64,000 bases of DNA from Cryobacterium sp. (GTDB lineage Bacteria > Actinomycetota > Actinomycetes > Actinomycetales > Microbacteriaceae), in assembly GCA_019638935.1 (NCBI GenBank), contig JAHBSW010000006.1, forward strand, positions 31,993 through 95,992, written 5' to 3'. Both the position numbers and the translations under genes were made by a program. Below, piece by piece: positions 1-64,000 of this stretch. The first letter of the stretch is position 1, and each line of letters opens with the position of its first letter. The notes under the pieces are model-generated. The model saw only the letters and a list, made by a program, of their open reading frames with translations, made no database searches and was not told where the DNA came from.

Positions 1-2
1 TC

Positions 3-506
3 GACGAGTCAGCCGACCTCGTGACGCTCGCCGAGATCCCCGTGCTCGTCGTGAGTGCCGGAGTGAAGTCGATCCTCGACATCCCGGCTACCCTCGAGCG
101 TCTCGAGACCCTGAACATCACCGTCGCCGGCTACCGCACCACTCGCTATCCCGGCTTCTATGTCGCCGACTCGGGGTTCACCGTCGAGCACTCCGTGTCG
201 TCGCCGGAGGAGGCCGCGAGCATCCTGCGCACCCAGGACGAGCTCGGGTTGTGCTCGGCTGTGCTCATCGCGAACCCGATCGACGAGGCGAGTCAGCTCG
301 CCCCCGAGACGCACTCGCGCGTGCTGGCGGCGGCGCTCCAGGCCGCCGAGTCCGCCGGCGTCGCCGGCAACGCGACCACGCCGTTTCTGCTCGAGTACAT
401 GCAGCGGGCCACCGAAGGCGAGAGCCTGCGGGTCAACGTCGACGTCTATCGGGGGAACGTCGTGCTCGGCGCCGAGATCGCTACGGCACTCAGCGCGCCG
501 CGCTGA
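3..506 (+). CDS. psuG: Pseudouridine-5'-phosphate glycosidase, C-terminal part
   Basis: This is the 3' part of a gene that begins before the window; the frame is open from the first bases. PsuG splits pseudouridine 5'-phosphate into uracil and ribose 5-phosphate in the cytoplasm. The visible part contains the family motif SAGVKSILDI, whose Lys forms the ribose adduct in the E. coli enzyme, then YPGFYVADSGF, NATTPFLLEYM and the closing NVVLGAEIA. The stop lies inside the end of the convergent LysR gene (17 bp overlap). A PfkB-type pseudouridine kinase is the usual partner and may lie outside the window. Assignment to the family is firm. Confidence 0.93.
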   Translation, partial: DESADLVTLAEIPVLVVSAGVKSILDIPATLERLETLNITVAGYRTTRYPGFYVADSGFTVEHSVSSPEEAASILRTQDELGLCSAVLIANPIDEASQLAPETHSRVLAAALQAAESAGVAGNATTPFLLEYMQRATEGESLRVNVDVYRGNVVLGAEIATALSAPR

Positions 507-1398
507 TCAGCCGTTCGCCGATCTGTGCAGCCAGTTCGGCGACCCGTCGCAGCACCGGGCGCTCATCGCCTGCTCTCGTGAGACTCGCCAGAGGAACGGT
601 GCCATGGTCGTCCGAGACCGCGACGAAAGTCGTCCCCGGCAGGTGCAGGAACGACGCGGACAGCGGAAGGATGCTGAACACGTCGTCCTCGTTGAACAGG
701 TACGAGCGCGTCATGGAGCGACGGAATTCTCGCACTCGCTCGATCTGCAGTCCGCCGGCAGCGCAGAACTCGAAAATGCGGTCGTAGTACTCCGGCGCGG
801 TGTCTCGTGGCCAGATCATCAGCTCTGAGCCCTGCAGCTCCGCCACCGCGATGAGGTCGCGACCCGCGAGGGGATGCTCGGTGCCGAGTGCGACCACCAG
901 GGGTTCGTCCACCAGCGACTCCATGGCGAGCTCTGGGGCCGCGGACCCGCCGTGCTCGAGGCCGAGGTCGAAGCGGCCGGCGGTGACCCCCTCCGCGACC
1001 TCGCCGGTGTCCACGCCGATCAGGTCGAAGGTAATGCTCGGGAATTCGCGTTCGAGCACCGGCAGCAGTTCAGGCATGAGGCGGTTGCCGAGGCTGGGGC
1101 TGTAGCCGATGCTGACGACGGGGCGCTCACCGACGGCGATCTCTCGAGCCTGCGCGATGCCACGATCGAGGATCGTGAGCGATGACTCGACGGCGCGTAG
1201 GAACTCCTGACCCGATGCCGTCAGCGTGAGACCCTTCGGCCCGCGGTCGAACAGCTCGACGCCGAGTTCGCGTTCGAGGCGCCGAATGTCCTGTGACAAC
1301 GAGGGTTGGGAAACGTACAGTTTGGCGGCCGCGCGGCCGACATGCCCTTCCCGGCTCGCTGCGACGAACGCGCGCAGCAGGCGGAGCGACACATTCAT
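490..1398 (-). CDS. LysR-family transcriptional regulator
   Basis: About 302 residues, the usual LysR length. The N-terminal winged helix-turn-helix starts LRLLRAFVAASREGHVGRAA and continues with KLYVSQPSLSQDIRRLE, followed by a linker helix and a two-lobed periplasmic-binding-like effector domain. I start at the ATG at 1396-1398, which begins MNVSLRLLRAF as the family normally does; a TACCGT -10 box ends 6 nt upstream, so the mRNA is probably leaderless. An upstream in-frame start would add 20 residues with no similarity to the family. Its effector and targets cannot be read from the sequence. It overlaps the psuG end by 17 bp tail to tail, so it is not an obvious psuG regulator. Confidence 0.9.
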   Translation of the reverse strand: MNVSLRLLRAFVAASREGHVGRAAAKLYVSQPSLSQDIRRLERELGVELFDRGPKGLTLTASGQEFLRAVESSLTILDRGIAQAREIAVGERPVVSIGYSPSLGNRLMPELLPVLEREFPSITFDLIGVDTGEVAEGVTAGRFDLGLEHGGSAAPELAMESLVDEPLVVALGTEHPLAGRDLIAVAELQGSELMIWPRDTAPEYYDRIFEFCAAGGLQIERVREFRRSMTRSYLFNEDDVFSILPLSASFLHLPGTTFVAVSDDHGTVPLASLTRAGDERPVLRRVAELAAQIGERLISAAR

Positions 1399-1404
1399 GC
1401 ACAA

Positions 1405-1410
1405 ACGGTA
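1405..1410 (-). promoter_or_regulatory. -10 box of leaderless lysR-type gene
   Basis: TACCGT read on the minus strand, with 6 nt between it and the ATG at 1398. No convincing -35 is visible. The fixed spacing matches many other genes here. Confidence 0.5.
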
Positions 1411-1476
1411 CCGGAGAGGCGCCGTGCGAATACATGCTGCGCCGCAGGAGAGCGGCACTGGTCACGCGAACTCGGG

Positions 1477-2235
1477 TCAGAGCGCTTGATGCCGCTCCGA
1501 TGCGGCGACCTCGGCGCGCCGTTCAGCGCGATCGGCATGCCAGGTGCGAAAGCCCGCGACGATCGACAGCGCGATGACGATTCCCGCAATGACGTAGGCG
1601 GCGTTCTTGACACCGGGGATCGAGGCGGCGAAGTAGCCCGTGAGCGAGAGGCCGACGCCCCACGCGAGCGCGCCCACGATGTTGCTCGAGACGAACCGGT
1701 AGTAGTTCATGCGGCCGATGCCCGCCACGACGGGGATGATGACGCGACCGAACGGCACGAAACGCGCGACCACGATCGACCACCAGCCGTAGCGCTCGTA
1801 GAACTTCTCCGACCAGCGGATGGCAGCCTGAACGCGCTTGCCCTTGCGCTTGTCGAGGTAGGGACGGCCCGCGTGACGGCCGATGAGAAAGCCCACCTGG
1901 TCGCCGAGGAAGGCGGCGATTCCCACGCCGACCGCGAGGACGATGATGTTGAGGTCGGTGTGCGCCGCGGTGACGAGCCCGGCGGCGAAGAGCAGGGTGT
2001 CGCCGGTGATGAAGGGGATGAAGACGCCCAGGAACAGCGCCGTGCCCGCGAACACGAGAAAGAAGACGACCGTGTAGAAGAGGAACGGTCCGATCCCGTC
2101 GAAGAACTCGATCATGTCTTCGCGCAGGCCGAACTGGCCGATGGCGCCTGCGAGCATCGCAGCTCTCATCGTTCTGGCCGGGGGATGTTGGGGGCGGTCA
2201 CGAGCGGATCCATTCGCTTCGTAGGTTTGGCTCAC
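1477..2235 (-). CDS. DedA/SNARE-associated family membrane protein
   Basis: About 252 residues with several long hydrophobic segments. It carries the DedA core: an acidic-glycine entry region (FIPFITGDTLLFAAG), GDQVGFLIGRHAGRP, and the conserved arginine-glycine stretch VARFVPFGRVIIPVVAGIGRM. DedA proteins are membrane-embedded and are implicated in flipping polyprenyl or glycerol phospholipids and in proton-motive-force homeostasis. The annotated GTG start lies only 3 nt after a TAGAAT hexamer; ATG codons at about 2169 and 2157 are alternative starts and fit the first membrane region better. A second DedA gene lies at 31405-32154. Confidence 0.9.
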   Translation of the reverse strand: MSQTYEANGSARDRPQHPPARTMRAAMLAGAIGQFGLREDMIEFFDGIGPFLFYTVVFFLVFAGTALFLGVFIPFITGDTLLFAAGLVTAAHTDLNIIVLAVGVGIAAFLGDQVGFLIGRHAGRPYLDKRKGKRVQAAIRWSEKFYERYGWWSIVVARFVPFGRVIIPVVAGIGRMNYYRFVSSNIVGALAWGVGLSLTGYFAASIPGVKNAAYVIAGIVIALSIVAGFRTWHADRAERRAEVAASERHQAL

Positions 2236-2293
2236 CTAATTCTACACGGTGGTGCGTGCGAGTATCCGGGTGACCGTTCTCGGCTCGCCTCGT

Positions 2294-2299
2294 TAGGCT
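2294..2299 (+). promoter_or_regulatory. -10 box of leaderless nitrilase-family gene
   Basis: TAGGCT followed by exactly 6 nt and the ATG at 2306. The same hexamer recurs before the genes at 21579, 24347 (minus) and 57649. Confidence 0.55.
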
Positions 2300-2305
2300 G
2301 TGCGC

Positions 2306-3148
2306 ATGGCCTCTTCAGCCCCCGGCACCACGGTCGATCACACCCCGACGGACGACATCGCGCTGGCGGTCGCGCAGTTCGTGCCGACCGACGACGTCAC
2401 GGCGAACCGGCACGCGATCGAGCGGATGTCGCGCCTCGCCGCGCACCGCGGGGCGCGCCTCGTCGTCTTCCCCGAGTACTCCTCGTTCTTCGTGCCCGAA
2501 CTGGGACAGCGCTCGATCGCCGCGGCCGAACCGCTCGACGGTGAGTTCGTGACGGCGCTCTCCGCCCTGGCGAACGAGCTCGGCATCCACCTCGTCGCCG
2601 GAATGCTCGAACAGGCCGAGGCCGGGCGGGCCTACAACACCGCCGTCGCCGTAGCGCCGTCAGGCGAGGTGGCCGCGCGCTACCGCAAGCTGCACCTCTA
2701 CGACGCGTTCGGTCAGACCGAGAGCGATTGGATCGTGCCCGGTGAGATCGAAGAGCCCGAGACGTTCGAACTCGGTGGCCTCAGGGTCGGCTTGCAGACC
2801 TGCTACGACCTTCGCTTTCCCGAGGTCTCGCGCCGGCTCGTCGACGCGGGTGCCGACGTCATCGCCGTGCCGAGCGAGTGGGTGCGAGGCCCCCTCAAAG
2901 AGCAGCACTGGCGCACACTCGTCACCGCCCGCGCTCTCGAGAACACCGTCTTCGTCGCCGCTGCCGACCACGCCCCGCCGGTCGGTGCCGGCAACAGCAT
3001 GATCGTCGACCCCATGGGCGTTGAGCTGGCCACCATCGGCGAGAACACGGATGTCGCCCTCGCCTACGTCTCACGGCACCGCATCGCGAGCGTACGGGCG
3101 GTGAACCCCGCGCTCGCCCTGCGCCGCTTCGAGGTTCGGGCGCGCTGA
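2306..3148 (+). CDS. Carbon-nitrogen hydrolase (nitrilase superfamily amidohydrolase)
   Basis: 280 residues. The Glu-Lys-Cys catalytic triad of the superfamily is complete: E57 in VVFPEYSSF, K128 in YRKLHLYD and C166 in LQTCYDLRFPE. These enzymes hydrolyse amide or nitrile bonds of small molecules in the cytoplasm; the YDLRFPE and KLHLYDAFG motifs resemble the Nit/omega-amidase and deaminated-glutathione amidase branches, but the substrate is not determined by sequence. I choose ATG 2306 rather than GTG 2300 because it lies 6 nt after a TAGGCT -10 box. The gene stands alone between a divergent dedA and the receiver/PIG-L gene. Confidence 0.9.
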   Translation: MASSAPGTTVDHTPTDDIALAVAQFVPTDDVTANRHAIERMSRLAAHRGARLVVFPEYSSFFVPELGQRSIAAAEPLDGEFVTALSALANELGIHLVAGMLEQAEAGRAYNTAVAVAPSGEVAARYRKLHLYDAFGQTESDWIVPGEIEEPETFELGGLRVGLQTCYDLRFPEVSRRLVDAGADVIAVPSEWVRGPLKEQHWRTLVTARALENTVFVAAADHAPPVGAGNSMIVDPMGVELATIGENTDVALAYVSRHRIASVRAVNPALALRRFEVRAR

Positions 3149-3156
3149 AAACTCCG

Positions 3157-3162
3157 TACTAT
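3157..3162 (+). promoter_or_regulatory. Probable -10 box before receiver/PIG-L gene
   Basis: TACTAT, 33 nt before the TTG start at 3196, with a G-rich Shine-Dalgarno run at 3182-3190 in the short leader. Weak -35. Confidence 0.4.
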
Positions 3163-3195
3163 TGGGAGGAACCATCGTCCCGGGGGGGAGACTCG

Positions 3196-4194
3196 TTGAC
3201 TGAGCCGTACCGCATCATCATCGCCGAAGACGATCTCGATGTCGCTCTGTACACCAAGACCATTCTCGAGAAGAAGCTCGGCGCGGTGGTGCAGACGTAC
3301 CCCGACGCGACACAGGTTCCCCATGCGATCCGTGAGTTTCAGCCCGACCTGCTGATCACCGATATCGAGATGCCCGGCATCTCGGGTCTCGAGCTCATCG
3401 ACCTCGCGCGCAAGGCGAGCGCGGGGCTGCCCGTTCTCGTGATCACGGCGCACGCATCCGTCGACTATGCCGTGACGGCTCTGCGGAGCAAGGCGAACGA
3501 GTTCCTCGCGAAGCCCATCGACTCGGCAGTGCTCGTGCAACGCGTCACCGAGCTCGCGAGCGCGTACCGCACGGCACAGTCGAACACCCCCGAGAAGGCG
3601 GTGGTCCTGGCGATCGGCGCTCACCCCAACGATGTCGAGGTCGGTGTGGGTGGCATTCTTGCGGCACACCGCGACGCCGGAAACCCGGTGACGACTCTGG
3701 TGCTCTCGCGGGGAACCATCGACGGCGGTGTGCGTGAGGCATGGAACCGTGCGCTCGCGGCAGCCAACGTCATCGGAGCAACCCTGGTGCTCGAAGACGT
3801 CGCCGAGTACGACATTCAGGCTGACACGGCGGTCGAGATCATTCGCCGCACGGTCTCCGACGTCAAACCGACGATCGTGTACTCGCACTCGATCAACGAC
3901 CGTCACAAAGACCACCGCGCCGTGTTCGATGCCACGATGCTGGCAACCTCGAACGTGCCGACCGTCGTCTGCTATCAGGGCACGACATCGACGACCGACT
4001 TCAACCCGAACCGTTTCGTCACCATCGACGGAAGAACGGATGCCAAGCTCGCCATGCTCGAGAGCTTCGCCCCCGAGGGTGAACGGCCCGCGTTTCTCCA
4101 GCCCGACTTCGTGCTCTCCACTGCACGCTACTGGTCCCGCTTCGGGCAGGGACTCTACTGCGAACCGCTCGAGATCGTTCGCGAATCGCTCTAG
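3196..4194 (+). CDS. Receiver domain fused to PIG-L-type deacetylase
   Basis: 332 residues in two domains. Residues 5-125 form a response-regulator receiver: acidic pocket E11-D12-D13, phosphoacceptor D56 (LLITDIEMPG), T84 and K106. Residues 135-332 form a PIG-L/LmbE domain, the zinc hydrolase fold of GlcNAc deacetylases such as MshB, with H143, D146 and a second histidine cluster NDRHKDH ending at H240. The usual AHPDD motif reads AHPND: the first Asp, the general base in MshB-type enzymes, is Asn145, while the zinc-ligand positions remain. Activity may therefore be lost or altered. TTG start with a strong upstream G-rich ribosome site. A response-regulator/kinase operon follows 165 nt downstream and could supply the phosphate. 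Regulated deacylation of a sugar or sensing by a dead enzyme are both possible. Confidence 0.88.
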   Translation: MTEPYRIIIAEDDLDVALYTKTILEKKLGAVVQTYPDATQVPHAIREFQPDLLITDIEMPGISGLELIDLARKASAGLPVLVITAHASVDYAVTALRSKANEFLAKPIDSAVLVQRVTELASAYRTAQSNTPEKAVVLAIGAHPNDVEVGVGGILAAHRDAGNPVTTLVLSRGTIDGGVREAWNRALAAANVIGATLVLEDVAEYDIQADTAVEIIRRTVSDVKPTIVYSHSINDRHKDHRAVFDATMLATSNVPTVVCYQGTTSTTDFNPNRFVTIDGRTDAKLAMLESFAPEGERPAFLQPDFVLSTARYWSRFGQGLYCEPLEIVRESL

Positions 4195-4231
4195 GCCCGC
4201 GGCCTCGGTCGCTCGCCCTCCCGTGCAGTGA

Positions 4232-4254
4232 ACCCCCACAAGTGGGGGTATCAT
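4232..4254 (+). promoter_or_regulatory. C5/G5 palindrome abutting a -10 box (CsoR-like operator?)
   Basis: ACCCCCAC-AA-GTGGGGGT at 4232-4249 is a perfect inverted repeat whose last T begins a TATCAT -10 hexamer (4249-4254). A palindrome between -35 and -10 is a typical repressor site, and C-tract/G-tract symmetry is the pattern of CsoR/RcnR-family operators. It could instead be a short-looped terminator of the upstream gene, but no U tract follows. Confidence 0.45.
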
Positions 4255-4359
4255 TCTGGGTAGGGGATTTCTTCAGCGAGCACGCCCGAGTCGCCAGCGA
4301 CAGGAACCCGTGATCGATCGACCGCCGGTCGGTATCGATAGGTGACGTAAAGGCGAAAA

Positions 4360-4749
4360 GTGTTGAAGACAGTGGCTCGCGAAGCTGTTCGCGTGCTCGT
4401 CGTGGAGGACCACGACGACTACCGTTGTCTTGTGCAACGTTTCTTCGAACGGGCCAACTGCGAGGTGGTCCCCGTCGACTCTGCGGAGTCGGCGCTGGAG
4501 ATCTATCGCGAGTTGGATCCGCACGTCGCTGTGGTCGACCTCGTGCTCCCGGGAATGAACGGTTGGGAACTCAGCAAACGACTCACGCTCGACCTGCCGA
4601 ACTGCGCGGTCGCGGTATCGTCGTCGCTGGATCGCGCACACTACCCGAGCTTCGCCGAGCACCTTCCCAAGCCGATCTCTCGCCATGCGGTCACGGAATT
4701 GCTCACCCGGCGGGTTCCGCAGTGGGTCGATCAATGGCAAGGGACATGA
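4360..4749 (+). CDS. Single-domain response regulator
   Basis: 129 residues, almost entirely a receiver domain: acidic pair E16-D17 (VVEDHDDY), phosphoacceptor D60 (AVVDLVLPGMNGWEL), a Ser in place of the usual Thr (AVSSSLD) and K104 (HLPKPIS). No output domain is present, so it probably acts by protein contact. GTG at 4360, or the adjacent TTG at 4363, follows a GGCG-rich leader. Its stop overlaps the start of the histidine kinase (ATGA at 4746-4749), so the two are co-transcribed and translationally coupled. Confidence 0.88.
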   Translation: MLKTVAREAVRVLVVEDHDDYRCLVQRFFERANCEVVPVDSAESALEIYRELDPHVAVVDLVLPGMNGWELSKRLTLDLPNCAVAVSSSLDRAHYPSFAEHLPKPISRHAVTELLTRRVPQWVDQWQGT

Positions 4750-6539
4750 GCTCGAGCGCCTCGCGCACGACTCAGACGGCCACACGTCAACTGGTAACGG
4801 GTATCGACCGCCCCACCGTCAAGCAACTCCCCACCGTAGTCTTCTTCGTCGCGATCGTCGTCGCGTGCGCAGTGTTCCCCTCGGTATTCGTGCGCAGCCA
4901 AACGGCGATCCTCATCGCCACGGGAATCCTCGCCGTCGCAACCGTGTTCGCGCTCCTGTTTCCTCGCGACGGGCGCTGGGCTCACCTCGCCTATCTCATT
5001 CCCCTCGCCGACTTCCTCGCCATCGGGATACTTCGACTGGGTGCCGGCACACCGCAGGGATCGTTCGATGCTCTCATCCTCCTTCCGCTCGTATGGCTTG
5101 CCGCCGAATACGGTCGGCGCAATGCCGTCATGGCGGCGAGCGGTGCGATCGTCGCCGTCGCGATCCCGCTCGCCTTCGACTGGTCGCTGTGGGAGCAGCC
5201 GTTCTTCCTGACCCGATCTGTGATCGCCGCGGGTGTCTTCGCAGTGTCGGCGGTGCTCGTCAACCTGCTCGCGCGCAAGATATACAAGCGCGAACGGGCC
5301 GCCCAGCGACTGGCGCGGGAGCGGGAGCAGGCGCTCGACGACAGTCTCAGGAACACGGCGAAGCTCGCCGAAAGCGAAGCACGCCTGCGCGAGATGGAGC
5401 GCATGTTCATGGGCGTCTGGGAGGCCGTCTCCGAGCAGGTGGTCGTCGGAACCGACACGTCTGGCCTCGTCGACGCCTGGAACCCGGGCGCTACTCGACT
5501 GCTCGGATACACCGAGCGTGAAGCTCTTGGCCAGCTGTTCGTCGACCAGCTGCACGATCGGGCCGAGCTCGAGAATCGCTCGCGCGAACTCGGATTCCCC
5601 GCGGGAGAGACCGTTCTCAACCCGGGCTTCTCCGCGCTCGTGGAGCAGGCGCGCAACGGCACGGCCGATGTGCGGGACTGGACCTACATCGCATTCGACG
5701 GCTCCCGCATCCCGGTCAGCGTGTCGGTGACGGCCCGTGTCGACGAAGCCGGTGAGATCATCGGCTACCTCTTCGTCGCCGGCGACGTGACGGGAGCACA
5801 GGAGATCGCGCGGCTCAAGGACGAGTTCCTCGGCCTCGTCTCGCATGAGCTGCGCACGCCGCTCAGCTCGATCCTCGGCTACCTCGAGTTGCTGCGCGAC
5901 GATGCCCGCGACGAGCTCTCCGAGGAGCAGCTGAACTATCTCTCCGTCGCCGAGCGCAACGCTCAGCGACTGCTCAAGCTCGTGAGCGACCTGCTTTTCG
6001 CGGCTCAGGTGGACGCCGGCGGATTCCCCATCACACTGCGCCCGATGTCACTCACCGAGGTTGTCGAGGCCTCGATCGAGTCGGCGCAGCCGGCGGCCGC
6101 ATCCGCCGGTGTCGAGATCGTCACCAGTATCGCGCCCGGTGTCACGATCAACGGCGACGCCCTGCGCCTCGGCCAGGCCTGTGACAACCTCATCAACAAC
6201 GCGATCAAGTTCAGTCCCAAGGGCGGCACCGTGACGGTCTCGCTGAGCACCTCGGCCAGTCGTGCGACCGTCGACGTTCTCGACACCGGGGTGGGAATCG
6301 CCGCGGCGGAGCTCGACAAGCTGTTCTCGCGATTCTTCCGCACCACCGCGGCGATTCAGAATGCCGTGCCGGGCATCGGGCTCGGCCTCGTCATCTCCAA
6401 GTCGATCGTCACCGCTCACCACGGCGATATGGGGGTCGAGAGCGCGGAGGGCAGGGGCGCGAAGTTCTGGTTCACGGTGCCGACGGCACGCGAGGCGGCG
6501 ACGGGCCAGATCTCGCTGCCGCGACCCCCGCGCGACTAG
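4746..6539 (+). CDS. PAS-domain sensor histidine kinase
   Basis: 597 residues. An N-terminal membrane region of about six hydrophobic segments (roughly residues 25-180) is followed by a coiled linker rich in Arg/Glu, a PAS domain (about 220-355; VGTDTSGLVDAWNPGATRLLGY), a HisKA dimerisation helix with H-box SHELRTPLSSILGY, and a HATPase with N-box NLINNAIKFSP, DTGVGI and GIGLGLVISK. It should autophosphorylate on the H-box His and serve the response regulator just upstream, whose stop it overlaps. ATG 4746 is chosen for the ATGA overlap; ATG 4734 would add four residues. The signal is unknown; membrane plus PAS suggests a redox, ligand or membrane-state input. Confidence 0.9.
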   Translation: MSSSASRTTQTATRQLVTGIDRPTVKQLPTVVFFVAIVVACAVFPSVFVRSQTAILIATGILAVATVFALLFPRDGRWAHLAYLIPLADFLAIGILRLGAGTPQGSFDALILLPLVWLAAEYGRRNAVMAASGAIVAVAIPLAFDWSLWEQPFFLTRSVIAAGVFAVSAVLVNLLARKIYKRERAAQRLAREREQALDDSLRNTAKLAESEARLREMERMFMGVWEAVSEQVVVGTDTSGLVDAWNPGATRLLGYTEREALGQLFVDQLHDRAELENRSRELGFPAGETVLNPGFSALVEQARNGTADVRDWTYIAFDGSRIPVSVSVTARVDEAGEIIGYLFVAGDVTGAQEIARLKDEFLGLVSHELRTPLSSILGYLELLRDDARDELSEEQLNYLSVAERNAQRLLKLVSDLLFAAQVDAGGFPITLRPMSLTEVVEASIESAQPAAASAGVEIVTSIAPGVTINGDALRLGQACDNLINNAIKFSPKGGTVTVSLSTSASRATVDVLDTGVGIAAAELDKLFSRFFRTTAAIQNAVPGIGLGLVISKSIVTAHHGDMGVESAEGRGAKFWFTVPTAREAATGQISLPRPPRD

Positions 6540-6548
6540 CACGGGCGC

Positions 6549-7271
6549 CTAGGGCCGGATGCGCGCCCGCCGGAACACGTCGACGACGCTCGCGTCGCCG
6601 TCGACGCGGAGACGATCGGACGCCGGTGCCAGCCGGCCCCACGCGAAGAGCGCGAGGTCGCCCGCGGTGCCAGTGACCGCCGCTCCGCGGCGACCGACAG
6701 CAACCGGCTCGCAGGAGAAATCGGGGTGGATCGTCCATGTGCGGCGGTGGTCGGTCGCGATTATGCGCAGCGGGGCGGGCAGCGAGACCCCCTCCTGCTC
6801 CGCGCGCTTCGTCGCGAAGACCTCGAACAGCTCGTCGACGGTGTCGACCCACAGCGCGGGCGAGGCTTCTGCCGGGGCGGCGGCGGAGGCATCCGTCACG
6901 CTGCGAAGATCCCACAGGTGAACGAGGGTCTCGTGAGTTTGGCGTCGGTGCCAGTAGCGGGCGGTGCGCTGGGAGCGCTGATGCGTCCACACCGGCTTCG
7001 CGGGGTCGGTGCGATCGAGCAGGTCGAGCAGTTCGCCGCGCGATCGGGAGTACCACTCGGTGGGGTCGCCGTCGAGCTGGGGAACGTTCTCGCGGCCCGC
7101 ACGATGGCCCGTGCGCACGACCTCCGCGGCCCAGCGGTGAACCTCGCCGAGGTGGGCGACCAGGTCGAGGCCGGACCAGCGCAGGGCCGCGGTCGACTTC
7201 GACAGATCGGTCGAACGGATGTCGGCCTCGAAGTGCCCGGTCAGCGAGTGCAGCTCGGTGAGAAAGTCCAT
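6549..7271 (-). CDS. Maleylpyruvate isomerase family mycothiol-dependent protein
   Basis: 240 residues with the DinB-like N-terminal four-helix domain (LVAHLGEVHRWAAEVVRTGH) and the second histidine motif RYWHRRQTHETLVHLWDL, then a small alpha/beta domain near residues 160-235. This is the actinobacterial TIGR03083/MDMPI family, whose characterised member uses mycothiol and a divalent metal. Metal-ligand type histidines are visible in both motifs. The true substrate is unknown; many paralogues occur per genome. Stop codons of this gene and the kinase gene are 9 nt apart, tail to tail. Confidence 0.88.
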   Translation of the reverse strand: MDFLTELHSLTGHFEADIRSTDLSKSTAALRWSGLDLVAHLGEVHRWAAEVVRTGHRAGRENVPQLDGDPTEWYSRSRGELLDLLDRTDPAKPVWTHQRSQRTARYWHRRQTHETLVHLWDLRSVTDASAAAPAEASPALWVDTVDELFEVFATKRAEQEGVSLPAPLRIIATDHRRTWTIHPDFSCEPVAVGRRGAAVTGTAGDLALFAWGRLAPASDRLRVDGDASVVDVFRRARIRP

Positions 7272-7286
7272 CAGCAGCCCCGATCG

Positions 7287-8483
7287 CTAGCGTTTCAGTT
7301 CACTCAGTTGCGCGACGGCGCGCTCGAGCACGTCGATCTTCTTGCAGAACGCGAAGCGCAGCTTCGAGGCGAAGTCGGCACGATTGTCCTCGTGCACGAA
7401 CGCGGTGAGGGGGATGCCCACCACCCCCGCAAGCTCGGGAAGGGCGAGCGCCGCGGCGTCGGCGTCGTCGAAACCGAGTGGTGCGGCATCCGCGATGACG
7501 AAGTAACCGCCGGCGGGCTTCGAGACCGCGAAGCCTGCCCGTTCGAGTCCGCTCGAGAGCAGGGCGCAGCGTTCCTTGAGGCTGCGGGAGAGCTGCGCGA
7601 AGTAGTCGTCGCCGAGACCGAGGCCCACCGCGATCGCCGGCTGGAAGGGCGCACCGCTCACATAGGTGAGGTACTGCTTGACGGCCGTGACGGCCTGGAT
7701 GATCTCGTGCGGGCCGGTCGCCCAGCCGATCTTCCAGCCCGTCGTGTTGAAGGTCTTGCCGCCGCTCGAGATCGTGACCGTGCGATCGCGGGCACCGGGG
7801 AGCGTCGCGATCGGGGTGTGCGGACCCTCGAAGATGAGATGCTCGTAGACCTCGTCGCTCACGATGACGGCGTCGTGCTCGTGGGCGAGCTCGACGATGA
7901 GGCTCAGCGTCTCGCGATCGAACTGCGCACCGGTGGGGTTGTGCGGGTTGTTGAGCAGGATGACGCGGGTGCGGTCGGTGACGGCGTCCCGCAGTTCGTC
8001 GAGGTCGGGCTGGTAGCCCTCACCGCGCAGCGGCACCGTCACCAGGCGTGCCTGACCGAGTGCCGCGATGGCCGCGTAGGAATCGTAGAACGGTTCGAAG
8101 ACGACCACCTCGTCACCGGCATCCGTCAGCGCGAGCAGGGCTGCGGCGAGCGCCTCCGTGGCGCCGGCCGTGACGAGCACCTCGCGGTCGGGGTCGCCGG
8201 CGAGGTCGTAGAAGCGCCGCTGGTGGGCGGCGATCGCCTCGCGCAGCACGGGCATGCCGAGCCCCGGCGGGTACTGGTTGAGGCCGTCGCTGATCGCGCG
8301 TCGCGCCGCCTCGAGCACCTCGACGGGACCCTCCTCATCGGGGAACCCCTGCCCGAGGTTGATCGCGCCCGTCTTCACCGCGAGCGCGGACATCTCCGCG
8401 AAGATCGTCGAACGAAGAACCCCGTCGTCGCCGAGCAGCATCGCCCCGCGCGCTGTGCGCTGCCACGCGCCGTGCACCGTCAT
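7287..8483 (-). CDS. Class I/II PLP-dependent aminotransferase
   Basis: 398 residues, fold-type I aminotransferase. Seen: INLGQGFPDEEGP near the N terminus, NNPHNPTGAQF, SDEVYEHLIFEG, and the PLP-lysine motif SSGGKTFNTTGWKIGWATG, with a C-terminal Arg-containing LRFAFCKK. The GQGFP and KTFNTTGWK motifs place it with the kynurenine/methionine aminotransferase and N-succinyldiaminopimelate aminotransferase (DapC-like) group; sequence alone does not choose between them. The ATG at 8483 lies 6 nt after a TAGCGT -10 box. It may be co-transcribed with the downstream maleylpyruvate-isomerase-family gene (15 nt gap). Confidence 0.9.
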   Translation of the reverse strand: MTVHGAWQRTARGAMLLGDDGVLRSTIFAEMSALAVKTGAINLGQGFPDEEGPVEVLEAARRAISDGLNQYPPGLGMPVLREAIAAHQRRFYDLAGDPDREVLVTAGATEALAAALLALTDAGDEVVVFEPFYDSYAAIAALGQARLVTVPLRGEGYQPDLDELRDAVTDRTRVILLNNPHNPTGAQFDRETLSLIVELAHEHDAVIVSDEVYEHLIFEGPHTPIATLPGARDRTVTISSGGKTFNTTGWKIGWATGPHEIIQAVTAVKQYLTYVSGAPFQPAIAVGLGLGDDYFAQLSRSLKERCALLSSGLERAGFAVSKPAGGYFVIADAAPLGFDDADAAALALPELAGVVGIPLTAFVHEDNRADFASKLRFAFCKKIDVLERAVAQLSELKR

Positions 8484-8489
8484 GCGTTC

Positions 8490-8542
8490 ACGCTACCCGC
8501 TGTGGAGAATTCCTGCGGGCTGCGATCCCGTGCTTCTAGCGT
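8490..8542. promoter_or_regulatory. Divergent leaderless promoters
   Basis: TAGCGT occurs twice facing outward: minus strand at 8490-8495, 6 nt before the aminotransferase ATG (8483), and plus strand at 8537-8542, 6 nt before the lipoprotein ATG (8549). The 65-bp intergenic region thus holds two matched -10 boxes. Confidence 0.55.
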
Positions 8543-8548
8543 GGCGCA

Positions 8549-9109
8549 ATGAGGTTCCGGATGCTCACCGCCGCCGCCATCGTCGGTGTCGGCCTCCTGC
8601 TCACCGGCTGCGTTCCCTCGGAGCCCATCGTCACCCCCGTCGAGACGGGCGTTGGAGAACCGATCTTTGCGTCGGACGAGGAGGCGCTGGCGGCTGCGGT
8701 GGAGGCTTATGTCAAATATTTAGAGACCTCCGACGAGATCGGACGCAAAGGGTGGCAAAGCACCGAGAGCTTAGAACCGTTGGTTACGGACGAACTATTC
8801 GCCGAAGAGCTCGCTGCGTCTGAGCGATTGCGGGCAAGTGGCCGTCACCAGCAGGGCTCGGGCGAGGTCACGAACCACGTGCTTCAGCAATATTGGGACC
8901 TTCCGCCGCGTACTGCAAACGTGGTCGTTTACGTGTGTGTTGACATTTCCAGCTCGCGAATCTACGACAGTTTGGGCTTGGACGTCACGCCTACTGATCG
9001 AAGCGATCAGATCGCGCTCGAAGCTAGGCTCGTTAGCCATCCGTCAGAACCCACCCGACTACTCATATCTGGAGTGCTGCCATGGACTGGCTCAGGAGTC
9101 TGCTCGTAG
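8549..9109 (+). CDS. Lipoprotein of unknown function (NTF2-like?)
   Basis: 186 residues. It starts with a short basic-hydrophobic signal peptide and a clear lipobox LLTGC (Cys at about residue 22), so it should be lipid-anchored outside the membrane. The rest is an alpha-helical start (EEALAAAVEAYVKYLE) and beta-rich segments including NVVVYVCVDISSSRIYD, resembling small secreted proteins seen beside other lipoproteins in Microbacteriaceae. I do not recognise a named domain with certainty. Base composition from about 8700 to 9200 is clearly lower in GC than neighbouring genes. Its 3' end overlaps the next gene by 28 bp. Confidence 0.75.
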   Translation: MRFRMLTAAAIVGVGLLLTGCVPSEPIVTPVETGVGEPIFASDEEALAAAVEAYVKYLETSDEIGRKGWQSTESLEPLVTDELFAEELAASERLRASGRHQQGSGEVTNHVLQQYWDLPPRTANVVVYVCVDISSSRIYDSLGLDVTPTDRSDQIALEARLVSHPSEPTRLLISGVLPWTGSGVCS

Positions 9110-9849
9110 CTGGCTTGGTCGCGGGACTTGTTTCCCTTGCACCAACGATTGTTGGAGCCACAGGGACGTGCACGCAACAGGAAGTAACGGCGGGTGTTTG
9201 CAAAGTATCCACGGGCATCGACGACGACCGTGTCACGATCGGCGTCGATGTCACCGCGCCGGGGAGCGGTGGGCAGGGCGGTGGTCCGGCAACCGAGCCG
9301 AACAACAGCGTGTGCGACGGCGTCGGAACCGTCGAGGTCTGCCGCCCCACCTACGATGCCGTCGCGGCGGTGACCCTCAGCGACATCGCGCACTTTCGCC
9401 CGACCCCGGGGCGCAACCTCATGGAGCCGAACGGCTGGATGGTCGTCGGACTCCACACCAACTTCTACGCGCAGTCCAGCGCTCATGTCGTCACCGGTGA
9501 GCTCCGCGGAGCCCCGGCGTGGGTTCGCTTCACCCCGATCGGCTATCGCTGGTGGTACGGCGACGGCGCGTCCCACTACTCCATGACAAAGGGCAACACC
9601 TGGAGCGCGCTCGGGCTGAGTGAGTTCGCTAGAACTCCCAACAGCCACGTCTACGGCGCTCCCGGCACGTACCACATCGACCTCAGCATCGTGTTCCGCG
9701 CCGAGTACCGCTATGCGGCCGAGAGCTTCTACCCGATCGCGGGAACCCTCACCGTTCCCGCCAACCGCCTCGTCGCCGTGGCCGGCGCGGCCACCACGGT
9801 GCTCGTCGAGGACGACTGCACGCGCAACCCCACCGGGCCCGGCTGCTGA
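9082..9849 (+). CDS. Secreted protein with PKD-like segment
   Basis: 255 residues. An N-terminal hydrophobic stretch (about residues 4-26) acts as signal peptide. A cysteine-containing linker follows, then an Ig/PKD-like region with FTPIGYRWWYGDGAS and SHVYGAPGTYHIDLSIVFRAEYRY, the pattern of PKD folds (W-x-F/Y-G-D-G ... H-x-Y ... G-x-Y). No catalytic motif is visible. The first 140 bp share the low GC of the preceding gene, then composition returns to normal. It overlaps the lipoprotein gene by 28 bp, so coupled expression is likely. Function unknown; extracellular binding is plausible. Confidence 0.72.
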   Translation: MDWLRSLLVAGLVAGLVSLAPTIVGATGTCTQQEVTAGVCKVSTGIDDDRVTIGVDVTAPGSGGQGGGPATEPNNSVCDGVGTVEVCRPTYDAVAAVTLSDIAHFRPTPGRNLMEPNGWMVVGLHTNFYAQSSAHVVTGELRGAPAWVRFTPIGYRWWYGDGASHYSMTKGNTWSALGLSEFARTPNSHVYGAPGTYHIDLSIVFRAEYRYAAESFYPIAGTLTVPANRLVAVAGAATTVLVEDDCTRNPTGPGC

Positions 9850-9946
9850 CCCAGTGCGCTCTCAGCGCACCTCGAAGCAACTCCCAGTGCCGCCGACGTA
9901 AAATCGGTCGTGGACCAACCACGCGCAGCAGTCACTAGGAGAAGCG

Positions 9947-11401
9947 ATGACCGATCCCACGGTCCCGAACGCGAACCACCCGAACGCCAGCAATCCTGAC
10001 GCTCCCGGAGCGCCCCAACCGCCGAGCACACCAGAGCCCCCGCACGCCCCTGAACCGCCGCGCCTCGCCGCGCCGCAGCCGCCCCAGGGCTCCAGCAGCA
10101 TCGGCCCCTCCCTCGACGAGCTGTGGACACCGGCCGCACTGCGGTCTGCGCCCACGACGCCTGCGACGTCTGTCGGGCCTGTCGCGAGCGATCCTGGCAG
10201 AGCGCCTGCCTCCGTGAGCATGCCCGTCGTCGCGGCAATTGTCGCCGCCGCGCTCATCGGCGGGGTCTCCGGCGCCGGTGTCGGCATCTGGGCGGTGTCG
10301 ACGAACCAGCCCTCCGCGGTCGGCCAGGTCGCGGCGCCCATGACGATCACGGTCAACGACTCCGAGAACGCGAGTCGCGTGACCGCCATCGCGGCGAAGG
10401 CTGGCCCCGCAGTGGTCACGATCCATGTGACCTCGGGCTCGGCATCCGGAACCGGCTCGGGCGTGTTCCTCACCGACGACGGCTACCTCGTGACCAACGC
10501 CCACGTCGTGTCGCTCGACGGGGCCACCGGAACCCCGACCATCAGCGTGAGCACCGGCGACGGCCGCCTCTACAGCGGCGAACTCGTCGGCGTCGACCCC
10601 ATCAGCGACCTCGCGGTCGTCAAGATCGACGGAGGCGACCGGACCTTCACGGCGATCGAGTTCGCCGACTCCGCCGCGCTCAACGTCGGCGACCTCACCG
10701 TCGTGATCGGTGCGCCGCTCGGACTCTCCAACACCGTCACGAACGGGATCGTCAGCGCCCTCCACCGCACCATCACGGTTCAGTCGTCGGAGGCGCCGGA
10801 CTCCGACGCGCCCGAGAACACACCCGAGAGCCCCTTCGACTTCTGGGAGTTCAACGGCCCCAGCCGCGGCCTCGGCCAGTCATCGAGCTCCCTCATCTAC
10901 CTGCCCGTGATCCAGACGGATGCCTCGATCAACCCCGGCAATTCGGGCGGAGCGCTGCTCGACTCCGACGGCAGGCTCATCGGAATCAACGTCGCGATCG
11001 CGGGAACGGGCAGCTCAGCCTCCTCGTCGGGAAGCATCGGCCTCGGCTTCGCCATCCCGTCGAACCTTGTCAAGCGAATCACGACCTCGCTCATCGAAAC
11101 GGGGGAGGCCACCCACGGACTCATGGGAGTGACCGTCATGGACACGATCCTCGACGAGGCCATCGTCGACAAAGACATCCTGGGTGCGAGCGTGCAGAGC
11201 GTGACCCCGGGCGGGCCGGCCGCGTCTGCCGGGCTGCGTCAGGGCGACATCATCACGGGGTTCAACGGACTGCCCATCACCGGCAGCATCGACCTCACCG
11301 CTCAGGTGCGAGCCGTGGCAGCGGGGAGCACGGCGACGGTCGTCTTCGTTCGCGCGGGCGACACCCGCACTGCCACCGTGACGCTCGGGGCGCTCGAGTA
11401 G
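9947..11401 (+). CDS. HtrA-like trypsin-fold serine protease with PDZ domain
   Basis: 484 residues. A Pro/Ala-rich cytoplasmic tail (1-90) precedes a single membrane segment (about 92-115), then a trypsin-like domain with the triad H186 (VTNAHVV), D221 (DPISDLAVVKI) and S333 (INPGNSGGALL), and a C-terminal PDZ domain (about 390-480; GGPAASAGLRQGDIITGFNG). The protease is therefore membrane-tethered with its active site outside, as in actinobacterial PepD/HtrA proteins that degrade or chaperone misfolded envelope proteins. A GGAG-type ribosome site (aggagaagcg) precedes the ATG. A low-complexity acidic loop lies at 280-312. Confidence 0.93.
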   Translation: MTDPTVPNANHPNASNPDAPGAPQPPSTPEPPHAPEPPRLAAPQPPQGSSSIGPSLDELWTPAALRSAPTTPATSVGPVASDPGRAPASVSMPVVAAIVAAALIGGVSGAGVGIWAVSTNQPSAVGQVAAPMTITVNDSENASRVTAIAAKAGPAVVTIHVTSGSASGTGSGVFLTDDGYLVTNAHVVSLDGATGTPTISVSTGDGRLYSGELVGVDPISDLAVVKIDGGDRTFTAIEFADSAALNVGDLTVVIGAPLGLSNTVTNGIVSALHRTITVQSSEAPDSDAPENTPESPFDFWEFNGPSRGLGQSSSSLIYLPVIQTDASINPGNSGGALLDSDGRLIGINVAIAGTGSSASSSGSIGLGFAIPSNLVKRITTSLIETGEATHGLMGVTVMDTILDEAIVDKDILGASVQSVTPGGPAASAGLRQGDIITGFNGLPITGSIDLTAQVRAVAAGSTATVVFVRAGDTRTATVTLGALE

Positions 11402-11476
11402 CGCGCGGGAGCTATGAGCGAAGGCCATTTCTGCCCTTCGCTGCGACGCCAGCGCCGACCGTCGTCTCGACGGTCG
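11401..11476 (-). repeat. Two-hairpin covarying repeat, copy A
   Basis: Read on the minus strand: stem 1 at 11476-11456 (8-bp arms, loop GAGAC), a 14-nt linker containing GCTGGCGTCGC, stem 2 at 11441-11418 (9-bp arms with one mismatch, loop AGAAAT) and a tail TCATAGCTCCCGCGCGC. It follows the EcsC-like gene in sense orientation and touches the htrA stop on the other strand. Confidence 0.8.
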
Positions 11477-11478
11477 GT

Positions 11479-12231
11479 CTACGAAATGTTCGCCCTGATC
11501 GCCTTCTGCTTGCGCGGTCGCGGTTCGAGGTTCGGGGGGAAGGCATCCGGAGCCGGGCCGAATGCGGTGCGCGAGCTGGCCACGATCTTGCGACCGAGCA
11601 GGTGACTGCCCGTGCCGCCGATGGCGGCGCCGATGCCGAAGGGAAGCAGCCTGCCGACTGCGCCCGTCGACGCGTTGCGCGCGAAGCGACGCAGGAATAC
11701 GTTCTTGACGCGGTCGGCGATCGGGCCGATGACGCCCTGGGGAACGTTGCGCGCGATCACGTCGCCCCAGAACCGGTTGCGTGGGATCGCCTGCCCGGTG
11801 GCCTGAGCGGCGAGGCTTCGCACCAGCTCCGATCCGGACTGGCCGAGCATCATCGCCATGACGATCGTGCGTGCACGATCCGGGTCGGTGACCGCGATGC
11901 CGTGTATCTCGGTGATCGACTGGGCGAACAGCGCACTCGATTCGAGAAAGAGCGCGGTCTCGACGCCCGTCAGGGCAAGGCCGATGCCGGTGCCGACGCC
12001 GGGCACGACGGCCGCTGCACCCACGCCCGCCCCGCTCGACGTGACCACGCTGAGGAAGTGCCTCTCGAGGCGACGAATCGTCTGGGCGGGAGAGTCGTTC
12101 GGGTGGCGCCTGCGGATGCCGCGGATGTGCGCCAAGACGACGGGGCGCTGCGTCGTGAGCAGCCGGTCGAAGCCGCGCACCGCCATCGGATTCTGGGCGG
12201 CCGCGAGTGGGTCGCCGTTGGTGGCTGCCAC
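11479..12231 (-). CDS. EcsC-like membrane-associated protein
   Basis: 250 residues. The central part has two glycine-rich hydrophobic stretches (SGAGVGAAAVVPGVGTGIGL and FGIGAAIGGTGSHLLG), which resemble the EcsC family found near ABC transporters and in actinobacterial orphan proteins. The tail is basic (PRPRKQKAIRANIS). No catalytic residues can be named. GTG start at 12231 preceded by a GAGAGGGG ribosome site. A two-hairpin repeat begins 3 nt after its stop and may serve as its 3' end. Family assignment is moderate and function unknown. Confidence 0.65.
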   Translation of the reverse strand: MAATNGDPLAAAQNPMAVRGFDRLLTTQRPVVLAHIRGIRRRHPNDSPAQTIRRLERHFLSVVTSSGAGVGAAAVVPGVGTGIGLALTGVETALFLESSALFAQSITEIHGIAVTDPDRARTIVMAMMLGQSGSELVRSLAAQATGQAIPRNRFWGDVIARNVPQGVIGPIADRVKNVFLRRFARNASTGAVGRLLPFGIGAAIGGTGSHLLGRKIVASSRTAFGPAPDAFPPNLEPRPRKQKAIRANIS

Positions 12232-12278
12232 GATGCCCCTCTCAATCGTCGGACAACAATCCTAAGCAGAGAATTTTC

Positions 12279-12296
12279 TGTACAGATCTGTACAAT
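12279..12296 (+). promoter_or_regulatory. Operator palindrome and -10 of toxin-antitoxin operon
   Basis: TGTACAGATCTGTACA at 12279-12294 is a perfect 16-bp palindrome that overlaps a TACAAT -10 box (12291-12296). Such palindromes over the promoter are bound by antitoxin-toxin complexes of Phd/VapB-type systems, so autoregulation is likely. Confidence 0.7.
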
Positions 12297-12302
12297 ATGG
12301 GA

Positions 12303-12629
12303 ATGGATACGTTCACCCTCACCGAGGCGCGCGCACAGCTCCCTCTGCTCCTCAACAGGGTGGAGAACGGGGAGGAGCTCACGATCACGCGCCACGGCCG
12401 GCCGGTGGCGGTGGTCGTCGGCCACGCTCAGTGGATGAAGACCGCCAGGTATGAGGTTCTCGAAGAGGCACGGTCATTGCGTAAGCGATTGGATGCTCTT
12501 CGCGAGCGTCCGATCACGGCCGAGTCTTTTCCTGTCGTCCCGGGCTACGACGCGGATGCGCACATTGCTGAGATTCGCGAGAGTGACGATCCATGGGAGC
12601 GTGTGGAGCGCGAGCGGGGCGGCTCCTAG
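12303..12629 (+). CDS. Phd/YefM-family antitoxin
   Basis: About 108 residues. The N terminus MDTFTLTEARAQLPLLLNRV followed by GEELTITRHGRPVAVVV is the Phd/YefM DNA-binding fold; the C-terminal half is polar and would wrap the toxin. ATG 12303 lies 6 nt after the TACAAT -10 box, so a leaderless start is most likely; ATG 12297 is also in frame. The stop TAG shares its G with the GTG start of the PIN toxin, showing tight coupling. Confidence 0.9.
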   Translation: MDTFTLTEARAQLPLLLNRVENGEELTITRHGRPVAVVVGHAQWMKTARYEVLEEARSLRKRLDALRERPITAESFPVVPGYDADAHIAEIRESDDPWERVERERGGS

Positions 12630-13024
12630 TGGATGCGTTCGATGCGGACGTGCTGATCTATTCGATCCTCGATGATGCGCGCGGTGCGGCGGCGCGCCGG
12701 TCTCTGCTTGGTGCTGACGGGCGCCTTGGGTCGAATCTGTTGCTTGTGGAGCTGTTGCGCAAGCCGATGCGAGCGGGACTGGTCGATGAGGTTCGGGCTC
12801 TGGAGCAAACTTTGGCGACGATGGAGCTGAGACCGGCGGATGACGAGGTCGTTGAGGCCGCACTGAGTTTCAGCGTGAAGTACGGGTTGAAGACGAGGGA
12901 TGCGATACACCTCGCAACGGCGGTGGTGTGGGGTGCCGCACGTTTCCACACGAACAACCGCAAGCACTTCGGCCCGCACATCACCGAGGTGGAGGTCGTG
13001 CACCCATCGCCTGCCGTCGGATGA
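12629..13024 (+). CDS. vapC: PIN-domain toxin (VapC-like)
   Basis: 131 residues. Acidic residues of the PIN ribonuclease site are present: D near the start (VDAFDADVLIYSI), E in LLLVELLRKP and D in KTRDAIHLATAVVWGA, with a final Asn/His region FHTNNRKHF. VapC toxins cleave tRNA or rRNA when freed from the antitoxin. The start GTG overlaps the antitoxin stop by one base. Gene order antitoxin-toxin and the operator palindrome upstream make a complete type II module. It lies tail to tail with the type III restriction gene. Confidence 0.9.
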   Translation: MDAFDADVLIYSILDDARGAAARRSLLGADGRLGSNLLLVELLRKPMRAGLVDEVRALEQTLATMELRPADDEVVEAALSFSVKYGLKTRDAIHLATAVVWGAARFHTNNRKHFGPHITEVEVVHPSPAVG

Positions 13025-13046
13025 GCGGCTCCGCAACCTACGCCGC

Positions 13047-15980
13047 TTAGAACATAGTCGGCTGCTTCGGTCCGTCAGTGCGCGCTATGCGGGCTTGCGC
13101 AAGGAGTTCCGACGCGCTACCGCCCTTGCTCTTCCACGACTTCACTGTTTCTTCACCCAGCAGTACGTAGTGCCAGTCTCTGTCGCTCCGAAGGTTCGGG
13201 GCGAGCTCGTTGATCTGCTCGACCCAGGCGAGCGCGGCACGCTGCTTGCGGCGAACGTTCTCGTCACTGATGGCGGATTGCGCTTTCGTCTCGACCACGT
13301 AGATCGAGCTCTCGGTGCGCACCAAGAAGTCGGGCGAGTACTGCGCGGGCATCCCATCGGCTTTGAGGTAGGGGCGCCGCAGGAAGAGGTGACCGTATTC
13401 GTCGATCTTGATGAGCGCTTCGACCTTGGTGTCGGCATCGGCCCATTCGATGAACAGCCGCTCGAGGCCGCCTGATCGCGCAGCGACCCGGAGCCTCGGG
13501 AAGATGCACTTTGCCACATCGACGGCGGTGCTCATGCGAACCTTGATCGTCGTCAGCTCAGAGACACTTCGGGTTTCAACGATCGCGTCGCTCACTGGCA
13601 GCGACTTCTGCGCCTCGACGAGCGCGGTCGAGAACACCCCCGCGATGTCGGCGGAGACATCCCCGACAAGCAGTACTCGCCAGTTCTCGTCGTCGAACGG
13701 GTCGAACGCCGTGCCGAAGAGTCGTTCGCGGATGTATCGGTCGATCCACCCCGCGATGACTGCCTTGTGGGTCTGCATGATCGGGTACTTGGACATGCTG
13801 TTGTACTGCTGTGTCGTCGCCACAAAGGTGCGGCCGATCGCCTCGGTGATGCGCGTCGTGATGCGCGAGAGGTAGTCGTTGTACCCGGTCGCGGTCATGA
13901 CGCCGCCGTCAACCCGGTAGTCGCCGTACTGGGTTCCGGTCTGGACGTCGTGGGATGAGAAGCGGTCGCCCGTGCCGATGAGGGGCAGCAGGTCAGCGAG
14001 AGGGAATTTGCTGACCGGCAGGGTGAGCGGGTCGATGCTGGGACTCTTGAGCTCCTCCTCAGCGTCGCGGAGGATGAGCGGTACCTCGAAGTCGAACTCT
14101 GGCCAGCCCTCACGCAGTGACACCACCTCGATGTCGCCCGTAGCCGATGTCGTGTCGTCGTCTCTGTCAAGGAAGCCAACGAGTCCGCCGTCGAGAAGCT
14201 CTTTATACGCGGCCTCAAAGGCGGGGTGTTCGACGATGAAGAGCACATCGAAGTAGCTACTCGGCTCCTTGCGGGCGCGGATAAGCTCGCGAGTTTCGCG
14301 CTTGAGGTCGTCGATGGCCTCGTCACCGCGCCACATGAGGCGCAACCCTCGTCCGATGGTCTGCTCAACCAGGATGCTCGATTTGCTGGATCGCAACGGC
14401 ACGATGACGCAGATGTTGTTGACGTCGAAGCCTTCGCGAAGCATGAGCACACTGACGATGACCTTGGGGGATGCGTGACGGTCAACATCGAAGAGTTTCT
14501 CCCGAACGGGCTCCCACTGCTTCGGCCCGAGCTCCGCTTTCTGTCCGCTGTCGACCTGCAGCACGTCGTCTGCAGCGAGACCGCATTCGATGAGAAAGTC
14601 GACGACGTAGGGCGACACCTTGGTGTCCTCCGTCATGATCAGCAGCTTGGGGTGCTTGTTCGGGTCGGTCTTCTCGAAGCTCTGCTCGAGCATCTGCAGT
14701 TTTTTGAGTCCCGCGCGAATCATGGTGCGCTGCCCGGTGGATAGGCCGATGATGATGTTGTTCTCGTCGCGGTCGACACTGAAGTCGAGGGGTAGCGAGG
14801 CGATCTCTTTGCGCTTGTCCAGTGTGAGCGCCTTGACGAGTCCCTGTTGCATCGCGGCGAAGAGGGGAAAGTCGACGACGATGTGGGGGAAGAACTTCTT
14901 CCCCTTCTTCGCCCCGGTTCCCATTTCGTTGTAGGGGGTCGCTGAGAAGTCGAACTGCACGAACTGGCGGCCCTTGGGCTCCGCTATCGCGCTCAGGCTC
15001 TTCTGCCACTCGACCTCGGTCTGCTCCTCGCCCTTCTTGAGGCTGTGGATGTGGTGGGCCTCGTCGTTGAAGACCACGAGGTCGGGCAGGTCGATGAGTG
15101 ACCGAAGAGGTCCGCCGCGCAGGTAGCGCCGGTCGAGCACGTCGAGCGAGTTTCCGGATGCCGTGCCCGGGGTGAGCGGGAAGAAGCTCTTGATCGCCTG
15201 CTCAGGGTCGATGTCTGTGCCTGGTGTGTCGATGTCGTCCTCTTCGTCGACGAAGTCAGGGTCTTCGGCCCCGGTGAGAAGATGCCAATTGGTGATGGCG
15301 ACCATCCCACCTCCGGTGACCTTGGTGCCGATTTCTTTCTTCGTCACGACCGAGGATTGGAGAAACGCGAAGAGTGACTTCTCGTAGGTGGGCGGCACGA
15401 AGAGCTGCCGCTGAGAGTAGATGTCGCTGGTGGCAAAGTCACGGTGGCCGTCGACGATCTTGCCTTGGAAAGAGTCGAGCAGTCGGTCGTAGACGATGAG
15501 GCCGGGGGCGACGATCAGGAAGTTGCTGCTGAATCGTTCGTCGGCAGGGTTGGCCCGGTTGTTGAGGTGCTGCCAGATGAGCAGCGCGTTGAGTACCCAG
15601 GTCTTGCCGGTGCCGGTCGCCATCTTTGCGGCGTACTTGGGGTGCTGGTGTCGCTGGGCCGTGACCTCGCCCAGCACTCCGTTGCTGAGCAGGGCCTCCG
15701 GCGCCACTTTCCGGTAGAGGTCTTCGAGCGAGGTTGAGCCGAGGATCTCGTGGGCGTAGATGATGTTGAGGATGGCGTCGCGCTGCCCGGGGTGGAAGTT
15801 GGCCGGCCGTGTTTCGCGGTAGTCGTCCTGAAACCACCAGCGAAGCAGTTCCGCGGTGATGGGTGTGGCTCGTTCGAGAAACTCGTTGGGCTGCCCGATC
15901 TCGATGTCGCCTATGTCGCCGTTGATCTTCGTGAATATTCCGGCGGCGAGCGGAAAGACGATGTCGTCGGGCGCGCTCAC
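13047..15980 (-). CDS. res: Type III restriction enzyme, Res subunit
   Basis: 977 residues. Superfamily 2 helicase: Walker A ATGTGKT at 121-127, DEAH box (FNDEAHHIHS, 306-309), SATPYNEMG, and motif VI EQTIGRGLRLMWRG. The C terminus holds a PD-(D/E)xK nuclease site: D884 in YSPDFLV and E897-x-K899 in VVETKAQ. In type III systems Res translocates or slides on DNA with the Mod subunit and cuts when two unmodified sites face each other. GTG start overlaps the mod stop by 4 nt (GTGA), so translation is coupled. Length and domain order are normal, so the nuclease looks intact. Confidence 0.92.
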   Translation of the reverse strand: MSAPDDIVFPLAAGIFTKINGDIGDIEIGQPNEFLERATPITAELLRWWFQDDYRETRPANFHPGQRDAILNIIYAHEILGSTSLEDLYRKVAPEALLSNGVLGEVTAQRHQHPKYAAKMATGTGKTWVLNALLIWQHLNNRANPADERFSSNFLIVAPGLIVYDRLLDSFQGKIVDGHRDFATSDIYSQRQLFVPPTYEKSLFAFLQSSVVTKKEIGTKVTGGGMVAITNWHLLTGAEDPDFVDEEDDIDTPGTDIDPEQAIKSFFPLTPGTASGNSLDVLDRRYLRGGPLRSLIDLPDLVVFNDEAHHIHSLKKGEEQTEVEWQKSLSAIAEPKGRQFVQFDFSATPYNEMGTGAKKGKKFFPHIVVDFPLFAAMQQGLVKALTLDKRKEIASLPLDFSVDRDENNIIIGLSTGQRTMIRAGLKKLQMLEQSFEKTDPNKHPKLLIMTEDTKVSPYVVDFLIECGLAADDVLQVDSGQKAELGPKQWEPVREKLFDVDRHASPKVIVSVLMLREGFDVNNICVIVPLRSSKSSILVEQTIGRGLRLMWRGDEAIDDLKRETRELIRARKEPSSYFDVLFIVEHPAFEAAYKELLDGGLVGFLDRDDDTTSATGDIEVVSLREGWPEFDFEVPLILRDAEEELKSPSIDPLTLPVSKFPLADLLPLIGTGDRFSSHDVQTGTQYGDYRVDGGVMTATGYNDYLSRITTRITEAIGRTFVATTQQYNSMSKYPIMQTHKAVIAGWIDRYIRERLFGTAFDPFDDENWRVLLVGDVSADIAGVFSTALVEAQKSLPVSDAIVETRSVSELTTIKVRMSTAVDVAKCIFPRLRVAARSGGLERLFIEWADADTKVEALIKIDEYGHLFLRRPYLKADGMPAQYSPDFLVRTESSIYVVETKAQSAISDENVRRKQRAALAWVEQINELAPNLRSDRDWHYVLLGEETVKSWKSKGGSASELLAQARIARTDGPKQPTMF

Positions 15981-17851
15981 GCCGCGCCTCCGTCGAGGGT
16001 GACGACGACTTCTGACTCGAACCCGAATACGTCTACGGCGCGAATGCAGAGCTTTCGTGGGCCTGGCTTCTTCGGCACCGTCACGGTCGCTCTTGTCACG
16101 ACGCGCAGGGGGTCGTCGTCGTTCGCGGTGTTACCGCGGAAGTCCTGCCAGGTGGACCGGAACAGCTCTCCGTCGTAGTCGGGGTCGATCGCCCAGTACT
16201 CGATGAGCGCGAGGGGCTCACGATTCATGACCTCGAGAACCTTGTCGCGATCCTCGGGCTTCAGGCTGATGGCTTCAGGCGAGAGCAACACGTAGTTGTC
16301 GAGCTTGACTGTCGCTTCGTCCGAGTCCGTGCCCGGGTAGAGGCCAACGAGGCTTGCCTCCAAGTATTGGAGCGTCGAGAACGTGATCGATCCGGCGAGA
16401 CCGCCCTTGCCCTTCTTCTTGAGGCGGTCGATGAGGTCGGGTGGAATGACGCGAACCTCGAGCCGATCGTCGTTGAGGTCGGCGATCTGCTGCCCGACTC
16501 CGGCGGGGAAGTTCCAGCCGAGCACGACGACACGATCGAAGCCGCCCATCTTCGTGTCACGATACGACTGCGCCTTGCGCAGCGTTGTGAGTGTGGTGAG
16601 TTTGGACGGGCTGTCGGCGAGCACGAGGGTGTTCCCCTCGGGCAGTCGGCCGAGCGAGCCGTTCACGTTCTCCTCGGGCGGGAGCGGAAGTGCGCCGTAG
16701 ATGCCGAGAATCGTCTGGGCGAGGTCACCGACCCGGAACTTGCGCCCGAACGCGCTCCGAGCCTGCTCGACCTGGTAGTCACCGATCTCTTGGTAGAGGA
16801 ATGGTTTGGCGTCTTGGTCGATGAGTCGCTTGCGCGTGATCATGATTGCGGGCTTACCTAGGTCAGTAGCAATCCATCGCCGGCCGAGCCGTTCCGAGAC
16901 AGCCGCCGCCGTCGTGCTTTGACCACGAGAAATCTGCAGCAAAGTGCCTTCAGGGCAAAGACGCTGACCAATTCGTTCAAGTAGAGCTTCTGGCTTCTGG
17001 GTGGAGTAGCCAGTTATCTCGGATCCGTACGGTCGATTGAATACCCACCAATCCTCAGGAACCTTGCCATCTGGATGTGGTTCATATGTCTTTCCGGCAG
17101 CTCGTGACCCTGCGGCCGTAAACACCGTTGCTCGATAGTCGCTTTCATAGGGAACTCGGATCGAATCAGCGTCGAAGTACGGAGCACCAGATTTCTTGTA
17201 GAAGAAGAGTGTGTCGTGCTTTCTGGGATAGAAAGAACTAGATTGGCCGCCGCCCGCGTAAGCGCGAACTATCTCGTTGAGAAAGTTCTCTCGACCAAAC
17301 ACTTCGTCAAGAACCATCTTGACGTAATGGGCGACGTGCCAGTCGATGTGGAGATAGACAGTCCCGTCGGAACGCAAGAGTTCACGAAGCAAGACCAATC
17401 GTGGAGTGAGCATCGCGAGGTAGGACGCGGTGCCCGAGGCCCACGTGTCCGAGTAGGCGAACTGCTCCGCAACCGTAGGGCGTTGTTCTATGTCAAGGCC
17501 TGGGAGTTTTATTGATGTTCGGTAGTCGGCTTTCGAATCGAACGGCGGATCGATGTAGACGAGATCGATCTTGCCGCGCATGCTCGGATTGGTTTCGTCA
17601 CCCGCGAGAAGTGCGGCCATTGCAAGGAGATTGTCACCGTAGATGAGTCGGTTAGGCCCTTCGGCCGCGGAGACGTCACCAACGTGAAGCTGACTGAGAT
17701 CCAGTCCGGCGTGGTCGCGCCGTGGAACGACGAGCTCCCGCGTCTGCAGCGAGACGCGCTGTTCACCTTCGAGCTGCTCGAGTATCTGCGCCGCCTGCCT
17801 CTTGCCCTCGGCAACGATCCCGGGCAGTTGCTCGAGGAGAGACTTCTTCAT
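15977..17851 (-). CDS. mod: Type III DNA methyltransferase, Mod subunit
   Basis: 624 residues, beta-class order: catalytic motif IV DPPF (101-104, VYIDPPFDS), a target-recognition region, then TQKPEALLERI (about 284-294) and the AdoMet region. AdoMet motif I, usually DFFCGSGTT in relatives, reads QISRGQSTT (306-314), so FxGxG is not preserved although RLGRRWIATDLGKPA after it is. From about 16860 to 17520, the recognition region, GC content drops to near 50 percent and codon use changes, as expected of swapped target domains. Mod provides sequence recognition and N6-adenine methylation for the Res subunit. Divergent from an XRE regulator. Confidence 0.88.
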   Translation of the reverse strand: MKKSLLEQLPGIVAEGKRQAAQILEQLEGEQRVSLQTRELVVPRRDHAGLDLSQLHVGDVSAAEGPNRLIYGDNLLAMAALLAGDETNPSMRGKIDLVYIDPPFDSKADYRTSIKLPGLDIEQRPTVAEQFAYSDTWASGTASYLAMLTPRLVLLRELLRSDGTVYLHIDWHVAHYVKMVLDEVFGRENFLNEIVRAYAGGGQSSSFYPRKHDTLFFYKKSGAPYFDADSIRVPYESDYRATVFTAAGSRAAGKTYEPHPDGKVPEDWWVFNRPYGSEITGYSTQKPEALLERIGQRLCPEGTLLQISRGQSTTAAAVSERLGRRWIATDLGKPAIMITRKRLIDQDAKPFLYQEIGDYQVEQARSAFGRKFRVGDLAQTILGIYGALPLPPEENVNGSLGRLPEGNTLVLADSPSKLTTLTTLRKAQSYRDTKMGGFDRVVVLGWNFPAGVGQQIADLNDDRLEVRVIPPDLIDRLKKKGKGGLAGSITFSTLQYLEASLVGLYPGTDSDEATVKLDNYVLLSPEAISLKPEDRDKVLEVMNREPLALIEYWAIDPDYDGELFRSTWQDFRGNTANDDDPLRVVTRATVTVPKKPGPRKLCIRAVDVFGFESEVVVTLDGGAA

Positions 17852-17961
17852 CGGAGCAGGTCCTTACGTTCGGCTGGCTCGGCACGGCGACCACGCATTG
17901 AGGTATATAAGCATGAGGCGCAGACACTGTGAATACTATCGCTTGGGGCGCGTAGTCATGA
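17852..17961. promoter_or_regulatory. Divergent mod / XRE promoter region
   Basis: AT-richer spacer. Minus strand: TATATA at 17904-17909, 53 nt before mod. Plus strand: TACTAT at 17934-17939, 26 nt before the XRE ATG. No clear repeated C-box was found, so control by the XRE protein is only suggested by position. Confidence 0.4.
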
Positions 17962-17964
17962 GTG

Positions 17965-18267
17965 ATGGCCGAACCGCAGTCCGAAGCCGCGCGCATCCTG
18001 GGCGAGCGGGTGCGGTTCTACCGCAACAAGAGGGGTCTCAGCCAAGAGGACATGGCTCATCTGGCCGAGATGCACTGGACCAACTGGGGAAAGATCGAGC
18101 GTGGTCAGGCGAACCCGAGTCTCACGACGATCGTTCGCGTTGCAGGTGTTCTCGAGGTCGATCCCGCAGAGCTTGTCAGCGGGATCGGACTACAAAACCT
18201 GCCAGTGCGGTCTCATCAGGTCACAGCCGCGGATCTGATCAGGGAGCGCAAGAGTGGTGTCAGCTAG
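17965..18267 (+). CDS. XRE-family DNA-binding regulator
   Basis: 100 residues from ATG 17965 (GTG 17962 adds one). Helix-turn-helix region LGERVRFYRNKRGLSQEDMA followed by HWTNWGKIERGQANPSLTTI, the lambda-repressor-like fold. The size and position, divergent from mod, resemble C-type controllers of restriction-modification systems, which delay nuclease expression in new hosts. The C-terminal tail RSHQVTAADLIRERKSGVS is of unknown role. Its stop overlaps the stop of the convergent orphan gene by 4 bp inside a hairpin. Confidence 0.85.
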   Translation: MAEPQSEAARILGERVRFYRNKRGLSQEDMAHLAEMHWTNWGKIERGQANPSLTTIVRVAGVLEVDPAELVSGIGLQNLPVRSHQVTAADLIRERKSGVS

Positions 18268-18275
18268 AAGCTGAC
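18259..18275. terminator. Hairpin over convergent stop codons
   Basis: GTCAGCT-AGA-AGCTGAC is a perfect 7-bp inverted repeat spanning both stop codons (XRE plus strand, orphan minus strand). No U tract follows on either side, so it may be a weak two-way terminator or chance. Confidence 0.35.
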
Positions 18276-18557
18276 TCGCCAGAGGTACTCGCTTTCGTCC
18301 GCGCGGAACCACCGCACGATAGCCACGGTGCTTTGAGCCAAGTTTTCACCGCGCACGGTGAACTCCAGAGTCTCGCCCGGCGCCAGGTGATTTGGGGCAT
18401 TGGCGAGCATGACACCCGGACCTAGCAGCGTCAGCGTGATTGCGCGCGCTGCCTCGGTGCCGATGTTAGTCAGCCGAAAGCGAGGCGCGTCAGAGCGGTC
18501 GACAACGAACGGCACCGTGTAGGCCGGTTCGGGCTCAAGGTTGATGAGGTGGAGCAT
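18264..18557 (-). CDS. Small protein of unknown function next to the R-M locus
   Basis: 97 residues. The sequence has an all-beta look: PRFRLTNIGTEAARAITLTL, then LAPGETLEFTVRG and a closing TVAIVRWFR, a pattern typical of Ig-like/CARDB-type beta sandwiches with the conserved N-x-G turn and PG-E-x-x-x-F strand. No signal peptide or membrane segment is present. Codon bias is normal and the frame is open with a clean ATG. It lies convergent to the XRE gene and is not recognisably part of any restriction system. Real but function unknown. Confidence 0.6.
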   Translation of the reverse strand: MLHLINLEPEPAYTVPFVVDRSDAPRFRLTNIGTEAARAITLTLLGPGVMLANAPNHLAPGETLEFTVRGENLAQSTVAIVRWFRADESEYLWRVSF

Positions 18558-18706
18558 GGCTGCACCGTAGAACGGGCGTACGACGCGGCCCTAGCCCGGT
18601 GTGCAAAACACGGAGCTGGGCAGAATGTGGAGGAGAAGCACGAGCGCGTGAGGCGGCAACCACAAGCAAGTTAGACTTCTTCTTCGAGCCGTCGCTGCCG
18701 CGGTTC

Positions 18707-19915
18707 ATGACCAATCCCCCAATTGATACGGTGGAACACGTGGAACCGGACGCTCGCACCGACGCAACCGTCGATGACGGGGGCTCCACGGCTTCGATCG
18801 ACAGCATCCTCTCGCGGTTCGACGCCGCGATCGAGCGACTGCAGACCCCGCTCGAATCCGAGTCTGAGGACGATTCGGCCGAGGCCGGGCAGCCCGAGGC
18901 AGCCGCCGAATCCGTCGAGCCCCTCGAATCCGCAGAACTGGGCGTGGACACAGGTCCGTCGCCCGTTCCCGACCTCGAACTCCCCGTCAGCCCCGACCTC
19001 GACGATGATGTCGATGTCGATGTCGATGTCGATAGGGACGCGGCGACCGACGGCGACGTCGCGGGCGAACTCTTCGCCGAACTCGACACCGAGCCGGCTG
19101 AGAACACCCCCGCCGTCTCCTACCCGATCGCCGACGTGCCCGACGACCTCGACACAGACGCGATGGTCAGCATCCGCGGGCTCACCAAGCACTTCGACGA
19201 TGTCATCGCCGCCGAGAACGTGAGCTTCGACATCCGCAGCGGCACCATCGTCGGCATCGTCGGCCCCAACGGGGCGGGCAAGACGACGACCCTGTCCATG
19301 GTCACAGGCATGCTGCGACCCGACGCCGGCGCCGTGCTCATCGCGGGCGAGGACATGTGGCAGAACCCCGAGGCGGCCAAGAAGCACCTCGGAATCGTTC
19401 CCGACCGCATGCGCGCCTTCGACCGGCTCACGGGGGCGCAGCTGCTGCACTATGCGGGCGTGCTGCGCGGTCTCGACGCCGCCACCGTGCGCGAGCGAAC
19501 GACACAGCTCGCGAGCGCGCTCGGCATCACGGATGCCCTGGCTCGCCTCGTCGACGACTACTCGTCGGGAATGATGAAGAAGCTCGCTCTCGCGATCGCC
19601 GTCATCCACTCGCCGAAGGTGCTCGTGCTCGACGAGCCCTTCGAGGCCGTCGACCCCGTGTCGGTCGCTGTCGTCGTGAAGCTGCTGCGCGAGTTCGCGG
19701 CGGCGGGCGGGGCGGTCGTGCTCTCGAGCCACAGCCTCGGCCTCATCCAGGACCTGTGCGACGAGGTCGCTGTCATCGTCGGCGGGCGCGTCATCGCGGC
19801 GGGCACGGTCGACGAGGTGCGCGGCGACGAAAGCCTGGAAGACCGGTTCATCGCCCTCGTGCGCGATGACGAGGTGGCGGAGGACATGGAGTGGTTGCAC
19901 AGTTTCTCCGGCTGA
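18707..19915 (+). CDS. ABC transporter ATPase with acidic N-terminal extension
   Basis: 402 residues from ATG 18707. Residues 1-145 are acidic and low complexity, including a DVD run encoded by four GTCGAT hexamers at 19010-19033. The ATPase domain follows: Walker A GPNGAGKTTT, signature YSSGMMKKLALA (a YSSGM variant of LSGGQ), Walker B VLVLDEPFEAVDP and H-loop SSHSLG. This is the ABC-2 exporter type. It overlaps the permease gene by 25 bp and should form one transporter with it. The start is uncertain because the extension is poorly conserved; GTG 18740 is an alternative behind a TACGGT hexamer. Substrate unknown. Confidence 0.85.
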   Translation: MTNPPIDTVEHVEPDARTDATVDDGGSTASIDSILSRFDAAIERLQTPLESESEDDSAEAGQPEAAAESVEPLESAELGVDTGPSPVPDLELPVSPDLDDDVDVDVDVDRDAATDGDVAGELFAELDTEPAENTPAVSYPIADVPDDLDTDAMVSIRGLTKHFDDVIAAENVSFDIRSGTIVGIVGPNGAGKTTTLSMVTGMLRPDAGAVLIAGEDMWQNPEAAKKHLGIVPDRMRAFDRLTGAQLLHYAGVLRGLDAATVRERTTQLASALGITDALARLVDDYSSGMMKKLALAIAVIHSPKVLVLDEPFEAVDPVSVAVVVKLLREFAAAGGAVVLSSHSLGLIQDLCDEVAVIVGGRVIAAGTVDEVRGDESLEDRFIALVRDDEVAEDMEWLHSFSG

Positions 19916-21486
19916 GGCTCGCTGCGGCGAGCAACGCGCACCGGCGGCGCCCGACCCAGCTGCTCGGGCTCGCCCTCTCCGCGCTCGCGATCGGTGCGCT
20001 CACCGTCGCCGCCGTCTGGCTGCTCTCGACCATCGCCGCCACCGGCGCGACCGCTGACGCGCTCACCGAACCGCGCACACACGCGACAACCGCCGTGCTC
20101 CTCGGCGCAGCGGTCACCGTGCTGTGCTTCGTCGTCCCTCTCGTTCTCGGCGCGGATGACCGCTTCGACCCCCGTCAGTTCGCCCCCTTCGGCCTCGGAG
20201 CGGGGCGTCTCGCGTGGGGGCTGCTGGCGGCATCCGTCGTCAGCGTGCCGGCCGTCGCGCTCACCGTGCTCGCCGTCGCGCAGGCCATCGTCTGGGGTGC
20301 GCACCCCGCGGCCCTCGGGTTCGCGATCGTCAGCGTGCCGCTCATCGTCGCCACCGGGTTGCTCATGATTCGCGTCGCCACCTCGCTCTCCGCGATCCTG
20401 CTGAGTGGTCGCCAGGTTCGGGATGTCGTGGGTCTCGTCGCCTTCGCATCCCTCACCCTGCTCGCCCCCGTCGCCGTGCTGCTCGCCTTCAGCGACTGGT
20501 CGACGACCCTGAAAGCGCCCGACCAGTTCGCCGACGTGCTCGCCCGCACCCCGCTCGCCGCGGCGTGGGCGGCGCCAGCGGATGCCGCGCTCGGCAACAC
20601 GGGCGCGGCGTTCGGCTCCCTTGCCCTGGCGGCGGCCTACCTCGTCGTTCTCGCGGTGGCGTGGCGTGCCCTCGTGGGCGTGCTGCTGCTGACGCCCGTG
20701 CGCGAGCGGACCGAGCGTCACCGCGTGCACCTCGGGTGGTTCGAGGTGACGCCGAAGACGGCCGGTGGTGTGATCGCGGCACGCAGCATCAGCTACTGGG
20801 GACGCGACCCGCGCTACCGCACGTCGATCGTCGTCGTTCCGGTCATCCCGCTGCTCGTCGTCGGCGCGCTGCTGCTCGCGGGTGCACCTTTCAACTACCT
20901 CATGCTGCTGGTGGTGCCCGTCATGTGCCTCTTCCTCGGCTGGGGAACCCTGCACAACGACCTCGCCTACGACCACAGTGCCCTGTGGCTGCACGTGGCC
21001 GCGCACACGCGCGGGATCAACGACCGGCTCGGGCGCATCCTGCCGCCATTCCTCATCGGCATTCCCCTCATCGCCATCGGAGCGCCGATCACCGCGTGGC
21101 TGTTCGGCGACCTGGACGCCGTGTGGACGATCGTCGGCGTTGGCACCGCCGCACTGCTGGCCGCACTCGGCGTCTCGAGCGTCTTCTCGGTGCTCGCGCC
21201 CTACCCTGCGGCGCACCCCGGCAACAGCGCGTTCGAGCAGCCACAGACCGCGGACACGGGAGCGTTCGGTGCGCAGGCGGGATCGTTCCTGCTCACGCTG
21301 ATCGTCTGCATCCCGACTCTGCTCATGGGCTGGGACGCGATTTTCGACGGCGGGGTATCCCACGCTCTCACCGCGGTCGTCGGCGGCGCCACGGGTGTCG
21401 TCGTGCTCGCCCTCGGCCTGTGGCTCGGTGGGGTCGTGTTCGACCGGCGTCGGCCCGAGCTGCTCGCCTTCACGATGCGGTACTGA
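19891..21486 (+). CDS. ABC exporter permease (multi-span membrane protein)
   Basis: 531 residues with about 12 hydrophobic segments spread over the length, short loops and no catalytic motifs. It begins VAQFLRLRLAAASNAHRRRP, a positively charged inside end, and lies in the operon right after the ABC ATPase with a 25-bp overlap. The long permease with a single ATPase resembles actinobacterial ABC-2-like exporters. Substrate cannot be inferred from sequence. GTG start. Confidence 0.82.
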   Translation: MVAQFLRLRLAAASNAHRRRPTQLLGLALSALAIGALTVAAVWLLSTIAATGATADALTEPRTHATTAVLLGAAVTVLCFVVPLVLGADDRFDPRQFAPFGLGAGRLAWGLLAASVVSVPAVALTVLAVAQAIVWGAHPAALGFAIVSVPLIVATGLLMIRVATSLSAILLSGRQVRDVVGLVAFASLTLLAPVAVLLAFSDWSTTLKAPDQFADVLARTPLAAAWAAPADAALGNTGAAFGSLALAAAYLVVLAVAWRALVGVLLLTPVRERTERHRVHLGWFEVTPKTAGGVIAARSISYWGRDPRYRTSIVVVPVIPLLVVGALLLAGAPFNYLMLLVVPVMCLFLGWGTLHNDLAYDHSALWLHVAAHTRGINDRLGRILPPFLIGIPLIAIGAPITAWLFGDLDAVWTIVGVGTAALLAALGVSSVFSVLAPYPAAHPGNSAFEQPQTADTGAFGAQAGSFLLTLIVCIPTLLMGWDAIFDGGVSHALTAVVGGATGVVVLALGLWLGGVVFDRRRPELLAFTMRY

Positions 21487-21565
21487 CTGCTCGGCCAGCC
21501 GGCGAAGCTCGCGACGGGTGGACGCACCCGCCTGAGGGGCACTGCGGCATCCGTCGCCCAGCGTT

Positions 21566-21571
21566 TAGGCT
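21566..21571 (+). promoter_or_regulatory. -10 box before DUF3039 gene
   Basis: TAGGCT, 7 nt before the ATG at 21579; leaderless mRNA likely. Confidence 0.5.
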
Positions 21572-21578
21572 TGTGCGC

Positions 21579-21845
21579 ATGAGCACTCTCGAGCCAGATC
21601 AGACCGGTGGCGGTGTCGACACGCTCGACCGCGAACTCGAAGAGCTGCTGAATCAGGAGCAGCTCGAGGAGGGCGACCACGAGCGGTTCAGCCACTACGT
21701 TCCGAAGAACAAGATCCTGGAGTCGGCGCTCACCGGCAAGCCCGTGCGCGCCCTCTGCGGCAAGCTGTGGACGCCGGGGCGCGACCCCGAGAAGTTTCCC
21801 GTCTGCCCCACCTGCAAAGAGATCTACGAGAAGATGAAGGAGTAG
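21579..21845 (+). CDS. DUF3039 family zinc-ribbon-like protein
   Basis: 88 residues. The C-terminal half matches the actinobacterial DUF3039 pattern: HYVPKNKI, ALCGKLWTPGRDPEKFPVCPTCKEIYEKM, with three Cys and a His able to bind zinc. Function is not known; the family is widely conserved in Actinobacteria. Leaderless start after a TAGGCT box. Confidence 0.88.
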   Translation: MSTLEPDQTGGGVDTLDRELEELLNQEQLEEGDHERFSHYVPKNKILESALTGKPVRALCGKLWTPGRDPEKFPVCPTCKEIYEKMKE

Positions 21846-21868
21846 GGCCTACGTTCGTCGCCAGGCCC
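21845..21868 (+). terminator. Possible terminator hairpin after DUF3039
   Basis: GGGCCT (21845-21850) and AGGCCC (21863-21868) form a 6-bp stem with a 12-nt loop directly at the stop codon. No U tract; weak. Confidence 0.3.
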
Positions 21869-21873
21869 GCCGC

Positions 21874-21929
21874 CGAACGACGCCAAATTGCTGTTCCGTA
21901 TGCGCCGAACAGCAACGTGACGTAGTTCG
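21874..21929. repeat. Palindromic repeat, upstream copy (P1)
   Basis: Inverted arms 21874-21896 and 21907-21929, 19 of 23 positions complementary, loop of 10 nt. Each arm contains a version of CGAACTACGYCANNTTGCTG. The same 20-mer consensus forms both arms of the repeat at 22965-23022 on the other side of the nuclease-like gene. Confidence 0.8.
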
Positions 21930-21970
21930 AGGGGTGAGCTGGTCGGCCGTGGGGACAAAAATCCACGCGG

Positions 21971-22999
21971 ATGCTGGTTTGGCGGCAATCTGAGACGGTG
22001 AGTCAGCGAGTTCCGCTACCGCCTGAGTTTGTGCAGGCCCCGTTCTCGCGTCGGAATGCACTGAGAGCGGGACTCACCGATTCGCGGCTGCGGTCGCGCG
22101 ATCTCGTGCGGCCCTTTCACGGAGTGCGCATCCACCGCGATCTGGCGAACGATGTCCTCTGGCGCTGTCGTTCCTACCGGGAGCGAATGGGAGCGGGCTT
22201 TGTTTTCAGCCACTGGACCGCTGCGTCACTACTCGGCGTGCCGCTACCCGACTACGTGGATCGGAGCACTGTGCACGTCTCGGCGCGTCATCCGTCACGT
22301 AAGCCGAGTGGAGTCGGTGTCACCGGCCATCAGATCGCGGCTGACATATGGCGGTCGACAGAGCTGATTCTCCGAGACGACGACACCGGAAGCCTCGACG
22401 TCTTTCCAATCGTGTCGCCTGCGCTCCTCTGGACACAGCTGGCGACGACTCTCGATCTCGACGATCTTGTCGCTGCGGGTGATGCGATCGTCACCTCGCG
22501 TGGGCCCGATGTTCTCGCCGTGGGGCCTATGGTCACGCTCGACGAGCTCGCGGCAACGATAGCCGCTCATACCGGTCGCCGAGGGGTGCGCGCGTTGCAG
22601 CGAGCACTGTCGCTGGTTCGAGTCGGCTCTTTGTCTCGTCCCGAATCGTTGTTGCGGCTCATGCTCGTGCGCGCTGGCATCCCGGAGCCGCGCCTCAACC
22701 TCACGGTATGCGACCGCTCCGGTGCCGCGATAGCGATGGCAGATCTGTGTTGGCCGGACTATCGCGTGCTCATCGAGTACGAGGGTGATGGTCATCGCAC
22801 ATCCCGAGCCAAGTTTCGCAGCGACATCACGCGGATCGAGAAGTACGCGGATGGCGACTGGTTTGGGATGCGTGCCTCGGCGGACGACGTCTTTGTCGAC
22901 CCCAACCCGTTTGCCGGTCGCATCGCGCGCAGGCTGGCGGCTCAAGGATGGCGCTCGCGGCGCACCGAACTACGTCATATTGCTGCTGCCAGGTCGTAG
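21971..22999 (+). CDS. AbiEi/DUF559-like protein with PD-(D/E)xK-type C terminus
   Basis: 342 residues. The N-terminal part (about 20-60; PFSRRNALRAGLTDSRLRSR, then GVRIHRDL) resembles the winged-helix AbiEi antitoxin-like head common in actinobacterial orphans. The C-terminal part (about 256-330) looks like a DUF559/Vsr-type nuclease fold: ADLCWPDYRVLIEYEGDGH followed by RSDITRIEKYADGDW, with D258, D263, E269 and E271 as candidate metal ligands. Lower GC than neighbours. It has no partner gene; instead palindromes P1 and P2 flank it, P2 encoding its last residues. ATG 21971 or GTG 21998 may be the start. Could be a single-gene defence or mobile nuclease; family call moderate. Confidence 0.75.
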   Translation: MLVWRQSETVSQRVPLPPEFVQAPFSRRNALRAGLTDSRLRSRDLVRPFHGVRIHRDLANDVLWRCRSYRERMGAGFVFSHWTAASLLGVPLPDYVDRSTVHVSARHPSRKPSGVGVTGHQIAADIWRSTELILRDDDTGSLDVFPIVSPALLWTQLATTLDLDDLVAAGDAIVTSRGPDVLAVGPMVTLDELAATIAAHTGRRGVRALQRALSLVRVGSLSRPESLLRLMLVRAGIPEPRLNLTVCDRSGAAIAMADLCWPDYRVLIEYEGDGHRTSRAKFRSDITRIEKYADGDWFGMRASADDVFVDPNPFAGRIARRLAAQGWRSRRTELRHIAAARS

Positions 23000-23022
23000 T
23001 GCAGCAAATTGGCGTAGTTCGG
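22965..23022. repeat. Palindromic repeat, downstream copy (P2)
   Basis: Inverted arms 22965-22986 and 23001-23022, 19 of 22 positions complementary, loop of 14 nt. The left arm codes for the last residues of the AbiEi/DUF559-like protein and its stop lies in the loop. Arms share the consensus of P1. Confidence 0.82.
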
Positions 23023-23051
23023 CGGCATCGGGGTGTGCCCGAGCCAGCGTG

Positions 23052-24347
23052 CTACGCGAAGACGGTGGGGATGACCGGCTCGCCGCGGCCGAGACGCAGC
23101 GCGTCGAGGGGGAGTTCGGCGACGGCAGCGGCGCGGTGCTCGCGGGCGGAGGCGGTTCCGGCCGACCCCAGGTAAAAAGCATCCGGAACCCCCGCGGTGA
23201 CGAGCGGTACGAGCAGTTCGCGTCCCGGGTTGTCGACTGGCCCGTCGTCGGAGACGGTGATGAGCTCGCGAACGGCGCGGCCGTCGCGGCCGAGCACCCG
23301 CGTGGCCCACTTGCGCCCGCCGACCGAGGCCTTGCCCGATGACGCCTTCGCGACATCCACCCACTCGCCGTCGTCGCCCTGGCGGGCGACGAGCTTGTAG
23401 ACCATTCCGGATGCCGGTGCACCAGATCCGGTGACGACCGAGGTTCCGACGCCGAACGAGTCGACCGGCGCTGCACGCAGCGCGGCGATCGCGTACTCGT
23501 CGAGGTCGTTGGTGACGGTGATGCGAGTCCCTGTTGCGCCGAGCGAGTCGAGCCGCGCCCGCACCTCGGCGACGACGACGGGCAGGTCGCCGCTGTCGAT
23601 GCGCACCGCGCCGAGTGACGGTCCGGCCACGCGCACCGCGAGGTCGACGGCCGCCATCATGTCGTAGGTGTCGACGAGGAGGGTGGTGCCGGGGCCGAAC
23701 GCGGCCACCTGGGCGCGGAAGGCGTCCTCCTCGCTGTCGTGCAGGAGGGTGAACGAGTGGGCGGCGGTTCCCATGGTGGGCACGCCCCAGGTGCGCCCGG
23801 CCTCGAGGTTGCTCGTGGCGGTGAAGCCCGCGATGTAGGCGGCGCGGGCCGCAGCGACGGCCGAGTGCTCGGAGGTGCGGCGCGAGCCCATCTCGGCGAT
23901 GGGGCGCTCGCCCGCGGCCGAGACCATGCGGGCGGCGGCGCTCGCCACGGCCGAGTCGTAGTTGTAGACGCTCAGGGCGAGTGTCTCGAGCACGACGGCC
24001 TCGGCGAAGGTTCCCTCGACGACGAGCAGCGGCGAGCCCGGAAAGTAGACCTCGCCCTCGCGGTAGCCCCACACGTCGCCGCCGAAGCGATAGTTCGCGA
24101 GCCAGTCGAGGGTGGCCGCGCGAACGACCGAGTTCTCGCGCAACCAGGTGAGCTCGGCATCCGTGAACCTGAACCGGGTGAGCTCGTCGAGAAAGCGCCC
24201 GGTGCCGGCGACGATTCCGTAGCGGCGCCCGGCGGGCAGCCGGCGGGCGAAGAGCTCGAAGATGCTGCGTCGATGGGCGGTGCCCGATTGCAGGGCCGCG
24301 TCGACCATCGTCAGCTCGTAGCGGTCGGTCAGTAGGGCGCTCGTCAC
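23052..24347 (-). CDS. pncB: Nicotinate phosphoribosyltransferase
   Basis: 431 residues. PncB makes nicotinate mononucleotide from nicotinate and PRPP with ATP in NAD salvage. Seen: LLTDRYELTMVDAAL at the N terminus with the family YELTM motif, FELFARRLPAGRRYG, the His-containing GVPTMGTAAHSF region, VRIDSGDL, and GTSVVTGSGAP. Length and motif order fit class I enzymes. GTG start 6 nt after a TAGGCT -10 box; divergent from murI across only 35 bp. Confidence 0.95.
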   Translation of the reverse strand: MTSALLTDRYELTMVDAALQSGTAHRRSIFELFARRLPAGRRYGIVAGTGRFLDELTRFRFTDAELTWLRENSVVRAATLDWLANYRFGGDVWGYREGEVYFPGSPLLVVEGTFAEAVVLETLALSVYNYDSAVASAAARMVSAAGERPIAEMGSRRTSEHSAVAAARAAYIAGFTATSNLEAGRTWGVPTMGTAAHSFTLLHDSEEDAFRAQVAAFGPGTTLLVDTYDMMAAVDLAVRVAGPSLGAVRIDSGDLPVVVAEVRARLDSLGATGTRITVTNDLDEYAIAALRAAPVDSFGVGTSVVTGSGAPASGMVYKLVARQGDDGEWVDVAKASSGKASVGGRKWATRVLGRDGRAVRELITVSDDGPVDNPGRELLVPLVTAGVPDAFYLGSAGTASAREHRAAAVAELPLDALRLGRGEPVIPTVFA

Positions 24348-24353
24348 CGTTCG

Positions 24354-24376
24354 AGCCTACCCACCATCTGTAAGAT
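24354..24376. promoter_or_regulatory. Back-to-back pncB/murI leaderless promoters
   Basis: Minus TAGGCT at 24354-24359 (6 nt before the pncB GTG at 24347) and plus TAAGAT at 24371-24376 (6 nt before the murI GTG at 24383). The whole intergenic region is 35 bp, so upstream promoter elements of each must overlap the other promoter or gene. Confidence 0.6.
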
Positions 24377-24382
24377 CGGAGC

Positions 24383-25255
24383 GTGACGGATGCGCCGATT
24401 GGAATCTTCGACTCCGGTGTCGGTGGCCTCACTGTCGCCCGCGCCGTCATCGACCAGCTTCCCAACGAGTCGATTCTCTACGTGGGCGACACCGCCCACT
24501 CGCCCTACGGCCCGAAGCCGATCGCCGAGGTGCGTGGCTACGCCCTCGACGTCATGGACGACCTCGTCGCGCGCGGTGTGAAGGCCCTCGTCATCGCGTG
24601 CAACACGGCGAGTGCGGCGATGCTTCGGGATGCTCGTGAGCGCTACGCGGACGGGCTCGGCATCCCCGTGCTCGAGGTGATCCAGCCCGCGACGCGTGCC
24701 GCGGTGCGCCAGACCCGCAACCGCAGGGTCGGCGTGATCGGCACTCAGGGCACGATCCGCTCGCGAGCCTACGAGGATGCCTTCGCCGCCGCTGCCGACA
24801 TCGAGCTCGTCACCCGCGCCTGCCCCTTGTTCGTCGAGTTCGTCGAGTCGGGGGTGACGATGAGCCCCGAGGTCTTCCGTGTCGCCGAGGAGTACCTCGC
24901 GCCGCTGAAGCACGCCGGCGTCGACACCCTAGTGCTCGGGTGCACTCACTACCCGCTCATGTCGGCGGCGATCCAGTTCGTCATGGGTCCGGATGTCGCA
25001 CTCGTCTCGAGCGCCGAAGAAACCGCGAAGGATGTGTTCCGCACCCTGGTCGAGCACGAGTTGCAGCGCACAGCACCCACGCCGCCGAGCTACCAGTTCG
25101 AGGCCACGGGCGACAGCGAGGACGAGTTCCTCGTTCTCGCGCGGCGCTTCCTCGGTCCCGAGGTCTCGACCGTCGAACTCGTGACCACCACGCCGAATCC
25201 CGAGACCGCAAGCACCACCACCATCACGACCACGCCCGCACAGACTGAGGAGTGA
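24383..25255 (+). CDS. murI: Glutamate racemase
   Basis: 290 residues. Converts L- to D-glutamate for peptidoglycan. Both catalytic cysteines are present: ACNTASA near residue 74 and [11 protein letters not shown] near residue 189; [15 protein letters not shown] and DTAHSPYG are further signatures. The last 25 residues are a Thr-rich tail beyond the normal end. GTG start, leaderless after TAAGAT. Head of a murI-rph-rdgB run. Confidence 0.96.
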
Positions 25256-25260
25256 GCCAC

Positions 25261-25989
25261 ATGGCCGCCACGAGAGCAGACGGCCGTGCCGTCGACGAGC
25301 TTCGCCCCATCACGATCGAGCGCGGCTGGAGCGAGCAGGCCGAGGGCAGCGCGCTCATCTCCTTCGGCCGCACGAAGGTGCTGTGCACGGCATCCTTCAC
25401 ACCCGGCGTGCCGCGCTGGCTCACGGGCAAGGGCAGGGGCTGGGTGACGGCGGAGTACGCCATGCTGCCACGCTCCACGAACGAGCGCATGGATCGCGAG
25501 TCGGTCAAGGGTCGCGTCGGTGGGCGCACTCACGAGATCTCGCGCCTGGTCGGTCGCAGCCTGCGCGCCATCATCGACACGAAGTCGCTCGGAGAGAACA
25601 CGATCGTCATTGACTGCGATGTGCTGCAGGCGGATGGCGGCACCCGCACGGCGGCGATCACGGGTGCCTACGTGGCGCTCGCCGACGCGATCGAGTGGGC
25701 GCGGGGCAAGGGTTTCGTCGGCAAGAGCGCGACGCCGCTCTTCGACAGCGTCGCCGCAGTGAGCGTCGGCATCATCGACGGCGCTCCTATGCTCGACCTC
25801 GCCTACACCGAGGACGTGCGCGCCGAGACCGACATGAACGTCGTCGTCACCGGGCGCGGGCTCTTCGTCGAGGTGCAGGGAACCGCCGAGAGCGCCCCCT
25901 TCGACCGCGCCGAGCTGAACAGCCTGCTCGACCTCGCGGTCGGCGGCGCGGCGACGCTCACCGAGCTGCAGCGCGCGGCCCTCGCCTAG
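25261..25989 (+). CDS. rph: Ribonuclease PH
   Basis: 242 residues. Phosphorolytic 3'-5' exoribonuclease that trims tRNA 3' ends. Seen: [89 protein letters not shown]. Start ATG 25261 is chosen because GAGGAG at 25247-25252 sits 8 nt upstream; the GTG at 25252 lies inside that site. Follows murI by 5 nt. Confidence 0.96.
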
Positions 25990-26013
25990 GTCGATCCCGT
26001 GAAGGCTGGTCCC

Positions 26014-26595
26014 GTGAAACTCGTTCTCGCCACCCACAACGCCCACAAGGTCGAGGAGCTGCGCCGCATCCTCGGCCCCGCGCTCGATGGCTTCGACCTT
26101 GTCGGCTACGACGGTCCTGAGCCGGTCGAAGACGGGGAGACGTTCGAGCAGAACGCTCTCATCAAGGCACGGGCTGCCGCCGCGCACACCGGGTTGCCGT
26201 CTCTGGCGGATGACTCGGGCATCCGTGTCGCGGCGCTGGGCGGTGCACCGGGCATCCACTCGGCGCGCTACGCGGGAACCCGCGACGACCGCGACAACTA
26301 CACGCTGCTGCTCGAACGGATGCGCGGGGTCGCCGACCGCGGGGCCGAGTTCTGCTGCGCGGCCGCGTTCGTCGACCCGACCACTGGGTTCGAGCATGTC
26401 GAGCTCGGGGTGTGGCCGGGCGAGCTTCTCACCGAGCCGACGGGGACGCATGGGTTCGGCTACGACCCGGTGTTCCGTCCGGAGGGCCGCACGGTGGCAT
26501 CCGCCGAGCTCACCCCCGACGAGAAGAACGCGATCAGCCACCGCTCGCGCGCCTTCGCGGCGCTGCTGCCGGTGGTTCGGGAACGCCTAACCTAG
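26014..26595 (+). CDS. rdgB: dITP/XTP pyrophosphatase (RdgB/HAM1)
   Basis: 193 residues from GTG 26014. Removes non-canonical purine triphosphates. Seen: KLVLATHNAHKVEELRRIL, FEQNALIKARAAA, SLADDSGIRVAALGGAPGIHSARYAG, and THGFGYDPVF ... NAISHRSRAF, all family hallmarks. The sequence gatcccgtgaa/ggtcccgtgaa is duplicated at the start, giving two in-frame GTG codons (25999 and 26014); the second begins the conserved KLVLATHN strand directly. Third gene of the murI-rph-rdgB run. Confidence 0.95.
   Translation: MKLVLATHNAHKVEELRRILGPALDGFDLVGYDGPEPVEDGETFEQNALIKARAAAAHTGLPSLADDSGIRVAALGGAPGIHSARYAGTRDDRDNYTLLLERMRGVADRGAEFCCAAAFVDPTTGFEHVELGVWPGELLTEPTGTHGFGYDPVFRPEGRTVASAELTPDEKNAISHRSRAFAALLPVVRERLT
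26588..26593 (+). promoter_or_regulatory. -10 box of cation-efflux gene
   Basis: TAACCT inside the end of rdgB, 6 nt before the ATG at 26600. Confidence 0.45.
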
Positions 26596-26599
26596 GATC

Positions 26600-27518
26600 A
26601 TGGCCCACTCGCACGACCACGGCCTGACCCGTGGTGCAACCAACCGCACGCGACTGCTGTGGGCTCTTGGCATCACGGCGAGCATCGTCGCGGTGCAGCT
26701 GATCGGCGCGATCCTGACGGGTTCGCTCGCCCTGTTCGCCGACGCCGGGCACATGTTCTCGGATGTCTTCGGGCTCACCATCGCGCTCGCGGCCACCGTT
26801 CTGGCCGCGAAGCCGGCGAATGAGCGTGCGACGTTCGGGTATCAGCGGTCCGGGTGTTGGTGCGCTGATCAACGGGACCGTCCTGTTCGTCGTCGCGGTG
26901 GTCGTGGCGGTCACCGCGGTCGCGCGCCTGCTGAACCCGGGCGAGGTGGAGGTTCCGGGGCTGCCGATGCTTCTCTTCGCGGGCATTGGCCTGCTCGCGA
27001 ATGTCGCGGCGGCGCTCATCCTGCGGCCCGCGCGCGGCAGCTCGATCAACATGCGCGGCGCCTACCTCGAGGTGCTCGGCGACATGCTCGGCTCGGTGGC
27101 GGCGATCGCGGCAGGTGCGGTGATTCTGCTCACGGGCTTTCAGCAGGCCGACGCGATCGCGTCGATCGCGATTGCAGCGCTCATCGCTCCGCGTGCATTC
27201 CTGCTGCTCAAGGATTCGGTGCGCGTGCTGTTCCAGACGGTGCCGGTCGAGACGAGCGTCGCCGAGATCCGCGACCACATTCTCGGAAACGAGGGTGTCG
27301 TCGACGTGCACGACGTGCACGTGTGGTCAATCACGACCGGCCAGCAGGTGTTCTCGGCGCACGTCGTCGTCGACCCGCACGTTTTCGCCGAGGCGCGCAC
27401 CGGCGCGCTGCTCGATCAGCTGGGGGAGTGCCTCGCCGAGCACTTCGATGTGGAGCACTCGACGTTCCAGCTCGAACCCGCCGAGCACGCGGGGCACGAG
27501 CATCACGTGCATCCGTAA
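26600..27518 (+). pseudogene. Cation diffusion facilitator transporter, frameshifted
   Basis: A CDF (CzcD/ZitB-like) Zn/Cd/Co efflux protein of about 306 residues split over two frames. Frame one gives MAHSHDHGL, SLALFADAGHMFSDVFGLTI and ERATFGYQR; the rest, from GALINGTVLFVVAVVV to HEHHVHP, is in another frame. Relatives read GYQRAEVLGALING; here only 10 nt separate the CGG of GYQR from GGT of GALING instead of 12, a net loss of 2 nt near 26849-26860 in G-rich sequence. Everything else looks intact, so it is either a recent mutation or a base-calling error. His-rich N terminus and the HMFSD and LGD metal motifs are visible. Confidence 0.85.
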
Positions 27519-27542
27519 GATCCGTGTGCTGATTTCATGACC

Positions 27543-27618
27543 CGACGCCCGGGAGGGGCGTCGGCGCTGGCGTCGCGGCGAAGGCGAGAAATCGCCTTCG
27601 CTCCAAGCTCCAGCGCGC
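27543..27618 (+). repeat. Two-hairpin covarying repeat, copy B
   Basis: Stem 1 CGACGCCC/GGGCGTCG (27543-27563, loop GGGAG), linker GCGCTGGCGTCGCG, stem 2 GCGAAGGCG/CGCCTTCGC (27578-27601, loop AGAAAT), tail TCCAAGCTCCAGCGCGC. Both stems pair perfectly. Lies 25 nt after the cation-efflux stop. Confidence 0.85.
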
Positions 27619-27639
27619 TCAACCAACAAGGGTGGACTA

Positions 27640-27755
27640 GGTGGTTGAGGAGCTCGCGAAGTCAGACGGCCGAGACGGCCGTCTGCGCTGGCACCGCCAG
27701 CGACGGTCAGAAATGACCGTCGCCCAAAGCGAAGTGCGCGCGTCTCGAAACCACC
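27640..27755 (+). repeat. Two-hairpin repeat copy C nested in a GGTTGAG-type repeat
   Basis: Core 27664-27723: stem 1 AGACGGCC/GGCCGTCT with loop GAGAC, a 15-nt linker, stem 2 GCGACGGTC/GACCGTCGC with loop AGAAAT. The core is enclosed by GGTGGTTGAG (from 27640) and CTCGAAACCACC (to 27755), which pair and match the ends of the other repeat family in this window. Confidence 0.82.
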
Positions 27756-27777
27756 GGAGCCAGAGAACATCCTCTGC

Positions 27778-27798
27778 TAGAGTTTCGGCATGCCGAAA
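27778..27798 (+). promoter_or_regulatory. -10 box and DtxR/MntR-type operator over the start codon
   Basis: TAGAGT (27778-27783) is 6 nt before the ATG at 27790. TTTCGGCATGCCGAAA (27783-27798) is a perfect 16-bp palindrome centred on that ATG. Size and symmetry fit DtxR-family sites, and the operon encodes such a regulator at its end. Confidence 0.7.
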
Positions 27799-28722
27799 AC
27801 ACGAGTGCCTGCAACCCGAAAGATTGCGCTCGCACTCGCGGCGGCGATCACCAGCGCGGCCCTGCTCGCAGGCTGTGCCAGCGCGGTAGACCCGGCCGAG
27901 CCAGACGACCGCCCCCTCGTGCTCACGACCTTCACCGTCATCGCCGACATGGTGCGTAGCGTGGGCGGCGAGCACGTTCGCGTCGAGTCGATCACGCGCG
28001 TCGGAGCCGAGATCCACGGTTACGAGCCGACCCCGAGCGATCTGGTGGGCGCGGCATCCGCCGATCTGATCGTCGACAACGGCTTAGGGCTCGAGCGCTG
28101 GTTCGAGGGCTTCGTCGCCGGACTCGAGGTTCCGCACGCGGTGCTGACCGAGGGCATCGAGCCGATCAACATCCGCACGGGGGACTACGAGGGGCTGCCC
28201 AACCCGCACGCGTGGATGTCGCCCGTCGCCGGTCAGGTCTACGTCGACAACATCGTCGCGGCGCTGAGCACGCTGGTTCCGGATGCGGCGGCCGAGTTCG
28301 CGGCGAACGGCGCGGCGTACAAGACGCAGCTGCGGCTGCTCGCCGAGGGGTTCGCCGTGAGGATCGAGCGCGTGCCCGCCGACCGTCGCGTGCTCGTCAC
28401 CTGCGAGGGTGCGTTCAGCTACCTGGCGCGCGACCTCGGGCTGGAGGAGGCGTACCTCTGGCCCGTGAACAGCGACACCCAGGGCACACCGCAGCAGATT
28501 CGTGACGCGATCACTCTCGTGCGCGATCGGCAGGTGCCTGCGGTGTTCTGCGAGACCACGGTGAACGACTCCTCGCAGCAGCAGGTCGCGCGGGAGTCCG
28601 GCGCCGCCTTCGCGGGCAACCTCTTCGTCGACTCGTTGAGCGAACCCGACGGCCCGGTTCCCACCTACCTCGATCTCTTGCGCTACGACGTCGAACTCAT
28701 CGCCGAGGGGTTGGCGCGATGA
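27790..28722 (+). CDS. Metal ABC transporter substrate-binding lipoprotein (Mn/Zn)
   Basis: 310 residues, cluster A-I metal-binding protein (ZnuA/MntA/SitA family). Signal peptide with lipobox LLAGC (Cys about residue 31). Metal ligands expected of the family: H in IHGYEPTPSD, H in LPNPHAWMSP, E in FCETTVN and D in FVDSLSE. The absence of a His-rich loop and the presence of Glu and Asp ligands favour manganese (or iron) over zinc. Leaderless ATG with the operator on top. Next gene overlaps by 4 nt. Confidence 0.92.
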   Translation: MPKTRVPATRKIALALAAAITSAALLAGCASAVDPAEPDDRPLVLTTFTVIADMVRSVGGEHVRVESITRVGAEIHGYEPTPSDLVGAASADLIVDNGLGLERWFEGFVAGLEVPHAVLTEGIEPINIRTGDYEGLPNPHAWMSPVAGQVYVDNIVAALSTLVPDAAAEFAANGAAYKTQLRLLAEGFAVRIERVPADRRVLVTCEGAFSYLARDLGLEEAYLWPVNSDTQGTPQQIRDAITLVRDRQVPAVFCETTVNDSSQQQVARESGAAFAGNLFVDSLSEPDGPVPTYLDLLRYDVELIAEGLAR

Positions 28723-29465
28723 CGACCGGCGCGGCGCGCGCCGACTTCGCATTGAGCGTTCGCGATCTTTCCGTGCGCTACGGCCCGGTGCACGCCCTCG
28801 CCGATGTCGACATCGAGCTCGGCGTGGGCCGCGTCACGGCGCTGATCGGGATGAACGGCTCGGGCAAGTCGAGCCTCTTCAACGCGATCATGGGTCGAGT
28901 GAGGCCGGCTTCCGGCGAGATCGGGGTGTTCGGGCAGTCGTCGCTCGCCGCCCGCAGGGCCGGGCTGGTCGCCTACCTGCCGCAGCAGGAGTCGATCGAC
29001 TGGGACTTTCCGATCTCGGTTCGTCAGGTCGTCATGACGGGTCGGTTCGGCATGCTCGGCCCCACTCGCAGACCGCGTGCGATCGACCGCGAGGCCGTCG
29101 TCGATGCGCTGCGCCGAGTGGGTCTCGCCGATCTCGAAGAGCGCCAGATCGGCGAGCTCAGCGGCGGGCAGCGCAAGCGCGTCTTTCTCGCGCGATCCAT
29201 CGCCCAGCAGGCGAGGCTCCTCCTCCTCGACGAGCCCTTCGCGGGGGTGGACAAGGCCTCCGAGGCGTCGATCATCGCGCTGCTGCACGAGCTCAGGGAC
29301 TCCGGCTGCGGCATCCTGATCTCCACGCACGACCTCGCGGGGGTTCCCGAGCTGGCCGACGAGGTCGTGCTGCTGCGCAACCGTGTGCTCTTTCACGGGC
29401 CGACCGCCGAGGCGCTCGACCCCGCGATGCTCACGCGCGTGTTCGGACTGGAGGCGAGCGCATGA
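28719..29465 (+). CDS. Metal ABC transporter ATPase
   Basis: 248 residues. Walker A IGMNGSGKSSLF, Q-loop LPQQESIDWDFP (the DWxFP form typical of Mn/Zn ATPases), signature LSGGQRKRVFLARS, Walker B LLLLDEPFAGVD, H-loop STHDL. Overlaps the binding-protein stop and the permease start by ATGA sequences, so the importer is one translationally coupled unit. Confidence 0.94.
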   Translation: MTTGAARADFALSVRDLSVRYGPVHALADVDIELGVGRVTALIGMNGSGKSSLFNAIMGRVRPASGEIGVFGQSSLAARRAGLVAYLPQQESIDWDFPISVRQVVMTGRFGMLGPTRRPRAIDREAVVDALRRVGLADLEERQIGELSGGQRKRVFLARSIAQQARLLLLDEPFAGVDKASEASIIALLHELRDSGCGILISTHDLAGVPELADEVVLLRNRVLFHGPTAEALDPAMLTRVFGLEASA

Positions 29466-30316
29466 TCGAGTGGCTGCTCGAACCGCTGCAGTTCGCCTTC
29501 ATGTCGCGGGCGATGCTCGTGACGCTCGTCGCCGCGATCACCTGCGCCATCCTGAGCTGCTGGCTCGTGCAGATCGGGTGGTCGCTCATGGGCGACGCCG
29601 TCTCGCACGCCGTGCTGCCGGGTGTCGCCGTGAGCTACATTCTCGGCTGGCCCTTCGCGATCGGAGCCTTCATCTTCGGCGCGGGCGCGGTCGCCCTCAT
29701 CGGCGGCGTGCGAGCAACCACGAAGATCAAGGCGGATGCCGCGATAGGCGTCGTCTTCACGTCGCTCTTCGCGCTCGGTCTCGTCATCATCTCGAAGACG
29801 CCGAGCCAGACCGACCTCGGCCACATCCTGTTCGGCAACGTGCTCGGGGTGAGTGACAGCGACATCCTGCAGGTCGTCGTCATCGGAGCGATTGCCGTCG
29901 CGCTGCTGCTGTTCAAGCGCCGGGATCTCACCCTCTACGCCTTCGACCGTGGTCACGCGGATGCGATCGGCATCAACACGAAGTGGCTCAGCGTGCTGCT
30001 GCTCGGCCTGCTCGCACTCACCGTGGTCGTGGCACTTCAAGCGGTCGGCATTATTCTCGTTGTCGCCATGCTCATCACACCCGGCGCGACCGCCTACCTG
30101 CTGACGAAGCGATTCGATCGGATGCTGTGGCTCGCCGTGCTCATCACCGCGGCCGCCTCGATCGTCGGGCTCTACGCGAGCTACTACTTCGACGCCTCGA
30201 CGGGCGGCTGCGTCGTGCTCGCGCAGGGGGCGGCGTTCGTTCTGGCGTATCTGTTCGGTCCGCGCGGCGGGGTTGTCGTGAACGCCGTGCGCGCCCGGCG
30301 GGAGGTCACCGCATGA
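29462..30316 (+). CDS. Metal ABC transporter permease
   Basis: 284 residues of ABC-3 family with about eight hydrophobic segments. Conserved pieces: MGDAVSHAVLPGVAVSY near residue 45, GHILFGNVLGV, and VALQAVGIILVVAMLITPGATAYLLT. It pairs with the ATPase and lipoprotein to import manganese or a related divalent metal. ATGA overlaps on both ends. Confidence 0.94.
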   Translation: MIEWLLEPLQFAFMSRAMLVTLVAAITCAILSCWLVQIGWSLMGDAVSHAVLPGVAVSYILGWPFAIGAFIFGAGAVALIGGVRATTKIKADAAIGVVFTSLFALGLVIISKTPSQTDLGHILFGNVLGVSDSDILQVVVIGAIAVALLLFKRRDLTLYAFDRGHADAIGINTKWLSVLLLGLLALTVVVALQAVGIILVVAMLITPGATAYLLTKRFDRMLWLAVLITAAASIVGLYASYYFDASTGGCVVLAQGAAFVLAYLFGPRGGVVVNAVRARREVTA

Positions 30317-30987
30317 ACAGTGCCGCACAGACGAACACCGTCATCGAGGACTACGTCAAGACCATCTACCACCACACCGAGTGGCAGTCCGATCCGATCA
30401 CTCCCTCGGTGCTCGCGACGCGGCTCGGACTCGCCGCCTCGAGCGTGACCGAGATGGTGAAGAAGCTCTCGGCATCCGGTCTCGTCAGCCACGTTCCCTA
30501 CGGCGCGATCACGCTCACCGATGCGGGGCGCGCGCTGGCGCTCACGATGGTGCGCCGCCACCGTCTCATCGAGACCTGGCTAGTCGAATCGTTCGGCTAC
30601 ACCTGGGATGAGGTGCACGACGAGGCCGAGGTGCTCGAGCACGCCCTCAGCGACCGCTTGCTGGGCCGCATCGCCGAGCAGCTGGGACAGCCGGTGCGCG
30701 ACCCGCACGGCGACCCGATCCCGTCGGCAGACGGGCGCATCCTGATTCCGGATGCTGTCGTGCTCGCCGATGCCGAGCCCGGGCATCGCGGTGCCATCGT
30801 TCGCATCAGCGACCGCGACCCCGAGCTGCTGCGCTACCTGGTCGAGCACGGGGTCGTGCTGGATGCTGCGGTCGAGGTCGTCGGACCCAAGCCGTTCGGC
30901 GGGGCGCTCGAAGTGCGCATCGCGGAGCGCATACTCGACCTCGGTGCCGACGCGGCGTCGGCCATCTGGGTCAGCCGGCGGGCGTGA
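30313..30987 (+). CDS. DtxR-family metal-dependent repressor (MntR-like)
   Basis: 224 residues, three-domain DtxR type: winged helix (ITPSVLATRLGLAASSVTEM), dimerisation/metal domain with HDEAEVLEHALSDRLLGRI, and a C-terminal SH3-like domain. With bound Mn or Fe these proteins repress uptake genes. It is the last gene of the metal importer operon and probably binds the palindrome at 27783-27798, giving autoregulation. Overlaps the permease stop by 4 nt and the convergent lipoprotein gene by 17 bp. Confidence 0.92.
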   Translation: MNSAAQTNTVIEDYVKTIYHHTEWQSDPITPSVLATRLGLAASSVTEMVKKLSASGLVSHVPYGAITLTDAGRALALTMVRRHRLIETWLVESFGYTWDEVHDEAEVLEHALSDRLLGRIAEQLGQPVRDPHGDPIPSADGRILIPDAVVLADAEPGHRGAIVRISDRDPELLRYLVEHGVVLDAAVEVVGPKPFGGALEVRIAERILDLGADAASAIWVSRRA

Positions 30988-31384
30988 CCTCGATGACCTT
31001 CGCCGACCACGGGCAGAAGTCGGGGCTCGTGACGATGCCGTCCTCGACGTAGGAGGGGATGCCGTCGCACACCTCGATCGTCACGAAGGCGAACTCGAGA
31101 GTGGCGGGGTCGATGTGCCACGACCAGGGGGCGTTCACACCGGGATCGTTCCGCACGACGGTGCCGAGCGGGATGGCGGCGAGCGACTCCCCGGCGAGAA
31201 GGCCTCGTGCGTGCGCTTCGAGCTCGGGGGTGATCAGCTCGATTCTGTAGGTCTCATCGCCCGCGACCTGAAACGTGGCGACCGGATGCTCGCTCCCGCC
31301 GCCGACGCAGCCTGCGAGAGCGCCAATCGTGAGAGCGCCCAGGGTGAGCATGCCGACCGTGCGAGCCGAACCCCATCGCGTCAT
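30971..31384 (-). CDS. BP74-like lipoprotein
   Basis: 137 residues. Signal peptide with lipobox ALAGC (Cys about residue 26). The mature part, ATFQVAGDETYRIELITPE ... AHARGLLAGE ... PWSWHIDPATLEFAFVTIEV-CDGIPSYVED ... FCPWSAKVIEVTP, follows the BP74 domain pattern (PWS-HLDP, EVCD, WCPWSS) named after a Dictyostelium adhesion protein. Two cysteines (EVCDG, DFCPW) may form a disulfide. Role unknown. CATAAT lies 6 nt before its ATG. It converges on the metal regulator gene with 17 bp overlap. Confidence 0.7.
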   Translation of the reverse strand: MTRWGSARTVGMLTLGALTIGALAGCVGGGSEHPVATFQVAGDETYRIELITPELEAHARGLLAGESLAAIPLGTVVRNDPGVNAPWSWHIDPATLEFAFVTIEVCDGIPSYVEDGIVTSPDFCPWSAKVIEVTPAG

Positions 31385-31390
31385 GGAGAG

Positions 31391-31396
31391 ATTATG
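31391..31396 (-). promoter_or_regulatory. -10 box of BP74-like gene
   Basis: CATAAT on the minus strand with 6 nt to the ATG at 31384. Confidence 0.45.
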
Positions 31397-31404
31397 GCAC
31401 GGGT

Positions 31405-32154
31405 CTATTGCTGGGGGTCGTTGCTGCGATCCTGATCGAAGTAGGCTGCGTCGATGACGACATCGTCGTCCGTGAGCGGCTCGACGCCCTCGGCGAGAGC
31501 CTTCTTCGCCTTGCGCGCCGACTGCCAGTAGTGGATCACGGTGGGGATGAGCGTGATGGTCACGGCCCCGAGCAGGATCACGTCGATGTACTCGCGCACG
31601 AAGTCGGCGATGGGGGGGATGTAGCCGAGCAGGTAGCCGAAGTAGGTGAGGCCGATACCCCAGATGACGGCACCGATGAAGTTGTAGAGCGAGTACTTCT
31701 TGTAGTTCATGTGTCCCACGCCCGCAGCGACGGGAACGAAGGTGCGCAGGATCGGGACGAAGCGGGCGAGAATGACGGAGATTCCACCGAAGCGAGCGAA
31801 GAAGGCATTCGTGCGCTCGACGTTCTTGCGGCTGAAGAGGCCTGACTCTTTTCGTTCGAAGACCGATGGCCCGAACTTGTGGCCGATGAGATAGCCGACC
31901 TCCCCACCGAGGAACGCGGCGAATCCGATCGCGAGACACACCCACCAGATGTCGATCTCGATGACGCCCGCGAAGGTCAGGAGCCCCGTGATGACGAGGA
32001 GGGTGTCGCCGGGCAGCAGAAACCCGACGAGCAGGCCGGTCTCGGCGAAGACGATCGCGCACACGCCGATGAGGGCGAAGGCACCGAAGCCGTTGATGAG
32101 GTTCTCGGGGTCGAGCCAGGGAATCAGGGCGAGGTCTAGCAGGGAGGGCTCCAC
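31405..32154 (-). CDS. DedA-family membrane protein (second copy)
   Basis: 249 residues. Typical DedA: FAETGLLVGFLLPGDTLLVI with the membrane-embedded acidic residue, FLGGEVGYLIGHKFGP, and ILARFVPILRTFVPVAAGVGHM. The C terminus is acidic (PLTDDDVVIDAAYFDQD). It differs enough from the copy at 1477-2235 to be an old paralogue and is closer to the classic DedA/YohD pattern. GTG start; a TAGAAT hexamer lies some 35 nt upstream. Confidence 0.92.
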   Translation of the reverse strand: MEPSLLDLALIPWLDPENLINGFGAFALIGVCAIVFAETGLLVGFLLPGDTLLVITGLLTFAGVIEIDIWWVCLAIGFAAFLGGEVGYLIGHKFGPSVFERKESGLFSRKNVERTNAFFARFGGISVILARFVPILRTFVPVAAGVGHMNYKKYSLYNFIGAVIWGIGLTYFGYLLGYIPPIADFVREYIDVILLGAVTITLIPTVIHYWQSARKAKKALAEGVEPLTDDDVVIDAAYFDQDRSNDPQQ

Positions 32155-32206
32155 TCGTTCGGCTGGGCAGGCGGTAGGGGGATTCTACCGGTGATAGCTG
32201 AACGAG

Positions 32207-32611
32207 TCAGAACGCTCCGATGATCGCGCCCATGGCGGCGAAAACGACGATGTTGTATCCGCCGTTGATGAACCAGAGGCGCAGCGGCTTGCCCTCGAAG
32301 AGGTAGTTGACCCCGAAGGCGAAAGCGACGATCACGCCGAGGAGCGCTCCGATGAGCAGTCCGTGCATCCAGCCCGCACCCGAGCCGAGGTGCCAGGCGA
32401 GGATGAAGGCCATGACGATCTCGAGAATGAGGGAACCGGCGAGCAGGCGACCGAGGTTGGGTGTTTCGGCGGTGCTGTCCGCGCCAGCGCCTTTCTCGCC
32501 CATGCCGATGAGTCTCTGCCACGGCTTCGCGAACACGATCGTGTACCAGAGGAAGCCGAGGAAGAAGGCGGCGAGTGCGGCGAGGCCGACGGCGAGGTAG
32601 CTGATGTCCAT
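32207..32611 (-). CDS. DUF1761 family membrane protein
   Basis: 134 residues with four hydrophobic segments. The N terminus LAALAAFFLGFLWYTIVFAKPW matches the DUF1761 signature (FxxGxxWYxxLF-KxW). Function unknown. A perfect AAGGAG ribosome site precedes the ATG by about 7 nt, in contrast to the leaderless genes around. Confidence 0.85.
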   Translation of the reverse strand: MDISYLAVGLAALAAFFLGFLWYTIVFAKPWQRLIGMGEKGAGADSTAETPNLGRLLAGSLILEIVMAFILAWHLGSGAGWMHGLLIGALLGVIVAFAFGVNYLFEGKPLRLWFINGGYNIVVFAAMGAIIGAF

Positions 32612-32719
32612 GGGGCAACTCCTTTGTTGCGGTTGCGCACAGGCACGAGGCGCGTGCACCGATTGTAATACCAGTGGATGTCCATCGCGGGTTCGATCAG
32701 GAGTCGCGAGAATGGAACC

Positions 32720-33016
32720 ATGATTCGTCACACCGTTGCGTTCACCCTCATCCACGCTCCTGACTCCCCGGAGGAGCGCGACTTTCTTAGCAGCGGTCCG
32801 GCTGTTCTCGCGGCAATCCCTGGAGTGCAGGACTTCACGGTCTCGCGGCAGGTCAGCCCGAAGACGGGCTATCGGTTCCAGTTCGCGATGACCTTTGCCG
32901 ACGAGGCCGCCTACGCGGCCTACAACGACCATCCCGACCACGAGCACTTCGTGGTGACTCGGTGGATGAGCGAAGTCGCCGAATTCGAAGAGCTGGACTT
33001 CACGCCGTACCCGTGA
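32720..33016 (+). CDS. Dabb-family protein (stress-responsive alpha/beta barrel)
   Basis: 98 residues. MIRHTVAFTLIHAP, IPGVQDFTVSRQVSPKTGYRFQFAMTFADEAAYAAYNDHPDHEHFV shows the Dabb dimeric alpha-beta barrel pattern with the final DHxxF. Physiological role unknown; related plant proteins are stress induced. A GAGAAT hexamer ends 6 nt before the ATG, so it may be leaderless. Confidence 0.88.
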   Translation: MIRHTVAFTLIHAPDSPEERDFLSSGPAVLAAIPGVQDFTVSRQVSPKTGYRFQFAMTFADEAAYAAYNDHPDHEHFVVTRWMSEVAEFEELDFTPYP

Positions 33017-33185
33017 GCTTCGGTGGCGCACCTCGTTGAGAATTGTGATCGATCGATTACGCGACTACCATCTAGGGAAAGTTTCCAGTGGACTGACGCG
33101 CTCTCTTCTGCGGGTTTACTCCGAGTCGCTTGGAACGTTTCTATCGCGACCCTCGAGGGGTGCGAGAGAGAAAGTTGGGGGAAAC

Positions 33186-36100
33186 GTGGCTCAGCCATCG
33201 AGGGGTCGCCATGGAGCGCGCCGCACCACAAAAAGAATCCTTGCTTCGGTCGCTGCGTTGGCGATCAGCATCAGCGGTGTCGTTCTCGGTTCCGTGACTG
33301 CGGCGGTCGCCCTCCCCGCGGACGCCCTGACGACCCTCGTCGTCAAGGCAGACGGCAGTCCCGTGCTGCCGGGGGAGATCATTGACGAGGGAACCACGCT
33401 GAAGCTTCGGATCCAGTACCAGAAGCGGGATGCCCCAGATGATCTCACGGGAACCTCGCACACCATTGAGATGGGCACCACGGTGACGGTGGGCGCTGTG
33501 CCCTCGGGCAATACCGCGGTCACCGGTATCGTGCCGAACACGAACGGCATCGACATCACTTTCGCCAACCCCTGGCCGGCGAACGTCAATCAGGGTTACA
33601 TCGAACTCGAGTTCACCGTCGACGACGTGGTCAGCAGCGGCGAGCAGGACATCACCTGGGAGGTCGGCGGTCAATCGAATTCGCTGAGCATCGTGGTGCG
33701 CAACGGCGGTGACGAGTTCGAGAACATCGGCTCGGAGTCGTTCGACAAGGCCGTCTCACCGGGCGACCTCAACAGCTTCGTCGATGTTGGTCCCGATGGA
33801 ACGGGCGAGGAGGTGTTCCTCGGTCTCGACAGCGCGGTCATCGGGGTGCCGCTGAGCTATACGCTGACCGTGGAGCTTCCCGCCGGAAGCGACGGCACGG
33901 GGTTCAGCATCGCGGATGCGCTGCCCGCCGGGCTCAGCTACCTGCCAAGCTCCTTCACGTCGACTCTGAGCACGTGGGACGCTGACGGGCGGAACCAGCA
34001 GGTGACGACGCTGGATGCCACCACGACCGTGCCGGCGGCGTTCGCGCCGACGATCACGCCCGATGGGCAGTCTTTCACCGGGTCGATCGACCTGCCGACG
34101 CCGTCGATCCTCACGGTCATCTACCAGGCCACCATCGCCGATGAGGCGTCGCGGCTGGTGGTCGAAGCGGCGCTGCAGAGTGCCGCGGGTGCGTTGGGCG
34201 GCGACTCCGGCACCTTCACGCATCCCCTGACCAACACCGCGCAGTTCGATGGCGGCAACGACCAGACCGCGACGGTGAACCTGCAGGGCTCGATTCCCGG
34301 CCCCTGCACGGTGGACTGCTCGGGTGCCGCGTTCGGCAAGTCGGCCAGCGGCGGCTCCGTGAGCGTGATCGCCGACGGCACGGGGCTGATCGTCGACGAG
34401 GCGGGCAATCCCGCTCCGGTTGGCGTCAGCTACACCCTGAGCGCCGACCTGGCGCAGTGGGACGGCCACAACAGCAACTACACGCTCGACCGCAACGTGG
34501 TCATCTCCGACACCCTCGTATCGCAGCTGACCTGGAACGTCGCTGACCCCGATTTCATCACCGTGACCGCAGGCACCGGCAGTCCCATCACGGGACTGAC
34601 CGAAGTGGTCTGCCCCGTGGGAACCGCGAGTGATCCCATCGAGACCGCGACGACCGCCTTCAACGGCGACGCCTATATCGGCACCTACTGCGTCGACGGG
34701 CAGCGCATCCTCATCAACATCGGCAAGAGCGCCGACACCGACGTTACCATCGAGCTCAAAGCCCAGCTGCACAGCGTCGGCGGCCTCTCGCCATCGGGGA
34801 GTTCGAGCATCCTCGGCGCCACACGGTACGCGCTGCCCAACCAGGCGCAGTTCTGGCACCGGAACGGGGCGCGCTCCAACGCGGAGGCTCCCCAATACCC
34901 GGTGCGACTTCCCGACGACCGGGACGACGGGCTGAACGACAGCGCGGCCTTCACCAAACAGGGACCGACGGGATCCGTCGTCGTCAACCCGGGCGATGTC
35001 GCCTACGTGCCCTACACGTTCACCGTGCACACGGATGTGGCGGGGATCAGCGCTGAGGATGCCCGGATCGAGGACCAGCTCGATACGAGCGTGTTCGACG
35101 TGAGTGACCTCAGCCTGATCACCGTTACGAGCAGCTACAGCGGCGTGGGCGACATCAGCGGTGATGTCGAGCTGAGTCTGGTGGGCGACACTCTCATCTT
35201 CGAGTTGGCCGACGGTGTCTCGCTGCCGGCAGGGGGAACCTGGGTCGTGACCGCGCTGATCCCAACCTACCCGCTCGTGGGCAAGCAGACCCTCGACATC
35301 ACGAACTACGCCTCGCTCTTCGGCACCGGCACCGAACCCGTCTACTGGTCGGAGAACCGGTCGCGCTCCACCTCGTTCGGTGACGAGCTCGAGGTGCGCA
35401 AACACGTCTACGACCGGGGCATCAGCGATTGGACGCGGGTTCTCGTCGCACCCGTCGACGGTGATGGCGAGCTCGTCGAGGACGTGTACGTGTACCGGCT
35501 GCAGCTCATCGCGCACGGCTCCTTCGCCGGGGCGATACTCCCGGTCTCTGATCTGCTGCCCGCCGAGGCCGAATTCCTCGGCTTCGTCGATGCATCCGAC
35601 GTGGCGAGCGGGGCACCGGTGATTCCGGCTTCACTGATCTCGCTGGGCCACGGAATCGAGGCCGAGTTCGACGGCGCGGTGGGCCCGCAGGGCGAGATCA
35701 CCGTGTATCAGGCCTCGGGCTCGCTGCCCGTCGGTGGTGAGGTGGCGGCGTACTTCGCGGTGCGACTCGACCGCGATCAGCCGGAAGCAGTGGTGAACAG
35801 TTTCGGCGGCGAGGACGCGTCGATCGTTCCCGGCGGGCCGAGCATCGACATCGAGAAGTGGAGCGATGAAGGCGCTGTGCCCGAGTACGACACCCGCGGT
35901 CGACTGCTCAACGACGGGTTCTCCGGAGACTTCGATTCCTCGATGGGCAAGGCGCTGACCGCGAACACCCCGCAGACGATTCACTTCACCGTGTCCAACG
36001 ATGGTCCCGAGGCTCTCCTCGACATCGAGGTGAGCGATCGGCTGGATGCAGGCTCTGGTGCAATCACCGACCTTGAGTGCGTCTTCCCCGGTGCGACGGC

Positions 36101-36389
36101 ACCGAACGGCACGGTGTGGGCTGGTCCCTTCCTGCCCGGTACGCAGTTCGAGTGCGAGGGAACCCTGCCCGGGCTGCAACCCGGTCAGTCCCACGCGAAC
36201 ACCGCATCCGTCACGGGTGTGGGCATGCTGAGCGGCATCCCGGTTGACGATTCCGACGAGTGGCACGGTCGGGTGAATCTCCCCGCGACCGGGGCCGGCG
36301 ATGTCAGCGGGCTCGCGCTGTTCGGCGGTCTCGTGATGGCCGCTGGTGTGGCGATCACGCTGTCGCGCCGCCGGGGCGAGCTGCTCTGA
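33186..36389 (+). CDS. LPXTG-anchored surface protein with DUF11-type repeats
   Basis: 1067 residues from GTG 33186, which has a GGGGG ribosome site 4 nt upstream. A long basic signal peptide (RRTTKRILASVAALAISISGVV) leads into repeated beta-sandwich domains of the DUF11/isopeptide-forming kind: SYTLTVELP ... SIADALPAGLSYLPSSFTS, VSYTLSADLAQW ... VVISDTLVSQLTW, and near the C terminus TIHFTVSNDGPEALLDIEVSDRLDAG. It ends with sortase signal LPATG, a hydrophobic segment and RRR. The protein should be covalently linked to the cell wall by a sortase not present in this window. Role in adhesion is plausible but unproven. Confidence 0.9.
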   Translation: MAQPSRGRHGARRTTKRILASVAALAISISGVVLGSVTAAVALPADALTTLVVKADGSPVLPGEIIDEGTTLKLRIQYQKRDAPDDLTGTSHTIEMGTTVTVGAVPSGNTAVTGIVPNTNGIDITFANPWPANVNQGYIELEFTVDDVVSSGEQDITWEVGGQSNSLSIVVRNGGDEFENIGSESFDKAVSPGDLNSFVDVGPDGTGEEVFLGLDSAVIGVPLSYTLTVELPAGSDGTGFSIADALPAGLSYLPSSFTSTLSTWDADGRNQQVTTLDATTTVPAAFAPTITPDGQSFTGSIDLPTPSILTVIYQATIADEASRLVVEAALQSAAGALGGDSGTFTHPLTNTAQFDGGNDQTATVNLQGSIPGPCTVDCSGAAFGKSASGGSVSVIADGTGLIVDEAGNPAPVGVSYTLSADLAQWDGHNSNYTLDRNVVISDTLVSQLTWNVADPDFITVTAGTGSPITGLTEVVCPVGTASDPIETATTAFNGDAYIGTYCVDGQRILINIGKSADTDVTIELKAQLHSVGGLSPSGSSSILGATRYALPNQAQFWHRNGARSNAEAPQYPVRLPDDRDDGLNDSAAFTKQGPTGSVVVNPGDVAYVPYTFTVHTDVAGISAEDARIEDQLDTSVFDVSDLSLITVTSSYSGVGDISGDVELSLVGDTLIFELADGVSLPAGGTWVVTALIPTYPLVGKQTLDITNYASLFGTGTEPVYWSENRSRSTSFGDELEVRKHVYDRGISDWTRVLVAPVDGDGELVEDVYVYRLQLIAHGSFAGAILPVSDLLPAEAEFLGFVDASDVASGAPVIPASLISLGHGIEAEFDGAVGPQGEITVYQASGSLPVGGEVAAYFAVRLDRDQPEAVVNSFGGEDASIVPGGPSIDIEKWSDEGAVPEYDTRGRLLNDGFSGDFDSSMGKALTANTPQTIHFTVSNDGPEALLDIEVSDRLDAGSGAITDLECVFPGATAPNGTVWAGPFLPGTQFECEGTLPGLQPGQSHANTASVTGVGMLSGIPVDDSDEWHGRVNLPATGAGDVSGLALFGGLVMAAGVAITLSRRRGELL

Positions 36390-36390
36390 G

Positions 36391-36891
36391 TCAGCGACCG
36401 GCTTGCTCGGGCGGGTGGTCGCTCGGACAGGCGTCGGGGTCGAGGCGGGAAATGATCGGCTGAAGAAGCTCGGTCAGCGCGGTGAGCTGATCGGGGGTGA
36501 GCGAGCCGAGGATGGTGTCTCGGGCGAACTCGATGTGCGGGGGCGTCGCCTGCAACCACGTGCGGCGTCCCTCGCGGGTGAGGTGAACGTTGATGGCACG
36601 GCCATCGCCCGCGCAGGCGACGCGCTCCACCAGCCCTCTCGCCTCCAGTCGATTGACGGCTTTCGAGAGTCGGGGTGCTGGTGAGTGTGCGGCCGCGGCG
36701 AGTTCGCCCATGCGCATCGTCTGATCCGGCGCGACGTTGAGGGCGGCGAGGATGCCGTACTCGAAGTTGATCAGTGCGGCATCGGCGGTGAGCTGCTCGT
36801 CGAGAGCCGCGGGCAGCAGCTGCGCCGTCGTCATCAGCGCCATCCAGGCACCCGCCTGCACCTGATCCATCCGGGGAACGACCTGTCGCAT
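36391..36891 (-). CDS. MarR-family repressor
   Basis: 166 residues. Winged helix: LINFEYGILAALNVAPDQTMRMGELAAAAHSPAPRLSKAVNRLEARGLVER, wing CAGDGRAINVHLTREGR. MarR proteins respond to phenolic or oxidative signals. ATG 36891 is preferred over ATG 36900 because the TACAAT -10 box (36904-36899, minus) includes the first bases of the latter and stands 7 nt before the former. It faces the reductase/DoxX/VOC operon across an intergenic region with two matching palindromes, so it likely represses both sides. Confidence 0.9.
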   Translation of the reverse strand: MRQVVPRMDQVQAGAWMALMTTAQLLPAALDEQLTADAALINFEYGILAALNVAPDQTMRMGELAAAAHSPAPRLSKAVNRLEARGLVERVACAGDGRAINVHLTREGRRTWLQATPPHIEFARDTILGSLTPDQLTALTELLQPIISRLDPDACPSDHPPEQAGR

Positions 36892-36898
36892 ACCGACC

Positions 36899-36955
36899 AT
36901 TGTAGCAAATCAGTTGCCTAGGCAAATAAGTATGCTAATGTTGTTGCCTGGGCAA
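36899..36955. promoter_or_regulatory. Twin MarR operators and divergent promoters
   Basis: TTGCCTAGGCAA (36914-36925) and TTGCCTGGGCAA (36944-36955) are 30 bp apart, about three helical turns. Plus promoter: -35 TTGCCT (36914) and -10 TAATGT (36936-36941), 16 bp spacing. Minus promoter: -10 TACAAT (36904-36899). Operator 1 covers the -35 of both, operator 2 the plus-strand start. Confidence 0.7.
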
Positions 36956-37033
36956 GCAAATAGCCTGCCGTGCAGGGTCTCGAAAACCACGAAGAGATCC
37001 CAGAGACCACGAAACTGAAAGAGGAGCACTCAC

Positions 37034-37657
37034 ATGAGCAAGGTCACCGTCATCGGATCGGGCAACGTCGGAACCGCCGTCGCCACCGTCGCCGCCAAGG
37101 GTGGCGCCCACGTGCAGATACTTGGCCGGGATCACGAGAAGGCCAGCGCGCTCGCGAGCCAGGTCGGCGGCACCGCGGGTGCCGTGGGTGACCCGATCAC
37201 CGGCGACATCGTGGTGCTCGCCGTTCCCTACACGGCGCTGGCCGAGCTCGCCGAGTCCTACGGCGCGCAGTTCGACGGCAAGGTGCTCGTCGACGTGACG
37301 AACCCGGTCGACGGGGCCACCTTCGATGGGCTCACTGTTCCCGCCGACTCCTCCGCCGCAGCGGAGCTGCAGGCACTGGTCCCCGGCGCGAAGGTGCTCA
37401 AGGCGTTCAACACGAACTTCGCGGGCACGCTCGCCTCCGGCCAGGTCGGCGACGTGCCGACGACCGTGCTGGTCGCGGGCGACGATGCGGACGCCAAACA
37501 GGCGCTCGTCGACGTGGTCAAGGCCGGCGGCGTCGAGGCGGCGGCGATCGGATCGCTCAAGAGGGCGCGCGAGCTCGAGGCGTTCGCGTTCCTGCAGATG
37601 ACGCTCGCCGTGCAGGAGGTCGTCGGCTGGGGCGGCGGATTCGCCCTGCGCAAGTGA
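37034..37657 (+). CDS. F420-dependent-NADP-reductase-like oxidoreductase
   Basis: 207 residues. Rossmann motif VTVIGSGNVGTAVA at the N terminus, VVLAVPYTAL, DVTNPVDG and VLKAFNTNFA, the pattern of the NADP oxidoreductase coenzyme F420-dependent family (FNO-like, also called NADPH-dependent reductase). It could reduce F420, flavin or a quinone-like substrate with NADPH. AGGAG ribosome site 7-8 nt upstream. First gene of a three-gene operon under MarR control. Confidence 0.85.
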   Translation: MSKVTVIGSGNVGTAVATVAAKGGAHVQILGRDHEKASALASQVGGTAGAVGDPITGDIVVLAVPYTALAELAESYGAQFDGKVLVDVTNPVDGATFDGLTVPADSSAAAELQALVPGAKVLKAFNTNFAGTLASGQVGDVPTTVLVAGDDADAKQALVDVVKAGGVEAAAIGSLKRARELEAFAFLQMTLAVQEVVGWGGGFALRK

Positions 37658-37697
37658 CCATCACCCTTACACGACGACACACCTGGAGATAACGACC

Positions 37698-38063
37698 ATG
37701 ATCATCGCCTACTGGATTGTCGCGGGACTTCTCGCGCTCGTCTTCCTCGGCGCGGGGTTCTCGAAGCTCGCCCGCCCCAAGGAGGCACTCGCCTCCTCGG
37801 GCATGGCGTACGTCGAGGACTTCAGCGCGGCACAGGTCAAACTGATCGGCGCGGGCGAAGTGCTCGGAGCCATCGGCGTCATCCTGCCCATGCTGCTGAA
37901 CATCGCCCCCGTGGTGAGCCCGATCGCGGCGATCGCCCTCGCGGTGCTGATGCTCGGGGCGGTCGGTGTGCATGTCCGGCGCAAGGAGGCGTTCCTGCCG
38001 CCGCTCATCCTGAGCCTGCTCGCCGCCGCGACCGCGGTGCTCGGCTTCCTCACCCTCAGCTGA
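37698..38063 (+). CDS. DoxX-family membrane protein (CatD-like)
   Basis: 121 residues, four hydrophobic segments. FLGAGFSKLARPKEALASSGM and VKLIGAGEVLGAIGVILP are DoxX motifs (GxxKL near the first helix end, E in helix two). In Bacillus a DoxX protein, CatD, is encoded with the catechol dioxygenase CatE under MarR-type control; the same pairing occurs here. Confidence 0.88.
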   Translation: MIIAYWIVAGLLALVFLGAGFSKLARPKEALASSGMAYVEDFSAAQVKLIGAGEVLGAIGVILPMLLNIAPVVSPIAAIALAVLMLGAVGVHVRRKEAFLPPLILSLLAAATAVLGFLTLS

Positions 38064-38146
38064 TGCGGTCGTCGTCCGGCCGAGCCGAGCCTGGCCGGAC
38101 GACACCGCATCACGACTCGACAGCCCGACCCGACCAGGAGCACACC

Positions 38147-39064
38147 ATGTCCCTGCCCGACACCACCACGACGCTGGGGGCGGTCACGAACCCGCTGCCT
38201 CGGGAGATCGCAAGCTTCGGCGCCGTGCACCTCGATGTCACAGACCTGAGGCGCTCGACCGCGTTCTGGCAGGACGTCATCGGCCTCACGGTGCGCACCA
38301 CCGGTGCGACCACCGTGGATCTCGGCACCGCGACTGAGACGCTCGTCACGATCCACTCCGGCGCGACCGCGTCGTTCCAGCAGCGGCACAGCGGGCTGTA
38401 CCACCTCGCGATCCACCCGCCGACCGAGCCCGACTTCGCGCGCATCCTGCTGCGCCTTGCGCGCGCGGGCTGGCGCCTCTCACCGACCGACCACGTCATG
38501 TCCAAGGCGATCTACCTGCTCGACCCCGACGGCATCACCGTCGAGATCACGCTGGAGACCCCCGAGCGGATGCGCGAGACGGTCATGTCCGACGGTGCGA
38601 TGCACGTGGTGCACAGCGATGGCACCATCTCCTCGGGTCGCGACCCCCTCGATGTGCAGGCAGTACTCGCGACCCTCCACGACGACGACACCTCGGTGCC
38701 GGTGCCCGTCGGCACCCGCGTCGGGCACGTGCATCTCTACGTCGGCGACCTCGACGCGGCGTACCAGTTCTACGCGGGCCTCGGCTTCAACCCAGCCCTC
38801 TACGTGCCGCGATTCGGCATCGGCGACCTCGGTGCGGGCGGTGCCTTCAACCATCGCATCGCCGTGAACACCTGGCAGGGTCAGGGTGCTCCCCAGACGC
38901 CAGAGGGCACCGCACGGATGCGGCACTTCACCATCCGACTCGACACCGGCGAGCGGCTGGAGGCCGCCCTGCCGACCCTCACAAAAGCCACGGAGACGGA
39001 TGTCGGCTACCTCACCCACGACCCGTCCGGCAACATGATCCTGCTCGCGCATCCGGGAGCGTGA
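38147..39064 (+). CDS. VOC-family ring-cleavage dioxygenase-like protein (CatE-like)
   Basis: 305 residues with two tandem VOC modules. Candidate Fe/Mn ligands: GAVHLDVTDL in module one, GHVHLYVGDLDAAYQFY at the start of module two, and NHRIAVNTWQG with a late E-type region. Length and architecture match CatE-like thiol-dependent extradiol dioxygenases/glyoxalase-like proteins. AGGAG 6 nt before the ATG. With the DoxX protein and MarR regulator it probably removes catechols or quinones. Confidence 0.86.
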   Translation: MSLPDTTTTLGAVTNPLPREIASFGAVHLDVTDLRRSTAFWQDVIGLTVRTTGATTVDLGTATETLVTIHSGATASFQQRHSGLYHLAIHPPTEPDFARILLRLARAGWRLSPTDHVMSKAIYLLDPDGITVEITLETPERMRETVMSDGAMHVVHSDGTISSGRDPLDVQAVLATLHDDDTSVPVPVGTRVGHVHLYVGDLDAAYQFYAGLGFNPALYVPRFGIGDLGAGGAFNHRIAVNTWQGQGAPQTPEGTARMRHFTIRLDTGERLEAALPTLTKATETDVGYLTHDPSGNMILLAHPGA

Positions 39065-39110
39065 TCTGGCGAGTACGACGATGGCTGCTCCAGGCGGCCT
39101 CGGAGTCGAG

Positions 39111-39485
39111 CTACTGCGTGCTCGTGGACCGCTGCGCCAGCCACAGGCGGGCGACAGGTAGCAGCAGGATGACACCCATGACGATGGCGGCGATGCCGCC
39201 GAGCTGGCGCAGCAGCGAAAGCTCGAGCAAGCCGAAGCCTCGCACGAACGCGTAAGCCGCAAGCAGCACAAGCACGATCGAGACCACCCGGGCCTGCCCC
39301 GTCGAGGCGCCGGGCCAGAGCCAGATGGCGAGCGCGATCGAGATCGACCCGACGAAGATGCCGTCGGCGACTCCCTCCGGGGTATTTCCGAGAACGAGAA
39401 ACAGTCCGATACCGATCATCGCGGCAGAGGCGACGACTCGAACGAGCTGAGCACCGACTCCGGGATGCGTGGATTCCGTGGCCAT
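39111..39485 (-). CDS. Small membrane protein of unknown function
   Basis: 124 residues with four hydrophobic segments (about 15-35, 42-58, 65-85, 90-115). No known domain recognised. ATG 39485 is preceded by GGGAG at a 5-nt spacing; the upstream ATG at 39497 adds four residues. The frame shows normal high-GC codon bias. Confidence 0.7.
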   Translation of the reverse strand: MATESTHPGVGAQLVRVVASAAMIGIGLFLVLGNTPEGVADGIFVGSISIALAIWLWPGASTGQARVVSIVLVLLAAYAFVRGFGLLELSLLRQLGGIAAIVMGVILLLPVARLWLAQRSTSTQ

Positions 39486-39604
39486 GGCTACTCCCATCTG
39501 GCCGCACACCGTCGGCTCCTGCGCACAACGTAGCAGAATGCTTGCACCGTAACGACTACGATCAGTAGTACCCCGCCGGGTTGTCCCACCACAACCTTGG
39601 CCCA

Positions 39605-39625
39605 ACGCCCTCTTCTGGAGGGCGT
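39605..39625 (-). terminator. Hairpin terminator displaced from tRNA-Leu
   Basis: 8-bp stem ACGCCCTC/GAGGGCGT with a 5-nt loop. On the minus strand it lies 8 nt after the second copy of the tRNA 3' end (39634-39652), the place expected of the original tRNA-Leu terminator. It may now end the toxin-antitoxin transcript. Confidence 0.5.
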
Positions 39626-39633
39626 ATTGGTTT

Positions 39634-39652
39634 CGTGCGGGAGGCGGGACTT
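39634..39652 (-). repeat. att-like direct repeat, distal copy of tRNA-Leu 3' end
   Basis: CGTGCGGGAGGCGGGACTT, identical to 40319-40337. The match covers the last 17 nt of the tRNA (part of the T arm and the acceptor strand) plus 2 nt beyond, typical of tRNA attachment-site duplications. Confidence 0.7.
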
Positions 39653-39702
39653 CTCCCCACGGCTACCCCACACGTCGCAAGCGACGCGCGAGACCCCTCG
39701 CC

Positions 39703-39948
39703 TCAGGCTCCGTACTTGCGGAAGGCGTTCTGCTTCGAGGTGCGAAGTGCGACCCCGATCATGGTCCAGGAGTCCCCGGCTTCACGAGCGGCGGTGACTG
39801 CGGCACGGAGTCGAGCGTCGGCGTCATCGAGGGCCTCGCGTGCTGCGGCGATCTCGCGAAGGTGCTTGCCGTCGCGCATGGTCTTCGGGTCGATGCTGTC
39901 GATGAAGCTCTCGATGTCGTGGTCGGTCTTGCTGGTGGTCTTCGTCAT
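39703..39948 (-). CDS. HTH protein, probable antitoxin partner
   Basis: 81 residues. Charged helical N-terminal half (KTMRDGKHLREIAAAREALDDA) and a C-terminal helix-turn-helix DSWTMIGVALRTSKQNAFRKYG like small HTH_23-type domains. It follows the toxin-like gene by 12 nt with an AAGGGG ribosome site before ATG 39948, so order is toxin then antitoxin, as in HigBA/BrnTA. Function inferred only from size, HTH and pairing. Confidence 0.68.
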   Translation of the reverse strand: MTKTTSKTDHDIESFIDSIDPKTMRDGKHLREIAAAREALDDADARLRAAVTAAREAGDSWTMIGVALRTSKQNAFRKYGA

Positions 39949-39960
39949 GTTTCTCACCCC

Positions 39961-40194
39961 TTAGAGGTAGTCGTAGTGGTTGGGTCGGAGAATGTCGGCG
40001 TGGATGATGCGCTGCGGCTCGTCGGCAGGAACGAGCACGAGTTCGATGAAGCGGCCAGTGCGATCGGCTCCGATGACAAACACACGTGGCTCGCCGTCGT
40101 ACTCTTGCTCGCGGTAGCGAATCATGTGGTCGAGCGCGTGGAGGATGTCGGCGTCTTCGATGCCGTGTTTCCTAGCGCTGTCGCTGATCTGCAC
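39961..40194 (-). CDS. Small RelE/BrnT-like toxin candidate
   Basis: 77 residues: QISDSARKHGIEDADILHAL, a middle strand RVFVIGADRTGRFIELVLVP and RIIHADILRPNHYDYL. The helix plus antiparallel sheet pattern and terminal Arg-Pro resemble RelE/BrnT-superfamily toxins. GTG 40194 lies 6 nt after a TATGAT -10 box (minus strand), so the transcript is probably leaderless. Family membership is likely, activity unproven. Confidence 0.68.
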   Translation of the reverse strand: MQISDSARKHGIEDADILHALDHMIRYREQEYDGEPRVFVIGADRTGRFIELVLVPADEPQRIIHADILRPNHYDYL

Positions 40195-40200
40195 ACCGTC

Positions 40201-40206
40201 ATCATA
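40201..40206 (-). promoter_or_regulatory. -10 box of toxin-like gene
   Basis: TATGAT on the minus strand, 6 nt before the GTG at 40194. Confidence 0.5.
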
Positions 40207-40243
40207 ACATTGACGATCAGCTGTCGTCGGCACTTTGTAGAAC

Positions 40244-40319
40244 CGCCCGCCGAGACGGCGGTCGGCACTGGCGTCGCGGCGAAGGCCAGAAATGGCCTTC
40301 GCTCCATGCTCCAGCGTGC
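40244..40319 (+). repeat. Two-hairpin covarying repeat, copy D
   Basis: Stem 1 CGCCCGCC/GGCGGTCG (one mismatch, loop GAGAC), linker GCACTGGCGTCGCG, stem 2 GCGAAGGCC/GGCCTTCGC (loop AGAAAT, 40279-40302), tail TCCATGCTCCAGCGTGC that runs into the tRNA-Leu 3' end. Confidence 0.83.
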
Positions 40320-40337
40320 GTGCGGGAGGCGGGACTT
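40319..40337 (-). repeat. att-like direct repeat, tRNA copy
   Basis: CGTGCGGGAGGCGGGACTT, the 3' end of the functional tRNA-Leu and 2 nt beyond; partner at 39634-39652. Confidence 0.7.
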
Positions 40338-40402
40338 GAACCCGCACGCTCGAAAGCACAGGAACCTAAATCCTGCGTGTCTGCCAATTTCACCACTCCC
40401 GC
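40321..40402 (-). tRNA. tRNA-Leu (anticodon UAG)
   Basis: 82 nt with discriminator A. Acceptor stem GCGGGAG/CTCCCGC, anticodon stem CAGGA/TCCTG around loop TTTAGGT (anticodon TAG, reads CUA and CUN wobble), short variable arm and T loop GTTCAAGTC flanked by CGGG/CCCG. A complete, well-paired leucine tRNA. Its 3' end is duplicated 685 bp downstream. Confidence 0.93.
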
Positions 40403-40482
40403 GGCTGCCGACACTCAGCATCGGCACCACAACTTTACCTTCCTCCTGTGGATAACTGGCACGCGCAGCGTCCGGTTGTCGG

Positions 40483-40488
40483 CATGAT
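40483..40488 (+). promoter_or_regulatory. -10 box of the Tad operon
   Basis: CATGAT with 6 nt to the GTG start at 40495; leaderless expression of the first tad gene is likely. Confidence 0.45.
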
Positions 40489-40494
40489 GCACGC

Positions 40495-41724
40495 GTGAGC
40501 TCCCCCGTGACTGTTATCGCCGACCGCGTTCGCGACCGCGTGCGTCGCGAGGGCATCGACCTCAGCTCCGACCGCCGGATCGCGGAAGGACTCGTGCGCG
40601 ACGAGGTGCAGCGCTACAGCGAGCGCGCCCTGGGCGGCGCACACCCCCTGCTTGCCGACGAGGCCCAGGCCGCCCGCGAGGTCGTCGCGACGATCGTCGG
40701 CTACGGTGCCCTGCAGCCCTTCTTCGACGACGACGGTGTCGAAGAGATCTGGATCAACGCGCCCGATCGCGTCTTCGTCGCCCGAAACGGTGTTGCCGAG
40801 CTGACCTCGGTCTCCCTCAGTGACGGGGAGGTTCGCGACCTCGTCGAGCGGATGCTGCAGTTCACCGGACGCCGCGTCGACCTGTCGAGCCCGTTCGTCG
40901 ACGCGTCCTTGCCCGACGGGTCACGGCTGCACGTCGCGATCCCCGACGCGACGCAGCGGCACTGGGCGGTCAACGTCCGCAAGTTCACGAGCCGCATCCG
41001 CACGATCGACCAGCTCGTCGAACTCGGCTCCCTCGACCGACTCGCCGCGGAGTTCCTGCGGATGGCCATGCTCGCGGGCCACAACATCCTGATCTCTGGC
41101 GCCACCCACAGCGGCAAGACGACCCTGCTAGGTGCCCTCCTGTGCCTGGCAAGGCCTGGGGAGCGGCTCGTCACCGTTGAAGAGACCTTCGAGCTCAGCA
41201 TCGACGCCCGTGACGTTGTCGCTCTCCAGTGTCGTCAGCCCAGCCTCGAGGGCACGGGCGAGATCACGCTTCGCCGACTCGTGAAAGAAGCATTGAGGAT
41301 GCGCCCCGACCGTCTCGTCGTCGGCGAGGTTCGCGAGGCCGAGTCCCTCGACCTGCTCATCGCCCTCAATTCGGGGCTGCCGGGCATGTGCTCGATTCAC
41401 GCGAACAGTGCGCACGATGCGCTCGCCAAGCTGTCGACCCTGCCGCTGCTCGCCGGCGGCAACATCGACGCGAGCTTCGTCGTGCCGACGGTCGCCAGCA
41501 GTATCGACCTCGTCGTGCACTGCACGATGGACCGCGGTGGTCTGCGCCACCTCTCCCACATCGTCGCACCGACGGGGCGGGTCGCCGACGGGGTCATCGA
41601 GGCCGAGTCGCTCTTCGAATGGCGCCGCGGTCGGCTCGAGCCGACGGGCGTGCTTCCCAAACGCGTGAACAAGTTCGAACGGGCAGGGTTCGACCCTGCG
41701 GTGCTGCTGCGAGACGCCTCATGA
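40495..41724 (+). CDS. tadA: Tad/CpaF-type secretion ATPase
   Basis: 409 residues. Type II/IV secretion ATPase: N-terminal helical domain, VGYGALQPFFDDDGVEEIWIN, Walker A SGATHSGKTTL, Asp box VTVEETFEL, Walker B RPDRLVVGEVR and His box GLPGMCSIHANSA. It powers assembly of Flp/Tad pili at the membrane. GTG start after CATGAT. First gene of a seven-gene tad operon; tadB overlaps its stop. Confidence 0.93.
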   Translation: MSSPVTVIADRVRDRVRREGIDLSSDRRIAEGLVRDEVQRYSERALGGAHPLLADEAQAAREVVATIVGYGALQPFFDDDGVEEIWINAPDRVFVARNGVAELTSVSLSDGEVRDLVERMLQFTGRRVDLSSPFVDASLPDGSRLHVAIPDATQRHWAVNVRKFTSRIRTIDQLVELGSLDRLAAEFLRMAMLAGHNILISGATHSGKTTLLGALLCLARPGERLVTVEETFELSIDARDVVALQCRQPSLEGTGEITLRRLVKEALRMRPDRLVVGEVREAESLDLLIALNSGLPGMCSIHANSAHDALAKLSTLPLLAGGNIDASFVVPTVASSIDLVVHCTMDRGGLRHLSHIVAPTGRVADGVIEAESLFEWRRGRLEPTGVLPKRVNKFERAGFDPAVLLRDAS

Positions 41725-42584
41725 TGCTCGTGACGGCGGCGGTTCTCGCGCTGGGAGTGCTGCTGGTGGCGTCCCCGTTCCTGTGGCCTGCGCGCGCGAA
41801 GGTCGCCGCCGAGTCCCCGGGCCTCATCGGTGGGTTCAGAGACCGGATGTCGCAGGCCGGGCTTCGCTCGACGAGCCTCCCTCTCTTCCTCGCGGTGTGC
41901 GCCGTGCTCGGTGTTGCGGTTGCGGCACTGGTGTTCGCCCTCGTTCCCGTGGTCGCACTCGCGGTCGCATCCGGAATCGCGGGAACGATCGCACCGGTTC
42001 TCGTCGTGAACCTGCGTGCGCGCCAGCGGATGCGCGCGGCGCGCGGCCAGTGGCCCGACGCCGTCGACCACTTGCTCTCCGGGGTGCGAGCGGGGATGTC
42101 GCTGCCAGACTCTCTCGCGGCGTTGGCCCATGTGGGTCCGGCGGGTTCGCGCTCCGCGCTCGCCGAGTTCGAGCGCGACTATGCCGCGACGGGCAGCTTC
42201 TCGGGCAGTCTCGATCGATTGAAGCACTCGCTCGCCGACCCGGTCGCCGACCGCATCCTCGAGACCCTGCGCATGTCGCGCGAGGTGGGCGGCAGCGAGT
42301 TGCCGGGCGTTCTGCGATCGCTCTCCGCGTTCCTGCGCGAGGAGGCGGCCGTGCGCGGCGAGGTGGAGGCGCGTCAGTCCTGGGTGATGAATGCCGCGCG
42401 TCTCGGTGCCGCGGCACCGTGGTTCGTGCTGGCCCTCTTGTCGACACGACCCGAGGCCGCCGCTGCCTACAACACCGCGGGCGGCGCCGCCCTCATTCTC
42501 GGCGGGCTCATGGTGACCTTCGTCGCCTACCGGCTCATGCTGTCGATCGCCCGGCTGCCCGAAGAGCAGAGGTGGTTCGGGTGA
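41721..42584 (+). CDS. tadB: Tad pilus platform protein TadB-like
   Basis: 287 residues. Two N-terminal hydrophobic segments, a cytoplasmic type II secretion F (GspF) domain with WPDAVDHLLSGVRAGMSLPDSLAALA, and two C-terminal segments. Inner-membrane platform of the Tad pilus. ATGA overlap with the ATPase gene and GTGA/TGATG overlap with the next. Confidence 0.9.
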   Translation: MMLVTAAVLALGVLLVASPFLWPARAKVAAESPGLIGGFRDRMSQAGLRSTSLPLFLAVCAVLGVAVAALVFALVPVVALAVASGIAGTIAPVLVVNLRARQRMRAARGQWPDAVDHLLSGVRAGMSLPDSLAALAHVGPAGSRSALAEFERDYAATGSFSGSLDRLKHSLADPVADRILETLRMSREVGGSELPGVLRSLSAFLREEAAVRGEVEARQSWVMNAARLGAAAPWFVLALLSTRPEAAAAYNTAGGAALILGGLMVTFVAYRLMLSIARLPEEQRWFG

Positions 42585-43552
42585 TGGGTCCGGTCGTCGG
42601 CTGGGCCGTGCTGTGCGGAACCGCGCTCGGCGTCGGCCTGTGGTCGCTCGTGTCGCTCACGCCCGCCATCGGCCGGCCACGGTTGATGAGCAGGATCGCG
42701 CCCTACCTCGTGGATGTCTCGGAGAACGCGCGTGCGATGCAGCAGCGCCGCGCCTCCAGCCCCCTGCCGGTGCTCGGCTCGCTGCTTGCCCCGCTGATGG
42801 AGTCGGGGCGAACCTTCGTGAGCCGTGTTCTCGGCGGCAACGAGACGATCGAGCTGCGTCTGCGCCAGTCGGGATCGAGCGCATCGGCGGGGGAGTTCCG
42901 ATCGCGGCAGCTGGCGTGGGCGATCGGTGGGCTCATCGCGGGCGTGCTGCTCGCCGTCGCCCTCGCCCAGGCGGGCGCGGCACAGGCGAGCGCGGCGCAG
43001 TCCACCGCGACGACACCGCTCGCTCTCGCGGGGGTCGTCGCGGTGGGCGCCGTCGGCGGCTTTCTCGCGAGCGATTGGATGCTGCAGCGCAGAGCTCGCG
43101 CGCGGCTCCGCCGAATCGCCGGTGAGCTGCCGACTGTGCTCGAGTTCCTCACCTTGAGCCTGTCGGCAGGGGAGGGGATCCTCGACTCGATCAGGCGGGT
43201 CTCCGGCCGGGGTCGCGGTGAGCTGAGCGCCGAGTTCGCACATGTGGTCGCGCGGGTGGCCGCCGGTGTGCCGCTCACGCGCGCGCTGACGGAACTGGCC
43301 GACGGCATCCGTCTGCCCGCCCTCACTCGCTGCGTCGACCAGGTGGCGGGCGCGCTCGAGCGGGGCACCCCGCTCGTCGAGACCCTGCGCGCTCAGGCTC
43401 AGGATGCGCGCGACGCGGGCAAGCGCGCGCTTCTCGAGGCGGCGGGACGCAAAGAGGTGGGGATGCTGATCCCTCTCGTGTTCCTGATTCTGCCGGTGAC
43501 GATCGTGTTCGCGATCTTTCCGGGGATCTTCGTATTGCAGCTCGGTTTCTAG
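42584..43552 (+). CDS. tadC: Tad pilus platform protein TadC-like
   Basis: 322 residues. Hydrophobic ends and a GspF domain LPTVLEFLTLSLSAGEGILDSIRRV, GVPLTRALTELADG. Partner of the TadB-like protein in the membrane platform. ATG 42584 overlaps the preceding stop by one base; GTG 42581 would add one residue. Confidence 0.9.
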   Translation: MGPVVGWAVLCGTALGVGLWSLVSLTPAIGRPRLMSRIAPYLVDVSENARAMQQRRASSPLPVLGSLLAPLMESGRTFVSRVLGGNETIELRLRQSGSSASAGEFRSRQLAWAIGGLIAGVLLAVALAQAGAAQASAAQSTATTPLALAGVVAVGAVGGFLASDWMLQRRARARLRRIAGELPTVLEFLTLSLSAGEGILDSIRRVSGRGRGELSAEFAHVVARVAAGVPLTRALTELADGIRLPALTRCVDQVAGALERGTPLVETLRAQAQDARDAGKRALLEAAGRKEVGMLIPLVFLILPVTIVFAIFPGIFVLQLGF

Positions 43553-43566
43553 AAGGAGGACAACGG

Positions 43567-43743
43567 ATGGCGCGGGCAACGAGATGGTTGACAGGTGCGG
43601 CACGGGAGGAACGGGGCGATGTTCCTGGCTGGATTTTGATCACGTTGATGACAGCGGGCTTGGTGATCGCCATCTGGGCGCTCGCCGGCCCCGCGCTGAG
43701 CCAGGTCTTCGAGCAGGCGATCTCGCGCGTCACGGGTTTCTAG
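43567..43743 (+). CDS. Flp-type pilin-like small protein
   Basis: 58 residues, found by reading the gap between tad genes. Charged N terminus MARATRWLTGAAREERGD, then a hydrophobic segment WILITLMTAGLVIAIWALAG and an amphipathic end SQVFEQAISRVTGF. A perfect AAGGAGGA ribosome site (43553-43560) precedes the ATG by 6 nt, the strongest in the operon, as expected of a major pilin. The glycine and hydrophobic helix resemble Flp prepilins, though the classic G/xxxxEY cleavage motif is absent, so it may be a minor variant. Confidence 0.75.
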   Translation: MARATRWLTGAAREERGDVPGWILITLMTAGLVIAIWALAGPALSQVFEQAISRVTGF

Positions 43744-43773
43744 GTGCTGCGTTGCCGGTCGGGGGTGGGTGAC

Positions 43774-44187
43774 GTGGCGAGCGTGAAACGGATGCGCCTG
43801 CGTGACCTCACCCGCGACGATCGCGGTTCCGCGGCCGTCGAATTCGTGCTCGTCGGCGTGCTGCTCACCGTACTCACCCTCTCGGTCATGCAGCTGGGGC
43901 TCGCGCTGCTCGTCCGCAACACCGTGCACGACGCCGCCGGCGAGGGCGCTCGCTTCGCGGCCCTCGCCGACAACGGGCTCGCCGACGGTGTGCTGCGCGC
44001 ACAGCAACTGCTCACGATCGCACTCGGTCCGAGTTACGCGACGGATGTCTCGGCCAGCGTCGGCAGCTACCTCGGACACCCAGCGGTCATCGTCACCGTT
44101 CGGGCGCCGCTGCCGCTCATCGGACTCGTGGGAGTCGACGACGCCCTGGAGGTCACCGCCCATGCTGCGGTCGAGCCGTTGGAGTAG
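43774..44187 (+). CDS. TadE-like pilus protein
   Basis: 137 residues from GTG 43774. TadE signature DRGSAAVEFVLVGVLLTVLT forms the N-terminal membrane helix, followed by an external domain. Several in-frame starts exist (GTG 43744 to ATG 43792); 43774 has a GGGGGTGGG run upstream. TadE-family pseudopilins assist pilus assembly. Confidence 0.83.
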   Translation: MASVKRMRLRDLTRDDRGSAAVEFVLVGVLLTVLTLSVMQLGLALLVRNTVHDAAGEGARFAALADNGLADGVLRAQQLLTIALGPSYATDVSASVGSYLGHPAVIVTVRAPLPLIGLVGVDDALEVTAHAAVEPLE

Positions 44188-44208
44188 CCGCCCCAGCCAC
44201 ACGGCACG

Positions 44209-44667
44209 GTGGCTCGGATGAGGCTCCGCGGCAGGGTGCGCGAAGACACCGGTTCGGCGTCGCTCGAGTTCATCACGGTCGGCCTCATCCTGCTGCTTCC
44301 GCTCGTCTACCTGGTGCTTGCCGTGGCGACGATTCAGGGCGCCGCGTTCGCGGTGGAGGCGGCGGCACGACAGGCCGTGCGCGTGTTCGTCACGGCACCG
44401 ACTCAGGCGGCCGCGACGGAGCGGGCGCAGCGAGCGATCCAGTTCGCGCTCATGGACGCGGGAATCGAACACACGCCGACCGTGAGCGTGGGTTGCAGTC
44501 CGAACCCGAGCAACTGCCTCACCCGCCTCGGTGTGGTCACGATCATCGTGGGGGTGAGCGTTCCCCTCCCGCTCGTCCCCTCGGCGCTCGACCTCGATGT
44601 TCCGCTGAGTGTGCCGATGCAGGCGAGCGCGACGCAGCAGGTATCGCGGTTCGGGGGAGTGCCGTGA
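44209..44667 (+). CDS. TadE-like pilus protein (second)
   Basis: 152 residues. DTGSASLEFITVGLILLLPLVYLVLAV is the TadE-type N-terminal helix. Two cysteines in VSVGCSPNPSNCLTRLG may form a disulfide outside the cell. GTG 44209 or ATG 44218. The next gene starts inside its stop codon. Confidence 0.83.
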   Translation: MARMRLRGRVREDTGSASLEFITVGLILLLPLVYLVLAVATIQGAAFAVEAAARQAVRVFVTAPTQAAATERAQRAIQFALMDAGIEHTPTVSVGCSPNPSNCLTRLGVVTIIVGVSVPLPLVPSALDLDVPLSVPMQASATQQVSRFGGVP

Positions 44668-45122
44668 ATGGCATCCGGGGCCACCTCCGCGAGCTGCGCG
44701 ACGATGAGGCGGGATCGACCCTCGTGCTTGCGATCTTCTACTCGTTCCTCGCGCTCGTGCTCATCTTCGTCGTGGTCGCGGCGACATCGCTTCACCTCGA
44801 GCGCAAGCGGCTGTTCACGCTCGCGGATGGCGCCGCGCTCGTCGGCGCGGAGGCCTTCGACCTCGCCGATGTCACTCTCGGCCCCGACGGCCCCGAGGTC
44901 ACACTCGAGACGCCGGATGTCGCTGCCGCAGTCAGCAGCTACCTCGCCAGGGTGCCCGACACCGGGCTCGAGTCACTCACCCTCGAGAGTGCGCACACCG
45001 TCGACGGGCGCAGCGCCACGGTGACGCTCTCCGCCTACTGGCGGCCGCCGATGGTGACCCTGTTGGTGCCAAACGGCATCCGCATCGAGGTCACCGCGCT
45101 GGCGCGGTCGATCTTTTCGTAG
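44664..45122 (+). CDS. TadG/Rv3654c-like pilus-locus protein
   Basis: 152 residues. DEAGSTLVLAIFYSFLALVLIFVVVAATSLHLERKRLFTLADGAALVGAE shows the N-terminal helix plus the LADGAALAGA motif typical of TadG-like and Rv3654c-like secretion-neighbourhood proteins. GTG start in a GTGA overlap with the previous stop. Last gene of the tad operon; 3 nt from the convergent MFS gene. Confidence 0.82.
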   Translation: MNGIRGHLRELRDDEAGSTLVLAIFYSFLALVLIFVVVAATSLHLERKRLFTLADGAALVGAEAFDLADVTLGPDGPEVTLETPDVAAAVSSYLARVPDTGLESLTLESAHTVDGRSATVTLSAYWRPPMVTLLVPNGIRIEVTALARSIFS

Positions 45123-45125
45123 CCG

Positions 45126-46394
45126 TCACGACCGCGGGCGAGGGCCCGAGTTGCCGTCGGGTCCGGGCGCGTAGCGGGGGATGTAGCGCCACATGATCCA
45201 CGCCCCGAGAAGGCCGAGCCCGCCCATGACACCGGTCGCGAAGGGCAGTGACACGAGCGCGGTGAGACCGGCGATCGCGAGCGGTGATGCCGCCCCGCCC
45301 GCGTCGTTGGTGAACCGCCACGCCCCCAGGAACGGCGCGGGGTTCGACTTGTCGGCGAGGTCGGCGCCGAGAGTCATGAGGATGCCGCTGCCGATCCCGC
45401 TCGCGATTCCCAGGAACACCGTGAGCACGACGAACCACACGGATGCCGCAGCGAAGTCGTGCGAGACGGCCAGCACGATGAGTCCCACCCCGAGCCCGAG
45501 GAGCGAGGGGAGTGCGCTCGCGAGGCGGCCCCAGCGGTCCATGACCTGTCCGCTCGCGTAGAAGAGGGCGAAGTCGAGGGCGCCGCCGATGCCGATGATG
45601 AGCGCGGTGCTGGTTTCGGAGACGCCGATGTTCACGGCCCACAGGGGCAGGATCACCTGACGCGACGCGCGCACGGCCTGCACGATCGCCGACCCCGTGC
45701 CGAGTCGCAGCAGCACGCCCCCGTTGTCGACGATGGTGCGGAAGAGTCCCGTGGCCTCCTTCGCGACGAGTTCTTCGCCCTCGCGGAGGCCCGATGGCGC
45801 GACGCGGCTGGCGAACACGGTTTCGGGGTCGGGCATGAACACGAGCAGGAGGGCCGCGAGGGTGCAGCCCACCACGTGCACCCAGAAGACCGCCTGGCTG
45901 CTGTGGAACACCGCGATCACGCCGGCCGCGACGAAGGGCCCGATGAAGAGGCCCAAGCGGAATATGCCTCCGAGGGTGGCCAGCGCGCGGGCCCGGTGCG
46001 AGAACGGCACGAAGCTCGTCATGAACGCGTGGCGGGCGAGGGCGAACACCGCTGCCGAGAGTCCCACGAGGAACACGGCGATGCCGAGCACGAACGTCGA
46101 CGGCGAGATCGCCGCGATTCCGACAGCAGCGATCGAGAGTGCGGCGGCCGCGATCATCGACGGACGTTCCCCGATGCGTGACACCACCCATCCGCTGGGA
46201 ATGTCGCCGACAAGCTGGCCCACGAGCAGCATTCCCGTGATGAGGCCCGCGAGTGCGAGGTCCGCGCCGAGGGCGCTCGCCACGATCGGGATGATCGGGA
46301 TGATGGCGCCCTCGCCGATCGAGAACGCGAGGGTCGGCAGCAGCACAGGGAAGGCGAGTGAGCCCCAGCGGAAGGACTCGGCGTTGTTCGTCAT
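45126..46394 (-). CDS. Major facilitator superfamily transporter
   Basis: 422 residues with 12 predicted hydrophobic segments. MFS motif A-like GDIPSGWVVSRIGERPSM after segment two and a related VMDRWGRLAS in the second half. Drug or metabolite exporter type; substrate unknown. A TAGGCT hexamer lies 9 nt before the ATG. Separated by 89 bp from the catabolic cluster, same strand. Confidence 0.88.
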   Translation of the reverse strand: MTNNAESFRWGSLAFPVLLPTLAFSIGEGAIIPIIPIVASALGADLALAGLITGMLLVGQLVGDIPSGWVVSRIGERPSMIAAAALSIAAVGIAAISPSTFVLGIAVFLVGLSAAVFALARHAFMTSFVPFSHRARALATLGGIFRLGLFIGPFVAAGVIAVFHSSQAVFWVHVVGCTLAALLLVFMPDPETVFASRVAPSGLREGEELVAKEATGLFRTIVDNGGVLLRLGTGSAIVQAVRASRQVILPLWAVNIGVSETSTALIIGIGGALDFALFYASGQVMDRWGRLASALPSLLGLGVGLIVLAVSHDFAAASVWFVVLTVFLGIASGIGSGILMTLGADLADKSNPAPFLGAWRFTNDAGGAASPLAIAGLTALVSLPFATGVMGGLGLLGAWIMWRYIPRYAPGPDGNSGPRPRS

Positions 46395-46483
46395 GGCGCA
46401 CTCAGCCTACGCGCGGTCGCGGTCGGAGCAGTGCCGGCGGACGCGGCTGCGAGTCGAGAACGAAGGAGAGCGGGTCGTGGTTC

Positions 46484-47314
46484 TCACCGCACATCGATCA
46501 GGAGCTGACCGATTCCGCTGATCTTGGCGTCGATGCGGTCACCCGACTCGATCTTGCCCACCCCCGGAGGGGCACCCGTCGTGATGACGTCACCGGGGTT
46601 GAGGGTCATGACGCGTGACGCGTTGGCGATGATCTGCGGGACCGACACGAGCATGTCGCCGGCCCGCACATCCTGTCGCACGATGTCGTTGAGGCGCATG
46701 ACGATCGCCATGTCCTGCCACGAATCGACCTCGTCGGCGGTCACGACCCAGGGTCCGATCGGGGTGAAGCCGTCGTAAGACTTGCGACGCGAGCGATCGC
46801 CCTTCCCGCGCTCCGTGATGTCGAGCAGGATCGTCCACCCGAACACATGCTCGAGAGCGGATTCGACCGGGATGTCCTTACCGCCCTTGCCGATGACGAA
46901 GGCGAGTTCGCACTCGTAGTGGATCTCGGCGTCCAGCGCGGGCAGCGTGATCGGGCCCTGGCCCACGATCGAGCTCGGCGCCTTGAGAAAGACGTCGGAC
47001 TCGAGCATCCACTCGGGCAGGCCCTTGTCACTCATCTCCTCGATGTGCTCGGTGTAGTTCGACGCCGCAGCGATGACCTTGGTCGGGTTGAGCACGGGAG
47101 CTCCGAGCTCCACCTCGGTGAGCGTGTGCCGCGGACCTGTCGAGACGGCGGACTCGATTGCGGGTCGCAGTTCGGCGAAGTCCCGGCACAGTCGCACCCA
47201 GAAGCCGGCGCCGAGACCGGTATCGTGCTGCGGCAGTGCAGCGGTCACATCGACGATGGTGCTGTCGTCGACGACAACGCCGAGACGGTTGTCGTTGAAT
47301 AGTGCGAGCTTCAT
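46484..47314 (-). CDS. Fumarylacetoacetate hydrolase-family protein
   Basis: 276 residues. The FAH C-terminal fold is clear: ASNYTEHIEEM, metal-binding IHYECELAFVIGKGGKDI (Glu ligands), GPWVVTADEV, and GDVITTGAPPGVG. Members hydrolyse or decarboxylate/hydrate acyl-pyruvates and related products of aromatic ring cleavage. Last gene of the minus-strand catabolic operon, 15 nt after the aldolase gene. Confidence 0.92.
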   Translation of the reverse strand: MKLALFNDNRLGVVVDDSTIVDVTAALPQHDTGLGAGFWVRLCRDFAELRPAIESAVSTGPRHTLTEVELGAPVLNPTKVIAAASNYTEHIEEMSDKGLPEWMLESDVFLKAPSSIVGQGPITLPALDAEIHYECELAFVIGKGGKDIPVESALEHVFGWTILLDITERGKGDRSRRKSYDGFTPIGPWVVTADEVDSWQDMAIVMRLNDIVRQDVRAGDMLVSVPQIIANASRVMTLNPGDVITTGAPPGVGKIESGDRIDAKISGIGQLLIDVR

Positions 47315-47329
47315 TGTTCTACGTGTTCC

Positions 47330-48019
47330 TTAGTTGTTGACGTTGTCGAGAGTCGTGACGAAGTAGTCCCAGGCTTTGCCGTGGCCTGCCGGTGTGTTGG
47401 CCTGCCACTCGGCGAGGTCGTTCCCGTCGAGGCCGCGCACGCCGCCCATCGACAGCGCGCGGTACAGAGATTCGGCCACCTGCTCGAGGGTCGCCGCGCG
47501 AACGACGGTTGCCTCGATGCTGGGTCCGACGATGACGCTGCCGTGCGCGTGCAGTAGGGCTGCCGGCCCGTCATCGATGGTGTCGGCGAGTCGATCGCCC
47601 GCTTCGGCGGATGTGATCGGGCCGCGCTCGGTGAGCACCGGCACATTGCGGTTCAACCACGGGGAGGCGATGCCGTACACGGGTCGCAGCGCCTGGTCGC
47701 TCACGCTGAACGCTCGACTCATCGCGGAGTGCGAGTGCACGATGGAGTGCACGTCGGCCCGAACCCGGTAGAGGCGCGCGTGAATGGCCCACTCGAGCGG
47801 AACAGTGCCCTCCCCCTCGAGCACGTTGCCGTCTTCGTCGATGACCATGAGCTCGTCGACGCTTGCGAGCCCCGGCGCCTTGCGCGCGGAAATCGCAAAC
47901 GCGTTGGTTCCGGGCAGTCGGTAGGTCAGGTGACCCGAACTGTCGAAGATTCCCTGCTGGTCGAGGATGCGACACCCGGTGATGAGGGTGGCGTCCAGTT
48001 CAGCATCGCGAGTGGTCAC
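47330..48019 (-). CDS. Class II aldolase/adducin-family protein
   Basis: 229 residues from GTG 48019, 2 nt after the VOC gene stop. Zinc histidines: HSHSAMS near residue 92 and LLHAHGSVIVG near residue 155; SSGHLTYRLPG and DEDGNVLEGEG are substrate-loop motifs. These enzymes do retro-aldol or decarboxylation reactions on 2-keto or hydroxy acids. Substrate not determined. Confidence 0.9.
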   Translation of the reverse strand: MTTRDAELDATLITGCRILDQQGIFDSSGHLTYRLPGTNAFAISARKAPGLASVDELMVIDEDGNVLEGEGTVPLEWAIHARLYRVRADVHSIVHSHSAMSRAFSVSDQALRPVYGIASPWLNRNVPVLTERGPITSAEAGDRLADTIDDGPAALLHAHGSVIVGPSIEATVVRAATLEQVAESLYRALSMGGVRGLDGNDLAEWQANTPAGHGKAWDYFVTTLDNVNN

Positions 48020-48021
48020 CC

Positions 48022-48501
48022 CTACTCCCAGTCGTACTGGGCCGAAGGGTTGCCGAGTGCGCCGCCGCGCTTGATCGCCTCTTCCTTCGCCACCTCGTAC
48101 TCGCCGAAGTCGAAGATGATCTCGAGTCGGTAGCCGAAGGGGTCGTCGAAGTAGAGGGAGAGCAGGCCGACGCCACCGTGACCGTACGGACCGAGCACCT
48201 CGACGTCGTTGGCCTCGAGGTGGGCGATCCATTCGTCGAGCTGGTCGACGGGCGAGTGCATGGCGTAGTGGTAAAAGTGCAGGTCTTCGGGCCTGGCGAT
48301 GACGGGGCCTTCGGCGAGGTTGATGATGGAGTCGCCGGCTTTGACCCAGATCTGGCGGTTGCGTCCGGCGCGCTTGTCGATGTCGCTGAAGCCGGTTTTC
48401 ATGACGACCTCGCCGCCCAGTACCCGCGTGTACCACGCGGATGCGGCGTCGATGTCGCCGACGGGGTAGGTGATGTGGTGCCAGCCGGTGATGCTAACCA
48501 T
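48022..48501 (-). CDS. VOC-family dioxygenase/glyoxalase-like protein
   Basis: 159 residues. Ligand candidates H in GWHHITYPVGDI, H in FYHYAMHSP and E in YRLEIIFDFGEYEV give the two-His-one-carboxylate metal site. A single module, so likely dimeric. May be a ring-cleaving dioxygenase or isomerase-type VOC enzyme. Start overlaps the MBL gene stop by 8 bp. Confidence 0.88.
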   Translation of the reverse strand: MVSITGWHHITYPVGDIDAASAWYTRVLGGEVVMKTGFSDIDKRAGRNRQIWVKAGDSIINLAEGPVIARPEDLHFYHYAMHSPVDQLDEWIAHLEANDVEVLGPYGHGGVGLLSLYFDDPFGYRLEIIFDFGEYEVAKEEAIKRGGALGNPSAQYDWE

Positions 48502-49345
48502 TCGTGTCTCCTTTGGTGGGTGTGTCGTCCGTGTGTGGGGCGGTGAGCTCGTTCGCGATGTGTCGCGCTGCGGGGGTCAGTCGTTCGGCACGAGCGAGAC
48601 CGCGAAAGCGCTCGGGCAGGTCGGCGGGTTCGAGGGAGGGCTCGGCATCCTGCACCCTGCCCGTGACCACGGCGCGCAGGGTCTCGAGCAGGTCGATCAT
48701 CTGGTTCAGGATGTCTGCCCCGCCGACGGGTCCGTGGCCGGGAACGACGCGGTCGGGTTCGAGTCGCAGCAACTCGTGGAGTGCGCGAATCCAGCCGAGG
48801 CTGTCGGCGTCGCGGAGCACCGGAACGAGCCCGTTGAACGCGACGTCGCCCGTGAAGAGGGTCTTCGTGCTGCGGTCGAATGCGACCAGATCGCCCGGAG
48901 TGTGTGCGTGGCCTACGGGTATGAGGGAGATCGTGCGCCCACCGAGGTCGAGGTCGAGCGGGGCCGAGATCGTCTCGGTGGCCCGCGGAACGGCGGTGGC
49001 CGCGAGTTCTTCTGCGGCACCGGGCATTGCGCGGGTGAGGTGTTCCCGCTCGGAGTCCCCGCGCGCGCCGAGCAGGGCGTCGGTCGCGTCGGTCGCGAGC
49101 ACCCGGTCGGCTTTGAGGCCCGCCGCACCGAAGACGTGATCAGCGTGGTGGTGCGTGAGCAGGGCAATCGTGCTGTGGGCGCCGTCGGGTGCGACGCTCG
49201 ATCGAAAGAGCCGTGAGGCGCTCGGCACGGTGCCCGCATCGACGAAGAGCAGGGTCGCCTCGTGAGCGATCGCCGAAACGTTGGAACCGGCGGCAGGAGT
49301 CAGCACGGCGATTCCGCTGCCGAGGCTGGTGACGGTGTCCATCAT
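48494..49345 (-). CDS. MBL-fold metallohydrolase
   Basis: 283 residues. Metallo-beta-lactamase motif LLTHHHADHVFGA, further ligands GHAHTPGDL, TGDVAFN and VVPGHGPVG. Such enzymes hydrolyse esters, lactones or thioesters. Start overlaps the dehydrogenase stop by ATGA. Part of the catabolic operon. Confidence 0.9.
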   Translation of the reverse strand: MMDTVTSLGSGIAVLTPAAGSNVSAIAHEATLLFVDAGTVPSASRLFRSSVAPDGAHSTIALLTHHHADHVFGAAGLKADRVLATDATDALLGARGDSEREHLTRAMPGAAEELAATAVPRATETISAPLDLDLGGRTISLIPVGHAHTPGDLVAFDRSTKTLFTGDVAFNGLVPVLRDADSLGWIRALHELLRLEPDRVVPGHGPVGGADILNQMIDLLETLRAVVTGRVQDAEPSLEPADLPERFRGLARAERLTPAARHIANELTAPHTDDTPTKGDTNG

Positions 49346-50376
49346 GCGCCCTCGGGCACGATGACAACCTTGCCGACGTGCTTCTGTTCGACCATCGCAG
49401 CGTGGGCGGCGGCCGCGTCGGCGAGCGGGTACTCGGCGTAGACCTTGGGCGCGAGCTTGCCTTCGTCGATCAGACGGTAGACGAGCTTGAGCTGCTCGAA
49501 GGGGCTGCTCGTGGAGAAGAACAGCGACACGTTCTTGCGGTAGACGTCGCGCAGGGTGAGTCCCACTTCGCCGCCGCTCGAGCCGCCGACGCACACGAGG
49601 CGTCCCTCGGGGTTCAGCACCGCGACGCTGCTCGCCCACGTGGCGGGTCCCACGGTGTCGACAACGAGGTCGACGCCCTCGGGCGCGAGCTGTGCGAGCT
49701 GCGCGGGAATGTCGCCGGCCGTGTCGACGATCCCTGCGGCGCCGACCTCTGCGGCGAGCGGCGCCACCTTGCGGCGATCGCGACCGCCGAGGATGACGCG
49801 CGCCCCGAACAGGGCCGCAGCCTGTGCGGCGGCGATGCCGACACTGCCCGAGGAACCCACCACGAACACGGTGTCGGCGGGGGAGACGCGAGCGCGTGAC
49901 ACGACCGAGTGCCACGCGGTGGAGTACGAGACGGATGCCCCCGCGGCGACCGCGAAACTTGTCGAGTCGGCGATCGGGATGAGGTTGCGGCTGGGCACGG
50001 CACAGTACTCGGCGTACCCGCCCGGTCGGTTGATGCCCATGAAGCGTCGCGACTGGCACGAGTTGTCGCGCCCCGTGCGGCAGAAGCGACACACGCCGCA
50101 CGAGATGACCGGAGCGACTGCGACGCGGGTGCCCTCGGCGAGCGCGCCCTCCCCGACACTGCGCATGACCGTGCCGGCCATGCTCGCCCCGAGGATGTGA
50201 GGGAGGTCGATGGGCCAGCCACCGCCATCCTGGCGCGTCTTGATGTCGAGGCCGGGCTCGACGCCGGCCGCGCCGACACGGATGAGCGTCTCCCCTTCGA
50301 GCACGGTCGGCTCATCGACCTCGCTGAGTGTGAGCTTCTCGGGGCCGCCGTGCTCGAAGAGAACGCTTGCTTTCAT
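49342..50376 (-). CDS. Zinc-type medium-chain dehydrogenase/quinone reductase
   Basis: 344 residues. MDR fold: GroES part with cysteine cluster ISCGVCRFCRTGRDNSC (structural zinc type), Rossmann VFVVGSSGSVGIAAAQAAALFGA. Oxidises an alcohol or reduces an enone with NAD(P). ATG 50376 is 8 nt... after the ABC ATPase stop region, in the same operon. Substrate unknown. Confidence 0.9.
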   Translation of the reverse strand: MKASVLFEHGGPEKLTLSEVDEPTVLEGETLIRVGAAGVEPGLDIKTRQDGGGWPIDLPHILGASMAGTVMRSVGEGALAEGTRVAVAPVISCGVCRFCRTGRDNSCQSRRFMGINRPGGYAEYCAVPSRNLIPIADSTSFAVAAGASVSYSTAWHSVVSRARVSPADTVFVVGSSGSVGIAAAQAAALFGARVILGGRDRRKVAPLAAEVGAAGIVDTAGDIPAQLAQLAPEGVDLVVDTVGPATWASSVAVLNPEGRLVCVGGSSGGEVGLTLRDVYRKNVSLFFSTSSPFEQLKLVYRLIDEGKLAPKVYAEYPLADAAAAHAAMVEQKHVGKVVIVPEGA

Positions 50377-50383
50377 GGCTCGA

Positions 50384-51244
50384 CTAGTCCGAGAACGCAG
50401 AGATGTCGGAACCCGAACCCGAGGCCGCTGCGAGCTCCATCGCCACCTGGCGCTCGACCTCTGCGAACTCGGGGTCGAAGACCGCGCGCGGTCGCGGGAG
50501 ATCGATGGTGACCTCACTCGCGACGCGGCCCGGGCGCGACGACAGCACAATGACTCGGTCCGACAGGTAGACCGCTTCGCGCACCGAGTGAGTGACGAAG
50601 AGCACGGTCTTGCCGGTACGCTGCCAGATCTCCTGGAACTCACGCTGCAGACTGGAGCGCGTCTGGGCGTCGAGAGCGCCGAACGGCTCGTCCATGAGCA
50701 GCAGCTCGGGGTCGCCGGCGAAGGCGCGCGCGATGGCGACGCGCTGCTTCATGCCGCCCGACAGCTCGTGCGGCCGGTGCTTGCCGAACCCCGTGAGGGA
50801 GACGAGTTCGAGCAGTTCCGCAATGGTCGCGTCCGCTTCGGCGCGCGACAGCCCGCGCTTGCGCAGTCCGAAGCGAATGTTGTCTTCGACCGTGAGCCAG
50901 GGGAACAGGGCGAAGTCTTGAAAGACGACACCGCGGTCGATTCCCGGCTCGACGACCTGCTTGCCGTCGAGCAGCACATCGCCGGAGGTCTTGTCGAAGA
51001 GGCCGGCGATGATCATCAGGAGTGTTGACTTGCCCGAGCCGCTGGGGCCGATGAGCGTGACGAACTCGCCTTCTCTGATGTGGAAGTTGACGTCTTCGAG
51101 CGCTACGGTCTCGCGGTTCGAGCCGAAGCTGCCCTCGGTCACGAACGTCTTGAACACGTTCTTGATCTCGAGCTTGTTGCCAGGGGCAGTGGGCACTGTG
51201 TCGTCCTTTGCCGAATGGTTGGTCTTCGTGGTTGTCGTGGTCAC
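50384..51244 (-). CDS. ABC importer ATPase (NitT/TauT family)
   Basis: 286 residues. Walker A LIGPSGSGKSTLL, Q-loop VFQDFALFPWLTV, signature [15 protein letters not shown], Walker B LLLMDEPFGALD, H-loop VTHSV. The FPW(L/M)TV Q-loop and context mark the nitrate/sulfonate/taurine-type importers, which also carry aromatic and other small organic acids. Stop is 7 nt from the dehydrogenase start; start overlaps the permease stop by 4 bp. Confidence 0.93.
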   Translation of the reverse strand: MTTTTTKTNHSAKDDTVPTAPGNKLEIKNVFKTFVTEGSFGSNRETVALEDVNFHIREGEFVTLIGPSGSGKSTLLMIIAGLFDKTSGDVLLDGKQVVEPGIDRGVVFQDFALFPWLTVEDNIRFGLRKRGLSRAEADATIAELLELVSLTGFGKHRPHELSGGMKQRVAIARAFAGDPELLLMDEPFGALDAQTRSSLQREFQEIWQRTGKTVLFVTHSVREAVYLSDRVIVLSSRPGRVASEVTIDLPRPRAVFDPEFAEVERQVAMELAAASGSGSDISAFSD

Positions 51245-52173
51245 TTGAGCTTCCGAACCGCGCCCCAGCGCTCCACCGTTGCGGCCTCGAGAGACCGCAG
51301 AATGACGCGGTCGAGAAGCAGACCGAAGAGGCCGATGATGAGGATGCCGCCGTAGACGATGTCGGAGCGGAAGTACTCGCGGGCCTCGAAGATTCGGTAG
51401 CCGAGACCGCCGGCGACACCCGTGAGCATTTCACCCGCGACGAGGATGCGCCACCCGCGAGAGAAGGCGAGGCGGTAGCCGCCGATGATGCCGACGAGGG
51501 CGCCGGGGAGGAGCACCTTGACGAACATCTCGACGCCCTTGGTGCCCATGGTGCGGGCCGCATCGATGTAGCGCTGCTCGACGGACTTCACCGCTGTCCA
51601 CGTATTCAGCATGGTCACCCAGATGACCTCGATGATGAGGATCGCGATGAGGGTGAGGTCGGAGAGTCCGAAGATGAGGATGGCGAGCGGAACGAGGGCG
51701 ATGCCCGGCACCGCGAGTCCGAAGTTCATGATGGGCAGCAGCGATCGTTCGACGATGCGGCTCGTGCCCATGACGAGGCCGACGCTCGTGCCGATGATGA
51801 TGCCTACGACGACGCTGATCGCGAGCCGGTACATCGACATCCCGACGTCGGTCCACAGTGTGCCGTTGGCGCCCATTTCGAAGATGGCGCCGAAGATCTT
51901 CTCCAGCGGGGGAAAGAAGGCGGCAGGGATGATCTTCGCTGTCGCGACGATCTGCCAGATGGCGCCGACGGCGACGATGGGGATGAGCGTCCACAGGAGC
52001 TGTTTTCCGCCGGTGCTCAGCAGCCAGGTCACCTTCGAGGAGGTGCTCTGCTTCACTTCTGAGGGCGAACCCCCCGCCAGGCTCTGAGAGCCCGACGGGG
52101 AGTTGGCCAGGTCAGCGGGAGGTTGCGCTAGCGAGGGTGATAGTCGCGCGCTCCGTTTGATCGTGGGGTTCAA
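51241..52173 (-). CDS. ABC importer permease
   Basis: 310 residues; a low-complexity start of about 65 residues, then six hydrophobic segments. EAA loop region AARTMGTKGVEMFVKVLLPGALVGIIGGYRLAFSRGWRILV fits the SsuC/TauC type. Immediately follows the binding-protein gene with no gap. Works with the ATPase and lipoprotein. Confidence 0.92.
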   Translation of the reverse strand: MNPTIKRSARLSPSLAQPPADLANSPSGSQSLAGGSPSEVKQSTSSKVTWLLSTGGKQLLWTLIPIVAVGAIWQIVATAKIIPAAFFPPLEKIFGAIFEMGANGTLWTDVGMSMYRLAISVVVGIIIGTSVGLVMGTSRIVERSLLPIMNFGLAVPGIALVPLAILIFGLSDLTLIAILIIEVIWVTMLNTWTAVKSVEQRYIDAARTMGTKGVEMFVKVLLPGALVGIIGGYRLAFSRGWRILVAGEMLTGVAGGLGYRIFEAREYFRSDIVYGGILIIGLFGLLLDRVILRSLEAATVERWGAVRKLK

Positions 52174-53235
52174 TTAGCAGCCTTTCGAGAGCGCCGCATC
52201 GACGAACGTGGAGTTCATGTGCGAGTCCAGGTCGGGGATCGACGGGATCGCCCCCACCGAGACTAGGGCTTTTGCCTGGTTCTCCGTGTCGGAGCGAATC
52301 GCCTGGTCGAGCGTCTGGTGAGCGGTGTAGCTCTGCTCATCGAACGTGGCCTGAACGCTGGCCATTTCGAGTCCCTCCATGGCGGGGGCCAGGATGTCGA
52401 CGGCCTCCACGGGGTTGTCGTTGATCCACTTCTGCGTGCAGACCCAGGCCTGAACGAACTGCTGAACCGCGTCGGGCCGCGAGTCGATGATGGACTGGCT
52501 CGTGAGCAGGTAGAAGGGGTAGACGATCCCTGCGGGGCCGGCGATCTGGTCGGGCGTCATGACGGTCTTCGTGAGACCTTCGCTCGCGGCGCGGCTCGTG
52601 TACGGCTGCCAGGTGATGGCGGCGTCGATCGATCCCGCCGAGATGGCCGACGGCATGTCGGGCACCTTGAGGTTGACGACGTTGAAGTCGCTCTCGCTGA
52701 GGCCTATGGCTTCGATGTAGCGCAGCCATCCGTTGTGGATGCCCGAGCCGACCTGAATGCCGAGGTTCTTGCCGACGAGGTCTTCCATCTTGGTGATGGT
52801 CGTGTTGTTGATGTCGACGATGAGGCTGCCGAGGAATCCGGTGTTGTGGATGCCGATGGCGACGACCGGGAGCTCCTGGCTCGCCGCCTGGATCAGTCGG
52901 GCGTCGGCGCCGGTCACGAAGTCGGCGGAACCGCCGACGAGAGCGGCGATGGCTTCTGTGCCGGTGGCGAGTTCGGTGAATTCGACCTTGACGTTGTTCG
53001 CGGCGAAGATGCCCTGATCTTCGCCGGCGAGACCGACGAGAGGCTGGGCGGCGTTGTTGATGTAGCGCACCGTCTCAACAGTTGCGCCGTTGTCGCCGGG
53101 CGTGGGTTCGGGTGCAGGAGTGCTGCAACCGGCCACCACGAGAGCAAAGCCAGCAGCCGCGGCCAACGTGGTGACGAGCTTCGTTACAGGGCGACGCGAG
53201 AGGGAACCCCGCATCGTTGCTGTGGTTTCGACCAT
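52174..53235 (-). CDS. ABC importer substrate-binding lipoprotein
   Basis: 353 residues. Signal peptide with lipobox VVAGC (Cys about residue 37), then NMT1/THI5/SsuA-type periplasmic-binding fold: VRYINNAAQPLVGLAGEDQGIFAANNVKVEF, GGSADFVTGADARLI, GKNLGIQVGSG, SIDAAITWQPYTSRA. Captures a small organic ligand for the importer. First gene of the minus-strand operon; divergent from the CoA transferase gene. Confidence 0.92.
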   Translation of the reverse strand: MVETTATMRGSLSRRPVTKLVTTLAAAAGFALVVAGCSTPAPEPTPGDNGATVETVRYINNAAQPLVGLAGEDQGIFAANNVKVEFTELATGTEAIAALVGGSADFVTGADARLIQAASQELPVVAIGIHNTGFLGSLIVDINNTTITKMEDLVGKNLGIQVGSGIHNGWLRYIEAIGLSESDFNVVNLKVPDMPSAISAGSIDAAITWQPYTSRAASEGLTKTVMTPDQIAGPAGIVYPFYLLTSQSIIDSRPDAVQQFVQAWVCTQKWINDNPVEAVDILAPAMEGLEMASVQATFDEQSYTAHQTLDQAIRSDTENQAKALVSVGAIPSIPDLDSHMNSTFVDAALSKGC

Positions 53236-53341
53236 GAAATCATCCCTTGTTTCGAGTCGTGATGAGAAACATCGTTGAGTCTCACCGAGCCCCTACGCTG
53301 TCCGCGGGGTTAGGGGAAGACTAGGCGCTGGGGCGACCGAT

Positions 53342-53428
53342 TGCAAGAATCTTGCATGCAATTTTCACGCAAACCTCCCTAAATGAGCGGATATCACGGC
53401 GGTATTGCGCTAAATCGTATGCAATACT
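53342..53428. promoter_or_regulatory. Clustered inverted repeats in the divergent catabolic promoter
   Basis: TGCAAG-AAT-CTTGCA at 53343-53357 overlaps the palindrome TTGCATGCAA (53352-53361); GTATTGC (53402-53408) and GCAATAC (53421-53427) form a third pair. All contain TTGC/GCAA half-sites, suited to the nearby GntR regulator. AATACT (53423-53428) lies 6 nt before the CoA-transferase ATG. Confidence 0.5.
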
Positions 53429-53434
53429 TCCATC

Positions 53435-54664
53435 ATGACGAGTGTCACGGACAGTTCAGCGAAGAGCTCCGCAGGCCCATTGGACGGTGTCAGAGTCGTC
53501 GAGCTGGGCGCTCTAATCGCAGGCCCCTTTGCGGGCCGCATGCTTGCTGACTTCGGAGCTGACGTGATCAAGGTCGAGAGCCCGATCAGCGCTGACCCCT
53601 TCCGTGAGTGGGGACGCGCTCGACAGAATGGCAAGGCGCTGTGGTGGGCTGTTCAGGCTCGCAACAAGAAGGCGGTGACACTCGATCTCAAGAGCGACGA
53701 TGGCAAGAGAGCCTTCGAGTCCCTTATCGAGACCGCTGACGTGCTCATCGAGAACTTCCGGCCGGGCACGCTGGAGCGTCTTGGACTCGCACCTGAGCGC
53801 CTGCACGAGCTCAACCGAGGTCTGGTCATCGCTCGCGTTTCAGGCTATGGCCAAAGCGGCCCTAAGTCGGCGCTTCCGGGCTACGCTGCCATTGCTGAAG
53901 CGGTGGGTGGACTGCGCCACCTCAATGGCTTCCCTGGTGGCCCACCCCCACGCACCGGCATCTCACTCGGCGACAGCCTCGGCGCATTGTTCGCCGTTCA
54001 AGGCATCCTGATGGCACTGCATGCGCGGGGAGCGCAGGGCGGCCGCGGACAGGTCGTCGATGTCTCTCTGGTCGAATCGTGTTTCGCCCTGCTCGAGAGT
54101 GCCCTGCCGGACTACGCCGCGAACGGCCATGTGCCCGGCCCGAACGGAACCTCGCTCGAGGGGATCGCGCCGTCGAACATCTACCATTCGGCCGACGACA
54201 AATGGGTTGTCATCGCGGCCAATCAGGACACGGTGTTCAAGCGGCTGTGCGATGCAATGGGAATGTCGGAGCTTGCGATCGACGAGCGCTTCCGCGACCA
54301 TGTGGCGCGTGGCAGCAACCAGAAAGTGCTCGATGAGCTGATCGGTGAATGGGCAGGTGCTCTGCCCGCGGCCGAGATTCTGGACCACCTCGATAGCGAG
54401 GGCGTGCCGAACAGCCTGGTCAACACGATCGCCGACATCGTCGAGGACGAGCACTTTCGCGAGCGTGAGATGTTCCTCGATGTCGTCGACCACGAGTGGG
54501 GCTCCGTGACGCATCCCGGCGTGGTCCCCAAGCTGTCGAACAGCCCCGGAAATGTTCGGTGGAACGGACCTTCAGCCCCCGGCCAAGACAACGCCGAAGT
54601 GCTGGGCGCCCTCGGCTTCACCGAGCAGACCCTGGCAGAGTGGGCCGAGCGGAAGGTCATCTGA
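53435..54664 (+). CDS. CaiB/BaiF-type CoA transferase (class III)
   Basis: 409 residues. LDGVRVVELGALIAGPFAGRMLADFGADVIKVESP, GRNxK-like NKKAVTLDLKS, catalytic Asp candidate in RTGISLGDSLGALFAVQG near residue 177. Transfers CoA between carboxylates, activating the substrate. The following lyase gene starts on its stop (TGATG), so the two act together. Start is probably leaderless. Confidence 0.92.
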   Translation: MTSVTDSSAKSSAGPLDGVRVVELGALIAGPFAGRMLADFGADVIKVESPISADPFREWGRARQNGKALWWAVQARNKKAVTLDLKSDDGKRAFESLIETADVLIENFRPGTLERLGLAPERLHELNRGLVIARVSGYGQSGPKSALPGYAAIAEAVGGLRHLNGFPGGPPPRTGISLGDSLGALFAVQGILMALHARGAQGGRGQVVDVSLVESCFALLESALPDYAANGHVPGPNGTSLEGIAPSNIYHSADDKWVVIAANQDTVFKRLCDAMGMSELAIDERFRDHVARGSNQKVLDELIGEWAGALPAAEILDHLDSEGVPNSLVNTIADIVEDEHFREREMFLDVVDHEWGSVTHPGVVPKLSNSPGNVRWNGPSAPGQDNAEVLGALGFTEQTLAEWAERKVI

Positions 54665-55560
54665 TGAGTTCTGTCGAGATCATTGACGTCACGCCCCGCG
54701 ACGGGTTGCAGAACGAGGCGGTCTCGGTGTCGGCCGAGAACAAGGTTGAGCTCATTGCTCGCCTGGTCGAGCTGGGTGCTCGCCGAATCGAAGCAGTGAG
54801 CTTCGTGAGCCCGCGGCATGTACCGCAGATGGCCGATGCCGATGAGGTCATGGCGGCGTTGCCCCGGGTCGACGGCGTCAGCTACATCGGTCTCGTTGTC
54901 AACGAGCGGGGTGCCGATCGCGCTGTTGCCGCGGGTGTCGATGAGCTCAATTTCGTCGTTCCGACGACCGACGCCTTCGCCAGCAAGAACCAGAACACGA
55001 CCGTCGCCGCGGCAGTGCAGAGCGCGATCTACGCGGGCAACCGGGCGGCCGAGGCCGGCATCCCGTACACCGTTTCCTTCGCAGTCTCGCTGGGATGCCC
55101 GTATGTGGGTGACGTGTCGGTGGACGATGTCCTGCGTGCGGTTCGTCCCGTGCTCGATGGCACGGCGGTAGCAGAGATCGAACTCGCTGACACGATCGGC
55201 AGCGGCACCCCGTGGAGTGTGACCGAGCTCTTCGCGGGCGTGCAGGCCGTCAGCGAGGTTCCGATTCGCGCCCACTTTCACGAGACCCGTCACACCTCGC
55301 TCGCCAACACCGCAGCTGCCCTCGCACTCGGCGTTCGCCGCTTCGACGGGAGCGTCGGAGGGCTCGGTGGATGTCCATTCGCGCCCGGCGCGGCCGGCAA
55401 CGTCTCGACCGAGGATCTCGCTTGGTTCCTGCAGCGGGGCGGTTTCGATCACGGTCTCGATGTCGATCGTGCGATCGAGACAGGTCGCTGGATCTGCTCA
55501 CTGGTCGAGGTCGAGCCCCGGTCGGGCCTCGCCGCGGCGGGTTTCTTTCCCCGCGCCTAG
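54664..55560 (+). CDS. HMG-CoA lyase-like protein
   Basis: 298 residues, TIM barrel of the HMGL family: DVTPRDGLQNEAV, FVSPRHVPQMADADEVM, SLGCPYVGDV, ELADTIGSG, HFHETRHTSLAN and GLGGCPFAPGAAGNVSTED with the catalytic Cys. Cleaves a 3-hydroxy-3-methylglutaryl-CoA-type substrate into acetoacetate or another keto acid and acetyl-CoA. Coupled to a CoA transferase, it may act on a related branched hydroxy-dicarboxylate. Confidence 0.93.
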   Translation: MSSVEIIDVTPRDGLQNEAVSVSAENKVELIARLVELGARRIEAVSFVSPRHVPQMADADEVMAALPRVDGVSYIGLVVNERGADRAVAAGVDELNFVVPTTDAFASKNQNTTVAAAVQSAIYAGNRAAEAGIPYTVSFAVSLGCPYVGDVSVDDVLRAVRPVLDGTAVAEIELADTIGSGTPWSVTELFAGVQAVSEVPIRAHFHETRHTSLANTAAALALGVRRFDGSVGGLGGCPFAPGAAGNVSTEDLAWFLQRGGFDHGLDVDRAIETGRWICSLVEVEPRSGLAAAGFFPRA

Positions 55561-55569
55561 TTAGCCGCT

Positions 55570-56268
55570 TCAATCCGCAGAATCGACTGTGTCGACACGA
55601 CGCAGCATCGCCAACGCGGCGGGCCTCGCCGCAAGGATGTGGCTCGTCATCACCGCTTCGGTGAACTCCGCATCATGGGCGCGGATGCCGCGAATGATGT
55701 CGCGGTGATGCATCATGCTTCGCTGCAGGTCCTCGTTCTCGAAGCCGCGGAACGTGCGGCCCACCATGGCCACCGAGGTGAGCGTGTTGATGATGTTCTC
55801 GAGAATCGCACTGTTCGCCATCTGAACGATGACGTGGTGGAAGTCGTCGTTCAGCTCTGCGAGGTCATCGAGGTAGCCAGGCTCACGATCGAAGATCACG
55901 CGTTCCATCTGATCCTGCAACTCGTCGAGCCTCTCGAGGCGAGCGGCATCGGTGCTTCGCGAAGCGAGGCGAGCCGCATAGCCCTGAAGCACGGCGCGCA
56001 TTCCGTAGGTTTCAAGAATCTGCTCGTGAGTCCAGGCGCGCACGGTTGCGCCACGATTCTGCTCGATCTCGACCAGACCCTCGGCAGCGAGAGTGCGAAG
56101 CGCTTCGCGCACGGGGGTACGGCTCGTGCCGAGTTCCTCCGCGATCGCCCCCTCGCGAAGCTTGGCGCCGGGCGCGAGCGAGCCATCGGAGATCCGCTCG
56201 ACCAACGACTTGTAGACGAGCCCGTTGGCATCGACATACTTCGCCACGCTCGATCCTTTCGCCGTCAT
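55570..56268 (-). CDS. GntR-family regulator (FCD/FadR type)
   Basis: 232 residues. Winged helix: [35 protein letters not shown] domain with metal-type residues [17 protein letters not shown] and SHILAARP. Expected to sense a carboxylate effector and control the CoA transferase/lyase and probably the divergent importer operon, whose promoter carries TTGC/GCAA repeats. Its stop lies 9 nt past the lyase stop, tail to tail. Confidence 0.9.
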
Positions 56269-56311
56269 TGGTGCTCTCCGAAGTCTATCGATCGCCCCTG
56301 CGGTCGACGGG

Positions 56312-56317
56312 TAGTCT
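56312..56317 (+). promoter_or_regulatory. -10 box before prfB
   Basis: TAGTCT, 10 nt before the ATG at 56328. Confidence 0.4.
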
Positions 56318-56327
56318 TGAGTCCGCC

Positions 56328-57431
56328 ATGAATGAACTCGATATCGCCCAGGAGATCGCCGGACTGCGGTCGACGTTTTCCGACATCCGCTCGGTCGTGG
56401 GCGTCGAGAAGCTCACCGCCGAGATCGCCGAGCTCGGCGAGAAGGCGGGCGCGCCCGATCTCTGGGACGATCCGGATGCCGCGCAGAAGGTCACGAGCGC
56501 CCTCAGCCACAAGCAGAGCGAGCTCGCGCGGATCAGCGCGCTCGAGCAGCGGCTCGACGACATCGAGGTGCTTGTCGAGCTCGCCAACGAGGAGGCGGAC
56601 GAGTCGGCCGCCGCGGAGGTGCGCGCCGAACTCGCCGATATCCAGCGGGTGCTCGGCGACCTCGAGGTGCAGACGCTGCTGAGCGGCGAGTGGGATGCGC
56701 GTCCCGCCGTCATGACGATCCGCGCCGGAGCGGGCGGCGTCGATGCGGCCGACTTCGCCGAGATGCTGCAGCGCATGTACCTGCGCTACGCCGAGAAGCA
56801 GGGCTATCCGACTCGCGTGCTCGACACGAGCTACGCGGAAGAGGCGGGAATCAAGTCGACCACCATCGAGTTCGACGCCCCCTACGCGTTCGGTTCCCTC
56901 AGCGTCGAGGCGGGCACGCACCGGCTCGTGCGCATGAGCCCCTTCAACTCGGCGGGCAAGCGGCAGACGAGCTTCGCCGCGGTCGAGGTCATCCCCCTCA
57001 TGGAGGAGACCGACCACATCGACATCCCCGAGTCCGACATCCGGGTCGACGTGTTCCGGTCGAGCGGGCCTGGCGGCCAGTCGGTGAACACCACCGATTC
57101 CGCGGTGCGGCTCACCCACATCCCGACCGGCATCGTCGTGTCGATGCAGAACGAGAAGAGCCAGATTCAGAACCGCGCGGCCGCGATGCGCGTGCTGCAG
57201 TCGCGACTGCTCATCGTGCAGAAGGAGCAGGAGGCCGCCACCAAGAAGGAGCTCGCCGGCAACATCACGGCGAGCTGGGGCGACCAGATGCGCAGCTACG
57301 TGCTCGCGCCGTACCAGATGGTGAAAGACCTGCGCACCGACTTCGAGGTCAACAACCCCTCGGCCGTCTTCGACGGTGAGCTCGACGGGTTCATCTCGGC
57401 GGGCATCAGGTGGCGCGCCGGCGCGCACTAA
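56328..57431 (+). CDS. prfB: Peptide chain release factor 2
   Basis: 367 residues. Stop-codon recognition motif SPF ([11 protein letters not shown]) and peptidyl-hydrolysis motif GGQ ([17 protein letters not shown]) are present. The frame is continuous: the TGA frameshift used for autoregulation in many bacteria is absent here. Starts the prfB-ftsEX-smpB group conserved in Actinobacteria. Confidence 0.97.
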
Positions 57432-57480
57432 GACCCGCCCGGTTTAGCGGCGCGCAGAGCGTCTCGGAACGTTCTGACCG

Positions 57481-57565
57481 CTGGTTGAGTAGCGCGCTCG
57501 CGCGCGTATCGAAACCAGATTCGCAGGCGAGGTTTCGATACGCCGCCTTTGGCGGCTACTCAACC
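57481..57565. repeat. Inverted pair of GGTTGAGTAG...GTATCGAAACC repeats
   Basis: Copy 1 at 57481-57518 (plus; inner stem GCGCGC/GCGCGC) and copy 2 at 57531-57565 (minus; inner stem CCGCC/GGCGG). Outer arms are conserved while the inner stem varies with matching changes on both sides. Confidence 0.8.
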
Positions 57566-57633
57566 GGCGGTTCCGAGCGAGTCTCAACCGGCGGGATATG
57601 TGAGTCGCTACGCGGCATCCCGCAACCCCTGCC

Positions 57634-57639
57634 TAGGCT
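57634..57639 (+). promoter_or_regulatory. -10 box before ftsE
   Basis: TAGGCT, 9 nt before the ATG at 57649. Confidence 0.45.
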
Positions 57640-57648
57640 CGAACCGTC

Positions 57649-58443
57649 ATGATTCTCTTCGACCAGGTCACGAAGACCTATAAGGGCAACAATCGTCCCG
57701 CCCTCGGCGATGTGAGCCTCGAGATCCTGCGCGGCGAGTTCGTCTTTCTCGTCGGCGCGTCGGGCAGCGGCAAGTCGAGCTTCCTGCGCCTCGTGCTCAA
57801 GGAGGAGAACCCGACGCGGGGCACCATTCACGTGCTCGGCCAGAACCTCGGGCGGCTGCCCGCACGCAAGGTTCCCTATTTCCGCCGCAATCTCGGCGTC
57901 GTGTTCCAGGACTTTCGGCTGCTGCCGCAGAAGACCGTGTTCGACAATGTCGCGTTCACACTCCAGGTGATCGGCAAGTCGAAGGGGTTCATCCACGAGG
58001 CGGTTCCGGACGTGCTCAAAATGGTGGGCCTTGCCGGCAAGGCGGCGCGCTTTCCGCACGAGCTGTCGGGTGGCGAGCAGCAGCGGGTGGCCATCGCGCG
58101 GGCGATCGTGAACAAGCCCGCCATCCTGCTCGCCGACGAGCCGACCGGAAACCTCGACCCCGCCACGAGCGCGGGGATCATGGCCCTGCTCGAGCGCATC
58201 AACCTCGGCGGCACCACGATCCTCATGGCCACCCACGACGCGGGCATCGTCGACAAGATGAAGCGCCGCGTGATCGAGCTCAGCGGTGGCCGCATCATGC
58301 GCGATGAGCGCCAGGGGGGCTACCTCACCCAGACGATCGAGATTCAGCACCAGCAGGTGCGCGACGCTCCGGACGACCGAACGGTCCCGCGCATCCAGTC
58401 GCACCTCGTGCAGCCCACCCAGCGGCCGGAGGAATCCGAATGA
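57649..58443 (+). CDS. ftsE: Cell division ATP-binding protein FtsE
   Basis: 264 residues. Walker [10 protein letters not shown] (36-44), signature [15 protein letters not shown], Walker [15 protein letters not shown]-loop ATHDAG. Forms a complex with FtsX that controls peptidoglycan hydrolases at division. The C terminus extends about 35 residues past the usual FtsE end ([16 protein letters not shown]). ATGA overlap with ftsX. Confidence 0.96.
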
Positions 58444-59351
58444 GACTGGGGCTGATTCTCTCCGAGGTGGGGCAGGGCTTCCGCCGCAACATCTCGATGG
58501 TGATCTCGGTCATCCTGGTCACCTTCATCTCCCTGACGTTCGTGGGCGCGGCAATCCTGCTGCAGATGCAGATCGGCCAGATGAAGGGCTACTGGTTCGA
58601 TCGCGCCCAGGTCGCGGTGTACCTCTGCACCGACTTCGTCGACGCGAACGGATGCGCGCTGACGGAGGCCACGACCGACCAGAAGCGCAACATCGAGCAG
58701 CAGCTCGAGACGGAGCCGCTCGCCGGACTCATCAACCACTGGGAGTTCGAGAACCACGACCAGGCATACGCGAACTACCTCGAGCAGTTCGGGGAGGAGG
58801 CGTCGAGCTTCGTCGAGCCGGAGTTCCTGCCCGAGACGTTCTGGGTGAGCCTGAAGGACCCGGAGCAGTCCGCGGCGATCATCGAGCGGCTGACGGGCGA
58901 GCCGGGGGTCGAGGAGGTGCTCGACCAGCGCCAACTCCTGCAGCCGATCTTCGACGCACTCGCCGCCGCGAGCTACACCGCGATCGGCATCGCCGTACTC
59001 ATGCTGGTCGCGGCCGTGCTGCTCATCGCGACGACGATCCGGTTGAGCGCCTTCAGCCGCCGTCGCGAGATCGGCATCATGCGACTCGTGGGCGCCTCGA
59101 ATCGATTCATCCAGACGCCGTTCATTCTCGAGGGGGTGCTCGCGGCGCTCATCGGAGCCGTGCTCTCGGGCGGGGCGGTCGTCGCGATCGTGCACTTCTT
59201 CGTGCAGGGCTACCTCAACGCGGTGCCGGGCACGACACCCTACGTCGACCTGGGGGATGCGCTGCTCGTCGTTCCGATTCTGCTCGCCATCGGCGCGGTG
59301 CTCGCGGCCATCTCGGCGGCGGTCGCCATCCGGCGGTACCTGCGGGTTTAG
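58440..59351 (+). CDS. ftsX: Cell division protein FtsX
   Basis: 303 residues. One N-terminal membrane segment (about 20-42), a large outside domain that includes C-T-D ... N-G-C cysteines near 62 and 70, and three C-terminal segments, the FtsX topology. [22 protein letters not shown] is the conserved cytoplasmic coupling loop. Works with FtsE. Confidence 0.96.
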
Positions 59352-59406
59352 GCGGCACGCGGAATCCGTCGGCGAAGCCGCTCTGTGTCTCGAGCACAGT
59401 GACGGC

Positions 59407-59412
59407 TATACT
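59407..59412 (+). promoter_or_regulatory. -10 box before smpB
   Basis: TATACT, 53 nt before the GTG at 59466; AAGGAG at 59453-59458 is a canonical ribosome site. smpB thus has a leader, unlike many neighbours. Confidence 0.5.
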
Positions 59413-59465
59413 GAACGGCTGCCCGCACATCCGTCGGGCGTCGAAATCAGTGAAGGAGTCGTACC

Positions 59466-59942
59466 GTGCCCAGGGAACGTGGCGAGAAGGTCGTTGCCAC
59501 CAATCGCAAGGCGCGGCACGACTATGCCATCGAAGACACCTACGAGGCGGGTTTGGTGCTCTCGGGCAGCGAGGTGAAGTCGCTGCGCGAGGGGCGTGCC
59601 TCGCTCGTCGACGGCTACGCCTTCATCGACGGGGGAGAGGCGTGGCTGGATGCCGTGCACATCCCCGAGTACATCGGCGGCACCTGGAACAACCACGCCC
59701 CGCGCCGCAAGCGCAAGCTGCTGCTGCACAAGGCGCAGATCCTGAAGATCCACAACAAGGTCAAGGAGGGCGGCTACACGCTCGTGCCGCTCAAGCTGTA
59801 CTTCAGCGACGGCCGCGCCAAGGTCGAGATCGCGATCGCCAAGGGCAAGAAGGAGTACGACAAGCGCCACGCGCTGCGCGAGCGTCAGGATGCGCGCGAG
59901 GCGCAGCGCGCCATGTCGAGCCGCCGGAACCTCGGCGAGTAG
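59466..59942 (+). CDS. smpB: SsrA-binding protein
   Basis: 158 residues. [55 protein letters not shown] and C-terminal basic tail with the [16 protein letters not shown] segment match SmpB, which loads tmRNA on stalled ribosomes. ssrA itself lies 3.8 kb downstream on the same strand. Confidence 0.97.
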
Positions 59943-59950
59943 GGGCGATC

Positions 59951-60056
59951 GGTCTCGATACGCCGCTGCGCGGCTACTCGACCACCGGAACAGGAGTCGC
60001 CGGTCGAGCGCCGACCTGAGGCTCTCGAAGGGTAGCGCGCAGCGCGTATCGAGACC
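59951..60056. repeat. Pair of GGTTGAGTAG-type repeats after smpB
   Basis: Copy 3 at 59951-59983 (minus orientation, GGTCTCGATACG...CTACTCGACC) and copy 4 near 60021-60056 (plus, ends CGTATCGAGACC) face each other. Inner stems differ from other copies but self-pair. Confidence 0.7.
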
Positions 60057-60063
60057 AGCCCGT

Positions 60064-61146
60064 CTAGAACAGCGTCGGCGACATCGCCCGTGCCGTGAGC
60101 GCGGGCGGCAGTTCCTCGGCGATCAGGGATCCCGGAGTGGGCGAGTTCTCGTAGGGAGGGTCATCGACCGGCCGTCGACGCGCATCCTGCTCCGCGCGCC
60201 GGTCGAGGCCGTGCTGTCGGATCAGCGGCTGGATGCGTGCCGCCAGCCACGCGCGGTAGCTCTTCGGCGCGTACGCTCCGCCCCGGTAGAGGCCCTCGTA
60301 CCGCGTGACGAGCTCGGGGTGCTCCCGCTCGAGCCACCGCATGAACCAGTCCTTCACGCCGGGGCGCAAGTGGAGTGCGGTGTACAGCACGGAGCTCGCA
60401 CCGGCATCCTTCGCCCGGCGCAGCGCCTCGTCGAGGTGCTCGCGGGAGTCGGTGAGGTAGGGCAGGATCGGCATGAGGAACACGGAGCAGCGCAGGCCGG
60501 CCTCGCGCACCGCCGTGACGGTCGCGAGCCGCGCGGTCGCGGTCGGCGTTCCCGGCTCGATCGACTGCTGCAGCTCGTCGTCGTAGATCGCGATCGACAT
60601 TGCGAGCCTGACGGGAACGTGCCGGCTCGCCTCCACGAGCAGGGGCAGGTCGCGCCGCAGCAGCGTGCCCTTCGTGAGAATCGAGAAGGGTGTGCCCGAC
60701 CCGGCGAGGGCGGCGACGATGCCCGGCATGAGCCGGTAGCGGCCCTCCGCGCGCTGGTAGGGGTCGGTGTTGGTGCCGAGGGCCACAGGATGCCGCGCCC
60801 AGGTCGGTCGCGCGACCTCGCGCGCCAGCACCTCGGCGACGTTGACCTTCACCACGATCTGGGTGTCGAAGTCGCGTCCCGCGTCGAGGTCGAGGTACTC
60901 GTGTGTGGGACGCGCGAAGCAGTACACGCAGCGGTGCAGGCACCCGCGCATGGGGTTGATAGTCCAGTCGAAGAGCATGGCGCTCTGCGCGTGCACACGG
61001 TTGAGCGCGCTCTTCGCGAGCACCTCATAGAAGGTGACGCCGTCGAACTCGGGGGTGCGCACCGTGCGCACGAGGTTGTTGAGCCTGGCGAGACCGGGCA
61101 GCGCGCCGTCGTCCTCGGCGTTGATCTCCTGTCCGCTCCACCGCAT
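60064..61146 (-). CDS. Rv2578c-family radical SAM protein
   Basis: 360 residues. Radical SAM cysteines in MRGCLHRCVYCFARPTHEY (CxxxCxxC). LGTNTDPYQRAEGRYRLMPG, FSILTKGTLLRRD and MSIAIYDDELQQSIEPGTP are family motifs shared with spore photoproduct lyase-like radical SAM proteins. It may act on DNA or a nucleic-acid substrate, but the reaction is unknown. Confidence 0.92.
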   Translation of the reverse strand: MRWSGQEINAEDDGALPGLARLNNLVRTVRTPEFDGVTFYEVLAKSALNRVHAQSAMLFDWTINPMRGCLHRCVYCFARPTHEYLDLDAGRDFDTQIVVKVNVAEVLAREVARPTWARHPVALGTNTDPYQRAEGRYRLMPGIVAALAGSGTPFSILTKGTLLRRDLPLLVEASRHVPVRLAMSIAIYDDELQQSIEPGTPTATARLATVTAVREAGLRCSVFLMPILPYLTDSREHLDEALRRAKDAGASSVLYTALHLRPGVKDWFMRWLEREHPELVTRYEGLYRGGAYAPKSYRAWLAARIQPLIRQHGLDRRAEQDARRRPVDDPPYENSPTPGSLIAEELPPALTARAMSPTLF

Positions 61147-61195
61147 GCAGACATTCGAACATAGTTTCGAATACTGTGCAACAACGGTGTCGCGA

Positions 61196-61323
61196 GGTCT
61201 CGATACGCGGGCGGCTCCCGACCGTCGGAAGTACTGCGCTGGTTGAGTAGCTCCGCTTTGCGGAGCGTATCGAAACCTTGCTCCGAAACTGGTTCCGATA
61301 AGCGGCTGCGCCGCTGCTCAGCC
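61196..61323. repeat. Cluster of GGTTGAGTAG-type repeats
   Basis: Partial copy 5 (61196-61222), a complete copy 6 (61241-61277; inner stem CTCCGC/GCGGAG) and a degenerate inverted copy 7 (61291-61323; inner GCGGC/GCCGC). Copy 7 runs over the stop codon of the SIMPL gene. Confidence 0.72.
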
Positions 61324-62010
61324 AGCGGAGGCGACGAACCGCGCGTCGACCACCGCCGCGACCTCGATCTCCTCGGGCTTGAGCGAGAGCTCAGGGCTTG
61401 CGGCCGAGTCCATCGAGGCTTTCATCATGCGGGGTGCCGCGGCGGCGAATTCGAAGCCGCCACCGGATGCCGACGACTGGTCCCCGAGCATGCCCGGGTC
61501 GGCGATCGCGATCGCCCGCACCCGGGTGAGACCGATCGCGTCGGCGTAGGTCTGGGCCTTGCGGGTCGCGTCGGCGACGGCGCGGGCGCGCACCTCGGTG
61601 GTGGCGGCATCCTTGCGCTCATCCGTGAGCTTCCACTCGACCCAGCTGATCGCCACCCCGTCGGCGGCGGCCTGCCGCTCGAGAAAGCGGGAGAGCGCGT
61701 CGAAGTCGTCGAACTCCGCGGTGAAGCCGATGCGGGCGTGGTAGACGAGGGGGAGCTGTTTGCCGTCCTGGTTCCACGGGCGGTCGCTCCAGACCTGGAT
61801 CGAGTCGCTCGACCACGTCGTGATCGGACCAGCGGACGAGTCATGCAGCGACTCGATCGCGCCGCGCAGCGACTCGGCGGCGGTGCTCGCATCGGTGAAC
61901 ACGGCATCCCTCGCCGGTCCATCGAAGCTCACGCCGAGGCGCACGACGGCGCGCTCGGCCGCGTGGCGGGCGACGTCGCGCCCCTGAACGGTGATCACGG
62001 TCTCGGTCAT
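61318..62010 (-). CDS. SIMPL (DUF541) domain protein
   Basis: 230 residues. ITVQGRDVARHAAERAVVRLGVSFDG, then RARAVADATRKAQTYADAIGL and GGGFEFAAAAPRMM ... PEEIEVAAVVDARF follow the SIMPL/DUF541 pattern. No signal peptide, so probably cytoplasmic here. Function unknown. TAATCT (62022-62017, minus) is 6 nt before the ATG. Its last codons and stop lie in a repeat. Confidence 0.88.
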   Translation of the reverse strand: MTETVITVQGRDVARHAAERAVVRLGVSFDGPARDAVFTDASTAAESLRGAIESLHDSSAGPITTWSSDSIQVWSDRPWNQDGKQLPLVYHARIGFTAEFDDFDALSRFLERQAAADGVAISWVEWKLTDERKDAATTEVRARAVADATRKAQTYADAIGLTRVRAIAIADPGMLGDQSSASGGGFEFAAAAPRMMKASMDSAASPELSLKPEEIEVAAVVDARFVASAG

Positions 62011-62016
62011 GGCGAC

Positions 62017-62022
62017 AGATTA
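62017..62022 (-). promoter_or_regulatory. -10 box of SIMPL gene
   Basis: TAATCT on the minus strand with 6 nt to the ATG at 62010. Confidence 0.5.
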
Positions 62023-62058
62023 CCTCGCGCAGCTGTCGCCATGACCGATCGTGAAGCG

Positions 62059-63429
62059 TCAGCTCGTGCGGATGAGCTTCTTGTTGACGAACTCGTTCGC
62101 CCCGAACCGGCCGAGCTCGCGGCCCATGCCGCTGTTCTTGACGCCGCCGAAGGGAAGCTCGGGGCTGTCGGCGAGCACAACGTTGATGTAGACCATGCCG
62201 GCGTCGATGCGGTCGGCGACGCGCGCCGCCTGCTCGGCGTCGGTGGAGAACACGTAGGAGCCGAGGCCGAAGGGCGTGCCGTTCGCGACCTCGATGGCCT
62301 CGTCTTCGCTCGAGACGCGGTAGAGGGATGCGACGGGTCCGAAGAACTCTTCGCGGTAGGCATCGTGCTCGGGCGAGATGTCGGTGATCACCGTCGGCGG
62401 GAAGAAGGCGCCGTCACGCTCACCCGCGCGCTCGACCTTCGCGCCCTGCTTGGCGGCGCGCTGCACCTGCTCGTCGAGTCCCTCCGCTGCGCCGAGGGAC
62501 GAGAGCGGTCCGTAGTCGGCCTCGCCCTTGACGGGGTCGCCGGGCGCGGCGGCGAGCATCTTCGCGGTGAACTTCTCGCGGAACGCGTCGTAGAGCTCGT
62601 CGATCACGATGAAGCGCTTCGCCGCGTTGCACGACTGGCCGCTGTTGTCGAGGCGGGCGGCGAGAGCGGAGTCGACGGTGGCATCCAGATCGTCGGTGCT
62701 GAGCAGGATGAACGGGTCCGACCCACCGAGCTCGAGCACGACCTTCTTGATGTGGCGCCCTGCAACCTCGGCGACGGCCGAACCGGCCGCCTCCGAGCCG
62801 GTGAGCGAGACTCCCTGCACGCGCGGGTCGGCGATGATGCGCGCGATCTGCTCGCTCGAGGCGTAGACGTTGGTGTACACGCCGACGGGGGCACCGGCAT
62901 CCGCGAACATCTGGTGGATCGCCGCCGCCGACTCGGGGCACTGCGAGGCGTGCTTGAGGATGATGGTGTTGCCGACGATCACGTTCGGGCCGGCGAAGCG
63001 GGCCACCTGGTAGTAGGGGAAGTTCCACGGCATGACCCCCACGAGCACGCCGAGCGGGCTGGTGCGCATGACGGCGGTGCCCTCGCTGCCCTCGGCGAGC
63101 TCGATCGGCTCGTCGGCGAGGAACGTGTGCGCGTTGTCGGCGTAGTAGCGGAAGATGTCGGCCGCGAAGTCGACCTCACCGAGGGCGTCGCCGATGGGCT
63201 TGCCCATCTCGCGCACGATGATCGCGGCGAGCTCCTCGCGACGCTCCGAGTGCAGGTCGGCGACCTTGCGGATGACGGCTGCGCGCTCGTCGATGCTCGA
63301 GGTGCGACCCCAGGTGCGGTAGGCGGACTCGGCGGCCGTGACGACCTCGTCGAGTTCGGCATCCGTGATCTGGGGGTAGGTCTTGACCTTCTCGCCTGTG
63401 GCGGGGTTGGTAACGGTGTAGCGGCTCAC
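62059..63429 (-). CDS. NAD(P)-dependent succinate-semialdehyde dehydrogenase-like
   Basis: 456 residues, aldehyde dehydrogenase. VMPWNFPYYQVARFAGPN, LTGSEAAGSAVAE, catalytic Glu in VLELGGSDPF and Cys in DNSGQSCNAAKRFIV. The GSDPFI and SCNAAKR motifs are those of the GabD1/SSADH group. GTG 63429 has AGGAG 8 nt upstream; GTG 63435 is too close to that site. Probably feeds succinate from GABA or similar compounds. Confidence 0.92.
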   Translation of the reverse strand: MSRYTVTNPATGEKVKTYPQITDAELDEVVTAAESAYRTWGRTSSIDERAAVIRKVADLHSERREELAAIIVREMGKPIGDALGEVDFAADIFRYYADNAHTFLADEPIELAEGSEGTAVMRTSPLGVLVGVMPWNFPYYQVARFAGPNVIVGNTIILKHASQCPESAAAIHQMFADAGAPVGVYTNVYASSEQIARIIADPRVQGVSLTGSEAAGSAVAEVAGRHIKKVVLELGGSDPFILLSTDDLDATVDSALAARLDNSGQSCNAAKRFIVIDELYDAFREKFTAKMLAAAPGDPVKGEADYGPLSSLGAAEGLDEQVQRAAKQGAKVERAGERDGAFFPPTVITDISPEHDAYREEFFGPVASLYRVSSEDEAIEVANGTPFGLGSYVFSTDAEQAARVADRIDAGMVYINVVLADSPELPFGGVKNSGMGRELGRFGANEFVNKKLIRTS

Positions 63430-63754
63430 GCGCACTTCTCCTGTTCGTGTGGCCGGGCGTCGTTGCCCGGCAGGATGTCGGTGGTAATACCTAATCATGT
63501 TGCGAAAGCGCCCGCAGGGCCAGCCTCCGAACAACCGTTTGTGCTAAAACCACCCGAACGTTCGAGCGCAATTGCCACAAACGGGCGCAGAGTCGAGGCG
63601 GGTGTGGCGTGGCGTGGCGTGGGGTGGGGGCAGACGAGGCCTTGAGCCGTGCCGGTGGCGGGGCGGCGGCTTTCCGAGTACGATAGAAGGCTGCCCTCGG
63701 GCGGTTGACAACTCCACAGCGCGCGACAGTGTCCGGTTCTTGCGAACCACTCAC
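63430..63754. other. Long spacer between the dehydrogenase and ssrA
   Basis: 325 bp without a supported gene. It holds the dehydrogenase leader with a 6-bp hairpin CCGGGC/GCCCGG (63453-63470), three GTGGC pentamers in tandem (63604-63618) running into a G-rich tract, and the ssrA promoter near 63705. Short frames here lack ribosome sites and codon bias. Confidence 0.6.
63705..63733 (+). promoter_or_regulatory. ssrA: Probable ssrA promoter
   Basis: TTGACA at 63705-63710 is a consensus -35. A weak -10, CAGTGT (63727-63732), follows at 16 bp. The start would fall about 15 nt before the tmRNA 5' end, suiting a processed precursor. Confidence 0.5.
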
Positions 63755-64000
63755 GGGGATGATCGGTTTCGACATTGCCTGAGTGAGTGTGAGAAGCGGG
63801 TCGAGGATGCAGGGTTATCTCGTAAACGATCTCTGCGAAACATAAGTGCCAATTCAAAGCGCACTGACTTCGCCCTCGCTGCCTAAGCGAGCGCCATAAA
63901 AGTCCGTCAGACCGGGAATGCTCTCTACCCGGACTTCTGGCGTCAGCTAGAGAGCTTGCTGCGGCGTTACGTCCTAGGGCGTCGCGGGACGTGAACTAGG
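63755..64000 (+). ncRNA. ssrA: tmRNA, 5' part (cut by window end)
   Basis: Begins GGGGATGATCGGTTTCGAC, the normal tmRNA 5' acceptor and D-like region. The tag frame, with the resume codon GCC at 63848-63850 and stop TAA at 63884-63886, encodes ANSKRTDFALAA, ending in the ALAA degradation signal. Pseudoknot-forming sequences follow (e.g. GTCCGTCAGACCGGGAATGC ... CCCGGACTT). The 3' tRNA-like end lies outside the window. Confidence 0.95.

Follow-up and report, generated by a model that had tools for sequence, protein, structure and literature searches.

A nuclease gene between two copies of its own palindrome: a candidate single-gene mobile element in actinobacteria

What a single nuclease gene is doing between two related palindromes is the question raised by an intergenic stretch of a Cryobacterium genome (2.41 Mb in 75 contigs), and it was followed within, and from, a window of 64,000 nt, by which the whole stretch of DNA analysed is meant. 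A sequence-only reading of this DNA had placed two hairpins here, P1 and P2, and had suggested that they and the gene form an undescribed unit that moves as a whole.

The unit and its protein

Both hairpins lie where that reading had put them (Table 1): folded as single-stranded DNA, on either strand, P1 and P2 beat 200 of 200 shuffled versions, with z values from -3.0 to -5.4. It was likewise right that a single plausible gene stands between them and that P2 encodes the end of its product, namely the last ten codons and the stop. About 30 nt remain on each side between the unit and the flanking genes. As to the arm sequence said to be shared, all four arms fit CGAACKACGYCANNTTGCTG with 0 mismatches, but the left arm of P1 has a G where a T had been written. 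When up to three mismatches are allowed, this pattern has five matches in the whole window, four of which are the arms of P1 and P2, whereas shuffles predict 0.28. Arm identity amounts to 0.90 for the outer pair, 0.90 for the inner pair, and 0.80 and 0.85 within the palindromes.

Table 1. Features of the palindrome-bounded unit and its neighbours (positions in the window; names of the flanking genes are our assumption)
Feature	Position	Strand	Description
P1, left palindrome	21874..21929	.	56 nt, imperfect; 20-nt arm, 16-nt loop, 20-nt arm
P2, right palindrome	22966..23021 (core of 22965-23022)	.	56 nt, imperfect; arm-loop-arm 20/16/20
AbiEi-like + Vsr/EDxHD-type nuclease gene	21971..22999	+	342 aa from ATG 21971
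Left flanking host gene, presumably DUF3039-type	21581..21845	+
Right flanking host gene, presumably pncB (nicotinate phosphoribosyltransferase)	23052..24347	-	convergent to the unit

The claim that the unit is poorer in GC than its surroundings was borne out in part, at 0.63-0.65 against 0.67-0.74 in the 500-base windows of 18750-21749 and from 22750 on; values of 0.62-0.65 return at 18000-18999, so the drop in GC exists but has a counterpart there. No run of T follows P1 or P2 on either strand, and Rfam gave one sub-threshold match (E 0.19), away from the palindromes. Besides P1 and P2, four hairpins of 40-90 nt reach a score of at least 11 in the window, compared with 0-3 in shuffled windows. 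They measure 40-46 nt (62003-62048, 57504-57543, 43002-43046 and 29327-29370) and differ in type from P1/P2, an example among them being TCGGTCATGGCGACAG..CTGTCGCCATGACCGA.

The gene product had been described as AbiEi/DUF559-like and as no Y1 transposase. The former description applies by way of its relatives and of the predicted fold, but the window protein itself matches no family in Pfam (even at E 1), PADLOC or NCBIfam. Among 68 homologues, Pfam matches are to REase_MTES_1575 in 53, to DUF559 in 36 and to AbiEi_4 in 2, and the predicted fold combines a DNA-binding module like that of AbiEi with a nuclease domain most similar to I-Bth0305I, a homing endonuclease, and to Vsr. The latter description agrees with this predicted fold and with the lack of a Pfam match to a Y1/HUH transposase domain at E 1; Pfam gave the window protein no match to a classical IS transposase either. 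Among solved structures, the best match of the catalytic domain is I-Bth0305I, with Vsr as the next nuclease, as given by the VIA-align result, beyond which further families are possible. E225, D258, H275 and D285 are invariant in all 68 aligned members, and they may correspond to the conserved E, D, H and D (an assumed order) of the EDxHD family, so named in PMC3943268. The GTG at 21998 is probably the real start, giving 333 aa, because the N-termini of homologues favour it.

None of the PADLOC families of known anti-phage defence matches the window protein; among the 68 relatives, defence-type profiles match as AbiEi in at most 18, as methyl-directed restriction enzyme (mREase_II) in 8 and as anti-phage ProA in 3. 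A DUF1814 nucleotidyltransferase toxin gene after the AbiEi-like gene is absent at this locus, where P2 and then the convergent pncB come next, and in this, as in its fusion to a nuclease domain, the protein is unlike the AbiEi antitoxin and Rv2827c of type IV toxin-antitoxin systems; a high rmsd in this comparison suggests that the orientation of the domains is flexible. The names REase_MTES_1575, DUF559 and Vsr, while they fit the family by profile or fold, denote a domain only. A domain of the REase_MTES_1575 type has been described within a large fusion protein, palindromes going unmentioned in the excerpt available (PMC3710099), and the open-access literature, with subscription papers and preprints mostly outside the scope of the search, yielded no description of palindromes beside the AbiEi-nuclease family.

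Recurrence of the layout, within and between genomes

Homologues occur in 110 of 150 family genomes, one of which holds at least 14 matches. A first set of 72 loci (the 30 best matches, L081, L032 and 40 taken from the match list) over-represents better-scoring members and so favours intact genes; in these loci hairpins number 1.97 per kb near the gene, 0.136 elsewhere and 0.014 in shuffles, and a hairpin stands on both sides of the gene in 35 and on at least one side in 55. With three loci set aside for short or broken frames, 69 remain, and in 47 of them the upstream and downstream flanks match each other (score at least 20); among the controls, this score is reached by 1 of 552 cross-locus pairs and by 0 of 67 far-flank pairs. 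A second set, from named genomes (80 loci, 78 read, 72 usable), was gathered with a five-sequence alignment and is biased toward the relatives of that alignment; its flanks match in 41 of 72 loci against 7 of 576 cross-locus pairs. When non-redundant relatives were pooled, leaving aside 5 duplicates and a further 12 loci that had short frames or lay at the end of a contig, the flanks matched in 83 of 133 loci against 5 of 1330 cross-locus pairs, and in these two cross-locus counts (7/576 and 5/1330) several of the loci come from related genomes. By group, matching flanks were found at 66 of 99 loci in Microbacteriaceae, 13 of 22 in Mycobacteriales, 1 of 5 in Bifidobacterium and 3 of 7 in others, the score staying below threshold in 50 of the 133. 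Plasmid and phage collections contributed three plasmid records (Arthrobacter) and one partial phage record with family members; both of the plasmid loci inspected, two of the three, have a palindrome on each side. The palindrome pair differs from locus to locus and agrees within each, and the reading frames are mostly open. Palindrome-gene-palindrome is a family-wide pattern in most sampled members, which upholds the core of what had been claimed for this locus.

Two detected, matching palindromes are present at 56 of 144 loci. A symmetric CGA..TCG was found in 63 of the 112 palindromes of these 56 loci, with a nearly fixed end-to-end distance (56 nt in 29, 57 in 28, 58 in 5 and 63 in 1). With the arms anchored on CGA, which fixes positions 1-3 by construction, within-locus identity at positions 5-9 is 0.91-1.00 (27 loci), whereas across loci these positions carry only 0.09-0.48 bits (36 loci); each element therefore carries an address of its own, alike at both ends. 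The mean score of P1 against P2 of one locus is 34, and between loci it is 8-9 where the proteins are less than 50% identical and 17 at 60-80% identity. Across 34 loci, palindrome similarity rises with protein identity in a real but weak way (Spearman 0.16, a value that 2 of 2000 permutations attain), so that palindromes change faster than proteins, the address drifting ahead of the protein that would read it, and co-evolution is not finely resolvable.

The genome of the window holds six 56-nt palindromes of the P1/P2 type, that is, P1, P2 and four lone copies (contigs C12, C18, C46 and C57), and C17 has a fifth lone copy, a slightly longer variant; single arms at up to three mismatches number 37 against 13 for a reversed control pattern. 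No nuclease homologue was seen beside the lone copies. Going by translations for the gene names, the copy on C18 lies directly behind a glnE-like gene and that on C12 between mnmA- and lysA-like genes, while that on C57 lies between convergent genes; an integrase-like frame (L034, 2209-3531), also read from its translation, adjoins the copy on C18. The sequence-only reading had held that palindromes at many sites unrelated to the gene family, together with a want of empty sites, would count against it: five gene-free palindrome sites were found, but empty sites exist. The 56-nt form occurs in 0 of 149 other family genomes and 0 of 7 congeners, and its confinement to a genome with the gene is what one would predict if the lone copies belong to one system with the unit; a related form had 0 matches in a public genome collection that possibly does not contain the window's own genome. 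The lone copies are more perfect than P1 and P2, a trend that Microterricola does not share. The one further homologue found in this genome (C10, about 25374-26583; L039, L032) is 26-29% identical and is bounded by its own, different palindromes of 52-64 nt, whose type also stands alone at C1:39087-39136 and C12:22343-22392. The L056 type in G077 consists of the bounding pair with no lone copy, and its single arms, at two mismatches, number one or two in five other genomes of the 150. Among the types counted, lone palindromes range from 0 to 5 per type and genome.

At the window's own site, between the DUF3039-type gene and pncB, the gene is missing in six of seven congeners, in keeping with the suggestion that related strains might show empty sites between syntenic flanks. 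In five of these (G150, G152, G075, G154 and G138) the host genes stand 11-41 nt apart with no hairpin in the gap, and G151 has 138 nt without a nuclease gene and with an unrelated 44-nt hairpin of score 10 (L075, about 1388-1431). The seventh, G153, does carry a homologue (44.5% identity), and the palindrome repeated on its two sides is a different one. The empty sites compared are too diverged for a target-site duplication to be read.

A closer comparison came from a second genus, Microterricola, in which G155 coincides with M. pindariensis PON 10 at two loci. One unit (L088) is present in G129 and, 73% identical, in G157, between genes that we take to be a CPBP-protease-like gene and gcvP. 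G155 is closest to G129 (shared flanks 93-94%, against about 81% for G157), and at this site it has one palindrome only, differing at three positions from P2 of G129; no L088-type gene was found elsewhere in this draft of about 140 contigs. The same orthologous site is thus full in one sister species and holds a palindrome alone in another, again as a moving unit would have it. On the simplest reading of these sequences, G155 lost the gene and one palindrome, and it is also possible that the unit was gained at a lone palindrome in two lineages. Lone palindromes of the L088 type number three in G129, five in G157, three in G155 and none in G156; G063 has no L088-type palindrome, and one single arm at three mismatches. 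By a pattern permitting 54-58 nt, applied to 9 of the 11 lone sites, the length is exactly 56 in all nine. At two lone sites the palindromes of different Microterricola species are orthologous, so dispersal has not been rapid, and a unit of G063 is missing, with no palindrome in its place, in G129 and G155.

Homing-like spread and its rivals

The reading that we favour, at a probability of about 0.62, is that of a single-gene selfish mobile element that has its own palindrome at either end and spreads in a homing-like manner by cut and repair. Binding of the palindrome by a dimer is proposed because AbiEi proteins bind inverted repeats for autoregulation, according to the part of the source consulted (PMC7319586), and because the dimer of I-Bth0305I spans a target of nearly 60 bp, as given in an excerpt of PMC3943268, a length that fits the palindromes of 56-57 nt. 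The AbiEi-like module would read one arm of about 20 nt, and a dimer on the 56-57-bp dyad would set the two nuclease domains near its centre, where the cut would be made. A cut allele or related site that lacks the gene would then be repaired from a palindrome-gene-palindrome copy, and the unit would thereby be inserted. Recombination between both palindromes, or insertion run backwards, would leave a lone palindrome, from which insertion might also begin, lone palindromes being sites either before insertion or after loss. The arm sequence would act as an address, and since it diverges between elements, several of them can share one genome.

Some observations fit homing-like spread poorly. Flanks are below threshold in the 50 of 133 loci mentioned, and only the 56 of 144 have two detected matching palindromes; the L056 type lacks lone copies in G077, and Microterricola species share orthologous ones. 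Moreover, homing normally disrupts its target, whereas here both bounding palindromes are largely intact, with no self-protection evident. Two refinements were rejected. One, in which a single target palindrome is split by the unit and the outer arms are therefore the most alike, was hinted at by the window, but 27 loci average 0.88-0.91 in all six comparisons; the other, in which the bounding palindromes are degraded to escape self-cutting, fits the window but not Microterricola.

Free-standing EDxHD homing endonucleases such as I-Bth0305I resemble the unit in catalytic-domain fold and in having filled and gene-free alleles. They differ in that the unit has an AbiEi-like DNA-binding module and lies between genes, flanked by two palindromes that are largely intact, not inside its target and with no intron or intein. 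REPtrons (tnpA-REP/RAYT) share with it a single gene bordered by palindromes, related lone palindromes in the genome and a palindrome type specific to the enzyme. Their enzyme is of the Y1/HUH class, whereas the one found here is AbiEi plus Vsr/EDxHD-like; here, too, the palindromes measure about 56-57 nt and keep a near-fixed dyad spacing, and the genes are present in several copies at several sites with few lone palindromes, while tnpA-REP is mostly single-copy and without evidence of mobility in the portion of PMC8266576 consulted. REP palindromes are described in an extract of PMC3733652 as having a GTAG (or CGTC) tetranucleotide at one end; in the window's type, the only one considered for this, GTAG/CTAC lies inside the arms and not at the palindrome end. 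The unit can be filed as working like a hybrid of homing element and REPtron.

The likeness to REPtrons also feeds a different explanation, by which the nuclease would act, while the DNA is being replicated, on the palindrome folded into a cruciform or single-stranded hairpin, process it and spread palindromes in trans, as proposed for TnpA-REP/RAYT. The bordering and lone palindromes agree with it, as do the strong DNA hairpins on both strands and the loop orientation, for which the 56 paired loci divide into 16 direct, 11 inverted and 29 undecided; we consider it unlikely in view of the missing Y1/HUH family match, the predicted AbiEi plus Vsr/homing-type fold, the many gene copies per genome and the low numbers of lone palindromes. 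It is rather improbable as well that another transposase or recombinase of the host moves the palindromes and that the nuclease is a passenger, for instance a defence gene. Defence-type profiles do match relatives, and palindromes of several unrelated types do share intergenic sites that lack the gene, but each nuclease has a palindrome type of its own, and the 56-nt type of the window did not turn up in a search of 149 other family genomes.

Readings without mobility fare worse. Given that AbiEi proteins autoregulate through inverted repeats (PMC7319586), and that the gene has P1 directly ahead of it and P2 over its end, the palindromes might be its operator and terminator. Transcription terminators were rejected for want of a T-run, and matching copies on both sides, distant lone copies (one between convergent genes), gene-free sites and the alternation of lone and full sites would all go unexplained, so that we regard a purely regulatory role as very improbable. 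That the hairpins arose by chance, or that GC-rich genomes are generally rich in palindromes, might be argued from the four other hairpins of the window and from the unrelated palindromes at shared intergenic sites; next to the shuffled windows and to the cross-locus and far-flank controls of the first set, by which chance palindromes are excluded, this carries practically no weight.

If the homing-like reading applies across the family, for which the odds seem slightly better than even, these genes would make up an unrecognised class of prokaryotic mobile elements: single-gene units with a palindrome at each end, in which a DNA-binding module of the AbiEi type guides a nuclease resembling homing endonucleases to the unit's own palindrome of 56-57 bp. 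Such units would be widespread in actinobacteria, several to a genome and kept apart by rapidly diverging arm addresses; they would alternate between full and lone states, form the non-HUH equivalent of REPtrons and give rise to palindromes dispersed in these genomes. Palindromic repeats that spread in link with an enzyme are already known for Y1/HUH enzymes (REPtrons; extract of PMC3733652), and a second, unrelated enzyme with the same layout would mean that palindrome-bounded single-gene selfishness arose more than once. A function would also be gained for many multi-copy actinobacterial genes now labelled DUF559 or REase_MTES_1575, together with an explanation for dispersed intergenic palindromes in actinobacteria. 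A variable arm address coupled to a nuclease would amount to a natural series of long site-specific nucleases, and since the target is written next to the gene, the recognition code can be tested directly.

Palindromes at a shared junction in Microterricola

The DUF3039/pncB junction is occupied again and again. Among the Microterricola genomes, G157 has a lone palindrome of the L088 type there and G129, G155 and G156 have other palindromes, while in G063 the junction is empty. The genes at this junction are convergent there (L212-L216) and enclose, depending on the species, a lone 56-nt, a tandem 59-73-nt or a TTTCGACAGGCTCA-type palindrome or none. Palindromes of the TTGAGCTTGTCGAAA..TTTCGACAAGCTCAA type were seen at two sites of the genus (L136/L139 and L216). 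At L154 (G129, C1 about 361762), a lone palindrome has a left arm of the L088 type and a right arm like the type of another element, a mixture of arms that suggests recombination between palindrome types.
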